Positions 1 through 64,000 of a stretch of DNA of 64,000 nucleotides are shown here, piece by piece. The DNA is taken from positions 124,001 through 188,000 of the forward strand of contig CAJXVC010000002.1 in NCBI GenBank assembly GCA_913060975.1, given 5' to 3'. How positions within the stretch are numbered: position 1 is the stretch's first letter; every line of letters starts with the position of its first letter. Made by a program: the position numbers and the translations under genes. Source of the stretch: an uncultured Gammaproteobacteria bacterium. GTDB taxonomy: Bacteria; Pseudomonadota; Gammaproteobacteria; Pseudomonadales; Pseudohongiellaceae. The notes under the pieces were generated by a model that did no database searches, was not told the origin of the DNA, and saw only the letters and a list, made by a program, of their open reading frames with translations.

Positions 1-801
1 CAGGACCGCAAACAGATTGAAGCGGATATGCGCGAGCAGGCTTTTGCCGCGCTTGGTGAATTGCAACTGGATGAGCAAACCATGCCAGCCGCGCTGAGTT
101 TGTTCGATGCTCGTTGGCATCAGGGTGTGGTCGGTATTCTGGCTTCCCGCATCAAAGAGAAATTCCACCGTCCCGTCATTGCCTTTGCCGCCGTGAGTGA
201 GGATGCCAACACTGACAATGCCGATCTTTCAATGCCCGGCATCGAATTGAAGGGGTCGGCCCGTTCGATCCCCGGATTCCATATTCGCGATGCGCTGGAT
301 ACGGTTGCGACCGAGAACCCCGGCTTGATTCGCAAGTTTGGTGGCCATGCCATGGCGGCGGGGTTGAGTCTGGACAGTGACCGCTTCGACGATTTTTCAG
401 CAGCGTTTGCTGAAGTCGCGGCGCGGCAATTACAGGCCGATCAACTACAGGCTTTGATTCTCAGCGACGGTGAAATCGCGGCCAGTGAACTGTCACTGGA
501 AACCGCGCAGCTTTTACAAGCGGCCGGACCCTGGGGGCAGGCTTTTCCGGAGCCGATTTTCGATGGTCACTTCTTGCTGGTGAATCAGCGCACGGTCGGC
601 GAAAAGCATTTGAAAATGGTTCTCAGCCCACCAGATTCACCACAGCTTGCACTGGATGCAATCGCTTTTTTTGTCGATGCCGAAGACTGGCCGCCGCAGA
701 CCGCACAGCGGATTCAGCTTGCCTACCGGCTGGATATCAATGAATTTCGCGGTCGGGTCACATTGCAATTGATGGTCGAGCACATTCTCGGCTGGGAGTA
801 G
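1..801 (+). CDS. recJ: Single-stranded-DNA exonuclease RecJ, C-terminal part
   Basis: The reading frame is already open at base 1, so the gene starts before the window. Visible are the end of the catalytic core (RKQIEADM, as in the RecJ segment that enters the second lobe), the DHHA1 domain with its conserved GGHAMAAGLSL motif near base 340, and the C-terminal OB-like region ending RVTLQLMVEHI. RecJ is a cytoplasmic 5'-3' ssDNA exonuclease used in RecF-pathway recombination and mismatch repair. About 266 codons remain of a usual 570. Gene identity is secure; the N-terminal DHH motifs cannot be inspected. Confidence 0.93.
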   Translation, partial: QDRKQIEADMREQAFAALGELQLDEQTMPAALSLFDARWHQGVVGILASRIKEKFHRPVIAFAAVSEDANTDNADLSMPGIELKGSARSIPGFHIRDALDTVATENPGLIRKFGGHAMAAGLSLDSDRFDDFSAAFAEVAARQLQADQLQALILSDGEIAASELSLETAQLLQAAGPWGQAFPEPIFDGHFLLVNQRTVGEKHLKMVLSPPDSPQLALDAIAFFVDAEDWPPQTAQRIQLAYRLDINEFRGRVTLQLMVEHILGWE

Positions 802-1022
802 CTGTGACAATTTGTCGCTTCCGTCATGCACGAATTCCGCTAAATTCAGGTCTAGTAGGCAAGAATCCGCAACACCGCGAAAGCGCTGGCAGCCGTCAAA
901 CCTGCAGTTAGAGTGAGTCAGGCCGACAGTTACCGGTGAAAACGCGATGATTGGTACGGTTTTACGTCTCTAAACCCCCGCTGAGACAGGTAAAATAAGG
1001 GGATACTCCGGGAATCTTATTA

Positions 1023-3938
1023 ATGTCAGCCTTTTTACGTAACAGCCTGTATTTGCTTGTTTTGCTTCTGCCAGCACTGGCGTCAGCGCAACTGCATGAA
1101 ACCGATCAAATTCAGGTCGAATTAGTCTCTGAAACCCGCAATGTCGTGCCGGGGGAGACCACGTGGCTGGCAATCAGGCTCGACCCTATTGAGCACTGGC
1201 ATACCTATTGGAAATTTGGTGGCGATAGTGGGGAAGCCACTGAGACCCGTGACTGGACACTGCCGGAAGGCGTGACTGTCGGCGACATCGTCTGGCCGAT
1301 TCCGGAATGGACACCGTTTCTGGGCAGTTCGCTGGTCACGTTTACCTATGAGCGCGAAGTCTTGCTGCCATTCCCGGTGACCGTACCAGCGGATTTTGAT
1401 CAGGAACAACTGAACCTGAGTACCACGATTGCCTGGCAGGTTTGTGAAGAGATCTGTATTCCTGGTGAGGCACAATTTGCCTTGTCATTGCCAGTGGGAG
1501 ACAAGCTCTCAATCGACCCGCAATGGCAGCCACTGTTTGCCGAAACCCGCGCCCGTACACCTTTGCCCATTGATGAACATGATCTGGTCGCCGAGTTCAA
1601 TGATCACGACGGCAAGATCAATGTCATGGTGCAGGGCAGCGAGGCCCAATTCGCCGCTATCGATGAAGCCTGGTTTTTCCCGACCCAAAGCCGTGTGATG
1701 ACTTATGCCCCTTATCGGGATGTCATGATTGATGGCGATCGACTGCAGATCAGTACTGAACAACATCGCCGCTACGATGGCGTGGCCGAGCTGAACGGTC
1801 TGCTGTCGTTTATCGATGACGATGGCAACTGGCACGGTTACGACATCCAGCCGCAAGCGAGCAATGTAGCCTGGGACAACAGCATCGAAGTCGAACTGCT
1901 TGCCGAGACCACCAGCATAGTTCCCGGTGAGACAACGTGGCTGGGCTTGCGCCTCGATCCGGCAGAGCACTGGCATACGTATTGGAAAATGGGCGGCGAC
2001 AGCGGTGAGCCAACCAGCGTCAATGAGTGGCAAGCACCAGAAGGTACGCAGATAGGCGAGCTGCAATTTCCTGCGCCACATTGGCTACCGTTTTACGAAA
2101 CCGATCTGGTTAATTTTGGCTATGAGAAAGTAGTGACTCACCTCGTACCAGTAACGATTCCGGCCGATTACAGTGAAGATAGCGTGACGCTGAGTACGCT
2201 GGCCTACTGGAACGTTTGCGATCAGATTTGTATTCCCGGTGAGCAGCGCTTGAGTATTACTCTGCCAGTTGCCGATGTGGCTGAACTCGATGCCGCGAAC
2301 CAGTCTCTGTTTGCTGAGTCTCGCAGTCAGATGCCCGAGACCGAACATAATATTCAGTCATTGATTGCGGTAGCAGGTGAACGCGTCAGCCTTGGTTTTG
2401 AATCAGCCGATCCGGTTTTTGCTGATTTCACTGATGCGTATTTTTTCCCCGAACAGCGCCGTGTGATCAAACCCGGTCCGCTGCGCGATGTCAGTATTCA
2501 GCCTTCACTGTTGCAGATTACGCATCAGCAACCGCGCCGCATGCTCGAAGACTTGTCTTCAGTCTATGGTGTGCTGGTATTGGAAGACGAGTCCGGCAAT
2601 CGCTCGGCCTATGATTTCGTCAATCCTGCAACGAATGCCAACTCAACGACGATTATGCCTTTGGCGCCTGCTGTCAATGAAGGCTCGGCGCCGGGTGGCA
2701 CACTTATGGTATCGCTGTTGTTTGCGTTTCTCGGCGGCATTATTCTTAATTTGATGCCTTGTGTTTTCCCGGTGCTGTCATTGAAGGCACTCAGTTTCAC
2801 GAAAAACTCGGGCCTGGCGGCCAGCAAGCAGCGCATGGATGGTCTGGTGTATACCGCTGGTGTTGTTAGTGCTTTTGTCGTGCTGGCCTCAATACTGGTC
2901 GCCTTGCGCGCAGGCGGGGAAGCAGTGGGCTGGGCATTCCAGTTTCAGCAACCCTGGTTCCTGGCGTTTATTGTCTATCTGTTTTTCCTGATGGGGTTAA
3001 GCCTGTCTGGTGTATTTGAAATCGGCACGTCGCTCATGGGTGCCGGTGGCAATTTAACAACCAAGGAAGGCTACAAGGGTTCCTATTTTACCGGTGTGCT
3101 CGCGACTATCGTGGCCACACCCTGCACGGCGCCATTCATGGGGCCGGCAATCGGTTACGCGCTGACCCAGTCCTGGCTGGTGTCCATGCTGGTCTTCGTT
3201 GCGTTGGGTCTGGGTATGGCGTTGCCGATATTGGCGTTGTCCTTCGTGCCTGGCCTGGGCAAGTTCCTGCCCAAGCCCGGCGCCTGGATGGTGACCTTCA
3301 AGCAAGTGATGGCCTTCCCGCTGTACGCCTCGGCCTTGTTCTTCCTGTGGGTGCTTGGCAATCAGGTCGGCATCATGGGCATGACGCTGACATTGGGTGT
3401 TTGTATGCTGATGGCATTCGCCGCCTGGATGTATCAACGCCGCTTTAACATGGGCCTGGTTCTGCGCAGTTTCAGTTATGGCACTGCAGCGGCGGTGTTG
3501 TTACTGGCGATCTTGTTGACCCAGTCACCGTTCATGCAAACGGTCATGACGGGTAATGCGGTAGCCGGGAGTGGCGATGGTGCTGATGCCAGTGCCGACT
3601 TCGAGCCATTCAGCAGTGCCCGGGTTGCCGAGTTGCGTGCCGAGGGGCGCCCGGTGTTTGTCAATATGACCGCGGCCTGGTGTATTACCTGTCTGGCGAA
3701 CGAGCAGACAACACTGGGTACTGAGCGAGTGCGAACTGCACTGCGAGACAATGACATTACTTACATGAAGGGGGACTGGACCAACGAGGACCCGGAGATT
3801 ACCGCGGTGCTGAATCAGTTCAATCGGCCCTCAGTGCCACTCTATATTCTGTATCCGGGTGACCCCGATGCGCAGCCGAGCTTACTGCCGCAAATACTGA
3901 CCCCGGGAATCGTGACCGAGGCGTTTAATACGCTCTAG
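1023..3938 (+). CDS. DsbD-family thiol:disulfide interchange protein with duplicated N-terminal domain
   Basis: Membrane protein predicted to carry electrons from cytoplasmic thioredoxin to periplasmic partners. Residues 1-22 form a signal peptide. Two tandem N-terminal immunoglobulin-like DsbD-alpha/DsbC-like domains follow (about 25-275 and 285-530). They share the VPGETTWL(A/G)(I/L)RLDP and HWHTYWK motifs, and each carries a C-x3-C pair (C141/C145 CEEIC, C399/C403 CDQIC). The DsbD transmembrane core has its two redox cysteines in LMPCVFP (C580) and ATPCTAP (C701). The C-terminal thioredoxin-like domain has WCITC (C887/C890). At 971 aa it is far longer than E. coli DsbD (about 565 aa), and the second alpha domain explains most of the excess. 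It stands alone between recJ and a serine hydrolase. No strong Shine-Dalgarno is seen before the ATG. Confidence 0.9.
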   Translation: MSAFLRNSLYLLVLLLPALASAQLHETDQIQVELVSETRNVVPGETTWLAIRLDPIEHWHTYWKFGGDSGEATETRDWTLPEGVTVGDIVWPIPEWTPFLGSSLVTFTYEREVLLPFPVTVPADFDQEQLNLSTTIAWQVCEEICIPGEAQFALSLPVGDKLSIDPQWQPLFAETRARTPLPIDEHDLVAEFNDHDGKINVMVQGSEAQFAAIDEAWFFPTQSRVMTYAPYRDVMIDGDRLQISTEQHRRYDGVAELNGLLSFIDDDGNWHGYDIQPQASNVAWDNSIEVELLAETTSIVPGETTWLGLRLDPAEHWHTYWKMGGDSGEPTSVNEWQAPEGTQIGELQFPAPHWLPFYETDLVNFGYEKVVTHLVPVTIPADYSEDSVTLSTLAYWNVCDQICIPGEQRLSITLPVADVAELDAANQSLFAESRSQMPETEHNIQSLIAVAGERVSLGFESADPVFADFTDAYFFPEQRRVIKPGPLRDVSIQPSLLQITHQQPRRMLEDLSSVYGVLVLEDESGNRSAYDFVNPATNANSTTIMPLAPAVNEGSAPGGTLMVSLLFAFLGGIILNLMPCVFPVLSLKALSFTKNSGLAASKQRMDGLVYTAGVVSAFVVLASILVALRAGGEAVGWAFQFQQPWFLAFIVYLFFLMGLSLSGVFEIGTSLMGAGGNLTTKEGYKGSYFTGVLATIVATPCTAPFMGPAIGYALTQSWLVSMLVFVALGLGMALPILALSFVPGLGKFLPKPGAWMVTFKQVMAFPLYASALFFLWVLGNQVGIMGMTLTLGVCMLMAFAAWMYQRRFNMGLVLRSFSYGTAAAVLLLAILLTQSPFMQTVMTGNAVAGSGDGADASADFEPFSSARVAELRAEGRPVFVNMTAAWCITCLANEQTTLGTERVRTALRDNDITYMKGDWTNEDPEITAVLNQFNRPSVPLYILYPGDPDAQPSLLPQILTPGIVTEAFNTL

Positions 3939-3984
3939 TAGTGCACTGGCTGCAGTATCAGCTGCAACCTCGGTCAATCTACTG

Positions 3985-5196
3985 GTGCGTATGTTGCGTA
4001 ACAATAAAAAACACATCGAACTCGAGACCAACAGCGTGCATTTCAACAAAGCAGTATTGGCCCCAGCAAGAATTACCCAGGCAGCAGCTCAATACCCGGT
4101 GCTTAAACAGGCTCCCAAGCAGGGAGCATTACTGACCCTGTTATGGATGCTGGTGTTTGCAGCATCCTTGGGCGTTACTGCTAAGGCGCTGGGTCAAGAA
4201 CAAGAGCGAGAGCGTCAGGTGCCGACTGCCAGCCTGACTGACTTCAGTGCCGCCCAGCGCGCCGCACAAGCACTCCCACGACTGCAAAGCCTGCTAATCA
4301 GCCAGCACGGTGAAGTGCTGTTTGAAGAGTACTTCGGCGACACTAACCCACGCCGTCCGGCGAACATGAAGTCAGCATCCAAGAGTGTTATTTCGGCGCT
4401 GGTTGGTCTGGCCATCGATCAGGGTTATATCGAATCGGTTGACGTACCCATCGCGACTTTCTTTCCGGAATACATCTCCCCTGAACGCAATGCCGATAAA
4501 ACGGGTATTACGGTCGAGAATCTGCTCACCATGCAATCCGGACTGGAGACGACCAGCAATCGTAACTACGGGCGTTGGGTCTTGAGTAACAACTGGATCG
4601 AGTTTGCCATCGAGCAACCGTTAGTTGCCGAACCCGGCACGCGCATGCTCTACAGCACTGGCAGCACGCATCTGCTGTCAGCCATCATTACCCGTGCTAC
4701 TGGCATGAGCACGAGGGATTTTGCCCAACAGGCGCTTACTCAGCCTCTGGGTTTCTCCATGTCCTATTGGTCGCAGGATCCGCAAGGCATCTACTTTGGT
4801 GGTAACGACATGGAATGGACGCCACAACAGATGTTGGCGTTTGGCGAGATGTATCTGAATAACGGCCGCGTCGGTCAGCAGCAAATCATTCCTGAGGCCT
4901 GGGTGGATGTGTCGCACCAGCCGCACGCGCGTTCACCGCGCGGGCAAGGGCGCTTCTATGGCTATGGCTGGTGGCTGCGTGATCTGGCTGGCTTGCAAGT
5001 ACCTGTTGCCTGGGGTTATGGCGGGCAATTGATCTTTGTGGTGGAAGAATTTGCTATGGTGATTGTGGCCACGTCAGATAGCGAGCCAGGCCCGAGCCGC
5101 CGTGGCCATTTGGGTGATTTGTATGATCTGGTTGAAGAGCAGATTCTGAAGCCAGTAAGCCGGGCAGAGCGGGGCAGATTTTCTGGCGGCGAATAA
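3985..5196 (+). CDS. Serine hydrolase, class C beta-lactamase-like fold
   Basis: Probable periplasmic or membrane-anchored esterase/amidase of the beta-lactamase-related family. A hydrophobic segment at about residues 46-66 (LLTLLWMLVFAASLGV) looks like a late signal anchor. The catalytic S-x-x-K is SASKSV near residue 131, the second motif is YSTG near residue 217, and the third is GYGGQ in place of the K-T-G of true beta-lactamases, as in 6-aminohexanoate-hydrolase-like members. The substrate cannot be predicted. The first start is GTG, with an in-frame ATG two codons later; neither has a good ribosome-binding site, and a start nearer the hydrophobic segment is possible. It lies 46 bases after the DsbD-like gene on the same strand. 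Confidence 0.82.
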   Translation: MRMLRNNKKHIELETNSVHFNKAVLAPARITQAAAQYPVLKQAPKQGALLTLLWMLVFAASLGVTAKALGQEQERERQVPTASLTDFSAAQRAAQALPRLQSLLISQHGEVLFEEYFGDTNPRRPANMKSASKSVISALVGLAIDQGYIESVDVPIATFFPEYISPERNADKTGITVENLLTMQSGLETTSNRNYGRWVLSNNWIEFAIEQPLVAEPGTRMLYSTGSTHLLSAIITRATGMSTRDFAQQALTQPLGFSMSYWSQDPQGIYFGGNDMEWTPQQMLAFGEMYLNNGRVGQQQIIPEAWVDVSHQPHARSPRGQGRFYGYGWWLRDLAGLQVPVAWGYGGQLIFVVEEFAMVIVATSDSEPGPSRRGHLGDLYDLVEEQILKPVSRAERGRFSGGE

Positions 5197-5263
5197 GTGT
5201 GTTCGGTGGGCGACGGTTAGTGGTATTGAAATGGTAAGCTAACTCGCTATCTGGCAAGTCAGG

Positions 5264-5953
5264 TCAGCTGCTCAGATAGTATTCAATCTTCAGGCGGTTA
5301 ATCTCGATCACATCATGATTTTCAAGCTTGATCGCGCGAGCACCGATTTCCTGGCCGTTAACGCGAGTCTTGGTGGCACCCATGCTGTTGTCGAGATTGA
5401 CAATAAAGTGGCCATCGGGGCGCTTGTTGATTTGAACCAGTTCGGCACCGGACTTGCCCAGTTTGACCGAGGATTTGACCAGTGGGAGTTCTTTACCGGC
5501 ACCCGAGCCGTTAAGGATTTGCAGTTTGGCGGTGTCGAGTTTGCTGTGTCCGGCTTCTGGCTCAAAGTCGATAGCATGAATGTCAGGGTTCGCTACGCTC
5601 TGGGCAGGCTCGGCTTTGCGACGAATGAGAACAGTCTTTTCAGCTTCCTGACCGACGCGGGCCGAATCGTTGATATAGCGTAGCTCGTGTTTGCCAATGG
5701 TGATGACATCGCCATTCTTCAGCGGGTGCTTGTTAATAGGCTGGCCATTAACGTAAGTGCCATTGGTGCTGTCCAGATCTTCTAAAAACGAGTCTTCAAA
5801 AATCGTCAGTAGCTTGGCGTGATGACCACTGACTGCCAGATTCTCGATGCAAATATCGTTGTCATCTTTGCGCCCGATAGTCATGACTTCCTTGTCGAGA
5901 GTGAACTCGCCAAGTTTGCTGGCATTGAAGCTGTATTCCAGTTTTCCCGGCAT
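5264..5953 (-). CDS. Double FHA-domain protein
   Basis: Phosphothreonine-binding adaptor, last gene of a kinase-phosphatase-FHA set. The first FHA domain (about residues 10-90) keeps the classic residues GR (in TIGRKDDND), SxxH (SGHHAK) and the STNGTYVNG loop. A second, more divergent forkhead-associated-like domain occupies the C-terminal 90 residues (GKSGAEL, NSMGATKTRVNG) and lacks the canonical SxxH, so it may not bind phosphothreonine. The linker is charged. The frame is also open from an ATG at 5971 directly after the phosphatase stop, but the ATG at 5953 is preceded by GAGG at good spacing and begins MPGKLEYSF, so it is preferred. It probably senses the phosphorylation state set by the two upstream genes. 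Confidence 0.85.
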   Translation of the reverse strand: MPGKLEYSFNASKLGEFTLDKEVMTIGRKDDNDICIENLAVSGHHAKLLTIFEDSFLEDLDSTNGTYVNGQPINKHPLKNGDVITIGKHELRYINDSARVGQEAEKTVLIRRKAEPAQSVANPDIHAIDFEPEAGHSKLDTAKLQILNGSGAGKELPLVKSSVKLGKSGAELVQINKRPDGHFIVNLDNSMGATKTRVNGQEIGARAIKLENHDVIEINRLKIEYYLSS

Positions 5954-5972
5954 ATGCGCCTCGTTTCTCATG

Positions 5973-6752
5973 CTACTTGTCCTGTTCGGTCATGCTGACT
6001 TGAATCAGGATGACAGAAATATTGTCTTTACCACCGTTGCGATTGGCCAGATCAACAAGATGTTGGGCAGTGCCCTCCAGTTCACAGTTGGCTTCAACGA
6101 GAACTTCCTGAATCAACCAGTCAGCGACCATATCCGAAAGCCCGTCAGAGCAGAGCAACAGAACGTCGCCGTCCATTAATTCCTTTTCTACTATGTCGAC
6201 TTCAACTTGTGCCTTGGTGCCAAGGGCCCGGGTCACGATGTGACCAACACTGGCTGTCTTGGCTTCTTCTTCGCTGTAAAACCCTTTATCGATCAGGTCT
6301 TGAGCCAGGCTGTGGTCTTTGGTTACGCGCTGCAGCGCAGAGTCCCGGAACAGATACAAGCGAGAGTCACCGACATGGCCAGCCACCATACGATTACCCT
6401 CGATAATGGCAGCAACAACCGTGGTCCCCATGCCTCTGTGCTCTTCTGTCGTCTCAGAAGCCTGAAAAATAATATTGTTACTGTGGGAAATTGTATTTGA
6501 CACGAACTCCAATAACTGAGAACCAGTTATCGATCTGGAATTTTCGCGTTTGGCCAGTACTCCCAGCTTTTCCAGGACAGATTCAACCGCCATATGGGAG
6601 GCAATCTCGCCGGATTGGTGACCACCCATCCCATCGGCCAATACCGCGATTCCAAGTTCCTGATTGTAGCCAATATGGTCTTCGTTATGCTGGCGACGGG
6701 TACCTGTGTCAGTACAGCCGGCTATTCTCACCTTGGTTAGATCCTCTGACAT
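5973..6752 (-). CDS. PP2C-family Ser/Thr protein phosphatase
   Basis: Metal-dependent cytoplasmic phosphatase, expected to reverse phosphorylation by the adjacent kinase. The PPM motifs are all visible: TDTGTRRQHNEDH, VLADGMGGHQSGE, GMGTTVVA, GHVGDSRLYL, VTKDHSL, VTRALG, LLLCSDGLSDMV and GGKDNISVILI. These supply the acidic residues for the two-metal centre. Length (259 aa) is usual for stand-alone bacterial PP2C. The start at 6752 (MSEDLTKVR) is chosen because the alignable domain begins there and GGGAA precedes it. It overlaps the end of the kinase gene by 44 bases, suggesting translational coupling. The FHA gene follows within about 20 bases. Confidence 0.9.
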   Translation of the reverse strand: MSEDLTKVRIAGCTDTGTRRQHNEDHIGYNQELGIAVLADGMGGHQSGEIASHMAVESVLEKLGVLAKRENSRSITGSQLLEFVSNTISHSNNIIFQASETTEEHRGMGTTVVAAIIEGNRMVAGHVGDSRLYLFRDSALQRVTKDHSLAQDLIDKGFYSEEEAKTASVGHIVTRALGTKAQVEVDIVEKELMDGDVLLLCSDGLSDMVADWLIQEVLVEANCELEGTAQHLVDLANRNGGKDNISVILIQVSMTEQDK

Positions 6753-8562
6753 CGGTTTTCCCAAACAACCCCTGGAATTCATCGACCAGAACCGAATAGC
6801 TCTGGCTGATTTTCTCTTGCCCGTCAAACATGAAAAGGTACTGTGCAAAGACGAGTATCAACACAGCAAACAAAATATTCAACCGGCCTTTCTGCGGGCG
6901 GTTTCCCGCGGCCGCCATCACTGACGGATCATAACCTGTCGATTGTGGCTGAACCGTCGACGGAATAGCGGGTGGACGGGTTTTATCACGAAGGGGTTTG
7001 GCAGTAAACGTCTGAGGCTGTTTGCGCTCAAGGTGAGTCTGGAATATCTCAAGAGCACGCTCCAGACTTTGCTCATCGCGCTTCTCTGGCAGCGTAGAAA
7101 GCATGTTAGTGATCAAGTCTTGAATATCCAGAGGCATCTTGGCAAAGTCTTTGCGCAGGACAAAACCGGTCTGCTCACGGTGGCGCGGCAAAGCGCCGGT
7201 AAAGAGCTGATACAAGATTACACCGACCGAATAAATGTCAGAGGAGAAGGAGCGCTTTTCATCGGCCAGAGAGTAGTAACGGGCCATTTCCACATTGGAG
7301 GTATCATCCTGCAGATAGAAGTCAGTGACTTTGACCTTGCCGTCGTTGGTAAACAGGATGTTGGTCGGACGCAAATGGCCATGGATAATGCGATTGCGAT
7401 GGGCGAATACCATGGCTTCGCAAATCTGGCTGGCGATTTCCAGAGTCTGCTGCCAGTTTAGCTGAAACGACAGCTTGTCATGCAGCGTACCGCCACTCAT
7501 GTATTCCTGCACAAGCATGAAGAACTTGTCATTCTTGAAAGTGCCGAGTGTGCTGACGATGCTGGGGTGGGCCAATGTGGCGAGCATCTTGCTGGCTTCG
7601 TAACCGCTGGTCATCGCGAGTTTCTTTTTGATGATAAGCAGCGTGCCCTTCTGCTTTTGCTGATACAGGTAAACGCCACCGTATTTATCTTCGCGCAGCA
7701 CATCCAGGAGCATGAAACGGGATTTGAAGCTGGTGATTCCGCTTTCCGCGCGTTTCTTTAGTTCCGTATTGATGTGAGCACCCTGTGCGGCTGCCAGGAG
7801 TCGGGTTTTGAGTTCCTCCGCAGAGGCCGGACGCTGCGCCGGGTCTGTATTCAGGCATTGCAGGATCAGTTCATTCAGTGTGCTATTCACTTCAGGGTTG
7901 AGCTGCGCCGGTTCAGGAAAGCGGCCGTTCGGCAAATGCCCGGTGAACAGGTTGTACATCACCACGCCAACTGAGTAGATATCGCTTTGCGCGGTGACGT
8001 TGTCAGACGATTCTTTTTGCTCCGGGGACATGTAGTTGTAAGTCCCCATAACCGTTCCGGTCGAGGTTCGGCCAATTTTTTGCTTTTGGTCTTCATAGAA
8101 CTGGGCGATACCGAAATCAAGAATCTTGATAGCGCCTTCCTCATCGATGAGGATGTTGTCGGGCTTGATGTCACGGTGAATAACATTATTCTTGTGCGCG
8201 TAGGACAGCGCCTTGAGTACCTGTACGACGATCTCAATCTTCTCGCCATGATCCATTTGGCGCGTTTTGCTGGCAGTGCCAAGATCGATGCCCTCGATGA
8301 ACTCCATGACGAAGTAGGGCATGTCGTCTTCGCTGATGCCCTTGTCGATGACATGAATGATATTGGCGTGGTTGAGGCGAGCGATGATGAACGACTCGCG
8401 CTCGAAGCGATGTCTGGCATCGGTGTCAGCGTTGAGGTCGTTGAGTAGAAGTTTGATAGCAACAGGTCGCTGCAGGGAATCCTGAATTCCCTTGTAAACT
8501 TGTGCCATTCCACCTTCGCCAATTTTGACGAAATTGGAATATCCTTGCAGTTGCAGTGTCAT
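6709..8562 (-). CDS. Membrane-anchored Ser/Thr kinase with kinase and pseudokinase domains
   Basis: The first Hanks-type kinase domain (about residues 8-260) is complete: glycine loop GEGGMAQVY, VAIK lysine K37, catalytic loop HRDIKPDN (D131) and DFG (149-151). A second kinase-like domain (about 282-510) keeps the fold signature (YMSGGTL, SSDIYSVGVILYQLFTGALP). Its catalytic loop reads HGHLRPTN (394-401), so the Asp is replaced by His, and DFG is DFY (414-416), indicating a pseudokinase. A transmembrane segment lies at about 560-579, near the C-terminus, with about 35 residues beyond it, so both kinase domains are cytoplasmic. It leads the operon with the PP2C and FHA genes. The PpkA/PppA/FHA sets of type VI secretion are comparable, but no secretion genes occur here. 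Confidence 0.9.
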   Translation of the reverse strand: MTLQLQGYSNFVKIGEGGMAQVYKGIQDSLQRPVAIKLLLNDLNADTDARHRFERESFIIARLNHANIIHVIDKGISEDDMPYFVMEFIEGIDLGTASKTRQMDHGEKIEIVVQVLKALSYAHKNNVIHRDIKPDNILIDEEGAIKILDFGIAQFYEDQKQKIGRTSTGTVMGTYNYMSPEQKESSDNVTAQSDIYSVGVVMYNLFTGHLPNGRFPEPAQLNPEVNSTLNELILQCLNTDPAQRPASAEELKTRLLAAAQGAHINTELKKRAESGITSFKSRFMLLDVLREDKYGGVYLYQQKQKGTLLIIKKKLAMTSGYEASKMLATLAHPSIVSTLGTFKNDKFFMLVQEYMSGGTLHDKLSFQLNWQQTLEIASQICEAMVFAHRNRIIHGHLRPTNILFTNDGKVKVTDFYLQDDTSNVEMARYYSLADEKRSFSSDIYSVGVILYQLFTGALPRHREQTGFVLRKDFAKMPLDIQDLITNMLSTLPEKRDEQSLERALEIFQTHLERKQPQTFTAKPLRDKTRPPAIPSTVQPQSTGYDPSVMAAAGNRPQKGRLNILFAVLILVFAQYLFMFDGQEKISQSYSVLVDEFQGLFGKTDVRGSNQGENSRLY

Positions 8563-8927
8563 GAGCGGCCTTGGATAGCTGTTACGAATCAGTGATCAAT
8601 TGACTCAGCCGATAGACTAATGAACGGGGCGCAAGGATAATGTGATAGTCTTCGCAAATGCTGGGCGGGAAGTATATCTACGTAAGCGTTGATTTTATTG
8701 AGAAAATTCGTACGAACAGCGTTCCGGATTGGCATTGAACAAGCTCAATGCATCTGACCTTTTTCCTGACTGCATACGGACAATATCAGAATCTGCGCAG
8801 TACAAAGCAAAAGCAAGAAGACCAAGTGGGATACGGCAGCAACAAGCGCCAAATGAAAAGGCAGTTAACGGCAGGCAAAGGCAGTCATTCGACAATCACC
8901 TGACATCGCGGGCACAAGCAAACAGCA
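8563..8927. other. Intergenic region between divergent genes
   Basis: This 365-base gap separates the divergent kinase operon (minus) and exporter gene (plus), so it must hold promoters for both. I see no convincing ORF, terminator or long inverted repeat in it. Short reading frames here have no ribosome-binding sites and no protein-like composition. Confidence 0.5.
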
Positions 8928-10046
8928 ATGAAAACTCTCAACTACACCGCTAGCGCCATTCTGGTTGTTCTGGTTTTCTATTTATTGATCGTCGGGGAAG
9001 CGTTGCTGCTGCCGTTGGTCATTGCAACTGCTCTTTGGTATTTGATCAACACGCTCGCGCGTGCATTCCATCAACTCAAGATTGGCGATTTCACCTTACC
9101 GATGCCGGTTTGTTTGCTAGCGTCAGTTCTCACATTTTGTTTCCTGATTTTCGCCTTGATTAACTTTCTCAGTGGCAGGGCGCCGGCAGTGCAGCGCGTT
9201 GCCCCCGTGTATCAGGCTAATCTGACGGAACGCCTGCAAAACCTGCCTTTTGTCGATTACTCGCAATTCGAAGGCCAGAATTTCATGCAGCTGGTGACAG
9301 ACTTTATCGATATCCCGAGTTATGCGACCACAGTAGCCGCTTCGTTTGCCGGCATCCTCGCTAACGGCGGGCTGATTCTGATCTATATTGGCTTCCTGTT
9401 TTTGGAGCAGAAGCATTTCAGTGCCAAGATATCCGCGCTGGTCGCCAATAAGAATCAGGAGCGCGATATTCATCAGATCATCCAGCGCATCCGTGACGAT
9501 ATTCAAAAATACATCGGCATCAAGGTCTTTACCAGCGCGCTAACTGGCATCCTCAGTTATTCCTATTTACGTATTGTCGATGTGGATTTCGCCGGAGTCT
9601 GGGGGCTGTTGATATTCCTGTTGAACTTTATACCAACCGTTGGCTCTATTGTGGCAACCATCTTTCCAGCTATGATCGCGCTGGCACAATCTGACGGGTA
9701 CACCCTGTTTCTGCTGGTGCTGATCGGCATCGGGGCCGTGCAGGTGTGCGTCGGCAATATTCTGGAACCTCGCCTTATGGGGTCGCGTTTCAATCTCAGT
9801 CCGCTGATCATCCTCCTGAATCTGGCCCTGTGGGGCTATATCTGGGGTATTCCGGGCATGTTTCTGTGTGTGCCATTCCTGATCATCATTACCATCATCC
9901 TTAGTTATTTCCCGCAAACCCGCCCGATTGCCATTATGCTGAGCAGCAACGGCAAGCTGGCAGTAGCGCGCGAGCATGCCCTGGATATCACTGTGTCGCC
10001 GAGCGAATCCACGCTACTTTCAGCAGACAGCGATCGTCAGGATTAG
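8928..10046 (+). CDS. AI-2E family (PerM/TqsA-like) transporter
   Basis: Inner-membrane protein of the autoinducer-2 exporter superfamily. Two N-terminal membrane helices (residues 5-45) and a third (about 60-85) precede a soluble segment (about 95-140). The characteristic C-terminal membrane block follows, with FLEQKHF, KVFTSALTGILSY, WGLLIFLLNFIPTVGSIVATIFPAMIA-like sequence and NILEPRLMGSRFNLSPL. These motifs are diagnostic for the family. Real substrates differ between members (AI-2 export, Na+/H+ antiport), so the cargo is unknown. At 372 aa it is of normal length. It lies upstream of alaS with a promoter between, so it is probably transcribed separately. Confidence 0.88.
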   Translation: MKTLNYTASAILVVLVFYLLIVGEALLLPLVIATALWYLINTLARAFHQLKIGDFTLPMPVCLLASVLTFCFLIFALINFLSGRAPAVQRVAPVYQANLTERLQNLPFVDYSQFEGQNFMQLVTDFIDIPSYATTVAASFAGILANGGLILIYIGFLFLEQKHFSAKISALVANKNQERDIHQIIQRIRDDIQKYIGIKVFTSALTGILSYSYLRIVDVDFAGVWGLLIFLLNFIPTVGSIVATIFPAMIALAQSDGYTLFLLVLIGIGAVQVCVGNILEPRLMGSRFNLSPLIILLNLALWGYIWGIPGMFLCVPFLIIITIILSYFPQTRPIAIMLSSNGKLAVAREHALDITVSPSESTLLSADSDRQD

Positions 10047-10060
10047 TCACACTAAATACC

Positions 10061-10089
10061 TGCAATTGACCCGCATTAAACGCTATAAT
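10061..10089 (+). promoter_or_regulatory. Putative sigma-70 promoter of alaS
   Basis: A perfect TATAAT lies at 10084-10089, with TGCAAT 17 bases upstream as a weak -35. It sits about 90 bases before the alaS ATG and after the exporter stop. Sequence match only. Confidence 0.5.
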
Positions 10090-10178
10090 CCGGTGCTTTT
10101 TTACACAGGCTGATGACGGGGCAATTCCCCGGTAAAACAGCAGCTTTCGACCCGATCACAAAGAGATCCAGATACGTT

Positions 10179-12779
10179 ATGAAGAGCGCCGAAATACGAC
10201 AGAAATTTCTCGATTTTTTTGCCGCCAGAGGCCATGAAATCGTTGCCAGCAGTTCGCTGGTGCCCGGCAATGACCCGACATTGCTGTTCACCAACGCCGG
10301 TATGGTGCAATTCAAGGATGTCTTTCTGGGCGATGAGAAGCGAGCCAGCAATCGGGCGACTTCCTCGCAGCGCTGTGTGCGCGCTGGCGGCAAGCACAAT
10401 GATCTGGAAAATGTTGGCTACACGGCCCGGCACCATACCTTCTTCGAAATGCTGGGTAATTTCTCATTTGGTGATTATTCCAAGCGCGAGGCAATTCAAT
10501 TTGCCTGGCAAGTGCTGACCGAGGAATTTGGTCTGCCGGCGGAGAAATTGTGGGTCACGGTCTTTCACGATGACGACGAAGCGGCCGCAATCTGGCTGGA
10601 CGAGATGAAGATCGATCCAACCCGCTTCTCGCGTCTGGGTGAAAAAGACAATTTCTGGGCCATGGGAGATACCGGCCCTTGCGGACCCTGTTCAGAAATC
10701 TTTTATGACCACGGTGCCGATGTGCCGGGTGGACCGCCCGGTAGTCCGGATGAAGATGGCGACCGCTATATCGAAATCTGGAATCTGGTCTTTATGCAGT
10801 ACGAAAAGTCTGCTGATGGCTCAATGAAGCCGCTGCCCAAGCCTTCGGTTGATACCGGAGCAGGGTTGGAGCGCTTGGCCGCAGTACTGCAGAACGTGCA
10901 CAGCAATTATGAAATCGACCTGTTTCAGGCTTTGTTGAAAGATGTGGCCAAAGTAACGGGCCATTCTGATCTGGAAAATACGTCGCTACGCGTTATTGCC
11001 GACCATATCCGCTCCTGTAGCTTCCTGATAGTTGATGGCGTCATACCCTCCAATGAAGGTCGTGGTTATGTCCTGCGCCGTATTATCCGCCGCGCCGTAC
11101 GCCATGGTTATCAACTGGGCGTTAAAGATATCTTCTTTTACAAGCTGGTTGCCTCGCTGGGCAAGGTAATGGGAGAAGCTTATCCGGAGCTGATCGAGAA
11201 ACAGGAGTTTGTTGAAAAGATATTGCAGGAAGAAGAGAAACAGTTCGCTCGCACACTGGATAATGGAATGGCTATTCTTGAAAAGGCCATTGCGGATTTG
11301 TCTGGCGATACTATCCCCGGTGAGACAGTTTTCCGCTTGTATGACACCTATGGCTTCCCAGTCGATCTGACCGCTGATGTGGCGCGTGAGCATAACTTGC
11401 AGTTGGATATGGAAGGCTTTGAGAAAGCCATGAAGGTGCAGCGTGACCAGGCGCGTGCCGCCAGCCAGTTTTCGGCAATCGACAAGCTGGACCTGGATCC
11501 GGAGCAGAAGACTGACTTTGTTGGCTATGACAACCTGACTGGCCGCGGTTCTGTCGAAGCCATCTATTCGCTCGACAATACGGCGCAAGACTCGGTGTCT
11601 GAAGGTGATGAGGCGCTACTGGTGCTTAATGTCAGCCCGTTCTACGGAGAGTCGGGTGGTCAGATTGGTGATCATGGTTATCTCGAATCAGCCGATGCGA
11701 AATTCGAAGTGACCGACACGCAGAAACAGCACGATGTGATGATTCATCGTGGTCGTGTACTCAAAGGCACTCTCAAGAAAGGTGATCAACTCGACGCACA
11801 AGTTGATGCGCGGGCCCGGGCAGCGATCACCCTGAATCATTCAGCGACGCATTTAATGCACGCTGCCTTGCGCAAAGTATTGGGTTCACACGTTGCCCAG
11901 AAAGGCTCGTTGGTTGATGCGGACCGGTTGCGTTTTGACTTTTCCCATACGGCGCCAGTCACCGAGGCTGAAATTAAACAGATCGAAGAGATTGTAAACG
12001 ACGAAATCCTTGCCAACTCCGCTGTGACGAAAGAAGTTATGCCGATTGATGCGGCGCGAGAAAAAGGCGCTGTTGCACTCTTTGGCGAAAAATATGGCGA
12101 GGAAGTGCGCGTCGTGACTATGGGCGGTGATTACTCCGTTGAATTCTGTGGTGGCTGCCACGTTGGTCGCACTGGTGACATTGGCGTATTCAAGATTATC
12201 AGCGAGACCGGCATATCAGCTGGCGTACGGCGCATAGAAGCGGTCACAGGCAAGGGCGCTTTGCAGCTGATTGCCAATGAAGAACGCACACTCAAGAAGC
12301 TCGGCGAGATTGTGAAATCGAGCAGCGATGATCTGGTAGACAAAGTGCAGCAATTGGCTGCTAGTAATCGTGCGCTGGAAAAAGAATTACAGCAGTTAAA
12401 AGGCAAGTTGGCAGCGAATGCGGGAGACGATCTCTCTGCCCAGGCTGAAGCGATCAATGGTGTCAATGTGTTGGTTAGCCAGGTCGATGGATTCAATGCC
12501 AAGTCGCTGCGTGACACTGTTGATCAACTCAAGAACAAACTGGGCAGCGCGATTGTGGTGCTGGCCAGTGCTGATGAAGGCAAGGTTTCACTTGTGGCAG
12601 GCGTCAGCAAAGATCTTACTGAACGAGTCAAAGCCGGTGAGTTGGTCAACATGGTAGCCCAGCAAGTGGGTGGTAAAGGCGGCGGACGCCCCGATATGGC
12701 AATGGCTGGCGGCAGCGATGCAGCGGCAGTGCCGGCGGCGCTGGCAAGTGTTAAACCCTGGCTGGAGAGCAAGCTCTAA
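10179..12779 (+). CDS. alaS: Alanyl-tRNA synthetase
   Basis: Class II synthetase that charges tRNA-Ala and edits mischarged Ser and Gly. Visible are the class II core at the N-terminus ([39 protein letters not shown]), motif 3 in the [17 protein letters not shown] region, the editing-domain zinc motif ([12 protein letters not shown] and [13 protein letters not shown]) and the C-terminal DHHA1-like domain ending [15 protein letters not shown]. The frame is open further upstream to 10113, but homology starts at MKSAEIRQ, so the ATG at 10179 is chosen, giving 866 aa as expected. lysC follows 12 bases later, which makes an alaS-lysC operon likely, as in Pseudomonas and relatives. Confidence 0.97.
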
Positions 12780-12791
12780 CAAGGACCGTTT

Positions 12792-14033
12792 ATGGCATTA
12801 TTAGTTCAAAAATATGGTGGCACTTCAGTCGGCAGCGTAGAGCGTATTCAGGCTGTCGCTGACAAGATTATCAAATTTCGTGAGCGGGGCGATGACATTG
12901 TCGTCGTCGTGTCGGCAATGAGTGGTGAGACCAATCGTCTGACTGCGATGGCCATGGAAATGATGGAGCAACCAACGCCACGTGAAATGGATGTGCTGTT
13001 GTCTACGGGCGAGCAAGTCACTATCGCATTGTTGTGCATGGCGTTGGAAGCGCGTGGTATGGGTGCTCATTCATTTACTGGTGGTCAGGTACGCATCCTG
13101 ACCGACACCTCACACATGAAAGCGCGCATCAAGGAAATTGATGGCACCCGCATTCATGCGCAACTCGAGCAAGGCAACGTTGTAGTCGTTGCTGGCTTTC
13201 AGGGTGTGGATGAGCAAGGCAATATCACTACTTTGGGGCGTGGCGGTTCCGATACTACAGCTGTTGCTTTGGCCGCCGCTCTGGAGGCTGATGAGTGCCA
13301 GATATACACCGATGTGAAGGGTGTCTATACAACGGATCCACGGGTCGTTCCCGATGCCCGCTTGCTTACCAGTATCACCTGTGAGGAGATGTTGGAGCTG
13401 GCCAGTCTGGGAGCCAAGGTTTTACAAATTCGCTCGGTAGAATTTGCGGGCAAGTACAAAGTGCCATTGCGGGTACTCTCCAGTTTTGAAGAGGGACCTG
13501 GCACGCTGATTAGTCTGGAGGAAGAATCAGATATGGAAGATCCGGCGATTGCAGGTATTGCGTTTGAACGCGACGAAGCAAAATTAACTGTTACTGGTGT
13601 GCCTGATATCCCGGGTATTGCCTACAAAGTCATAGGCCCGGTTAGCGAAGCAGGCATCGAAGTCGATGTTATTGTGCAAAATGCTGCCGCCGATGGTTCT
13701 AATGATATTTCCTTTACGGTCAAACGCGGCGAGAGTGAGAAGGCCAAAAAAATACTCGAGCAGGTAGCCACTTCATTGAAAGCCCGGGAAGCGGTGCTGG
13801 ACAAAAAGATCTGCAAAGTCTCTCTGGTTGGCGTCGGTATGCGTTCGCATGCGGGTATCGCGGCGAAAATGTTCAAATGTCTGGCAGATGAGAGCATCAA
13901 CATCCAGATTATCACGACATCCGAGATCAAAATATCGGTGGTTATCGAGGAAAAATACCTGGAACTGGCGGTGCGTGCACTGCATGCGGCTTTTGAGTTG
14001 GGTGATCCAGATTACATTCCGAACAGTAATTAA
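12792..14033 (+). CDS. lysC: Aspartate kinase, monofunctional
   Basis: Catalyses ATP-dependent phosphorylation of aspartate, the first step towards lysine, threonine, methionine and diaminopimelate. The kinase domain begins with the signature VQKYGGTSVGS and contains TLGRGGSDTTA. Two C-terminal ACT domains (from about residue 265: LTVTGVPDIPGIA, and about 345: VSLVGVGMRSHAGI) are the expected sites of feedback control by lysine and threonine. Length 413 aa is standard for the class with a regulatory ACT pair. AAGGA lies just upstream of the ATG. The order alaS-lysC-csrA is conserved in many gammaproteobacteria. Confidence 0.96.
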   Translation: MALLVQKYGGTSVGSVERIQAVADKIIKFRERGDDIVVVVSAMSGETNRLTAMAMEMMEQPTPREMDVLLSTGEQVTIALLCMALEARGMGAHSFTGGQVRILTDTSHMKARIKEIDGTRIHAQLEQGNVVVVAGFQGVDEQGNITTLGRGGSDTTAVALAAALEADECQIYTDVKGVYTTDPRVVPDARLLTSITCEEMLELASLGAKVLQIRSVEFAGKYKVPLRVLSSFEEGPGTLISLEEESDMEDPAIAGIAFERDEAKLTVTGVPDIPGIAYKVIGPVSEAGIEVDVIVQNAAADGSNDISFTVKRGESEKAKKILEQVATSLKAREAVLDKKICKVSLVGVGMRSHAGIAAKMFKCLADESINIQIITTSEIKISVVIEEKYLELAVRALHAAFELGDPDYIPNSN

Positions 14034-14309
14034 GCTTGATAGCCTCGAAATTCACCGATTCCTGACGCTAACAGTTGGCATGGAGCTGGCTTAGGCGGAT
14101 ACTATAAATTGTACTGAGGGCAATGATCGGAGTGTCGCTGCCCTGATTGCAGGGACAGCCGGTGCGCGGGCCACCAACACGATACCCAGGCAGCCAACAT
14201 GGGAAATCGCTAAAGGTGGCAGCCTGGCAGCCGTAGAGAAAGCAGCTTTCAGGCTTTCGTGCTGAAAGGGCAATGGAATGTACAAAGGAATGACTTAAGG
14301 AGGATGACC

Positions 14310-14534
14310 ATGTTAATTCTGACCCGCCGCATCGGCGAGACGTTGATGGTAGGAGATGAAGTCACGGTGACCGTTCTGGGTGTCAAAGGCAACCAGGTGA
14401 GAATCGGGGTGAATGCGCCTAAGGAAGTCGCAGTCCATCGTGAAGAAATCTATCAGCGTATTCAGAAAGAAAAGGACGGGACTGGTTCGGACGGAGAAGA
14501 CTCCGGGAGTAAAAACCCGGAAAGTGCTGAGTAG
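14310..14534 (+). CDS. csrA: Carbon storage regulator CsrA
   Basis: Small RNA-binding dimer that binds GGA motifs in leaders and controls translation and decay. The start [24 protein letters not shown]-like sequence, [25 protein letters not shown] and the arginine at the RNA-binding edge are canonical. The reading frame is open from 14259, but TAAGGAGG at 14296-14303 places the ribosome six bases before the ATG at 14310, giving 74 aa. The C-terminal ~16 residues ([20 protein letters not shown]) are an acidic, low-complexity tail that is longer than in E. coli CsrA (61 aa). GGA triplets in the leader and Shine-Dalgarno could allow autoregulation. Confidence 0.96.
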
Positions 14535-14800
14535 TCCTGCTGCGTGATGACTGAAGTTGAGCTTTTTCTAGCCAGCTCGACTGACTACCTTTGCATGCTG
14601 GGCTTTCGGCAAGCAGGGTAAACACCCCTCTCTGCCTATCTCATATTCTCCCTGTCTCGGAAAGACAGTTTTCCTGACACTTCTCTTATAGCCACACTAC
14701 CTTGCCGCGTTACCCTTGCCGGCAATGCTATACGTCCGTGCTAGCTAATCCTGATACGTCCAATTAATGCTGCATGATATTCGCAGCATGGCTGAGTCTG

Positions 14801-14845
14801 GAGTGGATGGAGTGGATGGAGTGGATGGAGAGGATGGAGAGGATC
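14801..14845. repeat. 9-bp tandem repeat, five units
   Basis: Five consecutive 9-base units: three exact GAGTGGATG, then GAGAGGATG and GAGAGGATC. It lies in the non-coding spacer after csrA and probably varies in copy number by replication slippage. Confidence 0.85.
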
Positions 14846-14982
14846 AAGGAGTAGAAGGTGTGGAGCGGGATTCCTGTGCGATAGTAGTGGATACGGGAGG
14901 CGGTCAAGAGGCAGTCGAGATGGTCTGGGATAGTCAAAGATAGTCGGAGATAGTCACGTCTGAGTGACAAGCCGAACCTGTC

Positions 14983-15045
14983 CTATCACCTACCTATCAC
15001 CTACCTATCACCTACCTATCACCAACCTACCACCTACCACCTATC
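14983..15045. repeat. 11-bp tandem repeat, five to six units
   Basis: Units of CTATCACCTAC repeat head to tail: three exact copies, then CTATCACCAAC, CTACCACCTAC and a truncated unit. The purine/pyrimidine bias is strong and there is no coding potential. It begins about 140 bases after the 9-bp tract. Confidence 0.85.
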
Positions 15046-15121
15046 CCGTCAGGGCACTGTGGTGCGGCCAGATGGGCTTGAGGCCTGCAATCACAGCCAC
15101 TGTCTACATTAAAGACAGGCA

Positions 15122-15149
15122 TAAAAAAGCCCGGTAAAACCGGGCTTTA
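15122..15149 (-). terminator. Rho-independent terminator of tRNA-Ser
   Basis: Read on the minus strand: AAAGCCCGG, loop TTTTA, CCGGGCTTTTTT. It lies five bases beyond the tRNA-Ser CCA end. Confidence 0.85.
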
Positions 15150-15153
15150 GGAC

Positions 15154-15243
15154 TGGCGGAGAGGGAGGGATTCGAACCCTCGATAGGATTTCTCCTATAC
15201 GCCCTTAGCAGGGGCGCGCCTTCAGCCACTCGGCCACCTCTCC
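15154..15243 (-). tRNA. tRNA-Ser, anticodon GCU
   Basis: Ninety bases folding as a class II tRNA. The acceptor stem is GGAGAGG/CCTCTCC with discriminator G and encoded CCA. The anticodon loop contains GCT (reads AGC/AGU), a long variable arm follows, and the T-arm contains GGTTCGAATCC. The position after csrA is conserved in pseudomonads. Confidence 0.96.
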
Positions 15244-15389
15244 GAAAACGGGCGCATGATAGCATAGCGTTGCGTCGATAAAGAACCTTTCGATATGCAT
15301 TCAATAAGCATTCGATAGCTTCTGATTGCGCTGAATGGCCTTAATCGGCACGAAAGGCGTTACTAACCACAGTCTGGAGCAGCCGCAGC

Positions 15390-16511
15390 CTAGAGAGCAG
15401 CCAGCGCCTCGCTGGCGTTCACGCAGGGCAAGCCCAGATCATCAGCCACTTCATTCTGTGTAACGTTGCCCTGACAGACATTCAGGCCATTACGGAAGTT
15501 GGCATTTTCCTGCAGTGCCGCTTTGACGCCTTTGTTCGCCAATTCACGGATGAAGGGCACAGTAGCGCTATTTAACGACTTTGATGCGGTGCGTGGCACG
15601 GCACCGGGGATGTTAGCCACACAATAGTGGATAACATCATCGACGATAAAGGTTGGATCACTGTGCGTGGTGGGCCGGGAGTTTTCACAACAGCCACCCT
15701 GATCGATCGCCACGTCGGCGATGACCGAGCCAGGCCGCATTTGCTTCACCAGCGAGGCCGGTATCAGATGATCGGCTTTGCCGCCGGGTACTAATACGGC
15801 ACCGACCACCATGGCGGCAGTGCTGACATACTCGGCAATGCTGTCTGTTGTCGACAGCGCACAATTCACTTTGCCGGCAAACCGCGAATCGAGCTCGCCG
15901 AGGAGGTTTTCGGAGCGGTCGAGAATAGTGACACGTGCGCCCAGCCCCAAGGCAATCCGGCAGGCATTGCTGCCAACGATGCCGCCCCCGATGATAACCA
16001 CAGATTCGGCTTGCACGCCGGGGGCACCGCTCAAGAGTACGCCCATACCGCCGTGGGTTTTTTCCAGATGGATGGCGGCTTCCTGTACGGCCAGTCGACC
16101 GGCAATGGCGGACATTGGCATAAGCAGAGGCAGTTTGCCGGCGTTGTCCGTGACGGTTTCATAGGCGATGCAGGTGGCGCCGGATTGGATCAGCTCATTG
16201 GCTTGCTCCGGGTCGGAAGCCAGATGCAAATAGGTAAACAGAATCTGATCGGCTTGCAGCATGGCGCGCTCGGCTGCCAGTGGTTCTTTAACCTTGATAA
16301 TGAGTTCGCCTTTGGCAAACGTCTCGGTGGCATTGGCAGCGATTCTGGCGCCGACTGAACGATAATCGTCATCCGGACAACCGATACCTTCGCCGGCGGT
16401 AGTTTCTATCCAGACTTCGTGGCCATCATTGATGAGTGTCTTGACCGATTCAGGTGTCAATCCCACGCGAAATTCTTGCGCTTTAATTTCTTTGGGAACG
16501 GCAATAATCAT
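15390..16511 (-). CDS. ald: Alanine dehydrogenase
   Basis: NAD-dependent enzyme that interconverts L-alanine with pyruvate and ammonia, used in alanine catabolism or ammonia assimilation. The N-terminus MIIAVPKEIKAQEFRVGLTP and the catalytic-domain FTYLHLA are typical. The Rossmann motif is VVIIGGGIVGSNA near residue 170, and the C-terminal VANIPGAVPRTAS matches the family's active-site region. Length 373 aa is standard. It is a single gene between tRNA-Ser and a divergent MBL-fold gene, with its promoter presumably in the 16512-16685 gap. Identity is near certain. Confidence 0.95.
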   Translation of the reverse strand: MIIAVPKEIKAQEFRVGLTPESVKTLINDGHEVWIETTAGEGIGCPDDDYRSVGARIAANATETFAKGELIIKVKEPLAAERAMLQADQILFTYLHLASDPEQANELIQSGATCIAYETVTDNAGKLPLLMPMSAIAGRLAVQEAAIHLEKTHGGMGVLLSGAPGVQAESVVIIGGGIVGSNACRIALGLGARVTILDRSENLLGELDSRFAGKVNCALSTTDSIAEYVSTAAMVVGAVLVPGGKADHLIPASLVKQMRPGSVIADVAIDQGGCCENSRPTTHSDPTFIVDDVIHYCVANIPGAVPRTASKSLNSATVPFIRELANKGVKAALQENANFRNGLNVCQGNVTQNEVADDLGLPCVNASEALAAL

Positions 16512-16685
16512 GTCTTCCAGCCTTGAAAGATCAGGTTTTCATGAAAAAGGGAATGGTCTAACTGATAGAGCTTGAGTTAAGCGAAAAGCGGTTTTAAATG
16601 CAAGCAATATCGTTTATAACAAAGGTCACAATAATAAGTCTCGTAAAAGCCTTTTCGCTATTTAATTTTTCCAGGATGGTGTCTT

Positions 16686-17528
16686 TTGAAATCCTTCAAT
16701 GCCTTGCTACTTGCTTCACTTTTTCTTTTCTCATGTGCTTCACCCACTGCGCAACAAGCTGTCGATAGAGACGACCCGGAAGCGCAGTATGTTGAGCCAT
16801 TCCAGGTTTTCGATAATTTGTATTATATCGGCGCGCGCTGGGTTTCTTCCTGGTTGTTGGTAACCGATCAGGGTTTGATTGTGTTTGATGCGCTGTATGG
16901 TGAGTTGACGGATATGGCCATCGAGAATATTCGCACTCTCGGTTTTGATCCGAATGACATCCGCTATTTAATTGTCACGCACGCACACTTTGATCATGTT
17001 GGTGGCGCCAACCGCTTTCAGCGCGATTTTGGTTCAGTAGTTATGATGACTGAGCAAGACTGGCAAATGACGACTGAACCGGCCGTGTATCGTGAATATC
17101 CAACGCCGATTCGGCACCTGTCGGCCGCCGATGGCGCCACTCTGAATCTTGGCCGTACTCAGCTGCGCTTCATGAATACGCCGGGCCATACGCCCGGTGT
17201 GCTGTCCACTCTGTTTACCGTCTATGACGACGGTTTTCCCCATACAGCTTTCATGTTTGGTGGCGTCGGGCTCAATTTCGAAGGCGTTGAGCGCACTGAG
17301 TCATACATAAATAGCGTGCAGCGTATTCAGCGGCTCGAAGGTATTGAGGTCAATGTGCCCAATCATGCGGGTTCAGGTGAGGTGTTCGAACGTTACGAGG
17401 CGCTACAGAATCGGGAAGAGGGTGAGCCACATCCTTTTGTAGATCCTGAGGGTTGGAATGCCTGGCTGGCAGAATTGCTGGTCAATGCAGAAGCGAAACT
17501 GGCTGAAGAGCAGGCCGCGGCGAATTAG
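16686..17528 (+). CDS. MBL-fold metallohydrolase, putative lipoprotein
   Basis: Predicted exported zinc hydrolase. The start is a TTG with AGGATGG upstream; no in-frame ATG precedes the hydrophobic leader. Residues 1-18 (MKSFNALLLASLFLFSCA) form a lipoprotein signal with lipobox LFSC, so Cys17 is probably lipidated. Zinc ligands are visible as THAHFDHVGG (HxHxDH), the His in NTPGHTPGVLS and the His in VPNHAGSG. This order resembles subclass B3 metallo-beta-lactamases and related hydrolases. The distance from known lactamases cannot be judged by eye, so activity on beta-lactams is not claimed. C-terminal residues from about 265 are Ala/Glu-rich. Confidence 0.85.
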   Translation: MKSFNALLLASLFLFSCASPTAQQAVDRDDPEAQYVEPFQVFDNLYYIGARWVSSWLLVTDQGLIVFDALYGELTDMAIENIRTLGFDPNDIRYLIVTHAHFDHVGGANRFQRDFGSVVMMTEQDWQMTTEPAVYREYPTPIRHLSAADGATLNLGRTQLRFMNTPGHTPGVLSTLFTVYDDGFPHTAFMFGGVGLNFEGVERTESYINSVQRIQRLEGIEVNVPNHAGSGEVFERYEALQNREEGEPHPFVDPEGWNAWLAELLVNAEAKLAEEQAAAN

Positions 17529-17613
17529 CCAGGCTGGTAGTGAATACGCTACGCGTCAGCAATTTTAGCTGGCGCGTGAGTGCCGGCCATAAAGAGTTTT
17601 CTCGGGTTCTCTA

Positions 17614-18408
17614 TTAGTTGTCAGTGTGTAGAAAAAACTGCCGACTGGTTTCATCGGCTGGAAAGTAGCTTTCGATCAGAATCTCTTCCACACCTATATC
17701 TAATGCTGAGCCAAACTGGCTCAGCGTTGAGAATACACTAAGTGTCACGTCTCCCAATTTAAAATCCACCGTAAGCATCGGTCCGTCGTCCTGATTGTTC
17801 TCGGGCACCTGCCAATCTGCGGGTGGCTGCATGTTGAGCAGCCGTTCGAATAGCGCGGCATGTTCTTGCCTGCCATAAGCAAGCACCTGTCGGCGCAAGC
17901 GGCGCAGCAGATGGCTGGCAACCGAGTCCCAGTTGGCGATCAGTGGTCGCATGGCTTGTTGATCAAAGACGATTTCCAATATGTTCAGAGGTGTATTCTT
18001 TTGGCCGTTTAATTGATTGGCAGGGAGTAGCTGGCTCATGAACCGTTGCTGTGTTGAGTTGGCCATCAGCAGGTTGTATTGGCTGTCCATCACCAGCGCC
18101 GGAAAGGGATTGTGATTATCCAGTATCATCTGTAAGGCATTCCTGACCTCTTGCATCTGCTGGCAATCCAGATCCAGTTCACTATAGGCGGCAGAAAAGC
18201 CGCCCGAGTTCAGCAACAGATTGCAGTCCCTGTGCGGCAAGCCAAGTACTTCTGCCAGGCGTAGCAGCATCGCCCGACTGGGATTGCTGCGCCCGGTTTC
18301 AATAAAACTGATATGACGAGAAGACACATCGGCGAGCAAGGCCAGATCCATCTGGGAGATATGTTGGCGCTTGCGGTATTCGCTCAATAGTTGGCCGACA
18401 GCGGGCAT
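17614..18408 (-). CDS. XRE-family transcriptional regulator with MmyB-like domain
   Basis: N-terminal helix-turn-helix (residues 1-65: LLSEYRKRQHISQMDLALLADVSSRHISFIETGRSNPSR) of the Cro/CI type. A ~190-residue C-terminal domain (PFPALVMDSQYNLLMANSTQQRF) resembles the PAS-like ligand-binding MmyB region. The latter occurs in regulators of antibiotic or small-molecule response. The ATG at 18408 is preferred over 18426 because AGGA precedes it by seven bases. It is convergent with the MBL-fold gene 85 bases away. Target genes are unknown. Confidence 0.88.
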   Translation of the reverse strand: MPAVGQLLSEYRKRQHISQMDLALLADVSSRHISFIETGRSNPSRAMLLRLAEVLGLPHRDCNLLLNSGGFSAAYSELDLDCQQMQEVRNALQMILDNHNPFPALVMDSQYNLLMANSTQQRFMSQLLPANQLNGQKNTPLNILEIVFDQQAMRPLIANWDSVASHLLRRLRRQVLAYGRQEHAALFERLLNMQPPADWQVPENNQDDGPMLTVDFKLGDVTLSVFSTLSQFGSALDIGVEEILIESYFPADETSRQFFLHTDN

Positions 18409-18641
18409 AGACAGTTCCTCATGCAAATCAGACCCCCATTGTAGCGAGCCCGGGGAAGCAGAACTATTACCCGTGAGGTAGGCATTGAGTGCTGGGTACT
18501 TGGGGGTAAAGCAGAGCGGCTATTGGCCACTTGAGAGAAGGCAAGGGGTGAGAAGGCTGGTTAGTCAGACAGCGAGTGAGCGGCCTGGGGTGAGTGTCAT
18601 CAAGGCCAGAGCTTGGTCACCCTGAGCAGGCAAATACGAGA

Positions 18642-19232
18642 TCATTCAATCTGCCAGCGGGCAAACAGGCGGCGTGCCTGACTGAGCTGCTGGTCATCGA
18701 GTTGTTGCTGAATCTGTACGACCAGCGCTTCGGCCTCGGCATGTTCATTACGGACAGCCTGATTGGCCCACGCGTGTGCCTGCACGAGATCCCGATCAGT
18801 CAGGTCGCCATCAAGATAAATATTGGCCAACGAGAAAGCGGCACCGGCATGACCGGCCTTACCGGCGCTGGCAAACCATTCAAGACCGCCAGCGACGTCC
18901 TTGTCGACGCCATTGCCATCAATGTACAGACTGGCCAGATTGGCCTGCGCATCGAGGTGACCCTGCTCGGCAGCCGCCTTGGTCCAGCGGAAGGCCTGCT
19001 CCATGTTCTGGTCTACGCCACGGCCGGTGAAATAGAGAATCGCCAGGTTATATTGCGCCAGATCCAGCCCTTGCTCAGCCGCGACTGAGAATTCCTCGTA
19101 AGCCAGATCAAAGTCACCATCGAAGGCGGCATTCACCCCGTCCTCATAATCGGCCCGCAGCAGGCCGCTGATCAACAGCAAAGCCCCGAAAATCAGTGTC
19201 TTATAATAGTTTTGCCGAGAAAATAATCGCAT
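18642..19232 (-). CDS. Sel1-repeat (TPR-like) periplasmic protein
   Basis: Begins with a basic N-terminus and hydrophobic segment (TLIFGALLLISGLLRA), indicating a signal peptide or anchor. About three Sel1-like repeats of 36 residues follow, with the signature A-x(2)-G-x-x-x-A-x-x-N-L-A-x(2)-Y, for example AEQGLDLAQYNLAILYFTGRGV and AEQGHLDAQANLASLYIDGNGV. Such repeats mediate protein-protein contacts. The ATG at 19232 is chosen because it begins directly before the signal sequence; the frame extends to 19292 without adding domain sequence. No partner can be named. It lies upstream of, and divergent from, tRNA-Arg. Confidence 0.85.
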   Translation of the reverse strand: MRLFSRQNYYKTLIFGALLLISGLLRADYEDGVNAAFDGDFDLAYEEFSVAAEQGLDLAQYNLAILYFTGRGVDQNMEQAFRWTKAAAEQGHLDAQANLASLYIDGNGVDKDVAGGLEWFASAGKAGHAGAAFSLANIYLDGDLTDRDLVQAHAWANQAVRNEHAEAEALVVQIQQQLDDQQLSQARRLFARWQIE

Positions 19233-19321
19233 GAGAGGGATAGTATTACAGCCCGGCGGCAGAGAAAACCAAACTAAGCCGATTTGCAGCACTTATGACT
19301 ATGAAAAATCGAAGATTTCGC

Positions 19322-19327
19322 TATAAT
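19322..19327 (+). promoter_or_regulatory. -10 element of tRNA-Arg
   Basis: A perfect TATAAT twelve bases before the mature 5' end of tRNA-Arg. The -35 (CTATGA region near 19299) is weak. Confidence 0.6.
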
Positions 19328-19338
19328 ACGCCCCCTTC

Positions 19339-19415
19339 GCACCCGTAGCTCAGCTGGATAGAGTACCTGGCTACGAACTAGGGGGTCGCACGTTCGAATC
19401 GTGCCGGGTGCGCCA
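19339..19415 (+). tRNA. tRNA-Arg, anticodon ACG
   Basis: Seventy-seven bases with acceptor stem GCACCCG/CGGGTGC, discriminator G and encoded CCA. The anticodon loop contains ACG (A34 expected to be inosine), and the T-arm is GCACGTTCGAATCGTGC. It is intact and is the integration target of the island to its right. Its 3' 46 bases recur at 22478-22523. Confidence 0.96.
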
Positions 19416-19572
19416 TACAAATAAGCCCGCTTTCAGCGGGCTTTTTTGTATGCGGCTCCCGGCCGAGTTGGACTGCTCCGTTCGAAAGCCGCGCCAGCGG
19501 CGCAGACAGCCGCAGGCTGCCCCGTAGGGGTGAGCTATTGAGCCTAAGCTCAATAGCGAATCAATCGTGCCT
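19408..19572. repeat. Left copy of ~165-bp island-flanking direct repeat
   Basis: Runs from the last bases of tRNA-Arg (GTGCGCCAT) through the terminator, a GC-rich hairpin region and the first hairpin-plus-box motif. It matches 45833-45997 with only a few differences (for example CCGTAGGGG against CCGCAGGGG). The two copies bracket the 26.4-kb island. Confidence 0.88.
19423..19447 (+). terminator. Rho-independent terminator of tRNA-Arg
   Basis: AAGCCCGC, loop TTTCA, GCGGGCTTTTTT. The flanking CATACAAA/TTTGTATG also pairs, giving a long stem that could work in both directions. An identical copy lies at 45848-45872. Confidence 0.88.
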
Positions 19573-19614
19573 CTCGCGGCTAGCGCTTAGCCCAACCCCC
19601 GCACCGGTTTTTCC
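19534..19614 (+). repeat. Structured repeat, copy 1
   Basis: Hairpin GCTATTGAGC-CTAA-GCTCAATAGC at 19534-19557, then the box GAATCAATCGTGCCTC at 19558-19573. A second small palindrome GGCTAGCGCTTAGCC at 19578-19592 and a pyrimidine-rich end CCGCACCGGTTTTTCC follow. Three related copies are at 19698, 45959 and 46257. Confidence 0.75.
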
Positions 19615-19697
19615 TCTACATAAGCTCCCGTCGAGGCAGCGTGCTGCGTTCGAATGCAGCGCAGACCGCGCGCCTCACAGCGCGGCCCGTAGGGTGA

Positions 19698-19736
19698 GAG
19701 TTTCGGCTAAGCCAAAACTCGAATCAATCGTGCCTC
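19698..19736 (+). repeat. Structured repeat, copy 2
   Basis: Imperfect hairpin with arms GAGTTT/AAACTC and GGC/GCC, different in sequence from the other copies. It is followed by the same GAATCAATCGTGCCTC box. No gene is seen between here and the methyltransferase at 19975. Confidence 0.7.
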
Positions 19737-19974
19737 GCCAGGCTTCGAACTACCCCGAACGAAACCAACACAACGACCTTCAGTAGGGCTTAAGTTGTTA
19801 AATTGTGAGTGTCCCTAGAAAACTGCCAGACTTTTGACTAATGCTAAGTTATTAAGTTATCAGTGTCCCCCTAAGGCTCATAAGGCTCATAAAATCCGAT
19901 GACTTTTAGGTGACGGTTTTACGAAACTAGCGCTCAAGGTTCTTTTTTTGAAGTCTTTATTGTTTGTTCGAGTG

Positions 19975-20892
19975 TTACTTTGAGCGACGGCCTTCATAAT
20001 ATCCATGATGCAAATAGTGTAGTTTAGCGTCCAGTAATCCCGAAGGGGATTCAGGACTCCATGGAAGATCACTGTTCATATCCAGATATCTCTTCGCGTT
20101 AAAATTATCTGGTAAATGTGCGGCTTTGCCGAGAACGACAACGTCTTGAAAGCTTAATTCTGAAGGCCTCCCTCTCCATCGTCCGTAATGAATGTCGGTG
20201 ACAGTTAGTCCCGACTCAGAAGCAATATCGAACAAGAAATCTTCTGTAACACCAACAGCAGCCATCGGGTCCTTCTGATCGGCATAGAATATGTGTTGAT
20301 TTAGTTTGAAAGAATTGCGGTTGAAGCTAATCATTGAAATTCCGCTCTCTATACACGAATGCGTAAAGCTATTAATCAAAAACATGCTCAGTATAATTTT
20401 TCCATTTGGCTGTAATAGATTGCTGAGAAGATTGAGATTTAGTGCCATCTCTCTTTTGGGCATGTGTGTGAACACGCTAAATGCTGTAATAAGGCTGTAA
20501 CTCTGGCATTCAGTCTCGGCTAAATGAGCAAGATTGTAGTCATTGGATCTAATATTATTCAGCCACTTGGAATAGTGAGAATTCTGGGCGTCGACACGAA
20601 TGAATTGAGAATTACTGTATATCGTCGAAATTTCTGAGATACAAAAGTCAATTAAATCAGGGATTATATCTATCCCAACATACTTTCCTGCTCCTTGCAT
20701 CTGTTCCAACAATGGGAGCGCCAATCGACCACAACCACAGCCGTAATCCAGAACGCTGGAGTTCTCGTTTAGTGAGTAGTACTTATTGAGGATAGCTAAA
20801 TTTAGTTCTCCATTGTCGCGGGGATCTCCGCCTCCAACAAGGTCAGAGTAACCCTTGTCGATCATTAGCTGAATTATTGATTCATGAGACAT
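19975..20892 (-). CDS. Class I SAM-dependent methyltransferase
   Basis: The Rossmann-like methyltransferase domain spans about residues 40-190. Motif I is VLDYGCGCGRLALPLL, an acidic residue after strand 2 lies in YVGIDIIPDLID, and the motif IV/post region is SLITAFSVFTHMPKREMALNL. The C-terminal ~40 residues (FNAKRYLDMNSDLPW to LHYLHHGYYEGRRSK) resemble a short sugar-related or glycan-associated tail motif seen after some glycosyl/methyl-transferase domains. The substrate is unknown. It is last in a three-gene AT-rich operon and overlaps the membrane protein gene by 11 bases. Codon use and base composition differ from the surrounding chromosome, indicating transfer. Confidence 0.83.
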   Translation of the reverse strand: MSHESIIQLMIDKGYSDLVGGGDPRDNGELNLAILNKYYSLNENSSVLDYGCGCGRLALPLLEQMQGAGKYVGIDIIPDLIDFCISEISTIYSNSQFIRVDAQNSHYSKWLNNIRSNDYNLAHLAETECQSYSLITAFSVFTHMPKREMALNLNLLSNLLQPNGKIILSMFLINSFTHSCIESGISMISFNRNSFKLNQHIFYADQKDPMAAVGVTEDFLFDIASESGLTVTDIHYGRWRGRPSELSFQDVVVLGKAAHLPDNFNAKRYLDMNSDLPWSPESPSGLLDAKLHYLHHGYYEGRRSK

Positions 20893-21319
20893 TGGTGATG
20901 TTATTGCTCCTATTAGTTCCTGATAGCACTTGCCTTAAGTTAGTAACTGTCAGCCAAAACTGCATCAAACCGCCTACCAGAGCAATTGCCATGCAAAATT
21001 GAAAAATATATAGCAGATTGGAGTAAACATATGGCAATTGCCAATTTGTGTCATTTGGGGAAATTGGGAGTGTGTAGTAAATACAGCTGCCGACTGTTAC
21101 GCAGCCGATTCCAAGCATAGTCAAAGTGGCTAGTAATCCATATACGCTTTTTCTATTATAATTTATGGCGCTCATCCAAACACCGACGATCCCTATAGCC
21201 CCGCCAATCCAGAGTTTAGAAATCCAATCTCCTAGTAGCAATAGCGGTGTTAAGGCAATCCACCATAGTATGCACGGTGCAAAGATCCCTAGAATTGTAA
21301 TTGATTTAACTAATGACAT
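20882..21319 (-). CDS. Four-helix membrane protein, unknown function
   Basis: A protein of 145 aa with four predicted membrane segments (about 5-30, 36-50, 58-82 and 97-122) and no recognisable catalytic motif. It is sandwiched between two methyltransferase genes, three bases after the upstream one and overlapping the downstream one, so the three are probably co-translated. GtrA-like and small lipid-carrier flippase proteins have similar size and topology, but I see no diagnostic sequence. A role in moving or anchoring the product of the flanking enzymes is only an inference. Confidence 0.7.
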   Translation of the reverse strand: MSLVKSITILGIFAPCILWWIALTPLLLLGDWISKLWIGGAIGIVGVWMSAINYNRKSVYGLLATLTMLGIGCVTVGSCIYYTLPISPNDTNWQLPYVYSNLLYIFQFCMAIALVGGLMQFWLTVTNLRQVLSGTNRSNNITNVS

Positions 21320-21321
21320 TG

Positions 21322-22215
21322 CTAGATGAAAGAAGAAATATTTTTTACTACCGAAAAACCACGCCTACTAAGAATAACGTAGTCATGCTCATTGTGTGAT
21401 TCGGCATCTACGTATTGTATGTTGGGAAAAATACTTGACCAAGTGGCTAGAATATAATCTCTGCAATGCAATGCAGTGTGGTAGTGAGAGGGCGTTCGAG
21501 TGAGGTTCCTGATACCTTTGTGAGTATGCATAAAGTACATTCCATTCGATTGAACCTTTTGGCGCCAATCCTTTTTGTCTTTCCATACTGCTTTGCCGTG
21601 CACAGTAATAATCAGGGTGCCATCGTCTTTAAGAATTCGCTTGAATTCTTGTAACCAAACTCGCTGTAACTGCTCATCTAAATGAGTAAAAATTGATATT
21701 GCATAAATTACATCGAAGTTATTGTCTCTAAACTGAGTAGGTGGCGTGACTTGGTTAGCACACCAGTTCGCCTGGCCATGAAAGTTAGTCTGATTCCACT
21801 CAACAGCTTCTTGGTCCAGATCGGTTCTAAAATATTCCCATGCTGAATCAAGTTCGAAAAAATGGCGAAGAGTTCTGCTACTGCCACAGCCGAAATCTAG
21901 AATCTTAGCGGGTTGATTTTTTCTTATCTCAAGACACTTAAAGATATTACTTAGTTTCTTAAAATCTTTTCTCCCGCTATCTAAATAATCTTCTGCAGAA
22001 AAGCTGCCGCAGACACGATGCAGTAGGCGGGGTGGGGGTAGTGGACTGTGTTTTTGATTTTTAGATGAGGCTGCCCAAACTGCTGTCGCTATAAAAGCCC
22101 GTGTTTCGAATACGCATCGCATTAGAATTCCATAGAGAAAATAAACTGCTGGGATACTCCTAAGTCGATCACGTATAGCGGAATGATTCTGAGTTTGGTT
22201 AGCACGCACAGTCAT
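21322..22215 (-). CDS. Class I SAM-dependent methyltransferase
   Basis: First gene of the three-gene unit. About 60 residues precede the catalytic domain. Motif I is KILDFGCGSSRTLRHF (about residue 110), and the post-I acidic residue lies in YFRTDLDQEAVEWN. The FDVIYAISIFTHLDEQ and RILKDDGTLIITVHG segments complete the fold. It belongs to the same broad family as the enzyme at 19975 but is clearly diverged in sequence, so it is not a recent duplicate. The substrate is unknown; small-molecule or glycan methylation is plausible. AT-rich relative to the chromosome. Confidence 0.83.
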   Translation of the reverse strand: MTVRANQTQNHSAIRDRLRSIPAVYFLYGILMRCVFETRAFIATAVWAASSKNQKHSPLPPPRLLHRVCGSFSAEDYLDSGRKDFKKLSNIFKCLEIRKNQPAKILDFGCGSSRTLRHFFELDSAWEYFRTDLDQEAVEWNQTNFHGQANWCANQVTPPTQFRDNNFDVIYAISIFTHLDEQLQRVWLQEFKRILKDDGTLIITVHGKAVWKDKKDWRQKVQSNGMYFMHTHKGIRNLTRTPSHYHTALHCRDYILATWSSIFPNIQYVDAESHNEHDYVILSRRGFSVVKNISSFI

Positions 22216-22477
22216 GCCCGAACCCTATGTGGGAATATTTCCCACACAATATCATTTCATCGAAATGATTGCCACTCTATTAGAGGGACTCTGGAAAGTG
22301 AAAGATTAGGTTTTGACTGGTCAATAGCCTGATCAGAAAACAGCTGAAATTGTTATAGCTGTCACAAAGACTCTGTAAAGAGGGCTCATTTAGATGTTGC
22401 ATACATTCATTTACGGTTATATGACCAAGGCCGTAAGCCGCTGTTATTATTGACTATTAATCACAATTGCATTGAGA
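22216..22477. other. AT-rich spacer before the left att site
   Basis: About 260 bases between the methyltransferase operon, for which it presumably carries the promoter, and the tRNA-Arg fragment. I see no ORF with a ribosome-binding site in it. Confidence 0.4.
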
Positions 22478-22523
22478 CTACGAACTAGGGGGTCGCACGT
22501 TCGAATCGTGCCGGGTGCGCCAT
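22478..22523 (+). repeat. attL: 46-bp duplicate of the tRNA-Arg 3' end
   Basis: Identical to 19371-19416, covering the anticodon stem-loop side, variable region, T-arm, acceptor 3' strand, CCA and one base beyond. The 5' half of the tRNA is absent, so no functional tRNA is made here. The 9-bp core GTGCGCCAT at 22515-22523 recurs at 45833-45841, the other end of the IME. The recombinase stop codon lies inside this repeat. Confidence 0.9.
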
Positions 22524-24032
22524 TTTGTTTTCACCCCCGTGAAAACCACTTAAAGCCTTGAAAGGCAAGGTGGTTTCGGGGGTTCGAAAACCCTCTCCAC
22601 GGACATATGCCAATCTGTCAGCAAAAGTGAGTTTCATCACTGCATGACGGTTTGCCATATCCCCTGAAGCCCACAGTTCATGCGGGTTTGAGAGAAATTC
22701 CATAGCGGTTCGAAAACTTTCATCAAAGTCTTTCAGCGGAGTACCGCATTTCGCGATTTTTTCCTGCATGATCTGCTTTTCGAGCTGAAGTTCTCCAATA
22801 CGTTTTTCGTAGGCATTTACCACGGACGTTGATTCTGCATCTACGATCCGATCCAGCAGTTGCCCAATCTTCTTCTCAGTCTTATTGATTTCCAACTGAA
22901 GGGATTTGCTATTCGTTTTCTGGAACTCCAGACGGTATTCCCACAGCTCTTTGAACATTGTCAGGGCTAAGTTAAATAGCTCCTTAGTGGGCTTCAGAGA
23001 GAGTAGGAACTGCTCAAACTCAGCTTCTATAACTTCACGCTTGATTGATTTGCGATAGCTAGAACAGCCTTTCTTGAAGCACATATAGTAGGGATGTTTA
23101 GCCTTGCGTCCTTTAGACCAGCAGGCAGTTAAATTGTGGCCACACTCGCCACAGGAGACAAAGCCTCGCAGCGGGAAATCGAGGTTTATATCCTTGCGTG
23201 CTGGAGCATAGGCGCTTCCTTTCAGGCGTTCCTGAATTTTCTGGAAAGTCTCAAGGTCGATTAGCCCTTCATGCCGCCCAGGACGAAGGCTTACATCCCA
23301 GTCACCGGATTCGACATATCCGGCATATAGCACCTTGGTCAGTAAGTCGGTTACACGCTGATTGCGTAACTCACCTTGGCTGTCTCTCGGGAATTCTGGG
23401 AAGGATTCCAGAAATCGCTTCACTTCAACCTGCAAATGGAAGCGGCCACTAGCATAGCCTTCCAGCGCTTCTTGGATAACGCTGGCTATGGGTTCATCCC
23501 GCACTAGTATTTTTCCCTGGCCAGAGGTTTTCTGATAGCGATAGCCAACAGGGGCTTGAAAAACCCAGTAACCGTTTTTTAATCGGGACTTCATTCGATT
23601 GAGGGTTTGTTCTGAATTCTTTTGGCGCTGGTGCTGAGAGACACTGGCCAGCAGGTTCTCTACCAGAACGCTGTCTGAATCATCCCCGAATTCAATAGAT
23701 GGAGATTCCAGAGTTGCCCCAGCTTTGGCAATGGCTCCCCTAAGCTGAAGATGGGCATCCAGTCCACGCGCCAGCCTTGAGATATCGTCGATGATGGCTA
23801 CTCGTGGGCTTTTCCGATGTCGGCTTAAATGTGCCAGCATTGCCTGCATACCAGGCCGTTTAATCAGGCTGCCCGACACATCATCGGTAAACACCTTTTC
23901 TACTTCATAGCCTTTGTACTTGGCATATTCGCGGCAGCGTGTTTCTTGCGAGCCAAGGCCATCTCCTCTGGTCGTTTGCGTCTTGTTGGAAACACGGCAA
24001 TATATGACAGCCTTTTGGGCGCTATGGGTCAT
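22485..24032 (-). CDS. Large serine recombinase (integrase)
   Basis: Site-specific recombinase expected to integrate and excise the element. The resolvase catalytic domain starts at VIYCRVSNKTQ with nucleophile Ser15, followed by the AIIDDISRLARG motif. A recombinase domain contains GYWVFQAPVGYRY. The zinc ribbon has CGECGHNL and a second Cys pair in YYMCFKKGC, and a coiled coil lies near residues 365-430. GGAGG five bases before the ATG at 24032 fixes the start over upstream in-frame codons. The C-terminus MAHPARFERATP and the TAG stop are the reverse complement of the tRNA-Arg fragment, with the att core being codons M-A-H. At 515 aa it is within the family range. In the excised circle the frame would run 31 codons further to mobC. 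Confidence 0.93.
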   Translation of the reverse strand: MTHSAQKAVIYCRVSNKTQTTRGDGLGSQETRCREYAKYKGYEVEKVFTDDVSGSLIKRPGMQAMLAHLSRHRKSPRVAIIDDISRLARGLDAHLQLRGAIAKAGATLESPSIEFGDDSDSVLVENLLASVSQHQRQKNSEQTLNRMKSRLKNGYWVFQAPVGYRYQKTSGQGKILVRDEPIASVIQEALEGYASGRFHLQVEVKRFLESFPEFPRDSQGELRNQRVTDLLTKVLYAGYVESGDWDVSLRPGRHEGLIDLETFQKIQERLKGSAYAPARKDINLDFPLRGFVSCGECGHNLTACWSKGRKAKHPYYMCFKKGCSSYRKSIKREVIEAEFEQFLLSLKPTKELFNLALTMFKELWEYRLEFQKTNSKSLQLEINKTEKKIGQLLDRIVDAESTSVVNAYEKRIGELQLEKQIMQEKIAKCGTPLKDFDESFRTAMEFLSNPHELWASGDMANRHAVMKLTFADRLAYVRGEGFRTPETTLPFKALSGFHGGENKMAHPARFERATP

Positions 24033-24438
24033 GTATTCCTCCATTCGGTACGAATTGTTTACTTGGCCCATTAGCGTCAGAAGGAGGCGCTAAATGAGGC
24101 TCATTTTCGGATGTTGACAGGATTTGTATTGAATCTACTCCAAATCCCAGATCAACGAAAGCTGCCATTATCAGCCATAGATTTTTCAGCAGCTCCGCTT
24201 CTTCATCTGGCGTTAAATCAAACTCCCGAACATGATCGCGATATTTTTCAACATCACATTTGGGAGGCTTAATTGCAGGCAGAACCTGTGAAGAAGTGTC
24301 TTCTCCATTCAAGCTGTATTTTTCTTTATCAGTCAACGGTCTTCCTCCTTTCAAGGCTGACATATCACCAGTTTTAAACTGGTAACCTGCAAAGGATGAG
24401 AGAAACGGCACAAAGGCAATTTGTGGCTGTTTTTGCAA
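24022..24438 (-). CDS. Small conserved accessory protein upstream of the recombinase
   Basis: A soluble protein of about 138 aa that overlaps the recombinase start by 11 bases, so the two are probably translationally coupled. The middle segment YRDHVREFDLTPDEEAELLKNLW followed by IMAAFVDLGFGVDSIQ resembles short proteins I associate with recombinase genes of mobile elements. No enzymatic motif is visible. The annotated start is TTG with AAGGG upstream; an ATG at 24363 is the alternative and lies just after a 17-bp perfect palindrome. A role as a recombination directionality or regulatory factor is inferred from position only. Confidence 0.65.
   Translation of the reverse strand: MQKQPQIAFVPFLSSFAGYQFKTGDMSALKGGRPLTDKEKYSLNGEDTSSQVLPAIKPPKCDVEKYRDHVREFDLTPDEEAELLKNLWLIMAAFVDLGFGVDSIQILSTSENEPHLAPPSDANGPSKQFVPNGGIHDP
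24367..24383. promoter_or_regulatory. 17-bp perfect palindrome, putative operator
   Basis: ACCAGTTTTAAACTGGT, with eight-base arms around one central base, lies three bases upstream of an in-frame ATG of the recombinase-operon accessory gene. Symmetry and position suggest a dimeric repressor site. Confidence 0.45.
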
Positions 24439-24549
24439 AGCCTTTTGCCCTTGGAAGACGAAATCGCTAGTGATGAAACTGCGATGCGTAGCGTATCTAT
24501 ATTCATTTTACGACCTCATCAGTAAACAAAATCTTAACCCGCTGGATTT

Positions 24550-24951
24550 TTATCGCTCCAAACTCCGCTCTGAGAGCCGCTTTTGGGGCATGGCGCTTTC
24601 TCGTTGCCTCTCAAATCGGTGCATTTGTTCTGCCCTTTGCTCGCGTATCCAATCCTGATCAAACCAGGACTTTTTTACTTGATGAGCAAATTTTGGTTTC
24701 AACTCAGGAAATGGTTTTGATCGTTTCACCATTTCCGATCCACGACTTTCTTCTCTCATCTTGTTGTTGGCAGCCTCAGCGCTGCGATCATTGGCCGCAG
24801 CAAAGCTATCTTTAAGAGGCCCCGCTCGCCTAAGGCTGAGCGGGGCTTGTTCTCTCAATGAGGGCTCGCTCATAGAAAAGCTGATGCGGTTTTGACTGCT
24901 ATCGTGAGCGGCCACGTCCTGCTTTCCTCTCGGTGCTTTGTTCAGGCGCAT
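24550..24951 (-). CDS. Basic hydrophilic protein, unknown function
   Basis: A protein of 133 aa, rich in Arg, Lys, Glu and Ser with no hydrophobic core (EPSLREQAPLSLRRAG, IREQRAEQMHRFERQRES), probably largely disordered or helical. It lies in the mobilization operon between the disrupted small gene and the recombinase accessory gene, and its first 53 bases overlap the former in another frame. An internal ATG at 24873 (MSEPSLRE) is an alternative start. I do not recognise the family. DNA binding or relaxosome assistance is possible from charge and context only. Confidence 0.5.
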   Translation of the reverse strand: MRLNKAPRGKQDVAAHDSSQNRISFSMSEPSLREQAPLSLRRAGPLKDSFAAANDRSAEAANNKMREESRGSEMVKRSKPFPELKPKFAHQVKKSWFDQDWIREQRAEQMHRFERQRESAMPQKRLSERSLER

Positions 24952-25183
24952 TTGGCTGGCGAGCGTCTTCGTATGTGCTCATACGCTCTTCCCTGAGTTC
25001 TCGAAGTGTTACTCGACCATCAACAGGGGTAGCGTCTAGCTGAAGGTCAATGCCCTGACCATCACGATGTTCTCAAGCCGCACCTACCTTGCTCCAGTCG
25101 CCTTTTCCATCGCGGGTATCGCGAACAGAGTAGGCAATAAAGTCTGGTCGTTTTCCTCCACTATTGGATTCTTGTTCACTCAT
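24899..25183 (-). pseudogene. Small mobile-element protein interrupted by an in-frame TGA
   Basis: The frame MSEQESNSGGKRPDFIAYSV continues to WSKVGAA, then meets TGA at 25073-25075 (codon 37), and resumes EHRDGQGIDLQLDATPVDGRVTLREL to a TAG at 24899. From memory, proteins of this type in conjugative or mobilizable regions read GAAW-x-HRDG at this point, so the stop replaces a conserved Trp (TGG to TGA). Both halves remain clearly family-like on either side of the stop. Either a recent nonsense mutation has inactivated it, or a short product and/or readthrough exists. AGGAGAAG-type sequence precedes the ATG. Confidence 0.6.
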
Positions 25184-25264
25184 TTCACTTCTCCGAAATG
25201 CCTTCTCCTGGAAGGTGACTTATCAACCGAAGGCAAAGTTGTATAAATCGCGTGGTTTTCAGTG

Positions 25265-25543
25265 TTACTTATCTCTTCTATCAATCATGGTAAGAATGGG
25301 GCAGTCGCCCATACCGCGATATCGCACAAGGCCTCGTGAGCCAAGATATTGGCAGTCGAGCATGTGGCGATACGAACCGCGTTGCTCATAGGTGTATTGC
25401 CATCTAAGGTGAGGGCCTATGGGTGAAATCAGAAATGCAGCCAATAACAACAATGGCCATCGACTCAAAATGCCAGCTAGGCCTCTCACCAGATAGGCAA
25501 GTACCTTTGCCCATCGAATGCGTTTTGGTGTGTAGTGGTTCAC
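25265..25543 (-). CDS. Small membrane protein of the coupling-protein operon
   Basis: A protein of 92 aa starting at a GTG that overlaps the coupling-protein stop (GTGA), a coupled start. One or two hydrophobic segments (about residues 12-44) are followed by a short extracytoplasmic part with HLRWQYTYEQRGSYRHMLDCQYLG and a second cysteine (GDCPILT), which could form a disulfide. Similar small proteins sit next to TraG/VirD4-like genes in integrative elements, as I recall. No catalytic motif is present, and its function is unknown. Confidence 0.6.
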   Translation of the reverse strand: MNHYTPKRIRWAKVLAYLVRGLAGILSRWPLLLLAAFLISPIGPHLRWQYTYEQRGSYRHMLDCQYLGSRGLVRYRGMGDCPILTMIDRRDK

Positions 25544-27294
25544 TTGTAGTCACCTCTCTTTAATCGAATTTTCACCCGTTTCAGAAATGGCTTGCCGTGG
25601 AACGGGTTTATTCCTATCTGTTTGCGCCAAGGTGAAATCTCAGCTACTGACACTGGCTCCAGAAGTGCTGAGGGCGCTTGCCTAATAAACACAATGCTCT
25701 GTTTACAGCGCCGAATTTCTTCGGGTGTCATCAGTACGCGAGCAGATTCACTTGTATTCTCTTGAACGCCAGATTGATTAGGAGATAGTCCGGCGCTCAT
25801 GACGCTTTGTTCTCCCAGTAGCTGGCTTATCAAGCTCAGTGTTCTCGGAGAACGCTGCCCTGGTAGGAATTGTTTGATCTCAGTTTCAGAAAGGAGAGTT
25901 TCAACGGCTGTTTTGCCGTAGGTATTTTCGAACGCTGAAATATCCTGAAAGATCAGATGCAGCCTTAAGCCATATGAACGGCCCCAAGTCAGCAGACTGA
26001 CTAAACTGTGTATCTTGTAATTGGTGGCCTCATCCATGATGAAGTACACAGGCACGGCTTTATTCTCATGGCGCTTGATTGCAGTCATGGCGCACCACTG
26101 AATTAAGCCGATGTAACTCTTGTAGGCTTCCATCCGGCTTGCATCAGCAACAATGAATAAGCTGGTGGGTGTGTCTCCAGCTTTCAGATCATTCATGCTG
26201 AAAGTTGAGCGCCGCATAGCTGGAGCTAGTCGGCCAAAGGCAAAAGGAGCGAGAGCTTGCTGTGCACCACTGATGAATGAGTCAAACGTCCGGCTTTCAC
26301 CAGTGCCCATAAGGGCAAGTAGGCTTCTGGCTTGTGCTCTGACCCACTGGATGAACTCAGCCAGGTCGGCAGGTTCATGGATTTGTGCCCATTGGCAGCT
26401 TTCGATTGGCATTGGGCCTTCTGCTAAGGGCATGCCTTCCAAATCAACGCCAACAACCCAGCGCAGGTTGTGCTCCAGGGCTTCGCGGTCTTCGATCAGT
26501 AACGCTACTGATGCCAAGGTTGCATCTCTACCCTCGACCATACATTCGAGGATCATGGCAATGCCTTGGCACTTGCGAGAGCCTTCCCGCCAATAGGTGT
26601 TTTCACCATCACTTTGGGATGGTTCGGGCAAAATTTGAGAGCATTGCTCTCGCAAATCATCAGGAACATCGCGCAACCCACCTGGGCGTTCCAGGTCATC
26701 CACAATGATGTCGAGTGGGTTATAGCAGTCACTATCACCAATGATTGCGTTCCATAAACCACCAGGGTTTAAGACGCGAACATTCTCGCCTCGCTTTTCA
26801 AGAGCCTGTTTCAGGATGCATACCAATTCACCCTTAAAATCGCTGAAAACTTTCGAGGCACGGATGCCGAGGCCATTGGTGATTACGCTGTATATCCCTT
26901 TGCCGGAGCCAGCGGGGGCTACCGTCACAGCGTTCGAGGCATAGTCGCTGAAGACAGGTAGTTTTCCTCCGCTGATGAACCTTCCCCAGAAAGGGCCAAT
27001 CCTTTTACGACTAAGCTCAGCCTTTAAGTCTCTTGGGGTTGCCCATCTGGCTGTTCCATCTTTTCCTGTAGGTTGATAAGCGCTAATCCAATCGAGAATA
27101 ATTGCCAGGTATTGCAACAATTGGGTGACGATCTTGATAGCTAAGGCAGCAGTAAAGAAGTACAAAACCGCAGGCAGCCATTGTATTTCGTCGTATACAT
27201 AGGCAGGCCCAGCCTGAATGCTCGCCCATGCGACAAGGCCAGTGATAATTATCAGGCTGGGGAAATGTTCGGTCTGTTGACCGCCAAGACTCAC
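25540..27294 (-). CDS. VirD4/TraG-family type IV coupling protein
   Basis: Membrane ATPase that delivers relaxase-DNA to a secretion channel. Two N-terminal membrane segments (about residues 12-32 and 42-68) precede a cytoplasmic motor domain with Walker A APAGSGKG near residue 130 and Walker B VYFIMDEATN near 415. The conserved W(R/G)EGSR, MGTGESRTF and RSPRTL(S)L elements are also present. The frame opens at a GTG at 27327, but a GTG at 27294 with GAGG nine bases before it, just past the upstream stop, is the more natural start. No VirB4, VirB8-10 or pilin genes occur in the window, so it must act with another element's channel. Confidence 0.87.
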   Translation of the reverse strand: MSLGGQQTEHFPSLIIITGLVAWASIQAGPAYVYDEIQWLPAVLYFFTAALAIKIVTQLLQYLAIILDWISAYQPTGKDGTARWATPRDLKAELSRKRIGPFWGRFISGGKLPVFSDYASNAVTVAPAGSGKGIYSVITNGLGIRASKVFSDFKGELVCILKQALEKRGENVRVLNPGGLWNAIIGDSDCYNPLDIIVDDLERPGGLRDVPDDLREQCSQILPEPSQSDGENTYWREGSRKCQGIAMILECMVEGRDATLASVALLIEDREALEHNLRWVVGVDLEGMPLAEGPMPIESCQWAQIHEPADLAEFIQWVRAQARSLLALMGTGESRTFDSFISGAQQALAPFAFGRLAPAMRRSTFSMNDLKAGDTPTSLFIVADASRMEAYKSYIGLIQWCAMTAIKRHENKAVPVYFIMDEATNYKIHSLVSLLTWGRSYGLRLHLIFQDISAFENTYGKTAVETLLSETEIKQFLPGQRSPRTLSLISQLLGEQSVMSAGLSPNQSGVQENTSESARVLMTPEEIRRCKQSIVFIRQAPSALLEPVSVAEISPWRKQIGINPFHGKPFLKRVKIRLKRGDYK

Positions 27295-27298
27295 GACT

Positions 27299-28156
27299 TC
27301 AATCCTCAATGAAGCCGTGACGTACACGGATTATGCTTGGCTCAATTGCCCCGTTGGCAACCAGATAGTCATGCCAAAAAGTCCGTAGTTCCTCTTCGCT
27401 GTAGCAGAAAGAGAAACTACCCGAGCCATAGCCTTGCCTTTGGATCATAAGCACCTCGATATCTATGCCTTCAAGGGTTTCTGGCTTCAGGCGGCTGTAT
27501 TCAGGTTTATCTCGGAAGATAGAAAATGGCGGCATATCGTTTTGAGTACGGCAGAATTGCACAGTGTCGCTGTTCTGGATCAGGTCGCTGACTATGATCA
27601 GTCGATCCCCTGTTTTTAGAGGGTGGAAGCGACGAATGCCTTGAACCATCTCCAGTATTGGAGATTGAAACCGTTGCCTGCTTTCTGAATCAGGTGACAA
27701 TATTTGTTCCATGGCTGGAGCAAATATTTGTTCATTCAGTCTGGTTTTCTGTCTGGCAAGAAAGCCGCTGGTAGCAGCTTCTGCGTTTATAGCTGTGAGC
27801 TGTTCAGGATTTGTAGCTTGCCCACAGACATGAAAGCTTGCCTTGGGTACAGACCCAATCTGGTCTTCAGAAGTTGTCACGACACTTAGCCGCTCATTAA
27901 AATCAAGCTGGTCGTATGTCTGTGAAAAATATCGCGACAAGGAGCGGGACTGTTCTTCGTTAAACTTAGGGCCGCTGACATCAATCAGGGCAACGCTTTG
28001 GCGCTGTGGTGCTTCAGTAAAGCAGCCATATTCATCGGCGACCGCTTTGCCCATTGATTGCCAGGTGATGTAGCCCAGGCTCCCTGCGCCTATAGCCAAG
28101 ATTGAAGAAAGCCCAGCTATTTTTAGAGTATTGTTGCTGCGATTGCGTCTGCTCAT
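27299..28156 (-). CDS. Membrane-anchored von Willebrand A-like protein
   Basis: One N-terminal transmembrane segment (about residues 11-32) is followed by a periplasmic or cytoplasmic domain starting QSVALIDVSGP, which resembles the DxSxS metal-site strand of VWA domains. GDRLIIVSDLIQNSDTVQF fits a later VWA strand-loop. Cysteines at CFTEAP, HVCGQ, QFCRT and SFCYS suggest disulfides and so a periplasmic location. It overlaps the 447-codon membrane gene upstream by four bases (ATGA) and ends five bases before the coupling-protein start. It probably forms a complex with those two. Exact function unknown. Confidence 0.65.
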   Translation of the reverse strand: MSRRNRSNNTLKIAGLSSILAIGAGSLGYITWQSMGKAVADEYGCFTEAPQRQSVALIDVSGPKFNEEQSRSLSRYFSQTYDQLDFNERLSVVTTSEDQIGSVPKASFHVCGQATNPEQLTAINAEAATSGFLARQKTRLNEQIFAPAMEQILSPDSESRQRFQSPILEMVQGIRRFHPLKTGDRLIIVSDLIQNSDTVQFCRTQNDMPPFSIFRDKPEYSRLKPETLEGIDIEVLMIQRQGYGSGSFSFCYSEEELRTFWHDYLVANGAIEPSIIRVRHGFIED

Positions 28157-29424
28157 GACTTGCCTCCATTAGCGTGGTTTGCAGATTGAAATATTTGGGT
28201 AAGGCGGTGGATTGCTCGGTTTTTCTCAACAAGCAAATCTGATTTCAGTGCCCCTGTTTCTGGAGGTGCTCGGTAAGCTGGTATCTCAATATCGAGATAC
28301 TTATCGAAGCTCACCATTTGTTGCAGTGCCTCCATTGGCACGTCCTGTTCATTGCCGGAGATGCAGCCGTAAGTGGTGATGAGTTCGGCAAGTTCGCCAC
28401 GACAAGCTGTTTCAGCTTCACGTACCGACTGTTCAAGGGTGCGTCGAGCTTCCTGACATGCGGAAACTGCCTTGTTGTATTGATCTACAACCTTCCTCTG
28501 AGTGTCAGAAGGGGATTTCTGCTCTTTCTCGGCATCTTCAAAATACGCAGTGATTTCTTCTTCAAAATCATCCAGCGTGTTCTGAATATCATCTTTTGCC
28601 GTAGCTTCAGCACGTTGCAGTTGTCCAATTTCTGGATAAGGACAATCGAAGCTGTAGATGCCTTTGTTATAGGCAATAACGCTCATGCAACTACCCATAA
28701 GGATCAGGAATACAGCTTCAGGGGTGCAAAGCATTTCCAGGTATGCAAAAAGTGAATGATCTACGCTGTCTATGGTTTCTTGTGCTCGGACGAGTCCTAC
28801 TGTGAGGTGGAAGAAGAGGATCAGGGCCAGGAAGCCATAAAATTGGAATCTGGCTTTCATCCGCTTCTTCCTGAAGGGTGACTCTTCACCGCCAAGAGCG
28901 TTATCGCCGTATTTCAGGTAACGACCGATGAAAAAGCCCGCGCAGGCACAGACCGCCACATTGGTCATCGAGATAAGAAAGCTGGTAAGGAGGGCGGCGG
29001 CTGGCCCTGCCACCATATGCGCGTTGCTCAAGAAAGCGGCATTTAGCAGCGCTTCGCCAAATACCATTGAAAGCAAAGTCAGAATACTAACTACAATGGA
29101 GTTGTCGCTATTCGAGCCAACATAGCCATGGTAAAGCTGGGCAGCATTAAGTGACTTCCTGGTTAGCTCATGGACTTGAACCTTATCCTTCACTTCCTGT
29201 TCTGCGCAGGCAAACAGATACTCCAAATCCTCACATTGCCGTTGGGGCGCTGTAGGTATTTCGGCCAGCTCTGGCGACAACTTTTCAGCCTCAGCACATT
29301 TGCGCTTTAGGCCGAAAAGTTTCTTTTGGATGGGTCTCTCGTAGTCAGAGAGGAGCTTTTGATACTGGCCATCCATTTTTTGGCCAATTACAGCCTGATG
29401 GGCTGTTCTTTCGTAGCTGCTCAT
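28153..29424 (-). CDS. Multi-helix membrane protein with coiled coils, mobilization operon leader
   Basis: An N-terminal coiled-coil region (about 15-110: QKLLSDYERPIQKKLFGLKRK) is followed by four membrane helices (about 115-140, 145-175, 200-222 and 232-255). A long charged C-terminal coiled coil follows (ATAKDDIQNTLDDFEEEITAYFEDAEKEQ). AGGAGC five bases before the ATG at 29424 sets the start, although the frame is open to 29496. It is first in a tightly overlapping minus-strand operon leading to the coupling protein and finally the recombinase. I do not recognise the family; topology suggests a scaffold that links the coupling protein to a partner complex. Confidence 0.65.
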   Translation of the reverse strand: MSSYERTAHQAVIGQKMDGQYQKLLSDYERPIQKKLFGLKRKCAEAEKLSPELAEIPTAPQRQCEDLEYLFACAEQEVKDKVQVHELTRKSLNAAQLYHGYVGSNSDNSIVVSILTLLSMVFGEALLNAAFLSNAHMVAGPAAALLTSFLISMTNVAVCACAGFFIGRYLKYGDNALGGEESPFRKKRMKARFQFYGFLALILFFHLTVGLVRAQETIDSVDHSLFAYLEMLCTPEAVFLILMGSCMSVIAYNKGIYSFDCPYPEIGQLQRAEATAKDDIQNTLDDFEEEITAYFEDAEKEQKSPSDTQRKVVDQYNKAVSACQEARRTLEQSVREAETACRGELAELITTYGCISGNEQDVPMEALQQMVSFDKYLDIEIPAYRAPPETGALKSDLLVEKNRAIHRLTQIFQSANHANGGKS

Positions 29425-29516
29425 ATTTGCTCCTGGTCTTGTAGGTGGCCTTGATTGCGGTCGATGATCGGAGCCTATATGAGCCTTTTCCCCCATTTCT
29501 TCCCCATGTAAAATTT

Positions 29517-30383
29517 ATGGGTATGAGTGAGACTAAAAACAGTATTCAGGGCGATGCGAATGATGATGTGCAGCATTTGACGCTGGAATACCGTCTGGCC
29601 GCTCTATCGGAATTTCGAAAATTCGTAGCTACTGAAATGAAGCCGAATGGGAAGAAGAAGTGGACGGTGGCACCAATTCTGGATGAGTTTTCAAACTTAA
29701 CTAATAAGCGAAAGACCGAATTTGAACTCCGCTATGATTCCAAAAAGTTAGAAAACGTCATTACAGGCAGGTACGACATTATCCGTGACACGTATTTTCA
29801 CAATGTCGTAAGTCAATTCCTCAGAAAGCATTGTCCTGAGCGAATTGAGAAGTTTGCAATGAGGGATGATTTGCAGGCATTTGGTCGGCAATTGAATGCT
29901 TTCTACTATCAAGTTCCTGATGACGATACGATAGCCGCCATTACGGATTCCCTTACTGAAGTCAGGGTATCTGAGGTAATTTTTAAGCCCGCTGAAAACT
30001 ATACGAGCCTGCGCCATCCCTCAGGACAGATTCGATTGTTTTTATCCTATGTGGCCTCAGCCAAAGTTAAAGGGCTTTTTTACTCTACAGCCTTTGTCTA
30101 CCCAGAGCCTTATCATCACGCAATTGGTGTATGGCTGCCCATTTACGGATTTCATTGTTTGCGCGGCTACCAGGACAAACTTCCTTTTTTGTTTACCTTG
30201 CAAAAATCCGAATCTACCCGAGAGGATAGTCCCCCGACATGGGGAGTTGATGGATATTGTTTGACCGTCCACCAATTTCTCTTTAATAGTGAAATTGAGG
30301 ATTTTGTAGAAATTAGCGACAAGGAGGTCGTTTCTGTAGCAAACAATATCCTTGGCAGCCTGATAGCAAGTGAGGCCGACTAA
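29517..30383 (+). CDS. Protein of unknown function paired with an ankyrin protein
   Basis: A soluble protein of 288 aa transcribed divergently from the mobilization operon. The N-terminal half is helical and basic (NLTNKRKTEFELRYDSKKLE, then NVITGRYDIIRDTYFHNVV) and could bind nucleic acid. The C-terminal half looks like a beta-rich sensor or enzyme domain (RLFLSYVASAKVKGLFYSTA, AIGVWLPIYGFHCLRGYQ). No known active-site motif is visible. Starts at 29517 (MGMSET) and 29523 (MSETKN) are both possible, while the frame is open further up. Its stop overlaps the ankyrin gene ATG (TAATG), so the two products are probably made together. Unrecognised; could be a regulator of the divergent operon or a cargo defence component. 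Confidence 0.6.
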   Translation: MGMSETKNSIQGDANDDVQHLTLEYRLAALSEFRKFVATEMKPNGKKKWTVAPILDEFSNLTNKRKTEFELRYDSKKLENVITGRYDIIRDTYFHNVVSQFLRKHCPERIEKFAMRDDLQAFGRQLNAFYYQVPDDDTIAAITDSLTEVRVSEVIFKPAENYTSLRHPSGQIRLFLSYVASAKVKGLFYSTAFVYPEPYHHAIGVWLPIYGFHCLRGYQDKLPFLFTLQKSESTREDSPPTWGVDGYCLTVHQFLFNSEIEDFVEISDKEVVSVANNILGSLIASEAD

Positions 30384-30787
30384 TGGGACTGCCAGCTAGG
30401 AAATTATCGTATTACAAAGATCGAGGGGAAATGGAATACCCACCGAATATTCTTGAGGGCGCGTTATTTAACGATATTGAGGAAATTGAAGCCGCAATAG
30501 CTGAAAATCCTGCTTGCATCAAAGAAGTAACCCAACATGGTATGAATGCGCTGCAACTGGCTCTGAGCCATGGTTGTTTCGAGGCCGCAGAATACCTGGC
30601 GGAAGCAGGTGTTGATCCCCTTCACAGAGATATGTTCGGTCGTACTGCTGTAATCATTGCTTCTCAGCTTGGTTTTGAGCGAGGTGCAAAAATCGCCTGG
30701 GAAGCAGAGGTTCGAGCATTGCCAATGCATATTGATGATCAAAATGAGATTGTAATTGATGGGGTGCAGCCACCCACTCCTTTATAA
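30383..30787 (+). CDS. Ankyrin-repeat protein
   Basis: A short protein (134 aa) with about three ankyrin-like helices-turn units between residues 22 and 105, including HGMNALQLALSHGCFEAAEYLAEAGVDP and MFGRTAVIIASQLGFERGAKI. Ankyrin repeats bind other proteins, and the TAATG overlap with the preceding gene suggests its product is the partner. No signal peptide or enzymatic domain. It could act as an inhibitor, sensor or assembly factor for the 288-aa protein. Confidence 0.72.
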   Translation: MGLPARKLSYYKDRGEMEYPPNILEGALFNDIEEIEAAIAENPACIKEVTQHGMNALQLALSHGCFEAAEYLAEAGVDPLHRDMFGRTAVIIASQLGFERGAKIAWEAEVRALPMHIDDQNEIVIDGVQPPTPL

Positions 30788-31351
30788 ACCCAGCTTCGTA
30801 AACTTCGGTCGTCATTTTCATTTGTGCTTTGCACAATTCCATAGGAGCTAAGATGTTGAAATCTGGCGACAATGGTGGAAAGGACGACCGCAAGATGTGT
30901 ATGTACTACATACATACTATCTTGGCAGGGAGATCACTGCCGTTCTCCCGTGCACCCTCTGGGCCGCTCTAGGCTTCGAATTTCATTCTCAGGCAAGAGC
31001 TGATGGTGGTGCTTTCACGGTATCGAACCATTCCAGCACCAGCAAACGAGTGGTCGTTTGATCACCACGTGGGGAGCCACCGATCTGCCCCAAGACCCCA
31101 TGGCAAGGGTGGAGATTTCAGCTCTCCCCCTTTGATCCCCCATCGACCATTGGGCATTTCATAGCCCCTTGGAACCCTTGACCCACCGTTCGCCGATAGG
31201 ATGCCGTGAGCGTTTCGCCGCTCAAACCCGACTACTGTTCCGCCAGTGGATGACGGCCAAGGGAAGCCCATGGATGAAATGACAGGGAATGTAGGTAGGC
31301 TACATATCTCCGGTTGCAATTCCTCGATTTTCCCATATTCTCTCCTGTAGC
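30788..31351. other. Gene-poor region rich in inverted repeats
   Basis: About 560 bases without a convincing gene, despite an open minus-strand frame at 31062-31319 that lacks a start signal. It contains a hairpin TTGTGC-TTT-GCACAA near 30821, a perfect 15-base palindrome GTATGTACTACATAC at 30899-30913, GTGGT/ACCAC near 31048 and TGTAG/CTACA near 31286. It separates the ankyrin pair from the restriction operon and may hold the latter's promoter and operator, or a transfer origin. Confidence 0.4.
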
Positions 31352-31555
31352 ATGGAGATGATAAATGCTATGAATGATCAGATTTTGACCTTGAAAGAGG
31401 TTGCGACCTACCTAAAGCTCGCTGAGAAGACCGCCTACAAACTGGCCGCGGCGGGTAAACTGCCCGGTTTCAAGGTGGGGGGTAGCTGGCGATTCAAACG
31501 GGAAGATATTGATCGCTGGATTGAAGAACAGAAATCTGAGAACAAAAGTTCGTAA
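31352..31555 (+). CDS. Excisionase/MerR-type helix-turn-helix DNA-binding protein
   Basis: A protein of 61-67 aa consisting of one winged helix-turn-helix (LTLKEVATYLKLAEKTAYKLAAAGKLPGFKVGGSWRFKREDIDRWI), the classic DNA-binding domain of the excisionase family. In-frame ATGs occur at 31352, 31358 and 31370; GGAG at about 31355 favours 31370 (MNDQILTL). It lies 30 bases before hsdM on the same strand. Such small proteins often precede type I restriction operons and may control their expression. It may equally act as the recombination directionality factor of the element. Confidence 0.82.
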   Translation: MEMINAMNDQILTLKEVATYLKLAEKTAYKLAAAGKLPGFKVGGSWRFKREDIDRWIEEQKSENKSS

Positions 31556-31585
31556 TTGAGCGTGTGAGAATAGGAAAAGAAATAC

Positions 31586-33067
31586 ATGCCAGGTGAAAAA
31601 TTAACCTTATCACAGCTAGAACAATACCTTTCGAAGGCGGCCTGGATACTCAAAGGGCCAGTGGATGCCTCAGATTTCAAGGTCTACATCTTTCCCTTGT
31701 TATTCTTCAAGCGGGTGTCAGATGTATATGATGAAGAATACCAGTCAGCGCTTGAAGAATCCGATGGAGATGCTGAATATGCATCCTTACCTGAAATGCA
31801 TCGCTTTGAGATTCCAGAGGGCTGCCATTGGCGTGATGTTCGTGAAACCACCACCAACGTGGGACAAGCCATTGAACATGCCTTGCGCGGAATCGAAAAA
31901 GCAAACCAAGAATATCTCTACGGCATATTTGGTGATGCCCAATGGAGTAACAAGAATAAGCTATCCGATAGCCTGCTAATCAACCTGATTGAGCACTTTT
32001 CTCAATACATCTTGGGCAGAGAAAACGCGAATCCAGATATGCTGGGTAACGCCTATGAGTATTTGATCAAACACTTTGCCGACCTAACCAACAAAAAGGC
32101 CGGAGAGTTCTACACTCCGCGATCCGTAGTGCATTTACTGGGCTTGATCCTTGATCCCCATGAAGGTGAAACAATCTACGACCCCGCCTGCGGAACAGGC
32201 GGAATGCTGTTGGAGTGCGTTGATCACCTCAAACATAATAATGAAGACTACCGAACGCTAAAGCTCTACGGTCAGGAAAAGAACCTAACGTCCAGCTCAA
32301 TTGCTCGTATGAACATGTTCCTGCACGGTATTGAAGATTTCAAAATACTGCGGGGCGATACTCTCAGGCAGCCAGCCTTTTTCGAGGCTGATGGTCTTCA
32401 AACTTTCGATTGTGTCATAGCAAACCCACCATTCTCCCTTAAAGATTGGGGCGCCGAGAATTGGGCCAATGATCCATATGGACGCAATATCTCTGGAGTT
32501 CCGCCACAAGGTAACGGTGATATGGCCTGGGTGCAGCACATGGTGAAATCCATGAATAGCACGGGAAGAATGACTGTTGTGCTGCCTCATGGAGCGCTAT
32601 TTCGCAAAGGCGCGGAAGGTAAAATTCGTAAAGCCTTAATTGAACATGATCTGCTAGAAGCCGTAATCGGCTTAGGCCCCAATGTGTTCTATGGAACACA
32701 ACTGGCAGCATGTGTGATGGTATTTAAGCAAAACAAGGATGCCGCCAAAAAAGGCAAAGTCCTATTTATAGATGCCTCAGACCAAATTCGTGTAGGCCGA
32801 GCCCAAAACTTTTTAGAGCCAAAGCATGTTCAACAAATCCATGGATGGTATCAGGCGTTCGAGGATGTGGATAACTTCGTAAAAGTGGCAACGCTTGAAA
32901 ACCTATTAGAGAACGACTGCAACCTGAATATTCCTCTCTACGTCGAGAAAATTATTGAAGACAACTTGCCGAGCGTAGAAGAAGCCATGGCCGAATTGAA
33001 AGAGGCATGGGAAGCAAGTCTGGAAGCGGAAGAAAAGTTCAAAGCAGTACTGGAGAAGTTTATTTAA
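31586..33067 (+). CDS. hsdM: Type I modification methyltransferase subunit HsdM, copy 1
   Basis: Adenine-N6 methyltransferase subunit. The N-terminal helical HsdM_N region (residues 9-150: LEQYLSKAAWILKGPVDASD, FPLLFFKRVSDVYDEEY) precedes the catalytic domain with SAM motif I DPACGTGGM (199-207) and catalytic motif IV NPPF (280-283). Length 493 aa is normal. The stop TAA overlaps the ATG of a second hsdM. The two proteins align without gaps over at least the first 290 residues but clearly differ in sequence, so this is an old duplication. Both retain intact motifs I and IV. Confidence 0.95.
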   Translation: MPGEKLTLSQLEQYLSKAAWILKGPVDASDFKVYIFPLLFFKRVSDVYDEEYQSALEESDGDAEYASLPEMHRFEIPEGCHWRDVRETTTNVGQAIEHALRGIEKANQEYLYGIFGDAQWSNKNKLSDSLLINLIEHFSQYILGRENANPDMLGNAYEYLIKHFADLTNKKAGEFYTPRSVVHLLGLILDPHEGETIYDPACGTGGMLLECVDHLKHNNEDYRTLKLYGQEKNLTSSSIARMNMFLHGIEDFKILRGDTLRQPAFFEADGLQTFDCVIANPPFSLKDWGAENWANDPYGRNISGVPPQGNGDMAWVQHMVKSMNSTGRMTVVLPHGALFRKGAEGKIRKALIEHDLLEAVIGLGPNVFYGTQLAACVMVFKQNKDAAKKGKVLFIDASDQIRVGRAQNFLEPKHVQQIHGWYQAFEDVDNFVKVATLENLLENDCNLNIPLYVEKIIEDNLPSVEEAMAELKEAWEASLEAEEKFKAVLEKFI

Positions 33068-34542
33068 TGTCGGCAAAAGAACTAGATCAAAAATCTCTAG
33101 AAAAGTACCTGTGGGGTGCGGCCACTGCCTTGCGCGGTACTATCGATGCAGGTGATTACAAGCAATACATCTTTCCGCTGCTTTTCTTTAAACGTATCTC
33201 CGATGTATACGATGAAGAATTCGAAAATGCACTGGCAGAATCCGATGGGGATTTAGAGTACGCAGCATTCGCCGAAAACCACCACTTCCAAATCCCAGAA
33301 GGCGCACACTGGAAGGACGTGCGTGAAACAACGGTAAACGTAGGCCTTGCCCTGCAAAACGCAATGCGGGCAATTGAAAAAGCCAACCCAGACACGCTGG
33401 AAGGCATATTTGGTGATGCAAGCTGGACAAACAAAGATCGCTTGTCCGACGCGATGCTTACTAACCTGATAGAGCATTTTTCCCAGCACAAACTGAATTT
33501 GAGTAACGTGCCTGACGACAAGCTGGGTAATGCCTACGAATACCTCATCAAGGAATTTGCTGATGATAGCGGCCATACCGCCGCCGAGTTTTATACAAAC
33601 CGAACCGTCGTAAAGCTGATGACCCTGATTATGGACCCGCAGCCGGGGGAATCTGTTTACGATCCCACCTGTGGTTCTGGCGGTTTACTCTTGAATTGTG
33701 CCCTGCATTTGAAAGAAGAAGGTAAAGAGTACCGAACACTCAAGCTCTATGGTCAGGAGATAAATCTCATTACATCGGCCATCGCCCGTATGAATATGTT
33801 TATGCACGGTATAGAGGAATTCGATATTGTGCGGGGTAATACCTTGTCCAACCCTGGATTTCTGGAGAATGACGAACTTAAGAAGTTCAATGTCATTCTT
33901 GCAAACCCGCCGTACTCGATTAAATCCTGGGATAGAAAGTCATTCGAAAACGATCCCTTTGGCCGGAATGTTTGGGGAACACCACCACAAGGATGTGCCG
34001 ACTATGCGTTTCAGCAGCATATTCAAAAAAGCCTCGACGAGAAAAATGGTCGATCAATTTCGCTTTGGCCGCATGGAATTTTGTTTCGTGATGCGGAGGC
34101 TGAGATGCGCCGCAAGATGATAGAGCAAGACCAAGTTGAATGTGTTATCGGTTTGGGTCCAAATCTTTTCTACAACTCGCCGATGGAAGCCTGCCTGCTG
34201 ATTACTAAGACTAAAAAAGAAAAATCCAAGCAAGGGAAGATCCTAATCATCAATGCAGTTAAAGATGTGCGGCAGGATAAAAATATTGCATATCTTGAAA
34301 GCAACAACATAAACCGGATTTATGCAGCATATAAAGAATTTAGTGATCAGGAAGGATTCTGCAAAGTGGTTACTGTAGACGATGTATTTCGGAAAAAGGC
34401 CAGTTTGAATGTTGGTTTATATGTTAGCAATGTCGTTGGTTCAAAATTCAAGATGGGTGTTGAAGAGTCGCATGCGAATTGGTCTTCTTCCTCCGAAAAG
34501 CTTAAATGCAGCATGATTCAACTTTTCGAATTGGTGGGTTGA
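33067..34542 (+). CDS. hsdM: Type I modification methyltransferase subunit HsdM, copy 2
   Basis: Paralogue of the preceding gene with the same layout: LEKYLWGAATALRGTIDAGD, FPLLFFKRISDVYDEEF, motif I DPTCGSGGL (199-207) and motif IV NPPY (280-283). The start at 33067 overlaps the first hsdM stop (TAATG), giving 491 aa; the frame is open to 33007 but that would lie inside the other gene. The C-terminal 100 residues diverge most from copy 1. hsdS starts two bases after its stop. It may pair with copy 1 to give an asymmetric modification complex. Confidence 0.94.
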   Translation: MSAKELDQKSLEKYLWGAATALRGTIDAGDYKQYIFPLLFFKRISDVYDEEFENALAESDGDLEYAAFAENHHFQIPEGAHWKDVRETTVNVGLALQNAMRAIEKANPDTLEGIFGDASWTNKDRLSDAMLTNLIEHFSQHKLNLSNVPDDKLGNAYEYLIKEFADDSGHTAAEFYTNRTVVKLMTLIMDPQPGESVYDPTCGSGGLLLNCALHLKEEGKEYRTLKLYGQEINLITSAIARMNMFMHGIEEFDIVRGNTLSNPGFLENDELKKFNVILANPPYSIKSWDRKSFENDPFGRNVWGTPPQGCADYAFQQHIQKSLDEKNGRSISLWPHGILFRDAEAEMRRKMIEQDQVECVIGLGPNLFYNSPMEACLLITKTKKEKSKQGKILIINAVKDVRQDKNIAYLESNNINRIYAAYKEFSDQEGFCKVVTVDDVFRKKASLNVGLYVSNVVGSKFKMGVEESHANWSSSSEKLKCSMIQLFELVG

Positions 34543-34544
34543 TC

Positions 34545-35774
34545 ATGGAGGCAATAAAAGCAGAACCAAGCATGATTAAATTAAGCAGCTTAGATAAATC
34601 AAATTGGAAGCAGTATCGATTTGATGAGATAGCGAAAAGTGTTTCCGAAAGAGTTGACCCAAATAACACTGACTTAGAAATTTATATAGGGCTAGAACAT
34701 CTTGATTCCGGGTCAGTACATATAAAAAGATTTGGCAAGCCAGAGGATGTAAGCGGTCAAAAGCTAAAGTTTTACAAAGGCGATGTTATTTTTGGTCGCC
34801 GTCGCGCATATCAGCGTAAAGCTGGTATTGCAACATTTGATGGATTTTGTTCGGCTCATGCTCTGGTACTAAGGGCTAATCCAGAAGTAATTGATCCTGA
34901 TCTGTTTCCGTTTTTTCTACATTCTGATTCATTCATGAATCGAGCAATTGATATTTCAGTAGGTTCCCTTTCTCCCACCATTAATTGGGGTGCTCTCAAA
35001 GAAGAGAGATTTTTGCTCCCTCCGTTAGATCAACAGCATTTGTTTTCCAAGCTTTTTTGGGCGCTAGATGCTTCTTCGGAATCCAATATTCTTCTTAAAA
35101 AGAAGATGAATAGATTTTTAGAGGCAGAGATTGAACAGAAAATTCATGGCGAAAAAATTAATGGTTATACGATCAATCAGGTGATTGATAATTTGGAAGA
35201 AAAAATCTCTATATCAAGTCTGGGCTCATTAGGGGAGGTTTTTAAAGGTAAGGGAATACCAAAAGCGGATGTTGTAGAGGAGGGTATTCCATGTGTTCGT
35301 TATGGTGAGCTATATACGAAACATCACAGAATAATTCGCGAGTTCCATTCTTCGATTTCCAGCGAGTCTACAAAGGCCGCGACAAAGCTTGAGTGTGATG
35401 ATGTTCTCTTTGCGGGATCAGGAGAAACTATCTCTGAAATTGGAAAATCAGCAGCATTTACTGGAAATGACATTGCCTACGCTGGGAGCGATATACTGAT
35501 TTTCAGGCCGCGAGATATGGATGGAGTATATTCTGGCTATTTGATGAATTCTCAGCTAGTTAGGCAGCAGCTCAATAAACTTGGGACGGGCGCCACTGTT
35601 ATGCATGTTTATAAGACTGATATAGAAAGTATTAAAGTCCCTGCTAGAAAGAGGAAGCTTCAGGAGGAAATTGGGGTATATCTTGAAAATATATCTAATC
35701 GAATATTCATTTTAGATGAAAAGATTAATGCTACCTCCGAATTCCAGAAACAAATAATTAATCAGGTGTTTTAA
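34545..35774 (+). CDS. hsdS: Type I specificity subunit HsdS
   Basis: Target-recognition subunit. Two target-recognition domains are visible: about residues 12-180 (from WKQYRFDEIAKSV to LPPLDQQ) and about 220-395 (from SISSLGSLGEVFKGKG to KVPARKRKLQEEIG). Each is followed by a helical spacer (FSKLFWALDASSESN and YLENISNRIFILDEK), the normal HsdS repeat plan. The start at 34545 (MEAIKAEP) directly follows the hsdM copy 2 stop; the frame is open to 34506. The gene is noticeably richer in A+T than the adjacent hsdM and hsdR, as expected if recognition domains have been exchanged. The DNA target cannot be deduced. Confidence 0.92.
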   Translation: MEAIKAEPSMIKLSSLDKSNWKQYRFDEIAKSVSERVDPNNTDLEIYIGLEHLDSGSVHIKRFGKPEDVSGQKLKFYKGDVIFGRRRAYQRKAGIATFDGFCSAHALVLRANPEVIDPDLFPFFLHSDSFMNRAIDISVGSLSPTINWGALKEERFLLPPLDQQHLFSKLFWALDASSESNILLKKKMNRFLEAEIEQKIHGEKINGYTINQVIDNLEEKISISSLGSLGEVFKGKGIPKADVVEEGIPCVRYGELYTKHHRIIREFHSSISSESTKAATKLECDDVLFAGSGETISEIGKSAAFTGNDIAYAGSDILIFRPRDMDGVYSGYLMNSQLVRQQLNKLGTGATVMHVYKTDIESIKVPARKRKLQEEIGVYLENISNRIFILDEKINATSEFQKQIINQVF

Positions 35775-35776
35775 GG

Positions 35777-38746
35777 ATGGGATTCACTGAACTAAATAGC
35801 GTTGAGCACTACATCATCAGCCAATTGACGGGTGTAAATCTCAATAAGAGCAAAGTGGCTGAGACACCTTTGCAGCCCTATGGCACTGAGTGGCAATATC
35901 AAAATTCGGAGCAGCTTGGGCGTGGCGTTAATGAAGTGCTGGTTGAGCCGCAGGTGAAAGAGGCGTTACTGCGTCTTAACCCTGAAATTCAGGCCAAGCC
36001 TGAGTTGGCTGATGAGGTTATTTACAAGCTCCGCGCTATTTTAATTTCGGTCAATCAAATCGGCCTGGTAAAGGCCAATGAAGAATTCTTCTTGTGGTTG
36101 ACAGGGGAGAAAACCATGCCTTTTGGCGAGAATAATCGCCATGTACCTGTTCGCTTGATCGACTTCGACAATCTCACCAACAATCAATACATCGTCACCA
36201 ATCAGTTCCGTATCCATCACCGCGAAACCAAAATACCTGATGTGGTGATGCTGATTAATGGCATTCCAGTCGTAATTGGTGAAGCTAAAACACCTATCCG
36301 GCCTTCTGTGAGCTGGCTTGACGGTGCAAATGAAATTCACAATATCTACGAAAATGCAGTTCCACAGCTCTTTGTGCCGAATATTTTGTCCTTTGCCACC
36401 GAAGGCAAAGAGCTGTATTACGGCGCGATACGTTGCCCGTTAGAGTTTTGGGCTCCGTGGCGGCTAGAGAATGATGACGAGAAAATTGCTAAAAGCCTTG
36501 GTCTTGGCGGTGTGGGCAAGGAGCTTAAAGATTTGCTCAGTCCGGCTCGCTTGCTCGATATAATGCGTAACTTCTCCTTGTTTACCAGCAACAGCAAGAA
36601 GCAGCGCATGAAGGTCATACCGCGCTTCCAGCAATACGAGGGAGCGAACAAGATTGTTCAACGTGTTGTTGAGGGCAAAATCAAAAAGGGCCTGATTTGG
36701 CACTTCCAGGGCTCAGGTAAATCATTGCTCATGGTCTTTGCTGCGCAAAAACTCCGCCGCGAAGCCTCCCTTAAAAGTCCAACCGTTATTGTGCTGGTAG
36801 ACAGAACCGACCTCGACACGCAAATTAGCGGCACTTTCAATGCCGCTGACATCGCTAATGTCGAAACCACTGAAAGCATTAAAGAGTTACAGCAAATGCT
36901 GGAGCGGGATACCCGCAAGATCATTATCTCGATGATCCATAAATTCCGCGATGCTAAACCAGACATGAATACCCGCGACAATATTATTGTTCTGGTAGAT
37001 GAGGCGCACCGAACCCAGGAAGGCGATCTTGGTCGCCAAATGCGGGCTGCATTACCTAATGCTTTCCTATTCGGCTTAACGGGAACTCCAGTCAATAAGG
37101 CGGATAAAAATACATTCTGGGCTTTCGGCGCAGAGGAAGATCACGGCGGATATATGAGCCGCTATACCTTCCATGACTCCATCCGAGATGAAGCAACCCT
37201 ACCGCTGCATTTTGAGCCGCGCTTGGTTGATGTGCACGTAGATAAAGATTCTTTGGATCAGGCTTTTGAGAACCTGAAGGAAAGCGCGGGCTTAACGGAT
37301 GAAGAAGCCGATGCCTTAAACCAGAAGTCTGCAAAGATGGCGGCATTCCTCAAAGCACCAGAGCGCGTTGAGAAGATCGTGAATGACATTGCCGTACATT
37401 TCAAAGAGAAGGTTTTACCTCACGGCTTTAAGGCAATGATCGTCACGCCGGATCGCCATGCATGTGTTCAATACAAGGAAGAGCTGGATAAGCACTTTCC
37501 CGTCGACGCGAGCAAGGTCGTTATTTCCACAACAGCTAATGACGACCTCGAATTCAAACAGAAATGGGCCGTAGATAAAAGCCAGCAGGAAAAGATAGTC
37601 GATGAATTCAATGATGCTACCTCAGAGCTTAAATTCATTATCGTTACCGCTAAGCTTTTGACGGGCTTTGATGCACCAATACTTCAAACGATGTATTTGG
37701 ACAAGTCCATTAAGGATCATACGTTACTACAGGCGATTTGTCGGACCAACCGCCTGTATCCGCATAAAACGTTTGGCAGAATTGTCGATTACTTTGGGGT
37801 GTTTGACGATGCAGCAAAAGCTCTAGAGTTTGATGAAGAGAGTTTACAGCAGGTTGTTACCAATCTTGCAGAGCTAAGGTCAAAACTCCCAAAAGCAATG
37901 GCTGACGCTTTATCTCATTTTGAAGGCGTTGATCGTACTCTGGAAGGGTTTGAAGGATTAGAAGCTGCACAGGATGCCATTGAGACAGACGAGAAGAAAG
38001 ATGCCTTTGCAGCAGATTTCAAATATCTGGCCAAACTCTGGGAGTCGCTATCGCCGGACAATATACTGGATGTCTATAACACTGATTATAAATGGCTTGC
38101 CCAGGTCTATGAATCCGTTAAGCCTGCCTCAGACAACATTGGCAAATTGCTTTGGCTAACCTTGGGCGCTCAGACAACTCAGCTAATCCATGAAAATATT
38201 CATATAGGTGAAGTTCATTCCCTTGATGAGTTCGTTATGGATGCGGATGTTATCGAAGACATCTTCAACAACCCCGATCCAAGAAAGACAAAACAATTAG
38301 AGAAAGCGTTAGCGAAGCGCTTCAAGGACCGAACCGACCTGCCGGTATTCAAGTCGTTGAGCGAGCGGCTTGAAACGCTCAGAGATAAGGCTGAAAAAGG
38401 GTTAATCGCCTCAATCGACTTTGTGAAAGAGCTTTGTAAGATCGCTAAAGAAACTCTCCAAGCCGAGAAGGAGCTTGAAGAAGAAAGACAAGAAAAATCA
38501 CCAAAAGCTGCTCTTACAGAGCTTTTCTTGGAGTTAAAGAGCGACCAAACTCCCGCAGTTGTCGAGCGGGTAGTTAATGACATTGATTCCATTGTTCGCA
38601 TAGTACGCTTCCCTGGATGGCAGAATACTACCGGAGGGGAGCGCGAAGTTCAAAAGTCGCTGCGTAAAACACTTTTGAAATACAAGCTGCATACTGATCA
38701 AGATTTGTTTGATCAGGCTTATGCATATATTAGGGAATACTATTGA
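35777..38746 (+). CDS. hsdR: Type I restriction endonuclease/translocase subunit HsdR
   Basis: ATP-dependent translocase that cuts unmodified DNA. The N-terminal PD-(D/E)xK nuclease has P154-D155 and E169-A-K171 (IPDVVML, GEAKTP). The SF2 motor has Walker A QGSGKS near residue 310, DEAH (408-411), GLTGTP and the motif VI-like QAICRTNRLYP. A C-terminal helical region mediates complex assembly. At 989 aa it is full length with no frameshift. It starts two bases after hsdS, so hsdM-hsdM-hsdS-hsdR form one operon. Confidence 0.95.
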   Translation: MGFTELNSVEHYIISQLTGVNLNKSKVAETPLQPYGTEWQYQNSEQLGRGVNEVLVEPQVKEALLRLNPEIQAKPELADEVIYKLRAILISVNQIGLVKANEEFFLWLTGEKTMPFGENNRHVPVRLIDFDNLTNNQYIVTNQFRIHHRETKIPDVVMLINGIPVVIGEAKTPIRPSVSWLDGANEIHNIYENAVPQLFVPNILSFATEGKELYYGAIRCPLEFWAPWRLENDDEKIAKSLGLGGVGKELKDLLSPARLLDIMRNFSLFTSNSKKQRMKVIPRFQQYEGANKIVQRVVEGKIKKGLIWHFQGSGKSLLMVFAAQKLRREASLKSPTVIVLVDRTDLDTQISGTFNAADIANVETTESIKELQQMLERDTRKIIISMIHKFRDAKPDMNTRDNIIVLVDEAHRTQEGDLGRQMRAALPNAFLFGLTGTPVNKADKNTFWAFGAEEDHGGYMSRYTFHDSIRDEATLPLHFEPRLVDVHVDKDSLDQAFENLKESAGLTDEEADALNQKSAKMAAFLKAPERVEKIVNDIAVHFKEKVLPHGFKAMIVTPDRHACVQYKEELDKHFPVDASKVVISTTANDDLEFKQKWAVDKSQQEKIVDEFNDATSELKFIIVTAKLLTGFDAPILQTMYLDKSIKDHTLLQAICRTNRLYPHKTFGRIVDYFGVFDDAAKALEFDEESLQQVVTNLAELRSKLPKAMADALSHFEGVDRTLEGFEGLEAAQDAIETDEKKDAFAADFKYLAKLWESLSPDNILDVYNTDYKWLAQVYESVKPASDNIGKLLWLTLGAQTTQLIHENIHIGEVHSLDEFVMDADVIEDIFNNPDPRKTKQLEKALAKRFKDRTDLPVFKSLSERLETLRDKAEKGLIASIDFVKELCKIAKETLQAEKELEEERQEKSPKAALTELFLELKSDQTPAVVERVVNDIDSIVRIVRFPGWQNTTGGEREVQKSLRKTLLKYKLHTDQDLFDQAYAYIREYY

Positions 38747-38791
38747 TACCTTTGGGTAATATAAATTACACGGATCGGCTGGCGATAAAAC

Positions 38792-39607
38792 ATGCCTTGG
38801 ACAAGCGAACATCTCGAATGGCTTAATGATACTGGTGATGTGATTACGATATCCACTGGTGAATCAGTGCCAGTTTTCGAGTTTGCATATGATATTGCTA
38901 ATGAAGAGATTATGTCTCACTGGGCAACCCATTTCAGAAATCATTATTGTTCTGATGACGAAATAGAAGCACTGAAACCTCAAGGGATGTCTAATGCTGA
39001 ATATCTGTTAAATCTAAAATTTCCTGATGGTGCTCCTGGGCTCGGACCAAGTACCCGGTCTGGAGACTTTGCAGAAATATTAGTCGCTGATTATTTAACA
39101 TTTCTTCACGATTACTATGTTCCAAGAACCCGGTACGACCGGAAGATAATTGGCAATGAGTCTTCCAAGGGCTCAGATGTTTTAGGTTTTAAGCAAAAGA
39201 ACAAAAAGCCATCTAACAAAGACGAATTAATAATTTATGAGGTTAAAGCGCGCCTTTCTGAAAACAATGCCAGAAATACTTTGCAATCAGCAATTGACGA
39301 CAGCTCAAAGGATGAGGCTAGGCTTGCGGAATCGTTAAATGGTGCAAAGCAAAGGTTATACGATCAGAAAGATTTTGCCGGAATGGGTATTGTCTCAAGA
39401 TTCCAACAAAATGTTGACCAACCATATAAAACAAAATTTGGAGCGGCAGCGGTTCTTACTGACAGCTCATGTTGTATAGAAACTTTGACTGAAGCTTCTA
39501 CTCAGGAACATATATCTCGAACGCAGTTAGAAATGATTGTGATAAGAGGCCCTGTATTGATGTCTTTAGTACACAGCCTATACGAGAGGGCTGCTAATGA
39601 AGCTTGA
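38792..39607 (+). CDS. hamA: Hachiman antiphage protein HamA (DUF1837 nuclease)
   Basis: Predicted effector nuclease of the Hachiman defence system. The DUF1837 core is recognisable as STRSGDFAEILVADYL (Glu95), SSKGSDVLGF (Asp129) and IIYEVKARL (E150-V-K152), together a PD-(D/E)xK-type catalytic set. Length 271 aa fits the family. It overlaps the following helicase gene by 11 bases, and the HamA-HamB pairing is the defining gene order. Family knowledge: HamB helicase holds HamA inactive until it meets damaged or phage DNA, after which HamA degrades DNA. It begins 45 bases after hsdR, so it may share the restriction operon's transcript. Confidence 0.85.
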   Translation: MPWTSEHLEWLNDTGDVITISTGESVPVFEFAYDIANEEIMSHWATHFRNHYCSDDEIEALKPQGMSNAEYLLNLKFPDGAPGLGPSTRSGDFAEILVADYLTFLHDYYVPRTRYDRKIIGNESSKGSDVLGFKQKNKKPSNKDELIIYEVKARLSENNARNTLQSAIDDSSKDEARLAESLNGAKQRLYDQKDFAGMGIVSRFQQNVDQPYKTKFGAAAVLTDSSCCIETLTEASTQEHISRTQLEMIVIRGPVLMSLVHSLYERAANEA

Positions 39608-42600
39608 AGCGCCCTCTAAGAAAATGCTGGCAATTACGAAATCGAAAGCAAAGATGTATGAGTTTGCAATTGATGAAGCATCCCATATAGCGCTGCCTGT
39701 CGATCCACGAAAGCTATTGGTTACGACTATTGGCATATTGGGCGATCTGTCTGCTTTCGAAGCTCGTGAAGAACAGCAGGTTGAAGAGACTGGTGAACAT
39801 GAAGAGTTAAAGTATGAACTTATATCCGTTGGGCAATATTTTGATGCTTTGATTCAGTCTCATCTGGCTGATGAGATGGCTATTTATCTAAAGGTTATAG
39901 GTTCGGCAGCCTACTATTTAGCGAACATGCCTGGCAGCTCCATCGTTCTAGCTAAAAGTTTAGCCTATAACACAGAGCTGCTCACTGACACTAATCTTGA
40001 GGGGATTTTGATATGGATATTAAAGTCCAACTTCGAAGAAGATTGGTATCGCGTCGAAGATACCTATTTAACTCAGATAATAGATGATGTCGGCTACGCC
40101 ACTCGAAGTTACTTTAGTTTAGGCGTTGATGCTCAGAGCTTTAAACAGGCAATACAGGTCTTAAGGCATGAGGTTTACGAAAAAGGTTCTGATAGAGAGC
40201 TTTTGTTCGCCGATATTATTTCATCTATCCTTCTAAGAAAAGTAGAAAACTCGTCAATAAACTGTTTGCCGAAATATACACAAATCCCCATAGAACAATG
40301 GGTGGATGTAATTACTAAGCCGAAATTTGTTCAAGAGTTTTGGCCTGCTCAGAGGTTGCTGGGCGAGCAAGGAGTTTTGTCTGGTATATCTGCTGTTGTG
40401 CAAATGCCCACGAGTGCGGGAAAGACAAAATCGACAGAATTAATAGTTAGAAGCTCGTTTTTGTCAGGACGCTCTGACGTTGCTGTAATTGTAGCGCCAT
40501 TCAGAGCCTTATGCAGGGAGATTACAGCTACATTTGAACAGGCGTTCGAAGGTGAAGATGTAAATATCAATGAATTGCAAGATGTTCTGGATATTTCCGA
40601 TAGTGATGACGAGCTTATAAGATTTTTAACCGGACAAACTGAACAGGACGGAATAGCTACCAGGTCTATAGTTGTTACCACACCGGAGAAACTTGTTTAT
40701 CTTCTCAGGCATGAACCTGCGTTAGCAGACTCAATAGGCTTGCTAATTTTCGACGAAGGGCATCAGTTTGACACTGGAAGGAGAGGCGTCACCTATGAAC
40801 TATTGATGGCCTACCTCAAATCCCGCGTAGGCGATGATGTTCAAAAGGTTTTGATCTCCGCAGTAATGGCTAACGCAAATTCTATTGGTGAATGGCTTAA
40901 TGGAGAGGCCGGCGTTGAGATTCAAGGAGCAGGATGTTTACCAACAGTAAGAAGTACAGCCTTCGCGAGTTGGCAAACTGCAATGGGGCAACTCCAATAT
41001 ATCGATCAAGATCGTGAGGCCGATAGAGATTTTTTCGTTCCTAGGGTAATTGAGCAAATAAACCTCGGAAGGAGAGGTCGAGAGAGGAAAGATCGGCTTT
41101 TTCCAGCCAAAAACGATAATCCCAGTGTCGCAGCTTATTTAGGGGTCAAATTATGCCTTCAAGGGCCTGTTGCAATCTTCTGCGGTATAAAGAGTACTGT
41201 CACGTCAATATGCGAGCTTTTAGTTGATTGCTACGAGAGAGGGCTTGTTTTACCTTCGCCGAATACTTCAAGTGATCAAAGCGAATTGGACAAAATTTCG
41301 TACCTTTCCAGCTTGCATTTTGGAGAAGAGTTTATATTTACTCGTTCGATTTCTCTTGGAATATTGCCGCACAGTTCCAACATTCCAAATGGTATCCGTG
41401 TTTCTGTAGAGTGGGCAATGGAATCCAATAAGTCTGTGTTGGTAGTGTGTACCTCAACTCTTGCTCAGGGTGTGAATTTGCCGATTAGGTACTTAGTCGT
41501 TTCAAGTACATTTCAAGCCGGGCAAGAAATTACCACGCGTGATTTCCACAATCTTATCGGACGAGCAGGCAGAGCTGGATACCATACTGAAGGGAGTGTC
41601 ATTTTTGCGGATACAGACGTTTTTGATAAGCGCAATAATTTTCGCGAAAGGTGGCGATGGCAAAGAGCTATGCATTTGCTCGATTTTACTAATGCGGAGG
41701 ACTGCGCTAGTAGCCTACTGGACTTGATCTCACCTTTTGTTTTTGTAGAACTTAATGTTGATGTTATCCAGTTCATTGCAAACCCAAGCGGCTATAGACA
41801 AAGCTGTATAGACGCAGGGAATCAAAACGCTATTGATATCAGTTCGCTACTGGATCAGATGGATTATAAAGAAGCTTTAATCGAAGCAATAGAAAGCTAT
41901 TTTTTGTCCTATTTGAAAGACAATCCAGGTGCGCCTCAAACGTTCTTTGATGAGTTGGCCCAAGGAACATTGGCTTACTTTTTGTCAGACGACGATCAGA
42001 AACAACAACTACGGACGGCATTTTCACTTATCGCGAGTAGAATTCTTTCTGTGCCCGAAGAGAAAAGGCCATTCTTCGGAAAATCGTTGCTGGGGTTAAA
42101 AAACCTATTCTTAATTGAAAACTGGCTTGATGAAAATTGGGGCGAAATGGCACAAGCTCAAAGCTCTGATGAATTTCTTGTGATTTGTTGGCCTTTGCTA
42201 TCTCAGCTTAATAACAACAAGATGTTTCTCAAAATAAAGCCTGAAAACGTTATATTAGAGTTCGCTAAATTATGGATTTCGGGAAGTAGCTACGCTGATC
42301 TGCTTGGTCACATGGATCAATTAGGTGCTTATTATCAAGCAGGGTCTCAGCAAAGAACTATTAAAATGGACCATGTAGTAGACTTAGCAGACGGTGCGCT
42401 TTCTTTTGATTCCATGTTATATGTCGGAGCAATAGCTGATGTGGCCGAGGGTAAAGGATTAGACGATGATGTATTGGAGCTTCTTAGGAGCTTGCAAACA
42501 CGCCTAAAACTTGGACTCTCAAATAGCCTTGAAATGTGGCTTTATTCTCGTGGTTACGTGGATAGGGAGGTATGCAAAAATCTTGCTCTAGCTCTTCAAG

Positions 42601-42713
42601 AGCAAGGTGTTGATATTGATGGCTTTGATTACGATATATTAAATACTCATAAGCATGTTGTAGACGAATGCCTGAATGAATTTCCGACCTACTTCAGTAG
42701 AAATAGGCGCTAA
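39597..42713 (+). CDS. hamB: Hachiman helicase HamB
   Basis: SF2 helicase, Ski2-like, of 1038 aa. An N-terminal helical region of about 245 residues precedes the motor, with AQRLLGEQGV (Q-like motif), Walker A MPTSAGKTKS (270-279) and the DEGH box (386-389). Motif V is STLAQGVNLP and motif VI FHNLIGRAGRAGYHTEG. The C-terminal ~350 residues are helical without a recognised domain. It starts inside hamA (11-base overlap), indicating coupled translation. No internal stops, and all motor motifs are intact, so the system looks functional. Base composition is AT-rich, like hamA. Confidence 0.87.
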   Translation: MKLEAPSKKMLAITKSKAKMYEFAIDEASHIALPVDPRKLLVTTIGILGDLSAFEAREEQQVEETGEHEELKYELISVGQYFDALIQSHLADEMAIYLKVIGSAAYYLANMPGSSIVLAKSLAYNTELLTDTNLEGILIWILKSNFEEDWYRVEDTYLTQIIDDVGYATRSYFSLGVDAQSFKQAIQVLRHEVYEKGSDRELLFADIISSILLRKVENSSINCLPKYTQIPIEQWVDVITKPKFVQEFWPAQRLLGEQGVLSGISAVVQMPTSAGKTKSTELIVRSSFLSGRSDVAVIVAPFRALCREITATFEQAFEGEDVNINELQDVLDISDSDDELIRFLTGQTEQDGIATRSIVVTTPEKLVYLLRHEPALADSIGLLIFDEGHQFDTGRRGVTYELLMAYLKSRVGDDVQKVLISAVMANANSIGEWLNGEAGVEIQGAGCLPTVRSTAFASWQTAMGQLQYIDQDREADRDFFVPRVIEQINLGRRGRERKDRLFPAKNDNPSVAAYLGVKLCLQGPVAIFCGIKSTVTSICELLVDCYERGLVLPSPNTSSDQSELDKISYLSSLHFGEEFIFTRSISLGILPHSSNIPNGIRVSVEWAMESNKSVLVVCTSTLAQGVNLPIRYLVVSSTFQAGQEITTRDFHNLIGRAGRAGYHTEGSVIFADTDVFDKRNNFRERWRWQRAMHLLDFTNAEDCASSLLDLISPFVFVELNVDVIQFIANPSGYRQSCIDAGNQNAIDISSLLDQMDYKEALIEAIESYFLSYLKDNPGAPQTFFDELAQGTLAYFLSDDDQKQQLRTAFSLIASRILSVPEEKRPFFGKSLLGLKNLFLIENWLDENWGEMAQAQSSDEFLVICWPLLSQLNNNKMFLKIKPENVILEFAKLWISGSSYADLLGHMDQLGAYYQAGSQQRTIKMDHVVDLADGALSFDSMLYVGAIADVAEGKGLDDDVLELLRSLQTRLKLGLSNSLEMWLYSRGYVDREVCKNLALALQEQGVDIDGFDYDILNTHKHVVDECLNEFPTYFSRNRR

Positions 42714-42714
42714 A

Positions 42715-42891
42715 CTAGTATAGGTCTCTGCACGAGAGTTCATTTTGAATATTCTCAATGGATGCAAGTGCTATCCTTCTTTCGTGAGGACTATATTCAC
42801 TTTTTGTCAGCTCATTGAAAGCGTTTCTTAATAACCCGTGCAGCTCGTTTTCAGTTTTTGCTGCTAATTCAAATCTTGTTACCAGTTTCAT
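42715..42891 (-). CDS. Small 58-aa conserved protein
   Basis: A short gene on the opposite strand, starting at the ATG at 42891 behind the strong ribosome-binding site GGAGGTTAAA and ending two bases from the hamB stop. The product MKLVTRFELAAKTENELHGL continues RNAFNELTKSEYSPHERRIALASIENIQNEL and appears to be a two-helix protein. I recall similar small proteins in integrative elements but know no function. The start signal and amino-acid composition make it credible despite its size. Convergent with hamB. Confidence 0.6.
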   Translation of the reverse strand: MKLVTRFELAAKTENELHGLLRNAFNELTKSEYSPHERRIALASIENIQNELSCRDLY

Positions 42892-43366
42892 TTTAACCTC
42901 CAGTTTTGGAGGCCGCGCCTATCGCGGCCTTTGATGGGGCCGCTTATGCGCGTTAGGTCATGGTTTGCACCTGTGGTCGAAATATATGGAGAAGCATGTA
43001 AGTCATGCTTGCGGATTTAATGGGCTATCGCAGCTAAGGGATGGACAAAGTAAAGGCCGCGTAACGCGGGATTGGGAAACGGACGTTAATTGAATGTGAT
43101 GAGAGGAGAATAGATAGAACAATGAAAACGCTTCTCGCGTTTTAAGATAGATTCACCTTGGAGGTGAGTTAGTCGGAAAGAAAAGATGGGGCATTGCATC
43201 CCCTCAAAATCAAGAAAAATGACGGTTTCCAGCAAAGCTAGACCCTCCGCAATTTTTCTGGATTTTTTCACCCCCGCCTAGTCGGCCTAGTCGCCAGAGG
43301 TTCATGAGCAGCGCACCACAAGCGGTGCTTGTAAGAACCTCAAAAGCGAATTTAGGAGCAAAGACA
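42892..43366. other. Hairpin-rich leader region upstream of ardA
   Basis: About 475 bases without a normal gene. Inverted repeats include GGCCGCG/CGCGGCC at 42911-42929, AAGCATG-TAAGT-CATGCTT at 42992-43010 and AAAACGC-TTCTC-GCGTTTT at 43125-43143. The last coincides with a seven-codon frame (MKTLLAF) preceded by GAGGAG. This density of stem-loops before an antirestriction gene resembles leading regions of transferable elements. Promoters cannot be assigned with confidence. Confidence 0.45.
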
Positions 43367-43882
43367 ATGAGCGAAGAAATCAGAATTTATGTGGCAGACC
43401 TTGCAGCCTATAACAACGGTAAGTTACACGGTGTATGGATAGATGCGACGCAAGACATTAACGACATTCAAGACCAGATTAACGCCATGTTGGCCGAAAG
43501 CCCCGAAGGCTTCGCGGAAGAATACGCCATTCACGACTACGAGGGTTTTGGCGGTTATTCGGTGAGCGAATACGAAGGTATTCAGTCATTGCATGAAATT
43601 GCCTGTTTCATTGAAGAGTATCCAGACCTTGCAGGGGAATTGCTGAGCCACTTTGGCGGATATCTTGAGGATGCCAGAAAGGCTATGGAAGAGAATTATT
43701 CCGGTTGCTACAAGTCCCTGGCGGACTATGCAGAACAACTAACCGAAGACATCAGCCAGATTCCTGAAAATCTCGCTTACTACATCGACTATGAGCGGAT
43801 GGGGCGTGATATGGATTTAAGCGGAGATATTTACACCATTGAAACGGCCTATGAAGAAGTACATGTTTTCTGGAGTCATTGA
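43367..43882 (+). CDS. ardA: Antirestriction protein ArdA
   Basis: DNA-mimic protein that binds type I restriction-modification enzymes and blocks restriction during entry of the element into a new host. The N-terminus IRIYVADLAAYNNGKLHGVWIDA is diagnostic. The protein is strongly acidic throughout (many Asp and Glu, for example YSVSEYEGIQSLHEIA and DIYTIETAYEEVHVFW), as expected for a mimic of bent B-DNA. The start at 43367 follows AGGAGC; the frame is open to 43304. Length 171 aa is typical. It is encoded beside an intact type I system in the same element. Confidence 0.93.
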   Translation: MSEEIRIYVADLAAYNNGKLHGVWIDATQDINDIQDQINAMLAESPEGFAEEYAIHDYEGFGGYSVSEYEGIQSLHEIACFIEEYPDLAGELLSHFGGYLEDARKAMEENYSGCYKSLADYAEQLTEDISQIPENLAYYIDYERMGRDMDLSGDIYTIETAYEEVHVFWSH

Positions 43883-43896
43883 CCGATGATAGTGAT

Positions 43897-43987
43897 GCCG
43901 CCGGATTGTCCGGCGGCAAAATTTTGCTTTAGTCCCATTTCAGGGGCAAAATTTTGCGCCGCCAAGCCTTGCTCCGGCTCGGCGGTA
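43897..43987. repeat. Cluster of inverted repeats and duplicated AT palindrome
   Basis: Contains a perfect hairpin GCCGCCGGA-TTG-TCCGGCGGC (43897-43917) and two copies of GGCAAAATTTTGC, which is itself palindromic, about 30 bases apart. A near-perfect CCGCC-AAGCC/GGCT-CGGCGG stem follows. It lies between the convergent ardA and relaxase genes. It may be a bidirectional terminator, or a protein-binding or transfer-origin site. Confidence 0.5.
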
Positions 43988-44005
43988 TAGAGCGGCGAAT
44001 GCCGC

Positions 44006-45331
44006 TTATATCTCAGGTTCGTAACCTCGATCCCTGCCCTTATTTTTCCTTGGTTTTTGAGTCTTGTTTGCCTTATCAGAAGCATTGCGAAATTCTTCTT
44101 TAAGTGTGGAGGACTTGTTAGCTCCTAAATTTCGATAGTCCTGGATATCCTGGCGTAATAGCTCAATTTCCTGATCTTGGGTACGAAGTGTGCTACGTTG
44201 GCGCAAATTGAGCTGCTGGCGTTGCTGAATATGCTCGAAAATCATCGCGTCTTTTTCTTGGCGATCACGATGAAATGTAGCCAGTGCTTCTACCTCATTT
44301 TGGCCTTTAATTTTCTCATATTTGCCAGTAAGCCGATGCCAAATACCCAATAGGCCTTTGGATAAGCGCTGTGACCGAGCCTTGGTTTCCGCTTCCCACC
44401 GATTTTTCTGAATATTTTCCAAAGACTCACGCTCATTGCGTTGCTCTTCTACTAGCTGCTGGCGTTTAAATTCAAAAGAGGCCGAACGCTTCTGTTTGTT
44501 CGCTTCAGCTTGGGAAAGGTATTGCTGAAGCTTTTTGGACATTTGAGCTGAAATTCTGCCTTTGGTTTCCTCAATAGAAGGCAAAGCTTTAGGGTCGCCT
44601 AGACGTTCACGCACATCCTTAGCTTTAATGCCTGTGTATCTGGCGATGGCGTATGCCTCTCCACGGTAATCAACTGCAACAAAACCGCGCCGATCCCCGC
44701 GCGCCAGGACAAAACCCTTGCTGAGCAAGGCTTGAGCATAGGCATTGTGGTTGTCAGAAATAGCCCAGCATTCCTGAAATATGCGTTTGATTTCTTTGGG
44801 GTTTAGACCAACGCGGCGGGCTTGCTGCCATTCTTCACGGCTGAAATTGAGCGGGTTCCTGTCATTGCGATCAACAAGGCCGGGCGGGATTTGCCATTTA
44901 TTCTCCAAATACAGCTCTCTGGACAGGTCTTTCAGCTTCATTTTGAAGAATGGCAGGTTGATAGCCTTCATCTCGTCTGAATCGATCCTCGACCACACAA
45001 CATGGGCATGGCGGCGGCCTTTTTTCTCATGAAAGACGATAGCGCGAGGTTGATCTTCCAGGCCGAGCGTCAGCTCAATCTGCTCGATAGTTGTTTCAAA
45101 TACCTCAATTGGTACGCGCTCGTTTGGTGGAGGGCTAAGGCTGAGGGAGAAAAAGGGTTGCTTCGCACGAGTACCCTTGCTGATGGCATGGACTTCATTA
45201 AAAGCGGAATGGAGGTCGTCAGACAAAAAGCCCCGCAACTCGTGAACCTCGACATGCTCATTCTGGTCAGCCTGTAGCAAATGGCTTGCGAGCTGCCTTC
45301 CTCCTGATCGTTGGCTGCCCTTCAGGATCAT
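44006..45331 (-). CDS. Relaxase/mobilization nuclease
   Basis: Conjugative nickase expected to cut at oriT and lead the strand out. The relaxase core spans about residues 1-170: KGSQRSGGRQLASHLL, FSLSLSPP, RAIVFHEKKGRRHAHVVWSRID. The metal-binding His set is H101, H108 and H110 (GRRHAH). No Tyr occurs before residue 141, so the usual N-terminal catalytic tyrosine is missing. The remaining 270 residues are a charged coiled coil (QQLVEEQRNERESLE). The ATG at 45331 is chosen over a TTG at 45337 because AGGAG lies seven bases before it. It follows mobC in the same operon. Confidence 0.88.
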   Translation of the reverse strand: MILKGSQRSGGRQLASHLLQADQNEHVEVHELRGFLSDDLHSAFNEVHAISKGTRAKQPFFSLSLSPPPNERVPIEVFETTIEQIELTLGLEDQPRAIVFHEKKGRRHAHVVWSRIDSDEMKAINLPFFKMKLKDLSRELYLENKWQIPPGLVDRNDRNPLNFSREEWQQARRVGLNPKEIKRIFQECWAISDNHNAYAQALLSKGFVLARGDRRGFVAVDYRGEAYAIARYTGIKAKDVRERLGDPKALPSIEETKGRISAQMSKKLQQYLSQAEANKQKRSASFEFKRQQLVEEQRNERESLENIQKNRWEAETKARSQRLSKGLLGIWHRLTGKYEKIKGQNEVEALATFHRDRQEKDAMIFEHIQQRQQLNLRQRSTLRTQDQEIELLRQDIQDYRNLGANKSSTLKEEFRNASDKANKTQKPRKNKGRDRGYEPEI

Positions 45332-45341
45332 CAGCAAGCTC

Positions 45342-45737
45342 CTAAGAGTAGTAGCCCAGGGCTTGCATAAGCAGCATACGCATGACCCTTACATCGTTAC
45401 ATGCGTTTTGAAGGGCTTGTTCGGTATCGGGTGTTACGGGCAGGGAGCCAGTATTGCTCGCCTTGGCAAGCTGGTTAATATTGCTAGCAAGACGTGACTG
45501 GCCCAGCTTACCCAGCAGCTCTGCAAGCGCTTTATCGTCCTTCAGGGGCTTTCTAGAGCGTGTTCGTTGTTTCCTTGGGGCTTCAGAGCCACGAAACAGC
45601 TTGGAGCGTATAAACGCCCCTAATGGCTTGTTACCAGCTTCTTTCTCCAGTGCAGCGCGTTCCTCGAAAGTAAGCCTCAGAGAAAATGGTGCTGGTATCT
45701 TATTGTTTTTGCTGGAATTTGATGTGGAGGTGCTCAT
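45342..45737 (-). CDS. mobC: MobC-like relaxosome accessory protein
   Basis: A basic 131-aa protein. The beta-strand/helix start PAPFSLRLTFEERAALEKEAG is a ribbon-helix-helix DNA-binding fold, followed by LGAFIRSKLF and a C-terminal helix typical of MobC, LASNINQLAKASN. Such proteins help the relaxase open oriT. It sits directly upstream of the relaxase. GGAGG precedes its ATG. In the integrated element nothing lies upstream except the att site, but in the excised circle its ATG would overlap the stop codon of the recombinase frame (TAATG). Confidence 0.85.
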   Translation of the reverse strand: MSTSTSNSSKNNKIPAPFSLRLTFEERAALEKEAGNKPLGAFIRSKLFRGSEAPRKQRTRSRKPLKDDKALAELLGKLGQSRLASNINQLAKASNTGSLPVTPDTEQALQNACNDVRVMRMLLMQALGYYS

Positions 45738-45832
45738 TACGCCACCTCCTTGAAGAATGGCGCAAAATTCTTGAGAAAGTCATTCCATTCTTTTAATGTT
45801 TGGAAAAGGCGGTTCGAAGTTTCTCCTCCGAA
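45738..45832 (-). other. Open segment that extends the recombinase frame after excision
   Basis: Read on the minus strand from the att core, 31 sense codons (FGGETSNR to FFKEVA) lead to TAA at 45737-45739. In the integrated state it has no start of its own and is bounded by the att core. Joined to the recombinase gene across GTGCGCCAT it is in frame. Confidence 0.6.
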
Positions 45833-45841
45833 GTGCGCCAT
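45833..45841. repeat. attR core of the IME
   Basis: GTGCGCCAT, shared with 22515-22523 and the end of intact tRNA-Arg (19408-19416). Left of it is element sequence (GGTTCGAAG to TCCGAA); right of it is the tRNA-Arg terminator. Confidence 0.85.
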
Positions 45842-45847
45842 ACAAAT

Positions 45848-45872
45848 AAGCCCGCTTTCAGCGGGCTTTTTT
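45848..45872 (+). terminator. Displaced tRNA-Arg-type terminator
   Basis: AAGCCCGC-TTTCA-GCGGGCTTTTTT, identical to the terminator after the intact tRNA-Arg. It is now separated from any tRNA by the island. Confidence 0.8.
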
Positions 45873-45958
45873 GTATGCGGCTCCCGGCCGAGTTGGACTG
45901 CTCCGTTCGAAAGCCGCGCCAGCGGCGCAGACAGCCGCAGGCTGCCCCGCAGGGGTGA

Positions 45959-46035
45959 ACTATTGAGCTAAGCTCAATAGTGAATCAATCGTGCCTCCTG
46001 CCGCTAGCAATTCGCCCAATTCCCGCAATGAATTT
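45959..46035 (+). repeat. Structured repeat, copy 3
   Basis: Perfect hairpin ACTATTGAGCT-A-AGCTCAATAGT at 45959-45981 followed by GAATCAATCGTGCCTC (45982-45997). A degenerate version of the second palindrome and the pyrimidine-rich end (CCGCAATGAATTTTCTT) follow. Confidence 0.75.
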
Positions 46036-46042
46036 TCTTGAA

Positions 46043-46336
46043 TGCGGCCCCCGGCCGATTCCACGTGCTCCGTTCGACAAAATCGCCGGGAGCGATTTTG
46101 CACGAGCGAAGCGAGCCCGAAGGGTGAGGCCCAGGGATGGGCCGAGTAAAGGAGCGTAGCTCCGCAGACGGCGCCAAAGCGCCGCCCATGCGAGCAACTT
46201 TCAACCTCTGCACCAGTCGCCAATTTCAAGAGTTCTTATTGGCTTTCTTGGGTAAGCAATTCAGCTTAGCTGAATTGCGCATCAATCGTGCCTCTCGCGG
46301 CTAGCGCTTAGCCCAATCCCCGCACCGGTTTTTCCT
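46043..46336 (+). repeat. Structured repeat, copy 4, long form
   Basis: Begins GCGGCCCCCGGCCGA like copies 1 and 3 and contains several GC-rich stems: AAAATCGCC-GGGAGCGATTTT, GCGAGCGAAGCGAGC, GGCCCAGGGATGGGCC and GGAGCG-TAG-CTCC. It ends with hairpin CAATTCAGCT-T-AGCTGAATTG (46257-46277), ATCAATCGTGCCTC, GGCTAGCGCTTAGCC (46299-46313) and CCGCACCGGTTTTTCC. No coding sequence is apparent in it. Confidence 0.65.
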
Positions 46337-46352
46337 TTTAAGCCTTCACCCC

Positions 46353-47288
46353 TCACTGCCCAATAGCCCTATAAATCGCCGAGCCATCCCCCATATAACC
46401 TTCCGCAGTCAGCGTAAACTGCAAGTCATAATCGGACTCCCCTGACTTGGTCACCGACAACCTGCCAAGCAAATTCAAATTCGCTTCCGGGGACTTCGCC
46501 CAAGTGCCGTTAGCACTCAACGATCCCACCGCTTCAGAATCCAGCTCCCAGCCTTGCTCTTCAATCTGATCGGCAAAATAGCGATAGACCTCGTCAAGTG
46601 ATTGCTCGGAAGTCATGCTCGCTTCGGTATCAACGGAATTGCTGCTGCTCGATAAACCACCCACCATGGCAACGCCCAGTCGTTGCCGGTTCTGATCTGC
46701 CGGTATTTCCATGCGCGGTAAATACTGTCGCAAGCCAATCGATCGTGACATTTGTCCGGCCGCGGCTTGCTGCATAGTCAATTGCTGCTGACAGTAGCCT
46801 GGCCGATTGCGCCCGGCTGATAGCGCGGCCGACAGATAGTTGCTGGGTGCTCTTTCTGAAAACCGAATTGTGACGCGGCCAAAATCATCATGGCAAAGCG
46901 CTTGAAAATTGCCCACGTTGATTTGATTGGGTGCAATAAACCCAGTCCTGGGCAGGCGACTCTCCATGATCGGTAGTTGCATCCAATTCTCTGCCTCGAA
47001 TACATCGACCATCGCTTGTACGGCGTCTTCTTCATTCAGCTGGGTGGCAAAGACCACTCTCAAGCTGGTCATTTGATAGACACTGCCCACCACGCTGAAC
47101 TCGGCAGGAATCTGCAGATCAGGAAATTCATCCGGGACATCGGAATACACGGCGAACTGGTTTTCCCCATAGGAATTAAACAGTGCTTCCACCACATCGA
47201 CAGGAATAGGCCCCTCAAATTCAGTATCTGCAAGGGAAAACAAACTTTGCGAAAAGAATAAAAAACAAACGAGACGGAGTTTGGACAT
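46353..47288 (-). CDS. Periplasmic protein of unknown function
   Basis: A protein of about 311 aa with an N-terminal signal peptide (KLRLVCFLFFSQSLFSLA, cleavage near ADT). The mature part has two related segments, each with a short helix and strand (EEDAVQAMVDVFEAENWMQLP and LDEVYRYFADQIEEQGWELDS), suggesting an internal repeat of a small alpha/beta domain. Two cysteines (ALCHDD, GYCQQQ) may be disulfide bonded. No catalytic motif recognised. The start at 47288 (MSKLRL) is preferred to 47300 because the basic n-region begins there. First gene after the island on the chromosome side. Confidence 0.7.
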   Translation of the reverse strand: MSKLRLVCFLFFSQSLFSLADTEFEGPIPVDVVEALFNSYGENQFAVYSDVPDEFPDLQIPAEFSVVGSVYQMTSLRVVFATQLNEEDAVQAMVDVFEAENWMQLPIMESRLPRTGFIAPNQINVGNFQALCHDDFGRVTIRFSERAPSNYLSAALSAGRNRPGYCQQQLTMQQAAAGQMSRSIGLRQYLPRMEIPADQNRQRLGVAMVGGLSSSSNSVDTEASMTSEQSLDEVYRYFADQIEEQGWELDSEAVGSLSANGTWAKSPEANLNLLGRLSVTKSGESDYDLQFTLTAEGYMGDGSAIYRAIGQ

Positions 47289-47363
47289 AGGCTTCACCAT
47301 GGATCACAAAGCAAGATGCTGCTCAGGTTGCCACCAATTTAGTGAGATTGCAAGCGCCGGCGG

Positions 47364-47399
47364 GTGAGGCGTGTGAGGCGTGTGAGACGTGTGAGACGG
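47364..47399. repeat. 9-bp tandem repeat, four units
   Basis: Two units of GTGAGGCGT, then GTGAGACGT and GTGAGACGG, in the spacer between the periplasmic protein gene and the glycosyltransferase operon. The period equals that of the csrA-downstream tract, but the unit differs. Confidence 0.8.
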
Positions 47400-47436
47400 G
47401 CGATAGCCGGGTTGAAGCTGATGAGTGGGGGATTAG

Positions 47437-48588
47437 CTAGTTGTGATTTCCAGCCTGTTTCAACACTTTGAGCAACCCAGCCCTCTGCACATCCCCACAT
47501 AGCTCCTCATCAAACAACCGCCGCGACGCAGTCATGCTCTGTTCCAGCAAATCAGGCGAGCGACTCAGCTCAAGAATCCGCGCCGCCAAACTCTCCGCAT
47601 CGGCCTCACACAGCAGCAGCGGATCGGCAACACTTTGCAAACAGGGGCTGTTTTTTGACAAAAATGCCTTTCCCATTGCTGCGTAATAATACAGTTTGTA
47701 AGGCAGCACCCTGTCAGCCTTGTCGGAATGACCAAAAATCCCGAGACACAAATCGGCGTCAGCTATATGAGCAATCAGTGAGTCTGTAGCCAGCATGGTT
47801 TGCTGCCAATGTAACTGTGCATGGGGGTGCGTGTGCTGAAAGTCCTCAATCAATTCGGCGTGCTGCCCGTCACCGATAAATTCAAAGCGAATCTGCGCTT
47901 CCGGCTGCAACAAGTCGATGGCCTTGAGCAGCGTGTCTATTCCTTGCAGCGGCACCAGAGAGCCCATGAACAAACAAGTAAATACGCCATCGTCCGTTTT
48001 TCTCACTGTGCTAGGTTGGCGGGGCAGTTCGGGAATGCTCAATGGGATCGCGGTGATCCTGTTGCTGCCGATTGCAAACAACTCGCTGTAGTGACGACCA
48101 TTGTCCGGGGTATCCACGACTATGGCGTCGGCGGTTGCGAAGGCGCGCTTTTCGAGCTTGAATAAAACTCGCGCACTGAGACTCGAAGGAGCGAGCAATT
48201 GGCGATCATTAACCGCCGTGTCATACAGTGACAGGAAGGCGTCCATGATCAGGTAAGGCCGCCAGGAGCGGGGCAGCAGGGAGTAGCCAAGCAGCAGGAA
48301 GACTGCAGGATAGGTGACGTAAGTGATCCCCCCGCGCCGCCACAGGCAGTGGGCTAACACCGAAAAGTGCCCCCAGATGAATTTGCAGCGCTGTAACCAT
48401 CTATGAGCTGCATTGCGCTGACTGACGTTGCCGTAGAAGCTGCCAGCGCCAAGATCGTAGAAGCAGACTCGTGCATCGCCTAACTCTTGCAACATGGTGA
48501 TCTTGTATTTCACATTGGGGTACAGATCGGACAGATGGGAGACGCCGACGACATTGATAGACTTGTACTGACTGTGATGACTGGTCAT
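47437..48588 (-). CDS. Glycosyltransferase, family 4-like (GT-B)
   Basis: A GT-B fold protein of 383 aa. The C-terminal donor-binding lobe has FTCLFMGSLVPLQGIDTLLKAIDLL, IRFEFIGDGQHAELI and GIFGHSDKADRVLPYKLYYYAAMGKAFL, the pattern of GT4 enzymes with a conserved acidic region. The N-terminal lobe begins NVVGVSHLSDLYPNVKYKITML. Sugar donor and acceptor are unknown. It is the last gene of a minus-strand operon, overlapping the upstream methyltransferase by four bases (ATGA). Likely part of surface glycan or glycolipid assembly. Confidence 0.85.
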   Translation of the reverse strand: MTSHHSQYKSINVVGVSHLSDLYPNVKYKITMLQELGDARVCFYDLGAGSFYGNVSQRNAAHRWLQRCKFIWGHFSVLAHCLWRRGGITYVTYPAVFLLLGYSLLPRSWRPYLIMDAFLSLYDTAVNDRQLLAPSSLSARVLFKLEKRAFATADAIVVDTPDNGRHYSELFAIGSNRITAIPLSIPELPRQPSTVRKTDDGVFTCLFMGSLVPLQGIDTLLKAIDLLQPEAQIRFEFIGDGQHAELIEDFQHTHPHAQLHWQQTMLATDSLIAHIADADLCLGIFGHSDKADRVLPYKLYYYAAMGKAFLSKNSPCLQSVADPLLLCEADAESLAARILELSRSPDLLEQSMTASRRLFDEELCGDVQRAGLLKVLKQAGNHN

Positions 48589-49397
48589 TGCTTGTGAGCG
48601 ACGGCAATCAGGTTTGTGCTTGGCTTGGCATCGGCGGCAATAAACAAATCCGCTGCGCTGAAATCAAAGTTGTGAACTTCTCCTTTGTTGTCAGCAGTCT
48701 TGTTGGTCAGTCGTTTCAGGAATTGCAGACATTTGACGCGCAACGCTTCCGGCATGATTGGCAAGGTAAAGGGCAGGGTGAGCCACATAGTGCGACGGGC
48801 TCGGCGTAATTCGATGTCCAGCACCTCTGGCTTGCCGCCCATACCCAGCACCTCTACTGATTTGAATTGGCTACCAAGTAATTGTTTGAAGCCCGCGTTA
48901 CTGTATTCCTTCACATGCCAGACATTCCACGGCTTTTGGCCGGGCAATAATCGTGTTGAACGATCCGGCGTTGCGCAAATAAAGACACCGCCCGGTTTTA
49001 ACACGCGTTTGATTTCACTGAGGTAGGTGGTGGTATCAGGAATGTGCTCAATGACCTGGAAAGAGATCACCGAGTCGAAACTGGCATCAGCAAAAGGTAG
49101 AGGTTCCTGCTCGGCCGGAGCAATGGACTGGTAGCGCAAATTGTCTGCCTGATATTTTGCTTGGGCGTAGGCGATAGCATCGGCAGAAATATCGACTGCG
49201 GTGATTGCCTGGCAATCCGGGGCCAGAAAATGGCTACCGTAGCCACTGCCGCAGCCATAATCCAGCACCGTTTTGCCCTTGATATAATCGCGGGCAAATT
49301 CATAGGTGATGCGGTGGAAAAGGTAAATCAGGTAACGCTCGGGTGAGGACCGATAGCTGTCTTCAATGACACGCTCGCCAGTGGTTTCCAATTCCAT
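48585..49397 (-). CDS. Class I SAM-dependent methyltransferase
   Basis: A Methyltransf_11-like enzyme of 270 aa. Motif I is TVLDYGCGSGYGSHFLA (about residue 45), the post-I acidic residue lies in ITAVDISADAIAYA, motif II/III segments are FDSVISFQVIEHI and RVLKPGGVFICATPD, and a variable C-terminal part carries PWNVWHVKEYSNAGF. The sequence type is common in O-antigen and other glycan clusters. It overlaps the glycosyltransferase gene by four bases and follows the other methyltransferase by two bases, indicating an operon. Confidence 0.85.
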   Translation of the reverse strand: MELETTGERVIEDSYRSSPERYLIYLFHRITYEFARDYIKGKTVLDYGCGSGYGSHFLAPDCQAITAVDISADAIAYAQAKYQADNLRYQSIAPAEQEPLPFADASFDSVISFQVIEHIPDTTTYLSEIKRVLKPGGVFICATPDRSTRLLPGQKPWNVWHVKEYSNAGFKQLLGSQFKSVEVLGMGGKPEVLDIELRRARRTMWLTLPFTLPIMPEALRVKCLQFLKRLTNKTADNKGEVHNFDFSAADLFIAADAKPSTNLIAVAHKQ

Positions 49398-49399
49398 TG

Positions 49400-50206
49400 C
49401 TATGTGTCCTTGTTATCTGGTTCAGGCTTGCGAGCCATTAGCAAATAACCTACTCCCCAGTCTCTGTTCGCGGTCATTGATTGCATGCCGAAAGCCAGAC
49501 GCATCGCCAACTGGCCCGGCAGGCTTGCCATGAGCGGGTAGAGTTTCATTATCGCGCTGCGGTCAACGCCGCTCTGGGCATTGTTGTGACTGCGGTCATT
49601 GCCTTGCTCGCCGCGTTCAGCAAGTGACTTCCGGTGCAGTCGCGAGCGCCACGACAGGAGCAGATTGGAAACCGGAAAACCCCAGCTTTCGATGCTTTCA
49701 ATTGTAAATCCGCACTCTCGCACCAGATCAAGCAGGGCAGACTTTTCATAGCGTCGATAGTGGCCGGCCCAGACATCGGAGTCGGTCCATTTGCGGTCAT
49801 GGGCGGGGACTGACATGAGCAAGCGGCCGCCCGGTTTGAGCCAGTTATACCATTGTTGCAGTGCCGCGCGATCGTCTTCGATATGTTCGAGTACTTCCAT
49901 GGCCATCAGATAATCGAAAGCTGCCTGCCAGTCGTGGTCAGGGGTCGCGCTTATTGCTACGCGGTCAGCATTTATCAAGCTGGCGGTTTTCAATGCGGTA
50001 GCGGAGCTTTCCAGGCCGCGGCAAGTAAAGCCGCGTGCTGCCATTTCGTACAATAGTGTGCCGCTACCGCAACCCACTTCCAACAGCTCGCCGGGGGTAA
50101 GTGCTGCAACAAGTTTCAGAATCCGGTTTCTGCGCATGACGAAGCTGGGGGCGGGCACCCACTGGTGCTCGGGAACTACCGGGCCGTATAACTTATGAAG
50201 GTGCAT
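49400..50206 (-). CDS. Class I SAM-dependent methyltransferase
   Basis: A second methyltransferase of the operon. Motif I is LLEVGCGSGTLLYEMA, followed by CRGLESSATAL, FDYLMAMEVLEHIEDD and WLKPGGRLLMSVPAHDRKW. The last motif, with VWAGHYRRYEKSALLDLV, is typical of the UbiG-like/glycan-cluster group. The ATG at 50206 (MHLHKLYGP), behind GGAGC, is preferred over 50239. It overlaps the end of the flippase-like gene by 14 bases. Substrate unknown; not closely similar to its downstream neighbour. Confidence 0.85.
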   Translation of the reverse strand: MHLHKLYGPVVPEHQWVPAPSFVMRRNRILKLVAALTPGELLEVGCGSGTLLYEMAARGFTCRGLESSATALKTASLINADRVAISATPDHDWQAAFDYLMAMEVLEHIEDDRAALQQWYNWLKPGGRLLMSVPAHDRKWTDSDVWAGHYRRYEKSALLDLVRECGFTIESIESWGFPVSNLLLSWRSRLHRKSLAERGEQGNDRSHNNAQSGVDRSAIMKLYPLMASLPGQLAMRLAFGMQSMTANRDWGVGYLLMARKPEPDNKDT

Positions 50207-51140
50207 TGTGTTGCTCCGCTTCCCGGTTGCGCAAGCCATGTAACAGCAGCGCGAGCATGCCTAGTGAAATATCGACGCCGGCGGTAATTAACCGGTGTAG
50301 CAAGGCGATATACATGGCGGCATTGATACCGATTACAGGGCCAAGCAATGCCACCACCAGGCCTTCGCGAACACCGATTCCAGCAGGCGCAAAGAAGGCA
50401 GCAAAGCCACCGATGTAGGAGAGCATCGATGCCAGTAGCACCAATGCCAGTTGCGGCGGTTGCTCACTGCTGCAAGCCAATAGGGCGTACCAAAGCACCG
50501 CAGACGCAGGAATCCACATCACCGTGAGCGAGCAGCACACAGATGGGTAACTTGCCCGGAAACCTGAAAGTGCCAGGTCACTTTCCTTGCCCAATTTGCT
50601 CAGTATCCAGGCCAGCAACTCATCGCTGCGAGCGATCAGCCAGAAACTGGGCAGGAGAGCGACTAGTGTTATGAATCCCAGCCACCAGCTTGTGTAGTAG
50701 GCCAGAAAGAATGTGAGGGTCAGTAATAAACCACTGTGCAACAGGGCAACTTGCTCAACCAAAGCTGACACGACTGCCGATTTGGATTGGCCGGTGTGTC
50801 GATACAATAAGGCGCCGCGGGCCAACATGCCCCAGACCTTGCCGGGCGTGTATTTGCCGATAGTGCTAATACCGACCATGATGACTGATTGAACAAACGC
50901 TAGCGGATGGATGCCTTGACCACGAAGGTTGATATGCCAGGACAGCACCACCGCCGCGATTGCCAAAAACTGCAAACTCACGGCGATCAGTAAATGGACT
51001 GCTGACAAGCTGGCCAGCGAAAAGCCTTCCAGATCCTGAGCGAAGTACCAGTTTAGCGCTGCGAACAGTGAGCCGAGAATAAACAGCATCAGTGCAGGCC
51101 AGAGAAGAGCTGTAATCGGGTGTTTTGCTGCTGTTGTCAT
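50193..51140 (-). CDS. Lysylphosphatidylglycerol synthase TM-like / flippase-like membrane protein
   Basis: An integral membrane protein of 315 aa with about eight hydrophobic segments. It has the YbhN/AglD-type signatures GKYTPGKVWGMLAR (about residue 95) and YIGGFAAFFAPAGIGVREG (about 240), with the conserved Gly-Ile-Gly-x-Arg-Glu-Gly. No catalytic MprF synthase domain is attached. Proteins of this class often sit with glycosyltransferases and may move lipid-linked intermediates. It leads the operon formed with the two methyltransferases and the glycosyltransferase. Confidence 0.82.
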   Translation of the reverse strand: MTTAAKHPITALLWPALMLFILGSLFAALNWYFAQDLEGFSLASLSAVHLLIAVSLQFLAIAAVVLSWHINLRGQGIHPLAFVQSVIMVGISTIGKYTPGKVWGMLARGALLYRHTGQSKSAVVSALVEQVALLHSGLLLTLTFFLAYYTSWWLGFITLVALLPSFWLIARSDELLAWILSKLGKESDLALSGFRASYPSVCCSLTVMWIPASAVLWYALLACSSEQPPQLALVLLASMLSYIGGFAAFFAPAGIGVREGLVVALLGPVIGINAAMYIALLHRLITAGVDISLGMLALLLHGLRNREAEQHNAPS

Positions 51141-51621
51141 ATCTGTGCCTGTCGGGCAGTGGCCTGAACTTGGGCTATCAAGGTCTCTATCTGATTATCC
51201 AATCTGACTAATAGCGCGTCGGAAAACCATCGCCAAATTAGGGACTTATTGTAACCCTAGCGTCAGTAGCGGGCTATTGTGCAATGCTATTGCTGTGAAC
51301 CGGTTAAGAAGTTGCGGATTGAATTAGCAGGAGTGGGACGGGCGAATTTGCTGGGCTTGGGCGCAATCCATGAGACGGATCTCCCGGAGCTCTGCGTTGC
51401 GCACCCATCAATATATGGGGAACTAGCCTTGCTAGTGAAATTTCTTTGCAGTACAAGGTGCTTGGAGCCCTCATCTACGGCCGCACGGCTGATTTCGCTT
51501 CACTGGCGAGATCACCAGCAGTTCCCACAAAAAAGCTAAAAAAAACCGCAAGTTGCACCTTGTGGCTCAGCTTGCGATGATTACGCCGCAATAAAAATTT
51601 GTCAGTAAGCTTGGGAGTCCA
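51141..51621. other. Intergenic region between divergent genes
   Basis: About 480 bases separating the flippase-like operon (minus) from the BCCT transporter (plus). It must carry promoters for both. An 86-codon plus-strand frame at 51279-51539 lacks a ribosome-binding site and a recognisable domain, and I do not call it a gene. An A-rich run near 51530 and short inverted repeats (CTAGCCTTGCTAG) are the only features noted. Confidence 0.45.
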
Positions 51622-53217
51622 ATGTCACAGGGTCGCGCATCCGCGCAGTTTATCAACAGACCGGTATTTTTCATTTCAGCAGGCCTGATCCTGCTATTCA
51701 GCCTCTATGGGGGCATCTTTAGCCGACACGCGGCCGTGACTTTCAATAGCCTGCAGAGCTGGCTGATCACGAACGTGGGCTGGTTCTATATGGCCGTCGT
51801 GGCCATGTTCTTTGTTTTTGTCATTTATCTGGCATTCAGCCGCTACGCATTTGTGCGGCTTGGACCAGATGATTCCCGGCCTGATTTCAGTTATCCAAGC
51901 TGGTTTGCCATGCTCTTTAGTGCTGGCATGGGGATTGGCTTGATGTTTTTCGGGGTTGCCGAACCGGTGACTCACTTCATTGCGCCGCCGGTTGGTGAAG
52001 GTGGCGATGTGGCAGCGGCACGCCAAGCCATGCAGCTGACGTTCTTCCACTGGGGCTTGCAGGCCTGGGCCATTTATATCGTGGTTGGATTGTCGCTGGC
52101 TTACTTCTCGTTTCGTCACGGCTTGCCGCTGACTATTCGTTCCGCTTTTTATCCCCTGCTGGGCGACCGCATTTATGGACCAATTGGCCATGCAATCGAT
52201 ATCTTCGCGGTGCTTGGCACCATGTTTGGTGTGGCAACCTCTCTGGGCATCGGCGTCATGCAAGTCAACGCCGGTCTGTCTTATCTCTTCGATGTGCCAG
52301 TATCAACGACAGTGCAGGTCGGTTTGATCGCGTGCATAACAGGGTTGGCTACTATCTCTGTCGTGAAAGGTCTGGACGGTGGCATCCGCCGCATCAGTGA
52401 ATTCAATATGATCATGGCTGTTGTGCTGCTCATCTTCATGTTGGTGGTAGGGCCCACCGTGACGCTGTTAAGCAGCCTGATTCAAAACATCGGCGCCTAT
52501 CTGTCAGGCATGGTGGAAATGACCATGATGCTCTATGCCTATGAGCCCAATGACTGGATGGGTGACTGGACGTTATTCTATTGGGCCTGGTGGATTTCCT
52601 GGTCACCGTTTGTCGGCATGTTTATCGCCCGGGTATCACGCGGCAGAACCATTCGTGAGTTCATTCTCGGTGTCATGCTGGTGCCGACTGGTTTCACATT
52701 TATGTGGTTGTCGTTCTTTGGCAATACGGCGATTTTTCTGGAGCTGGGCGGTGTCGGTAATGAAATAGCCAATGCGGTTAACAACGATATGCCCACCGCC
52801 GTCTTTGTCTTGTTGGAGCAGTTGCCCTGGACGACGTTTATGTCAGTGCTGACGACGTTGTTGGTAATTACATTTTTCGTCACTTCATCTGACTCCGGTT
52901 CGCTGGTGATCGATATTATTACTTCTGGCGGACAAGAAGATCCGCCTGTGTGGCAGCGCATTTTCTGGGCGGTATCCGAAGGTGTGGTCGCTGCCGTGCT
53001 ACTCATTGCCGGTGGCTTGTCGGCGTTGCAAACGGCGGCAATCACCAGTGCCTTACCGTTCTCGATAATCATGCTGTTCATCTGTTTTGCATTGCTCAAA
53101 GGGCTGAAAGCGGAGAAGATCGTCTTGCAGCCGGTGGCTCATAAATACGCTGGCCATGTCGTGAAAAGTCAACATGCGGTGCAGCAACAGCAGCAACAGC
53201 AACAACAAAAAGAATAG
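51622..53217 (+). CDS. BCCT-family betaine/choline/carnitine transporter
   Basis: A secondary transporter of 531 aa with about twelve membrane helices. The family core is clear: MLFSAGMGIGLMFFGVAEPVTHF, FFHWGLQAWAIY, and the TM8 region WTLFYWAWWISWSPFVGMFIARVSRGRTIREF that contains the betaine-binding tryptophan box. Substrate is a quaternary amine such as glycine betaine, choline or carnitine; DMSP is possible in a marine host. GGGAG precedes the ATG. The C-terminus ends in a glutamine-rich tract (nine consecutive Gln) from CAG/CAA codons, unusual and probably prone to length variation. Confidence 0.93.
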   Translation: MSQGRASAQFINRPVFFISAGLILLFSLYGGIFSRHAAVTFNSLQSWLITNVGWFYMAVVAMFFVFVIYLAFSRYAFVRLGPDDSRPDFSYPSWFAMLFSAGMGIGLMFFGVAEPVTHFIAPPVGEGGDVAAARQAMQLTFFHWGLQAWAIYIVVGLSLAYFSFRHGLPLTIRSAFYPLLGDRIYGPIGHAIDIFAVLGTMFGVATSLGIGVMQVNAGLSYLFDVPVSTTVQVGLIACITGLATISVVKGLDGGIRRISEFNMIMAVVLLIFMLVVGPTVTLLSSLIQNIGAYLSGMVEMTMMLYAYEPNDWMGDWTLFYWAWWISWSPFVGMFIARVSRGRTIREFILGVMLVPTGFTFMWLSFFGNTAIFLELGGVGNEIANAVNNDMPTAVFVLLEQLPWTTFMSVLTTLLVITFFVTSSDSGSLVIDIITSGGQEDPPVWQRIFWAVSEGVVAAVLLIAGGLSALQTAAITSALPFSIIMLFICFALLKGLKAEKIVLQPVAHKYAGHVVKSQHAVQQQQQQQQQKE

Positions 53218-53242
53218 TTTTGCGCGAACAGGAGTGTGCGTG

Positions 53243-54517
53243 ATGTCGAAACTGAAATTACTAACGGCCGCGCTACTTGGCTGCCTGGCCGTCAGTGCTC
53301 TGGCCAATGAAGGCGACCGCGCCTTTGTAGGCGCCATTATTATCGATGGCACAGGCGCTGCACCCTTAAGCAATGGTGTGGTCGTTATCTCTGATGGCCG
53401 GATTCGTGCCATTGGTGCCCAAGATGATGTCGAGATTCCCGCCGGCGCTGATGTAATTGATGTCAGCGGTCGTACTATCATCCCTGGATTGATTAACGCT
53501 CATGGTCATGTGGGCGGCACGCTCGGTCTTGAAGGCGGCCATTACACCCGCGACAATCTGCAACGACAATTATCCCTTTATGCCCGCTACGGTATCACCA
53601 CAGTGGTCAGTCTCGGTGGTGACGGAGCCGAAGGTCTGGCACTGCGCAACGAGCAAAATAACAGCGATCTGACTCGCTCACGTTTATTCGTGGCCGGGGA
53701 CGTCATTACCGGTAATTCAGAACAACAGATTCGCGATCGGGTAAACGCAGTGGCGGATTCCGGCGTGGATTACATCAAGGTCAGAGTTGATGACAACCTT
53801 GGCAACTCGCAAAAAATGTCACAAGCACTGTTTAGTGCATTGGTTGATCAGGCCCATAGCCGCCGCTTGCCGGTTGCGGTGCATCTTTTTTATCAGGACG
53901 ATGCGCGCTTCGTGCTTGACCAAGGTGCCGACCTGATTGCCCATAGCATCCGTGACGAAGATGTCGATAGCGACTTTGTCAATCAACTGGCGCAGTCCGG
54001 CGTGTGTTATATACCAACTCTGACCCGTGAAGTCTCGACATTCGTCTATGAGAGCGAACCGGATTTTTTTGGCGATCCGTTTTTCTTGCAGGAAGTCGAC
54101 GACGATATTCTCGCTACCCTGCGCGAGCCGGCTCGGCAACAGCGTGTCCGTAACAGTGCCTCGGCACAAGCCTATAAAGCAGCCTTGCAAGTCGCCATGC
54201 GCAACGTGGCAGCGTTACATGAGGCGGGTATACCGATTGCCATGGGTACAGACAGTGGGCCGCCAGCTCGCTTTCAGGGCTACTTTGAACATCTGGAATT
54301 GAGCATGATGGTGGAGTCCGGTATGTCACCGGCAGCGGTCATTCAATCGGCGACCGGCGTGGCCGCACAATGTGCCGGTTTGACAGATCTGGGGACTCTG
54401 GAGCCTGGCAACTGGGGTGATCTGGTGATACTGGAAGAAAATCCATTGGCGGCAATCGAAAACACTCACAGCATAGAAAGCGTGTGGATTGCCGGCAATC
54501 GCGTACCAACTCCCTGA
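53243..54517 (+). CDS. Exported amidohydrolase
   Basis: A metal-dependent hydrolase of the amidohydrolase superfamily (425 aa) with signal peptide KLKLLTAALLGCLAVSALA. Metal-site motifs are GLINAHGHVGG (HxH), the His in LPVAVHLFYQD, the His in LIAHSIRDE and the Asp in IAMGTDSGPP. The beta-sandwich ends (VISDGRIRAIG, GNWGDLVILEENP) are typical of imidazolonepropionase/prolidase-like periplasmic members. The substrate is unknown. The ATG at 53243 follows CAGGAG; the longer frame from 53174 lies inside the transporter gene. It is 25 bases after the BCCT gene, so co-transcribed. Confidence 0.88.
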   Translation: MSKLKLLTAALLGCLAVSALANEGDRAFVGAIIIDGTGAAPLSNGVVVISDGRIRAIGAQDDVEIPAGADVIDVSGRTIIPGLINAHGHVGGTLGLEGGHYTRDNLQRQLSLYARYGITTVVSLGGDGAEGLALRNEQNNSDLTRSRLFVAGDVITGNSEQQIRDRVNAVADSGVDYIKVRVDDNLGNSQKMSQALFSALVDQAHSRRLPVAVHLFYQDDARFVLDQGADLIAHSIRDEDVDSDFVNQLAQSGVCYIPTLTREVSTFVYESEPDFFGDPFFLQEVDDDILATLREPARQQRVRNSASAQAYKAALQVAMRNVAALHEAGIPIAMGTDSGPPARFQGYFEHLELSMMVESGMSPAAVIQSATGVAAQCAGLTDLGTLEPGNWGDLVILEENPLAAIENTHSIESVWIAGNRVPTP

Positions 54518-54574
54518 GACATTTTCGTTGTGGCAGTTTGTTGAAGAGAGTCTGTGTTAAGAAAGCCTGATTAG

Positions 54575-55822
54575 TCAGGCTGGCTTGCCGATCAGTTCCA
54601 GAGTGGAATTGAGCAGTACGTTGCAGCCTTTCTCGACATCATGCCAATGGCTCCATTCATCAGGCGCATGACTGACGCCGCCGACACTGGGAATAAAGAT
54701 CAGGCCAGTGGGGGTGATGTCGGTGAAGAATTGCGAATCGTGACCGGCACCGCTTGGCATGACCAATGTCTTGTAGCCCAGCGCCTTGGAATGTTTCTCC
54801 AACAGCTCGACGATCTCGGGAGTACAGGGTTTCGGTGCGAGCCAACTCATCTGTTCATACTCGAACATCAGCTTGTGGCGCCGCGCGATTGACGAACAAA
54901 CCTTGCGGCAGGCATCAGCGATGTTGTGCATGACCTCTTCAGACATGTCGCGTCCAACCAGTGTGAAATCCACCTCGCCCGGCACGGTATGAGCAAAGCC
55001 CGGTTTTAACTGTAAGCTACCAATTGTCAGGCGGGTTTTCTCAGTGCCTTCTTCATCGATAATGCGGGAAATCTCGTGCGCGAAATCGGCTACACCCATG
55101 AAGGCGTCACTGCGCAGGTTCATTGGCGCGGTGCCAGCGTGGTCGGCCTTGCCGATGAATTTAATCAGCCATTTGAATACTCCCGAGATGCCTTCCACAA
55201 CACCAATCGTGTTATTGGTTTGTTCCAGAACCGGGCCTTGTTCAATGTGCAGCTCCATAAAGCCGACCAGATCTTCCGGGTCGCGTGCTGCTTCCATGGC
55301 CAGATGATAGGGTAGTTGGCACTTGGCCATGGCATCGCGCAGCATCACGCCGGTGGAGTCTTTGGCGCGTTCCAGCCAATCCAGCTTAAGTGCCCCGGTG
55401 AGGGCCTGCGCGCCAAGCATGCCGCCAAAACGACCTTCCTCTTCGCTGGTGCCAATCACTTCAATGGCATGCTGCAGAGGAATATTGTTTTCCTGAATTA
55501 CCCGGATGACTTCCAATCCGGCAATGACACCCAACACGCCATCAAACATGCCACCGGCCGGGACTGAGTCCAGGTGCGAGCCAATCAACAAAGTTTTCTG
55601 GCCAGGCTCACCATAGCGCGCACAGACATTGCCCGCGCCATCCATGCGCACTTGCAGGTCCAGTGCTTGCATTTTTTCCATGAGCCATTGCCGGGCTTTC
55701 ATGTCTTCTTCGCTAAAGCCTTGACGATAAATACCCTGATCTTCCGGATTGTAGCCAAAGCGACCGAGATCGTAGAGATCCTGCTTTACGCGTTCCAGAT
55801 TTATTTGGGTATTTGTCGTCAT
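54575..55822 (-). CDS. Hydantoinase/carbamoylase-family amidohydrolase (AllC/HyuC-like)
   Basis: A dinuclear-metal M20-type hydrolase that removes a carbamoyl or ureido group, as in N-carbamoyl-L-amino-acid hydrolase or allantoate amidohydrolase. Motifs seen are LLIGSHLDSVPAGGMFDGVLGV (metal His/Asp), GTSEEEGRFGG (catalytic and metal Glu), MELHIEQGPVLE, and MPSGAGHDSQFF near the C-terminus. Length about 415 aa is standard. AGGAG before the ATG at 55822 favours that start, though an ATG at 55840 overlapping the asnB stop (ATGA) is also possible. Last gene of the operon with asparagine synthase and a carbamoyltransferase, so its substrate is probably a carbamoylated amino acid or ureide. Confidence 0.9.
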   Translation of the reverse strand: MTTNTQINLERVKQDLYDLGRFGYNPEDQGIYRQGFSEEDMKARQWLMEKMQALDLQVRMDGAGNVCARYGEPGQKTLLIGSHLDSVPAGGMFDGVLGVIAGLEVIRVIQENNIPLQHAIEVIGTSEEEGRFGGMLGAQALTGALKLDWLERAKDSTGVMLRDAMAKCQLPYHLAMEAARDPEDLVGFMELHIEQGPVLEQTNNTIGVVEGISGVFKWLIKFIGKADHAGTAPMNLRSDAFMGVADFAHEISRIIDEEGTEKTRLTIGSLQLKPGFAHTVPGEVDFTLVGRDMSEEVMHNIADACRKVCSSIARRHKLMFEYEQMSWLAPKPCTPEIVELLEKHSKALGYKTLVMPSGAGHDSQFFTDITPTGLIFIPSVGGVSHAPDEWSHWHDVEKGCNVLLNSTLELIGKPA

Positions 55823-55836
55823 AGTCAGCTCCTGAT

Positions 55837-57846
55837 TCATGCGGCCCAGCCAAGCTCTTCAGCGCGGGAACGAGCCAGAGCCGGCACATCCGTGTCAATG
55901 AAATGCATGTGCAGAACTTGCACGCCAATCAGGTGGTTAATGACAGCATCCATCTGCACTTTGTCCGCTGCAGTTGTGGCTGGATCGTCATGGCGATCAA
56001 ACAACGCAGCCACTCCTTCATAGGACAGAATGCCGGTTTCGTCAATACGCTCACGGGACAGGTGCTTGTCCGCCAATGCGCGCATTTGCTGCCATTTCTT
56101 GTCATTTGTATGGGCAGGAGGGGCCATAAACGCGAATTTTTCACGTTTGTAGAGCACCTCGGGAAGAATGCCTTTCATCGCTTCTCGCAGCACGTACTTC
56201 TCAGTGCGGCCTTTGATGCGATGCTGCGGTGGAATCTGCACAGCAAACTCGGCCAGGTGATGATCGAGAAAGGCGGGCCGGGCTTCCATGGAGTTGGCCA
56301 TATCGACACGGTCACCACCCCAGGTGAGAATCTGACCTTCCAGCATGGTTTTACACCACACATATTGGGCTTTATCCAGCGCGTGTCGGCCTTGCAGTTG
56401 ATCGATATCCAGGGCATCGGCGATGGCTGCGCCCGGGCGGTAATACTTCATCTCTTCTCGCATCTCGGGGGCGAGCAAGTCGGGAATCAAGTCTGCGCAG
56501 GCCAGCCAGGGCTGCAGACAGCTGGGTGTAAAGCCAACCGTAAAATGCAGTGCGGGGTCATCGACTTGCTTGTCGGACAGCATGGCACCAGTAAACAGGG
56601 AATTGCTCTCATTGAGCATGGACTGCCAGTTGGCTTTCTCTGCGGCAGACAGCGAGTCAAGACCGTGCAGGAACATGTCGCGACGGAAAGCAGGGTAGCC
56701 GCCGAACAACTCATCGGACCCTTCGCCGGTCATGACTACTTTGTAGTTACTCTTGTTAACGTGCCGGCTCATGAGCAGTTTTGCCACAGCCAGCGTGTTA
56801 TAGATGGTGCGCTCTGTATGCCACAGAGTCTCTTCAAAATGGCCGTATAACTCATCACCCGACAGTCGCATTACATCCTGTTCAGCACCACAACTCTCTG
56901 CCATTTGTGTGGCAATTGGCGTTTCATCATAGTCCTTGTCATCAAAGCCGATGGTGAAGGCGCGCACTGGACCCTGTCGGCAAGCCGAGGCCAGTCCGAT
57001 AATAGCGCAGGAGTCGATGCCGCCGGATAAGTAGCTGCCAACTGGCACGTCAGCTTCCAGGCGCAGGGCTACGGCATTCAACAATTCTTCGCGCGTGCGG
57101 CTGATGGCTTCTTCTTCGGACATTTCCGCACGCTCTATCTCGCGTGGGAAGTTCAGATCCCAATATTTGTATTCGTTAACAACGAGTTTGCCGCCCTGGC
57201 GCTTGATGCGAACCACGTGCCCCGGTTTTACCTGATGCACATTCTTGAATGCAGTGGTACCTGGCACCATGGTTTGAATGAGTTGGTGATAAAGGCCGTC
57301 AGATGTAAATTCCGGTTTTACTTCGGGGTGCGCGAACAGCACTTTCAGCTCGGAGCCGAAAATAATCGTGTCGCCAACTTGAGTCCAATACAGTGGTTTG
57401 ATACCGAAACGATCGCGCACCAGATACAGTGCTTCTTCCTCTTTGTTGTAGAGGGAAAAAGCGAACTCACCGCGTAATTCTTTGAGAGTCTCATCCATGC
57501 CCAGGCGCGGAAACAAGTGAAGAATGATTTCGGAATCACTCTTGGTGGCGAACCTGGCGTTTTGCGATGTCAGACGGGCACGTATGCGTTGGTAGTCATA
57601 AAACTCGCCGTTGTGGGCCAGTAGCAGATTGTTGTCCTGGCTGACAAACGGCTGTCTGGCACGATTTTCATCGAGGTCGATAATCGACAGTCGTGCGTGG
57701 CTAAAGCCTACGCCGTGGTCGGGGAAAATCTCATAGCCAAAACCATCCGGTCCCCGGTGATGTTGAATGGCTGCCATATTGACAAGAATTTGCGGGTCGA
57801 TAGAGGATTGAGATTGGGCATGTATTATGCCGGCAATTCCACACAT
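55837..57846 (-). CDS. asnB: Asparagine synthase (glutamine-hydrolysing)
   Basis: An N-terminal class II glutaminase domain with nucleophile Cys2 (MCGIAGII) and an ATP-pyrophosphatase synthetase domain with VGSYLSGGIDSCAII (SGGxDS). EVVMTGEGSDELFGGYP-like and RVDMANSMEARPAFLDH follow. At 669 aa it is longer than E. coli AsnB (554) and resembles the AsnB/AsnO-type amidotransferases found in secondary metabolism and cell-wall modification. It may amidate aspartate or another carboxylate. Ribosome-binding site AAGGA. It lies between the carbamoyltransferase and the carbamoylase genes in one operon. Confidence 0.92.
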   Translation of the reverse strand: MCGIAGIIHAQSQSSIDPQILVNMAAIQHHRGPDGFGYEIFPDHGVGFSHARLSIIDLDENRARQPFVSQDNNLLLAHNGEFYDYQRIRARLTSQNARFATKSDSEIILHLFPRLGMDETLKELRGEFAFSLYNKEEEALYLVRDRFGIKPLYWTQVGDTIIFGSELKVLFAHPEVKPEFTSDGLYHQLIQTMVPGTTAFKNVHQVKPGHVVRIKRQGGKLVVNEYKYWDLNFPREIERAEMSEEEAISRTREELLNAVALRLEADVPVGSYLSGGIDSCAIIGLASACRQGPVRAFTIGFDDKDYDETPIATQMAESCGAEQDVMRLSGDELYGHFEETLWHTERTIYNTLAVAKLLMSRHVNKSNYKVVMTGEGSDELFGGYPAFRRDMFLHGLDSLSAAEKANWQSMLNESNSLFTGAMLSDKQVDDPALHFTVGFTPSCLQPWLACADLIPDLLAPEMREEMKYYRPGAAIADALDIDQLQGRHALDKAQYVWCKTMLEGQILTWGGDRVDMANSMEARPAFLDHHLAEFAVQIPPQHRIKGRTEKYVLREAMKGILPEVLYKREKFAFMAPPAHTNDKKWQQMRALADKHLSRERIDETGILSYEGVAALFDRHDDPATTAADKVQMDAVINHLIGVQVLHMHFIDTDVPALARSRAEELGWAA

Positions 57847-57879
57847 AGTTCCTTCTCTGTAGTAAAAATAAGTTGCGAG

Positions 57880-58944
57880 TTAAACGACGTCCAGTACGCG
57901 TCCTTTCCGGTGTACCAAGCACGTCAGCAATGCCATTCGTAAGAACACCGCGCCTCGGGCCTGGGCAAAATACCAGTTGAAGCGAGTGTCATCGAGGTCA
58001 GTCGATAACTCGTGTCCTCGTGCCAGCGGGTGCAGCACGATGGCATCTTCTTTAAACGGCGTGTCCTTGTTCAGCACAAAGTTGGTGCCAAATGTTTCAA
58101 AGTCATCACCAGTCCAGGCGATCGCGTTGATGTAGACGACATCAAGATTGGACACATGTTTATCAAACTTGCTGCCTGCCTGAACGACATTCAAGCCGCG
58201 GTCGCGGAATGACTGAATCAGCTCTTCATTGGCTTCATCAGCTTCTTCATTGAACAGATAAACATGGGAAAACGCATGCGGGAAGATCGAAAAAATTTTC
58301 AGCAGGCTGCGCACAGTCCGCATCTTGTCGGGTACACCGATGATGCCAATTGAAACACGCTCATCTTTGGGCAGAGATTTCTTGATCAACTCAGGGCGCC
58401 ATTTGAAAATCGTGTAAAGATCCGCCATTGCTTGCGTTGGATGTTCGTCGAGTCCGTTGCCAGCATTGATGATGGGGATGCGGAGCGACTCACGCATCTC
58501 CATCAGTGATTCCTGGCGCGTATCCCGAAGCACTACACAGTCAGCGTAGTTGTTAAACATCTCGCCGACGTCGGCCAACGATTCGCCTTTGGCAATACCA
58601 GTGGTGGAGCGATCGGTAATTGACATGATATCGCCGCCCAATCGGTGCCAGGCACTTTCGAATGACAGGCGCGTGCGCGTACTGGGCTCGTAAAACGCGC
58701 TGACCAGAATCTTGCCCTGTAAGGGTGTGCTGAATCGCTCCGGGTTGGCCTCGTACTTGGCAGCCAGCCGAAATAATTGCAGCAGCGTCTCCGCGCTGAA
58801 TTGATCAGCATGGAGTATGTGTTGATGCTCAAGTGGTAGTAGGTTGTCACCATCTTCGATGATGGTACGCAACAATTGTTTGGGGTGGGCATCACCCTGA
58901 ACATCCGGCTTTTCACGCGTGCGTATGTGCGCTTGATCTTCCAC
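57880..58944 (-). CDS. Aspartate carbamoyltransferase-like enzyme
   Basis: A member of the aspartate/ornithine carbamoyltransferase family (354 aa). The carbamoyl-phosphate site FYEPSTRTRLSFESA is intact, as are HPTQAMADLYT and the C-terminal HPLARGHEL in place of the usual HPLPR. The N-terminus carries about 40 extra residues before LLPLEHQHIL. No pyrI is present, and the setting with a symporter, asparagine synthase and carbamoylase is not pyrimidine biosynthesis, so a paralogue with another acceptor is possible. GTG at 58944 is the likely start because AAGGAG lies nine bases before it; an upstream TTG at 58986 would overlap the 39-aa gene. Confidence 0.85.
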   Translation of the reverse strand: MEDQAHIRTREKPDVQGDAHPKQLLRTIIEDGDNLLPLEHQHILHADQFSAETLLQLFRLAAKYEANPERFSTPLQGKILVSAFYEPSTRTRLSFESAWHRLGGDIMSITDRSTTGIAKGESLADVGEMFNNYADCVVLRDTRQESLMEMRESLRIPIINAGNGLDEHPTQAMADLYTIFKWRPELIKKSLPKDERVSIGIIGVPDKMRTVRSLLKIFSIFPHAFSHVYLFNEEADEANEELIQSFRDRGLNVVQAGSKFDKHVSNLDVVYINAIAWTGDDFETFGTNFVLNKDTPFKEDAIVLHPLARGHELSTDLDDTRFNWYFAQARGAVFLRMALLTCLVHRKGRVLDVV

Positions 58945-58961
58945 TTTTGGGTGCTCCTTGT

Positions 58962-59081
58962 TTACCACAATTTTCCTTGTTTCCAATCACGGATAACGAG
59001 TCCTATAAGAATTATCGGAGTAGCACTGGCACAGACGACTGCCAGCAATACCAAAATGGTCAATGCGTTGAGCGAAATCAT
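58962..59081 (-). CDS. 39-aa membrane peptide after symporter
   Basis: The ATG overlaps the symporter stop (ATGA), giving MISLNALTILVLLAVVCASA followed by TPIILIGLVIRDWKQGKLW and TAA. It is a single transmembrane helix with a basic, tryptophan-containing cytoplasmic end. Very small membrane proteins coupled to sodium:solute symporter genes are known as symporter accessory proteins; assignment to such a family is by size, coupling and topology. The carbamoyltransferase start lies about 17 bases downstream. Confidence 0.72.
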   Translation of the reverse strand: MISLNALTILVLLAVVCASATPIILIGLVIRDWKQGKLW

Positions 59082-60505
59082 AAGGCTTTGTCTCCTCGGG
59101 ATAATTCATCGAAATCGAATGTCTTGTTTTCTATTTTGCTGACCAGGACTATAACCAGCAATGACACGGCGCAGGACGCCACCGCAGCGACGTAATAACC
59201 AATCGTAAAATAAGCCAGCAAGCCAAGACAGGTGCCCGAGAGCATCGCCAATGTTGCGGCAGTTCCCGAGGCCCATTTGTAATACAGACCAAATACGATT
59301 GGCCAGATCGCACTGGCGACAAATGCGCCAGTGAAGTAGAGCAAAGAGGCGAGTGTGGTCAATCGGGGCACGCAGAGTATCCATGTCGTCAGCCCCAATA
59401 ACAAAATGATAATACGTCCGGCCCGGAAACATTTTTCGTCAGAGGCGCCGGGATTGATGTGCCCGCGATAAATGTCCTGAGTAATCAAGTCGGCGGTGGC
59501 AGCGAGTAGTGAGTCCAGACTGGAAGCCAGTGCCGAGAACACTACGATAAACACGACGATTGCGCCGGTGGTACCAAGGATGCGGCCAGATACCAACGGA
59601 CCGACCATGTCTGAAGACGGCACATTGATGCCTAACGACGGCGCTGCCAAAGCGATGAACCCGGCAACGATAGGAATCGGCAGCCAAAAAAGCCCGGCGA
59701 TAAAGTAGGCGCGAGCACCGGTATCCTGACGAAAAGCAAAAGCCCGTGACCACCAGACATTCGAATGAAAAATTTCCCCTACGCCAAACAGTAAATTATT
59801 GAACAAAAACATAATGGCGGCCGGGAACAGCAAGTCCAGTAGCATCGGGCGTTCAGTCTGCAAATCTGTGTGCATCTGTTCGAAGCCGACATTTTGAATC
59901 ACCAGATAGGCGATAAATATCACGCCAGTGATGATGATGATGGTTTGCACAAAATCGGTGGCGATGACCGCTTTAAGTCCGCCCAGCAACGTATAAGAAA
60001 CGCATACGACTAGAATCGTTGTCATGCCAACATGATAGGGAATGCCGCTCAGAGCATTGACCAGTATGCCGCCCGCCATCCCTAAACTGATGAGCCAGCC
60101 AAAGGCATAAAACAAAGAGATAACAAGAAAGACGCGCCAGGCTACGACACCATAGCGCTCGCGAATAAAATCGCCGGACGTGAAACCGTGCGGCAATAGC
60201 TGCTTGATACGCTTTGCCAGGGGAGCGAACAGCAATAGCCCCACTGCGCCGAGTGAATAGCCCACCATGCCCCAGACGCCAAGCTCATAAGTCACTTGTG
60301 GCGCGGTCATTGTGGTGTTGCTAGTCACCCAGGTAGCCATCGCAGTAGCAGTTGCAAAAGCAAGGCCAACATTACGGCCAGCCAGCATGTAGTCTTCAAG
60401 TGTCTTGTTGCTCCGGCCTAATAGATAGCCAAAGGCAATCCAGACCAGGCCAAAAATAACCAGGATGATCAGAGCAACGCTGGGAGAGAGGGCAATTTCT
60501 TGCAT
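59078..60505 (-). CDS. Sodium:solute symporter family transporter
   Basis: An SSS (SLC5-like) transporter of 475 aa with about thirteen membrane helices. The first helices contain EDYMLAGRNVGLAFATATAMATWV, and the unwound-helix region and GFTSGDFIRERYG are characteristic. Arrangement around TSNTTMTAPQVTYELGVWGMVGYSLGA recalls the urea/DUR3 branch, but substrate prediction by eye is weak. Operon partners acting on carbamoyl and amide groups make urea, allantoate or carbamoyl-amino acids attractive candidates. Coupled by a four-base overlap to the 39-aa peptide gene. Confidence 0.88.
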   Translation of the reverse strand: MQEIALSPSVALIILVIFGLVWIAFGYLLGRSNKTLEDYMLAGRNVGLAFATATAMATWVTSNTTMTAPQVTYELGVWGMVGYSLGAVGLLLFAPLAKRIKQLLPHGFTSGDFIRERYGVVAWRVFLVISLFYAFGWLISLGMAGGILVNALSGIPYHVGMTTILVVCVSYTLLGGLKAVIATDFVQTIIIITGVIFIAYLVIQNVGFEQMHTDLQTERPMLLDLLFPAAIMFLFNNLLFGVGEIFHSNVWWSRAFAFRQDTGARAYFIAGLFWLPIPIVAGFIALAAPSLGINVPSSDMVGPLVSGRILGTTGAIVVFIVVFSALASSLDSLLAATADLITQDIYRGHINPGASDEKCFRAGRIIILLLGLTTWILCVPRLTTLASLLYFTGAFVASAIWPIVFGLYYKWASGTAATLAMLSGTCLGLLAYFTIGYYVAAVASCAVSLLVIVLVSKIENKTFDFDELSRGDKAL

Positions 60506-60509
60506 AATG

Positions 60510-60929
60510 TCAGCTTACGGTGCGTCGATTTCCGGTGAGAATAGTGATTATGAGGATGCTGAACAGAACCAACCCGAGCAGGAAAAAACTGCCAGCGCGA
60601 GCCAGACTATGATGTTGGACGGCGACATGGATTGATTCGGAAATGGTTTGACCGCTATTGGTCAGCCGGAAATAGTAATCACCATCTCCCAGACCTGTGA
60701 TGGTGACAGCACCAGCCTCTGAGACCGAACGATCTATGGTCTCATTAAAATCAGTGGAGTTGGCTTGCTGGAGTAGAAGCTCGTCGGCATCAGTGTCGGA
60801 CTGCCATGACAGGACGAAGTAGCCTTCGTTAGAGACATCGGTGCTAGCGGTAAGGTTTGCTTCAGCCGCCCGAGCAGGGGCTGTGGCTGCAAATAATGTC
60901 AGCCATAGTAGCCACAATAGGCGCTGCAA
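60510..60929 (-). CDS. Membrane-anchored fibronectin III-like protein, operon leader
   Basis: A small protein with a signal peptide (QRLLWLLWLTLFAATAPARA, cleavage before AEAN) and a single beta-sandwich domain resembling fibronectin type III (YFVLSWQSDTDADELLLQQA, GDGDYYFRLTNSG). A C-terminal transmembrane helix (AGSFFLLGLVLFSILIITIL) is followed by a short basic tail, so the domain faces the periplasm. The TTG at 60929 gives a normal signal peptide. ATGs at 61043 and 61139 are in frame but would add 38-70 unlikely residues and have no ribosome-binding site. It ends four bases before the symporter and probably works with it. Function unknown. Confidence 0.6.
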   Translation of the reverse strand: MQRLLWLLWLTLFAATAPARAAEANLTASTDVSNEGYFVLSWQSDTDADELLLQQANSTDFNETIDRSVSEAGAVTITGLGDGDYYFRLTNSGQTISESIHVAVQHHSLARAGSFFLLGLVLFSILIITILTGNRRTVS

Positions 60930-61492
60930 AAAAAATGCTCTGTTAGAAGAGCAGATAAATCCTCCCGCATCCGCCCAGTGAAACAAGCTTTTGATGGAGC
61001 CATTTAGGCCCTTTATTGCTGTCTGCAACTGGAGTTCGGACATTGATAAAGGTAGCTGATAATACGTGACCAGGCCCGAAAAGTCTAATTTGAGGGCGGT
61101 TCGCGCGCTTTCATTGTGCGCGTAGGTCGCGGAAAACATTCACTTTTTGCTTGCAAGGGTATGGTTCACTCTGCGAATCACCCGAACAGTCAGCAACTTT
61201 TTCACTCAACGACAGGCATTGATTGAGCGCCGCCATGCAAGCGATGGCGGCAGGAGCTGGTTGGCATGCTGTGACTGGCGAACAAAGCCAGTTTCCGGCT
61301 TTTTTGTTGTGGATTTATAGCTGATGATTGTTGCTCGCGCGCGGTCGCGGCTGAGAGCAATCGTGAGCGCAGCAAGCGGCTACTCAGGACGATTGGTGCC
61401 AATTGATGGTCAAATAGCCGCTTTTTGCGAGCGCAGGGCCGTACACTGGCTGTCATCAAGGTGAGCTAATTATCACAGGAGCAGGAAAGACG
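60930..61492. other. Intergenic region between divergent genes
   Basis: Holds the promoters for the symporter operon (minus) and the flavoprotein gene (plus). A GC-rich hairpin GCCGCCAT/ATGGCGGC lies at 61229-61251. No credible gene was found, apart from the possible N-terminal extension of the FN3-like protein. Confidence 0.45.
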
Positions 61493-62929
61493 ATGAAAAC
61501 CAAGGCAGTGGATGTCGCCATTATTGGTGCTGGTACGGCAGGCATGACGGCTTATCGCGCCGCACGTGAGCATACAGAGAGCATCGTGGTCATAGAATCG
61601 GGGGAGTACGGGACAACCTGCGCTCGGGTTGGCTGTATGCCCAGCAAGCTGCTGATTGCGGCGGCGGAAGTCAGTCATCAGATTGATCAGGCCAGCATGT
61701 TTGGCATTGACGTGACAGATAAAAAGATCGATGGCGAACGTGTCATGACACGCGTTAAATCCGAGCGAGACCGGTTCGTCGGTTTTGTTGAAGAGGCAGT
61801 GGCAGACTGGCCGGCAGAACACAAACTCCAGGGCAGAGCGACGTTTGTCGATCAGCATACATTACAGATTGATGACCATACCCAGGTGCATGCCGAGCGC
61901 ATTGTAATTGCCACTGGCTCCCGGCCACTGGTGCCCGGCCCCTGGTATGAGTTGGGTGACCGTTTGCTGGTCAATGATGATGTATTCAATTGGGAGAGGT
62001 TGCCTAAACGTATTGCCGTAGTTGGTACCGGCGTAATCGGTATGGAATTGAGTCAGGCGCTGGTGCGACTGGGTGTTGAAACTACGTTGTTTGGCATTGG
62101 CAACAAGTTTGGTCCTGTGACCGACCCATTGATTAATGCTGAAGTGGGGCGGGTTCTGAGTGAAGAAGTTACCGTCTATGCAGATGCCGCTGTTGAGTCT
62201 GTAAAGCGCACAGATGATGGTGTCAGTATCAGCTACAAGGAAGGGGGCAGTACTCACTCAATTGAAGTGGACTTTTTGCTGGCGGCGACGGGACGGCGTG
62301 CCAATATTGATCAGCTGAATTTCGCTGCGACCGGTATTGCCACAGACAAACTCGGTGTGCCGGCATTCAATGATGCAACAGGACAAGTAGAAGATTCTTC
62401 CATTTTCATTGCCGGGGATGTGAGCAATGCGCATCCGTTGCTGCACGAGGCGGCGGACGATGGTCGCATCGCTGGTGACAACGCAGGTCGGTTTCCGCTG
62501 TTGCGGGTCAGGCCGCGACGTACGCCTTTATCAGTGGTCTTCACCGACCCGCAAGTCATGTTGGCGGGCAGCAATTACGCGAAACTGGCGAACAGCGGTG
62601 CTGCATTTGCCGTTGGCCAGGTCAGCTTTGCAGATCAAGGCAGGAGTCGGGTACTTGGCAAGAACAAGGGCTTGTTGCGAGTTTATGGTGAGCAAGGGTC
62701 AGGCATTTTTCTGGGTGCAGAAATGGTTGGGCCTGCGGCAGAGCACATTGGTCATTTATTGTCCTGGGCAGTGCAGCACCGCCTTACCGTACAACAAATG
62801 TTAGACAGTCCATTCTACCACCCGGTCATCGAAGAGGGAGTGCGTACTGCGCTCAGAGATCTGCACAAGGAATTAAAGATGGGCCCGGCACCGGTGGAAC
62901 GTTGTCTTGATTGCGGGCCGGGGGCTTGA
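61493..62929 (+). CDS. Dihydrolipoyl dehydrogenase-like flavoprotein disulfide reductase
   Basis: A class I pyridine nucleotide-disulfide oxidoreductase (478 aa). The FAD motif is VAIIGAGTAGMTAYRAA, the redox-active disulfide is CARVGCMPSK (a CxxxxC pair), the NAD(P) site is IAVVGTGVIGMELSQAL, and the FAD O2' motif is IFIAGDV. The C-terminal His-Glu dyad is in FYHPVIEEGVRTALRDL. Sequence style is closer to the divergent Lpd3-type enzymes than to the pyruvate dehydrogenase E3, and no dehydrogenase-complex genes are nearby. The C-terminus CLDCGPGA has an extra Cys pair. Good ribosome-binding site (AGGAG). Confidence 0.9.
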   Translation: MKTKAVDVAIIGAGTAGMTAYRAAREHTESIVVIESGEYGTTCARVGCMPSKLLIAAAEVSHQIDQASMFGIDVTDKKIDGERVMTRVKSERDRFVGFVEEAVADWPAEHKLQGRATFVDQHTLQIDDHTQVHAERIVIATGSRPLVPGPWYELGDRLLVNDDVFNWERLPKRIAVVGTGVIGMELSQALVRLGVETTLFGIGNKFGPVTDPLINAEVGRVLSEEVTVYADAAVESVKRTDDGVSISYKEGGSTHSIEVDFLLAATGRRANIDQLNFAATGIATDKLGVPAFNDATGQVEDSSIFIAGDVSNAHPLLHEAADDGRIAGDNAGRFPLLRVRPRRTPLSVVFTDPQVMLAGSNYAKLANSGAAFAVGQVSFADQGRSRVLGKNKGLLRVYGEQGSGIFLGAEMVGPAAEHIGHLLSWAVQHRLTVQQMLDSPFYHPVIEEGVRTALRDLHKELKMGPAPVERCLDCGPGA

Positions 62930-62958
62930 GACGCGGCTCAGTCTGCAGGCATGCTTGC

Positions 62959-63804
62959 TCAGGTATCAGTAACTGCGCGAGTCTGGTTATTGCTTAACCA
63001 CTCGCGCGGCGACTGCCCGGTACGTTTGCGAAACACCCGGGCCAGCGCTGAGGCATTGTCATAACCTACTGCATTGGCAACCCAGCCGACTTGCTTGCCA
63101 CGCTTCAAGTGTTTTTGTGCCAGGGAAATGCGCCATTCCTGCATGTATTCACCGGCAGACTGCCCCATCACCTGGCGAAATTGCTCGGCAAAACGGGAGC
63201 GCGACATCGCGCTTAGTTCAGCCAACTGATCGAGTGACCAGTTTTTGCCGGGCTCACTATGAATCGCCATGATCGCGTGCGCCAAATGTGGATTACCCAG
63301 ACCTGCCAACATGCCTGCGTCAACCAGACTATTGTCAATCACATGACGAAACAGGTGAATGACAAACACTTCAGCAAGGCGGTCCATCATTACCTGCCGG
63401 CCACTGTGCTCGGCAAACGCTTCCTCGAACAGTAGTTCAGTGGTGGCTTGCAGCATGGGTGATTCGGCGAGTTTAACAATTATCAATCCGGGCAGGGCGC
63501 GGGCCAGTGGGTTGCCGGTCCCGGTGCCGTAACGTACTGATGCGCAGATCAATTGGGCATTGTCACGTTCAGCTGCTTTGAGTCTATGCTGTGCAGGGCG
63601 CGGGAAGAACAGTACAGAAGGTTCGCTGATAGTTTGTTTTTGTCCGAGGTGATCGACAACTTGCATGCAGCCACTTTGCATCAAGTGCAAATGACCTTCT
63701 TCGATGCCGTCCTCGGGGAATGCCGACAAGCCGCAAAGGTTGCCGGCGTAAAATACCCCGGCCGAGATCGAGAAATGATTGAGAACGGCGGAAAGCTTGT
63801 CCAT
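62959..63804 (-). CDS. AraC-family transcriptional regulator
   Basis: An N-terminal cupin-like sensing domain (residues 1-150, with the cupin-typical FPRPAQHRL) and a C-terminal double helix-turn-helix AraC domain (about 185-275: WSLDQLAELSAMSRSRFAEQFRQVMG and VANAVGYDNASALARVFRKRTGQSPREW). The cupin type (AraC_binding_6/YqhC-like) often responds to small oxidised or aldehyde compounds. It is divergent from nothing within the window, but the preceding gene (carboxymuconolactone decarboxylase family, same strand) ends 10 bases upstream, so they may form an operon or target pair. Confidence 0.92.
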   Translation of the reverse strand: MDKLSAVLNHFSISAGVFYAGNLCGLSAFPEDGIEEGHLHLMQSGCMQVVDHLGQKQTISEPSVLFFPRPAQHRLKAAERDNAQLICASVRYGTGTGNPLARALPGLIIVKLAESPMLQATTELLFEEAFAEHSGRQVMMDRLAEVFVIHLFRHVIDNSLVDAGMLAGLGNPHLAHAIMAIHSEPGKNWSLDQLAELSAMSRSRFAEQFRQVMGQSAGEYMQEWRISLAQKHLKRGKQVGWVANAVGYDNASALARVFRKRTGQSPREWLSNNQTRAVTDT

Positions 63805-63813
63805 GCGGAATAC

Positions 63814-64000
63814 TCAGGGAATCGCAACCGGCAAGAGCAATTCTGTGCCCGGTGGCCGTTGCACATCGAATGCCTTTAAAGTGATGGCGACAAAATTGTA
63901 GTAGCCAATCAAGCCAACCAGATCCATGACGCCTTCACGGCCAAAGATATCGATGGCTTCGTTGAACGTGGCAATGGAGACTTTATCTTCGCTGATGACT
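63814..64000 (-). CDS. Carboxymuconolactone decarboxylase-family protein, C-terminal part
   Basis: Only the last 61 codons are in the window: VISEDKVSIATFNEAIDIFG, then REGVMDLVGLIGYYNFVAIT, ending LLLPVAIP. The GLIGYYNFVAITL segment is typical of the AhpD/CMD helical family. The catalytic CxxC or His region would lie upstream, outside the window. It is on the minus strand, directly before the AraC regulator gene. Confidence 0.78.
   Translation of the reverse strand, partial: VISEDKVSIATFNEAIDIFGREGVMDLVGLIGYYNFVAITLKAFDVQRPPGTELLLPVAIP

What the first reader, a model, noticed from the sequence alone, without database searches (positions are those of the whole stretch)
31586..35774. Type I restriction locus with two different, colinear HsdM genes for one HsdS
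The two HsdM proteins align without gaps over their first 290 residues, with motif I and motif IV at identical positions (199 and 280), yet differ in sequence, including NPPF against NPPY. Genes are coupled (TAATG). Known type I enzymes use two copies of a single HsdM. Here an M1-S-M2 heterotrimer, with each M serving one half-site, or alternative complexes with different activity, is possible.
Basis: partly seen in the sequence, partly recalled or inferred. Interest (0 to 1): 0.6.

Follow-up and report, generated by a model that had tools for sequence, protein, structure and literature searches.

The report
Type I restriction enzyme, two methylases
This DNA encodes a bacterial anti-virus enzyme that very probably marks one DNA strand on adenine and the other on cytosine with two sister methylases; the arrangement is real and widespread, but it was already described in 2016 and its structure was solved in 2022.

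Summary
In detail: hsdM1 (31586-33067) and hsdM2 (33067-34542) overlap by one base and are followed by one hsdS and hsdR. The two HsdM are 52% identical with motifs at identical positions. The best solved relatives of M1, M2 and S are the three PacII subunits (7vru), in which NPPF-M1 makes m6A and NPPY-M2 makes m4C. The window carries each family's marks (M1 AGEF/NPPF; M2 AAEF/NPPY, Arg23 = PacII Arg29), and TRD1 keeps the PacII residues that contact the CCC half-site. An M1 partner is seen in 77 of 80 fetched loci; in the other 3 M2 lies at the contig start. One further result, not found in the papers seen: in the window's clade the C-terminal third of M2 is exchanged together with TRD1 (nearest neighbour by M2 401-491 gives the TRD1 type in 62 of 62 rows, about 20 expected). 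In 12 loci outside that clade the coupling is absent (5 of 12), so co-adaptation is not established. Verdict: new member of a known kind.

The parts
31370..31555 (+). small helix-turn-helix gene (61 aa, HTH_17) just upstream; possible operon regulator (inference)
   Evidence: Pfam PF12728 2.1e-19; DNA similarity to L001, L019, L020 and L067 extends over it
31586..33067 (+). HsdM1: NPPF/AGEF methyltransferase subunit, predicted m6A
   Evidence: best solved relative PacII M1 7vru_A 1.9e-165; motifs; tree
33067..34542 (+). HsdM2: NPPY/AAEF methyltransferase subunit with Arg23 (= PacII Arg29), predicted m4C
   Evidence: best solved relative PacII M2 7vru_B 2e-176; motifs; tree
33967..34539 (+). 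C-terminal third of M2 (residues 301-491), exchanged together with TRD1 in this clade
   Evidence: sliding profile, nearest-neighbour test, DNA identity drop in L017, L019, L020
34545..35774 (+). HsdS specificity subunit, 409 aa, two target recognition domains (an upstream in-frame ATG at 34506 is possible)
   Evidence: Methylase_S, two stretches; 7vru_C 8.3e-53
34599..35039 (+). TRD1 (S residues 19-165), predicted to read CCC and present C to M2
   Evidence: PacII base contacts R75, R76, H94 and backbone contacts Y78, Q79, K81 are R86, R87, H105, Y89, Q90, K92 here
35232..35594 (+). TRD2 (about S residues 230-350), predicted to present A to M1; half-site sequence unknown
   Evidence: position behind the central conserved region; the best stretch against 7vru_C ends at S residue 182 and no TRD2-to-TRD2 match was reported
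35777..38746 (+). HsdR, nuclease plus SWI2/SNF2 translocase, 989 aa
   Evidence: HSDR_N 2e-29, SWI2_SNF2 2.4e-73; TIGR00348 549.6 bits, cut-off 284.55

Best explanation
A complete non-canonical (m6A/m4C) type I restriction-modification system of the PacII kind. S holds one M1 and one M2. TRD1 reads a C-containing half-site (predicted CCC) and presents cytosine to M2 (NPPY), which makes m4C on one strand. TRD2 reads the other half-site and presents adenine to M1 (NPPF), which makes m6A on the other strand. HsdR joins to cut DNA that lacks the marks. Shown here: gene order, motifs, residue conservation, tree position. Inferred from homology: assembly, base modified, half-site, restriction.
For: PacII subunits are the top solved hits for M1 (7vru_A, 1.9e-165), M2 (7vru_B, 2e-176) and S (7vru_C, 8.3e-53). 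AGEF/NPPF in M1, AAEF/NPPY and Arg23 in M2; the same split in 71 of 71 M1 rows and 79 of 79 M2 rows. Catalytic and M1-M2 interface residues and most DNA-contact residues named in PMC9613975 are conserved, read off. An M1 partner in 77 of 80 loci. M2 rows form one clade (100/100) next to M1, apart from single-HsdM relatives. Mechanism: PMC9613975.
Against: Four PacII M2 residues named in the paper differ here: R11 is E5 (contact to TRD2), D19 is K13, K168 is E163, R410 is K405 (read off). PacII itself sits on a long separate branch (its near relative L132), so it is a distant model. No methylome is available. PacII M2 also accepts A in vitro, so NPPY does not prove m4C. Both M proteins score below the curated cut-off of NCBI's hsdM model (221.7 and 208.5 against 242.75), as a divergent subgroup may.
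Confidence: 0.93

Rival explanations
1. Recent redundant duplication: one HsdM is dispensable or decaying.
For: 52% identity between the two shows that they are paralogues.
Against: Both are intact with full motifs. The M2 rows from several phyla form one clade (100/100), so the split is old and both copies were kept.
Confidence: 0.02
2. Two alternative enzymes (M1-S-M1 and M2-S-M2) share one S.
For: PacII M1 alone with S keeps partial m6A activity (PMC9613975).
Against: In PacII, M2 alone does not bind S, and M1 with S gives only a 1:1 partial enzyme. The M2-specific Arg29 that reaches into M1 is kept as Arg23, and is Lys in 71 of 71 M1 rows.
Confidence: 0.03
3. Heterotrimer as proposed, but both M subunits modify adenine, so NPPY does not mean m4C here.
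For: PacII M2 can methylate A when the target base is changed.
Against: TRD1 keeps the three base-contact and three backbone-contact residues checked for the CCC half-site, so the base offered to M2 should be C.
Confidence: 0.05

Closest known systems
PacII M1M2S (Pseudomonas alcaligenes; PDB 7VRU, 7VS4; PMC9613975)
   Same: two HsdM, one S; AGEF/NPPF and AAEF/NPPY; M2 Arg29 equivalent; TRD1 residues for CCC; best solved relative of every methyltransferase subunit
   Different: no TRD2-to-TRD2 match reported, so another second half-site is expected; M2 R11, D19, K168 and R410 are changed; PacII's near relative L132 lies on a long branch outside the window's clade
The m6A/m4C type I systems of Morgan et al. 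2016 (NAR 44:9413; not held; known here through PMC9613975)
   Same: the NPPF/NPPY two-family rule
   Different: specificity of the window system is undetermined
Classical type I systems such as EcoR124I (7bst)
   Same: family of M, S and R
   Different: one HsdM only; the window proteins score far less to it (5.3e-57 and 7.9e-45) than to PacII

Membership tests
non-canonical m6A/m4C type I R-M (M1M2S) | two different HsdM genes with one HsdS (and an HsdR for restriction) | tested here: met
non-canonical m6A/m4C type I R-M (M1M2S) | M1 with AGEF and NPPF | tested here: met
   positions 172 and 280
non-canonical m6A/m4C type I R-M (M1M2S) | M2 with AAEF and NPPY | tested here: met
   positions 172 and 280
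non-canonical m6A/m4C type I R-M (M1M2S) | Arg29 in M2, not in M1 | tested here: met
   Arg23 in window M2, Lys23 in M1; R in 79 of 79 M2 rows, K in 71 of 71 M1 rows
non-canonical m6A/m4C type I R-M (M1M2S) | M1-M2 interface residues (PacII M1 D25, R252; M2 D33, D36, K38, R130) | tested here: met
   read off: M1 D27, R256; M2 D27, D30, K32, R125
non-canonical m6A/m4C type I R-M (M1M2S) | TRD1 of the cytosine-presenting kind | tested here: met
   R86, R87, H105 (base contacts) and Y89, Q90, K92 (backbone) as in PacII
non-canonical m6A/m4C type I R-M (M1M2S) | m6A on one strand and m4C on the other | not testable with these tools
   needs a methylome
non-canonical m6A/m4C type I R-M (M1M2S) | heterotrimer M1:M2:S 1:1:1 | not testable with these tools
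   needs co-purification
classical type I R-M (M2S) | one HsdM gene | tested here: not met
   two intact HsdM genes; both below the cut-off of TIGR00497 hsdM (221.7 and 208.5 against 242.75)
MADS / BREX methylation-linked defence | MAD2 or PglX score above the curated cut-off | tested here: not met
   80.5 and 55.5 bits against 720; 24.4 and 22.1 against 500

The most novel reading that the evidence does not exclude
In this clade the specificity module is not TRD1 alone but TRD1 together with the C-terminal third of the m4C subunit M2, from about residue 301: a co-adapted cassette that crosses a gene boundary and spreads between phyla as one piece, while M1 serves any TRD2. A new cytosine half-site would then have to be acquired with its matching methylase tail.
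Probability: 0.25. Interest if true: 0.5.

Novelty: new member of a known kind. Interest (0 to 1): 0.3.

Why it matters
As a member of a known kind it adds a complete m6A/m4C operon with a predicted CCC half-site and a probably different second half-site, and documents that the two-HsdM arrangement is old and spread over several phyla. If the M2-tail/TRD1 cassette is functional co-adaptation, it would set a rule for engineering m4C specificity: TRD1 could not be swapped freely in this clade. Searches in which a report of this could have shown: (one search returned no paper); no title, abstract start or passage that I saw tells it, but these are listings, and Morgan et al. 2016 is not held and was not read.

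Tried and rejected
Recent redundant duplication: rejected. Alternative homodimers: disfavoured. MADS and BREX: scores far below cut-offs. Link of the M1 tail to TRD2 (the mirror of M2/TRD1): not seen, partial rho -0.05. Co-adaptation of M2 tail and TRD1 as a general rule: not upheld outside the window's clade. In the 12 other loci with full M1, M2 and S the M2 tail follows the rest of M2 (0.91) and TRD1 only weakly (0.42; 71 of 2000 shuffles as high), nearest neighbour by M2 401-491 gives the TRD1 type in 5 of 12, and within 8 loci of one supported group rho is 0.03 and 2 of 8. Classical control (23 of 41 loci with an adjacent S-sized ORF, not checked to be HsdS): only partly informative, because TRD1 are unrelated in most pairs (median identity 0.17). 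The script used an offset of 6 for all PacII M2 residues, right only up to about residue 105 (5 after that), so its rows from 167 upward are one off; residues quoted here were read off. An earlier quick tree gave M1 a support of 90; the careful one gives 74/90, and that is reported. Structure prediction and fold searches were not run: solved relatives at this similarity made them redundant. PMC6158711 was looked at in found passages only and gave nothing on the question.

Full report
WHAT IS THERE. Five genes in a row on the + strand: a 61-aa helix-turn-helix protein (31370-31555, HTH_17 2.1e-19), hsdM1 (31586-33067), hsdM2 (33067-34542), hsdS (about 34545-35774) and hsdR (35777-38746). M1 and M2 overlap by one base (TAATG). 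They are 52% identical over 482 residues and ungapped up to M1 residue 324; AxEF (172), motif I (199) and motif IV (280) sit at identical positions.

WHAT IT IS. Against the sequences of solved structures the best match of M1 is 7vru_A (1.9e-165), of M2 7vru_B (2e-176) and of S 7vru_C (8.3e-53); the classical EcoR124I HsdM is far behind (5.3e-57 and 7.9e-45). 7VRU is PacII M1M2S (PMC9613975; the tie between entry and paper is from the protein names and my recall). Of that paper I saw the outline and abstract, passages found by term and parts 1 and 2 of 3 of the Results. [quoted passage not shown] 2016, not held) has two HsdM: M1 with AGEF and NPPF makes m6A, M2 with AAEF and NPPY makes m4C; M1 binds S first and M2 joins; TRD1 presents CCC to M2 and TRD2 presents GCAAT to M1; Arg29 of M2 reaches the entrance of the M1 pocket.

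RESIDUE TEST. Window M1 has AGEF/NPPF, window M2 AAEF/NPPY, and Arg23 of M2 aligns with PacII Arg29 (Lys in M1). Read off the alignments: PacII M1 D25, E170, F171, R252, N276, F279, S280, R336, T367, R401 are D27, E174, F175, R256, N280, F283, S284, R340, T371, R405. PacII M2 K15, D33, D36, K38, R130, K167, H175, F180, N285, Y288, S289, K291, R346, F373, S376 are K9, D27, D30, K32, R125, K162, H170, F175, N280, Y283, S284, K286, R341, F368, S371. Four named M2 residues differ: R11 is E5, D19 is K13, K168 is E163, R410 is K405. In S, PacII base contacts R75, R76, H94 and backbone contacts Y78, Q79, K81 are R86, R87, H105, Y89, Q90, K92, so a CCC-like half-site is predicted for TRD1. No TRD2-to-TRD2 match to 7vru_C was reported, so the second half-site is unknown.

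HOW WIDESPREAD. A scan of genome contigs with M2 found 184 relatives; the best 80 were kept, so what follows on these loci is a sample ranked by similarity to the window M2. 77 of 80 have an M1 upstream; in L021, L050 and L054 M2 begins at the contig start. Of 162 locus-by-gene cases (window included) 12 were dropped because the ORF was broken, cut or absent; of the rest 71 of 71 M1 rows are AGEF/NPPF/Lys and 79 of 79 M2 rows AAEF/NPPY/Arg. With M1 as query, so independent of M2: 15 of 397 genomes of the window's phylum match at 1e-120, and 10 of them (own genome included) hold a neighbouring NPPF/NPPY pair; 11 of 395 genomes of the phylum of G452 (the genome of L038, Flavobacterium hydatis) match at 1e-180. 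Of the 10 newly fetched of these, 9 show an NPPY M2 in the stretch (L135 in two frames); L137 shows M1 only, with 3.9 kb of contig behind it and no M2, S or R. In L129 of the first group no M2 was found either, but only 1.4 kb of contig follows. Among the 57 other genomes of the 'relatives' search one (G039) has a close pair and the 36 of the same genus have none: a patchy, mobile-looking locus.

TREE. Careful maximum-likelihood tree of 84 rows: window plus 14 of the 80 loci, 37 rows of the second set, 5 single-HsdM relatives and 12 of 41 classical HsdM. M1 and M2 rows together are one clade (100/100) apart from the single-HsdM relatives, which are all NPPF. The 32 M2 rows are one clade (100/100). 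The 35 M1 rows are one side of a branch only at 74/90 (73% of 200 bootstrap trees), so M2 may have arisen beside or from within M1. NPPY is the derived state, and both copies were kept. The tool warns of long branches (L132, L131, singles). PacII is represented by L132, whose M2 matches 7vru_B with 991 bits.

AN ADDITIONAL OBSERVATION. Three near relatives (L017 Gilvimarinus, L019, L020 Parahaliea) have about 80-99% DNA identity to the window over M1, the first two thirds of M2 and HsdR, but drop to about 30-60% from about 34050 to 35700, that is the last third of M2 plus S (L020 regains 61-78% behind 35250, over TRD2). Over 62 rows (window plus the 61 of 80 loci with full M1, M2 and S), identity of M2 320-480 follows TRD1 (Spearman 0.78; 0.777 with the M2 N-part held fixed) and hardly M2 6-300 (0.10), M1 (0.06-0.11) or TRD2 (0.02). 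In 30-residue windows the switch lies at about M2 residue 300 on one side and at the end of TRD1 (about S residue 165) on the other; M1 shows no such switch; Mantel 0 of 2000 shuffles. The row with the most similar M2 401-491 has the same TRD1 type in 62 of 62 cases, by M2 301-400 in 53, by M2 6-290 in 30, by M1 401-490 in 26, by TRD2 in 27; about 20 expected. TRD1 types (H 30, D 24 in three subtypes, K 5, T 3, named after S residue 105 = PacII H94) have M2 signatures, clearest for K (ALGKN, 5 of 5) and T (EAMILVG, 3 of 3); H and the main D type hardly differ between M2 330 and 380 and differ further on.

AGAINST READING TOO MUCH INTO IT. In 12 loci outside the window's clade the coupling is absent (M2 tail with M2 N-part 0.91, with TRD1 0.42; nearest neighbour 5 of 12; in 8 loci of one group 0.03 and 2 of 8), and H-type and D-type TRD1 occur with nearly the same M2 tail (L138/L139: M2 tail 88%, TRD1 48%). 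M2 and S lie within 100 bases in 77 of 80 loci of the first clade but in only 5 of these 12, so linkage (crossovers in the conserved core of M2 carry the tail along) may explain much; yet L138 and L143 are adjacent and uncoupled. Against adjacency alone: classical loci with hsdM next to an S-sized ORF include pairs with 97-99% N-parts, 88-93% C-parts and unrelated TRDs; but other pairs there fall to 65-66% in the C-part, the last 80 residues follow the N-part weakly (0.17-0.18), and few pairs are informative. At DNA level in L017, L019 and L020 the decline runs over about codons 300-340 rather than at one point. Ranking the sample by M2 similarity can weaken the M2 N-part to C-part correlation but should not create the TRD1 link.

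VERDICT. A real, intact m6A/m4C type I system by every sequence test: new member of a known kind. The M2-tail/TRD1 cassette of this clade is the part that a specialist might not expect; its cause is open.

Noticed in passing
38792-42713: A Hachiman defence pair (HamA 271 aa, PADLOC PDLC00161 4.8e-109; HamB helicase 1038 aa, PDLC00188 1325.9 bits) directly follows hsdR; of the 80 loci only L017 shows both within the flanks held, which are often too short to tell.
   Followed up: partly
43304-43882: An ArdA antirestriction gene (1.1e-46) lies behind the restriction and Hachiman genes; ArdA inhibits PacII in vitro according to PMC9613975. L067 has a similar stretch behind its operon.
   Followed up: no
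L002-L080, between M1 and M2: In 61 of 77 loci a gap of over 300 bases separates M1 and M2. Of 9 of the genes found there, 3 are GmrSD-like, 1 Schlafen/AlbA, 1 PIN, 1 DUF4145 and 3 without a Pfam family. The window is among those without cargo (16 of 77 loci have a gap of 100 or less).
   Followed up: partly
29445-30787: A 312-aa protein without a Pfam or NCBIfam match (weak PADLOC PD_DExK 0.00097) and a 134-aa ankyrin-repeat protein sit upstream of the operon.
   Followed up: no
L144-L148: Loci with one HsdM in the fetched stretch, 46-49% identical to window M1 and all NPPF, are the closest relatives outside the M1/M2 pair: candidates for the pre-duplication state.
   Followed up: partly
plasmids NZ_CP101463.1 and NZ_CP109265.1: Exiguobacterium and Streptomyces plasmids hold M2 relatives at 61.6% and 57.0% identity with two matching places each, so the pair may also travel on plasmids of other phyla.
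   Followed up: no
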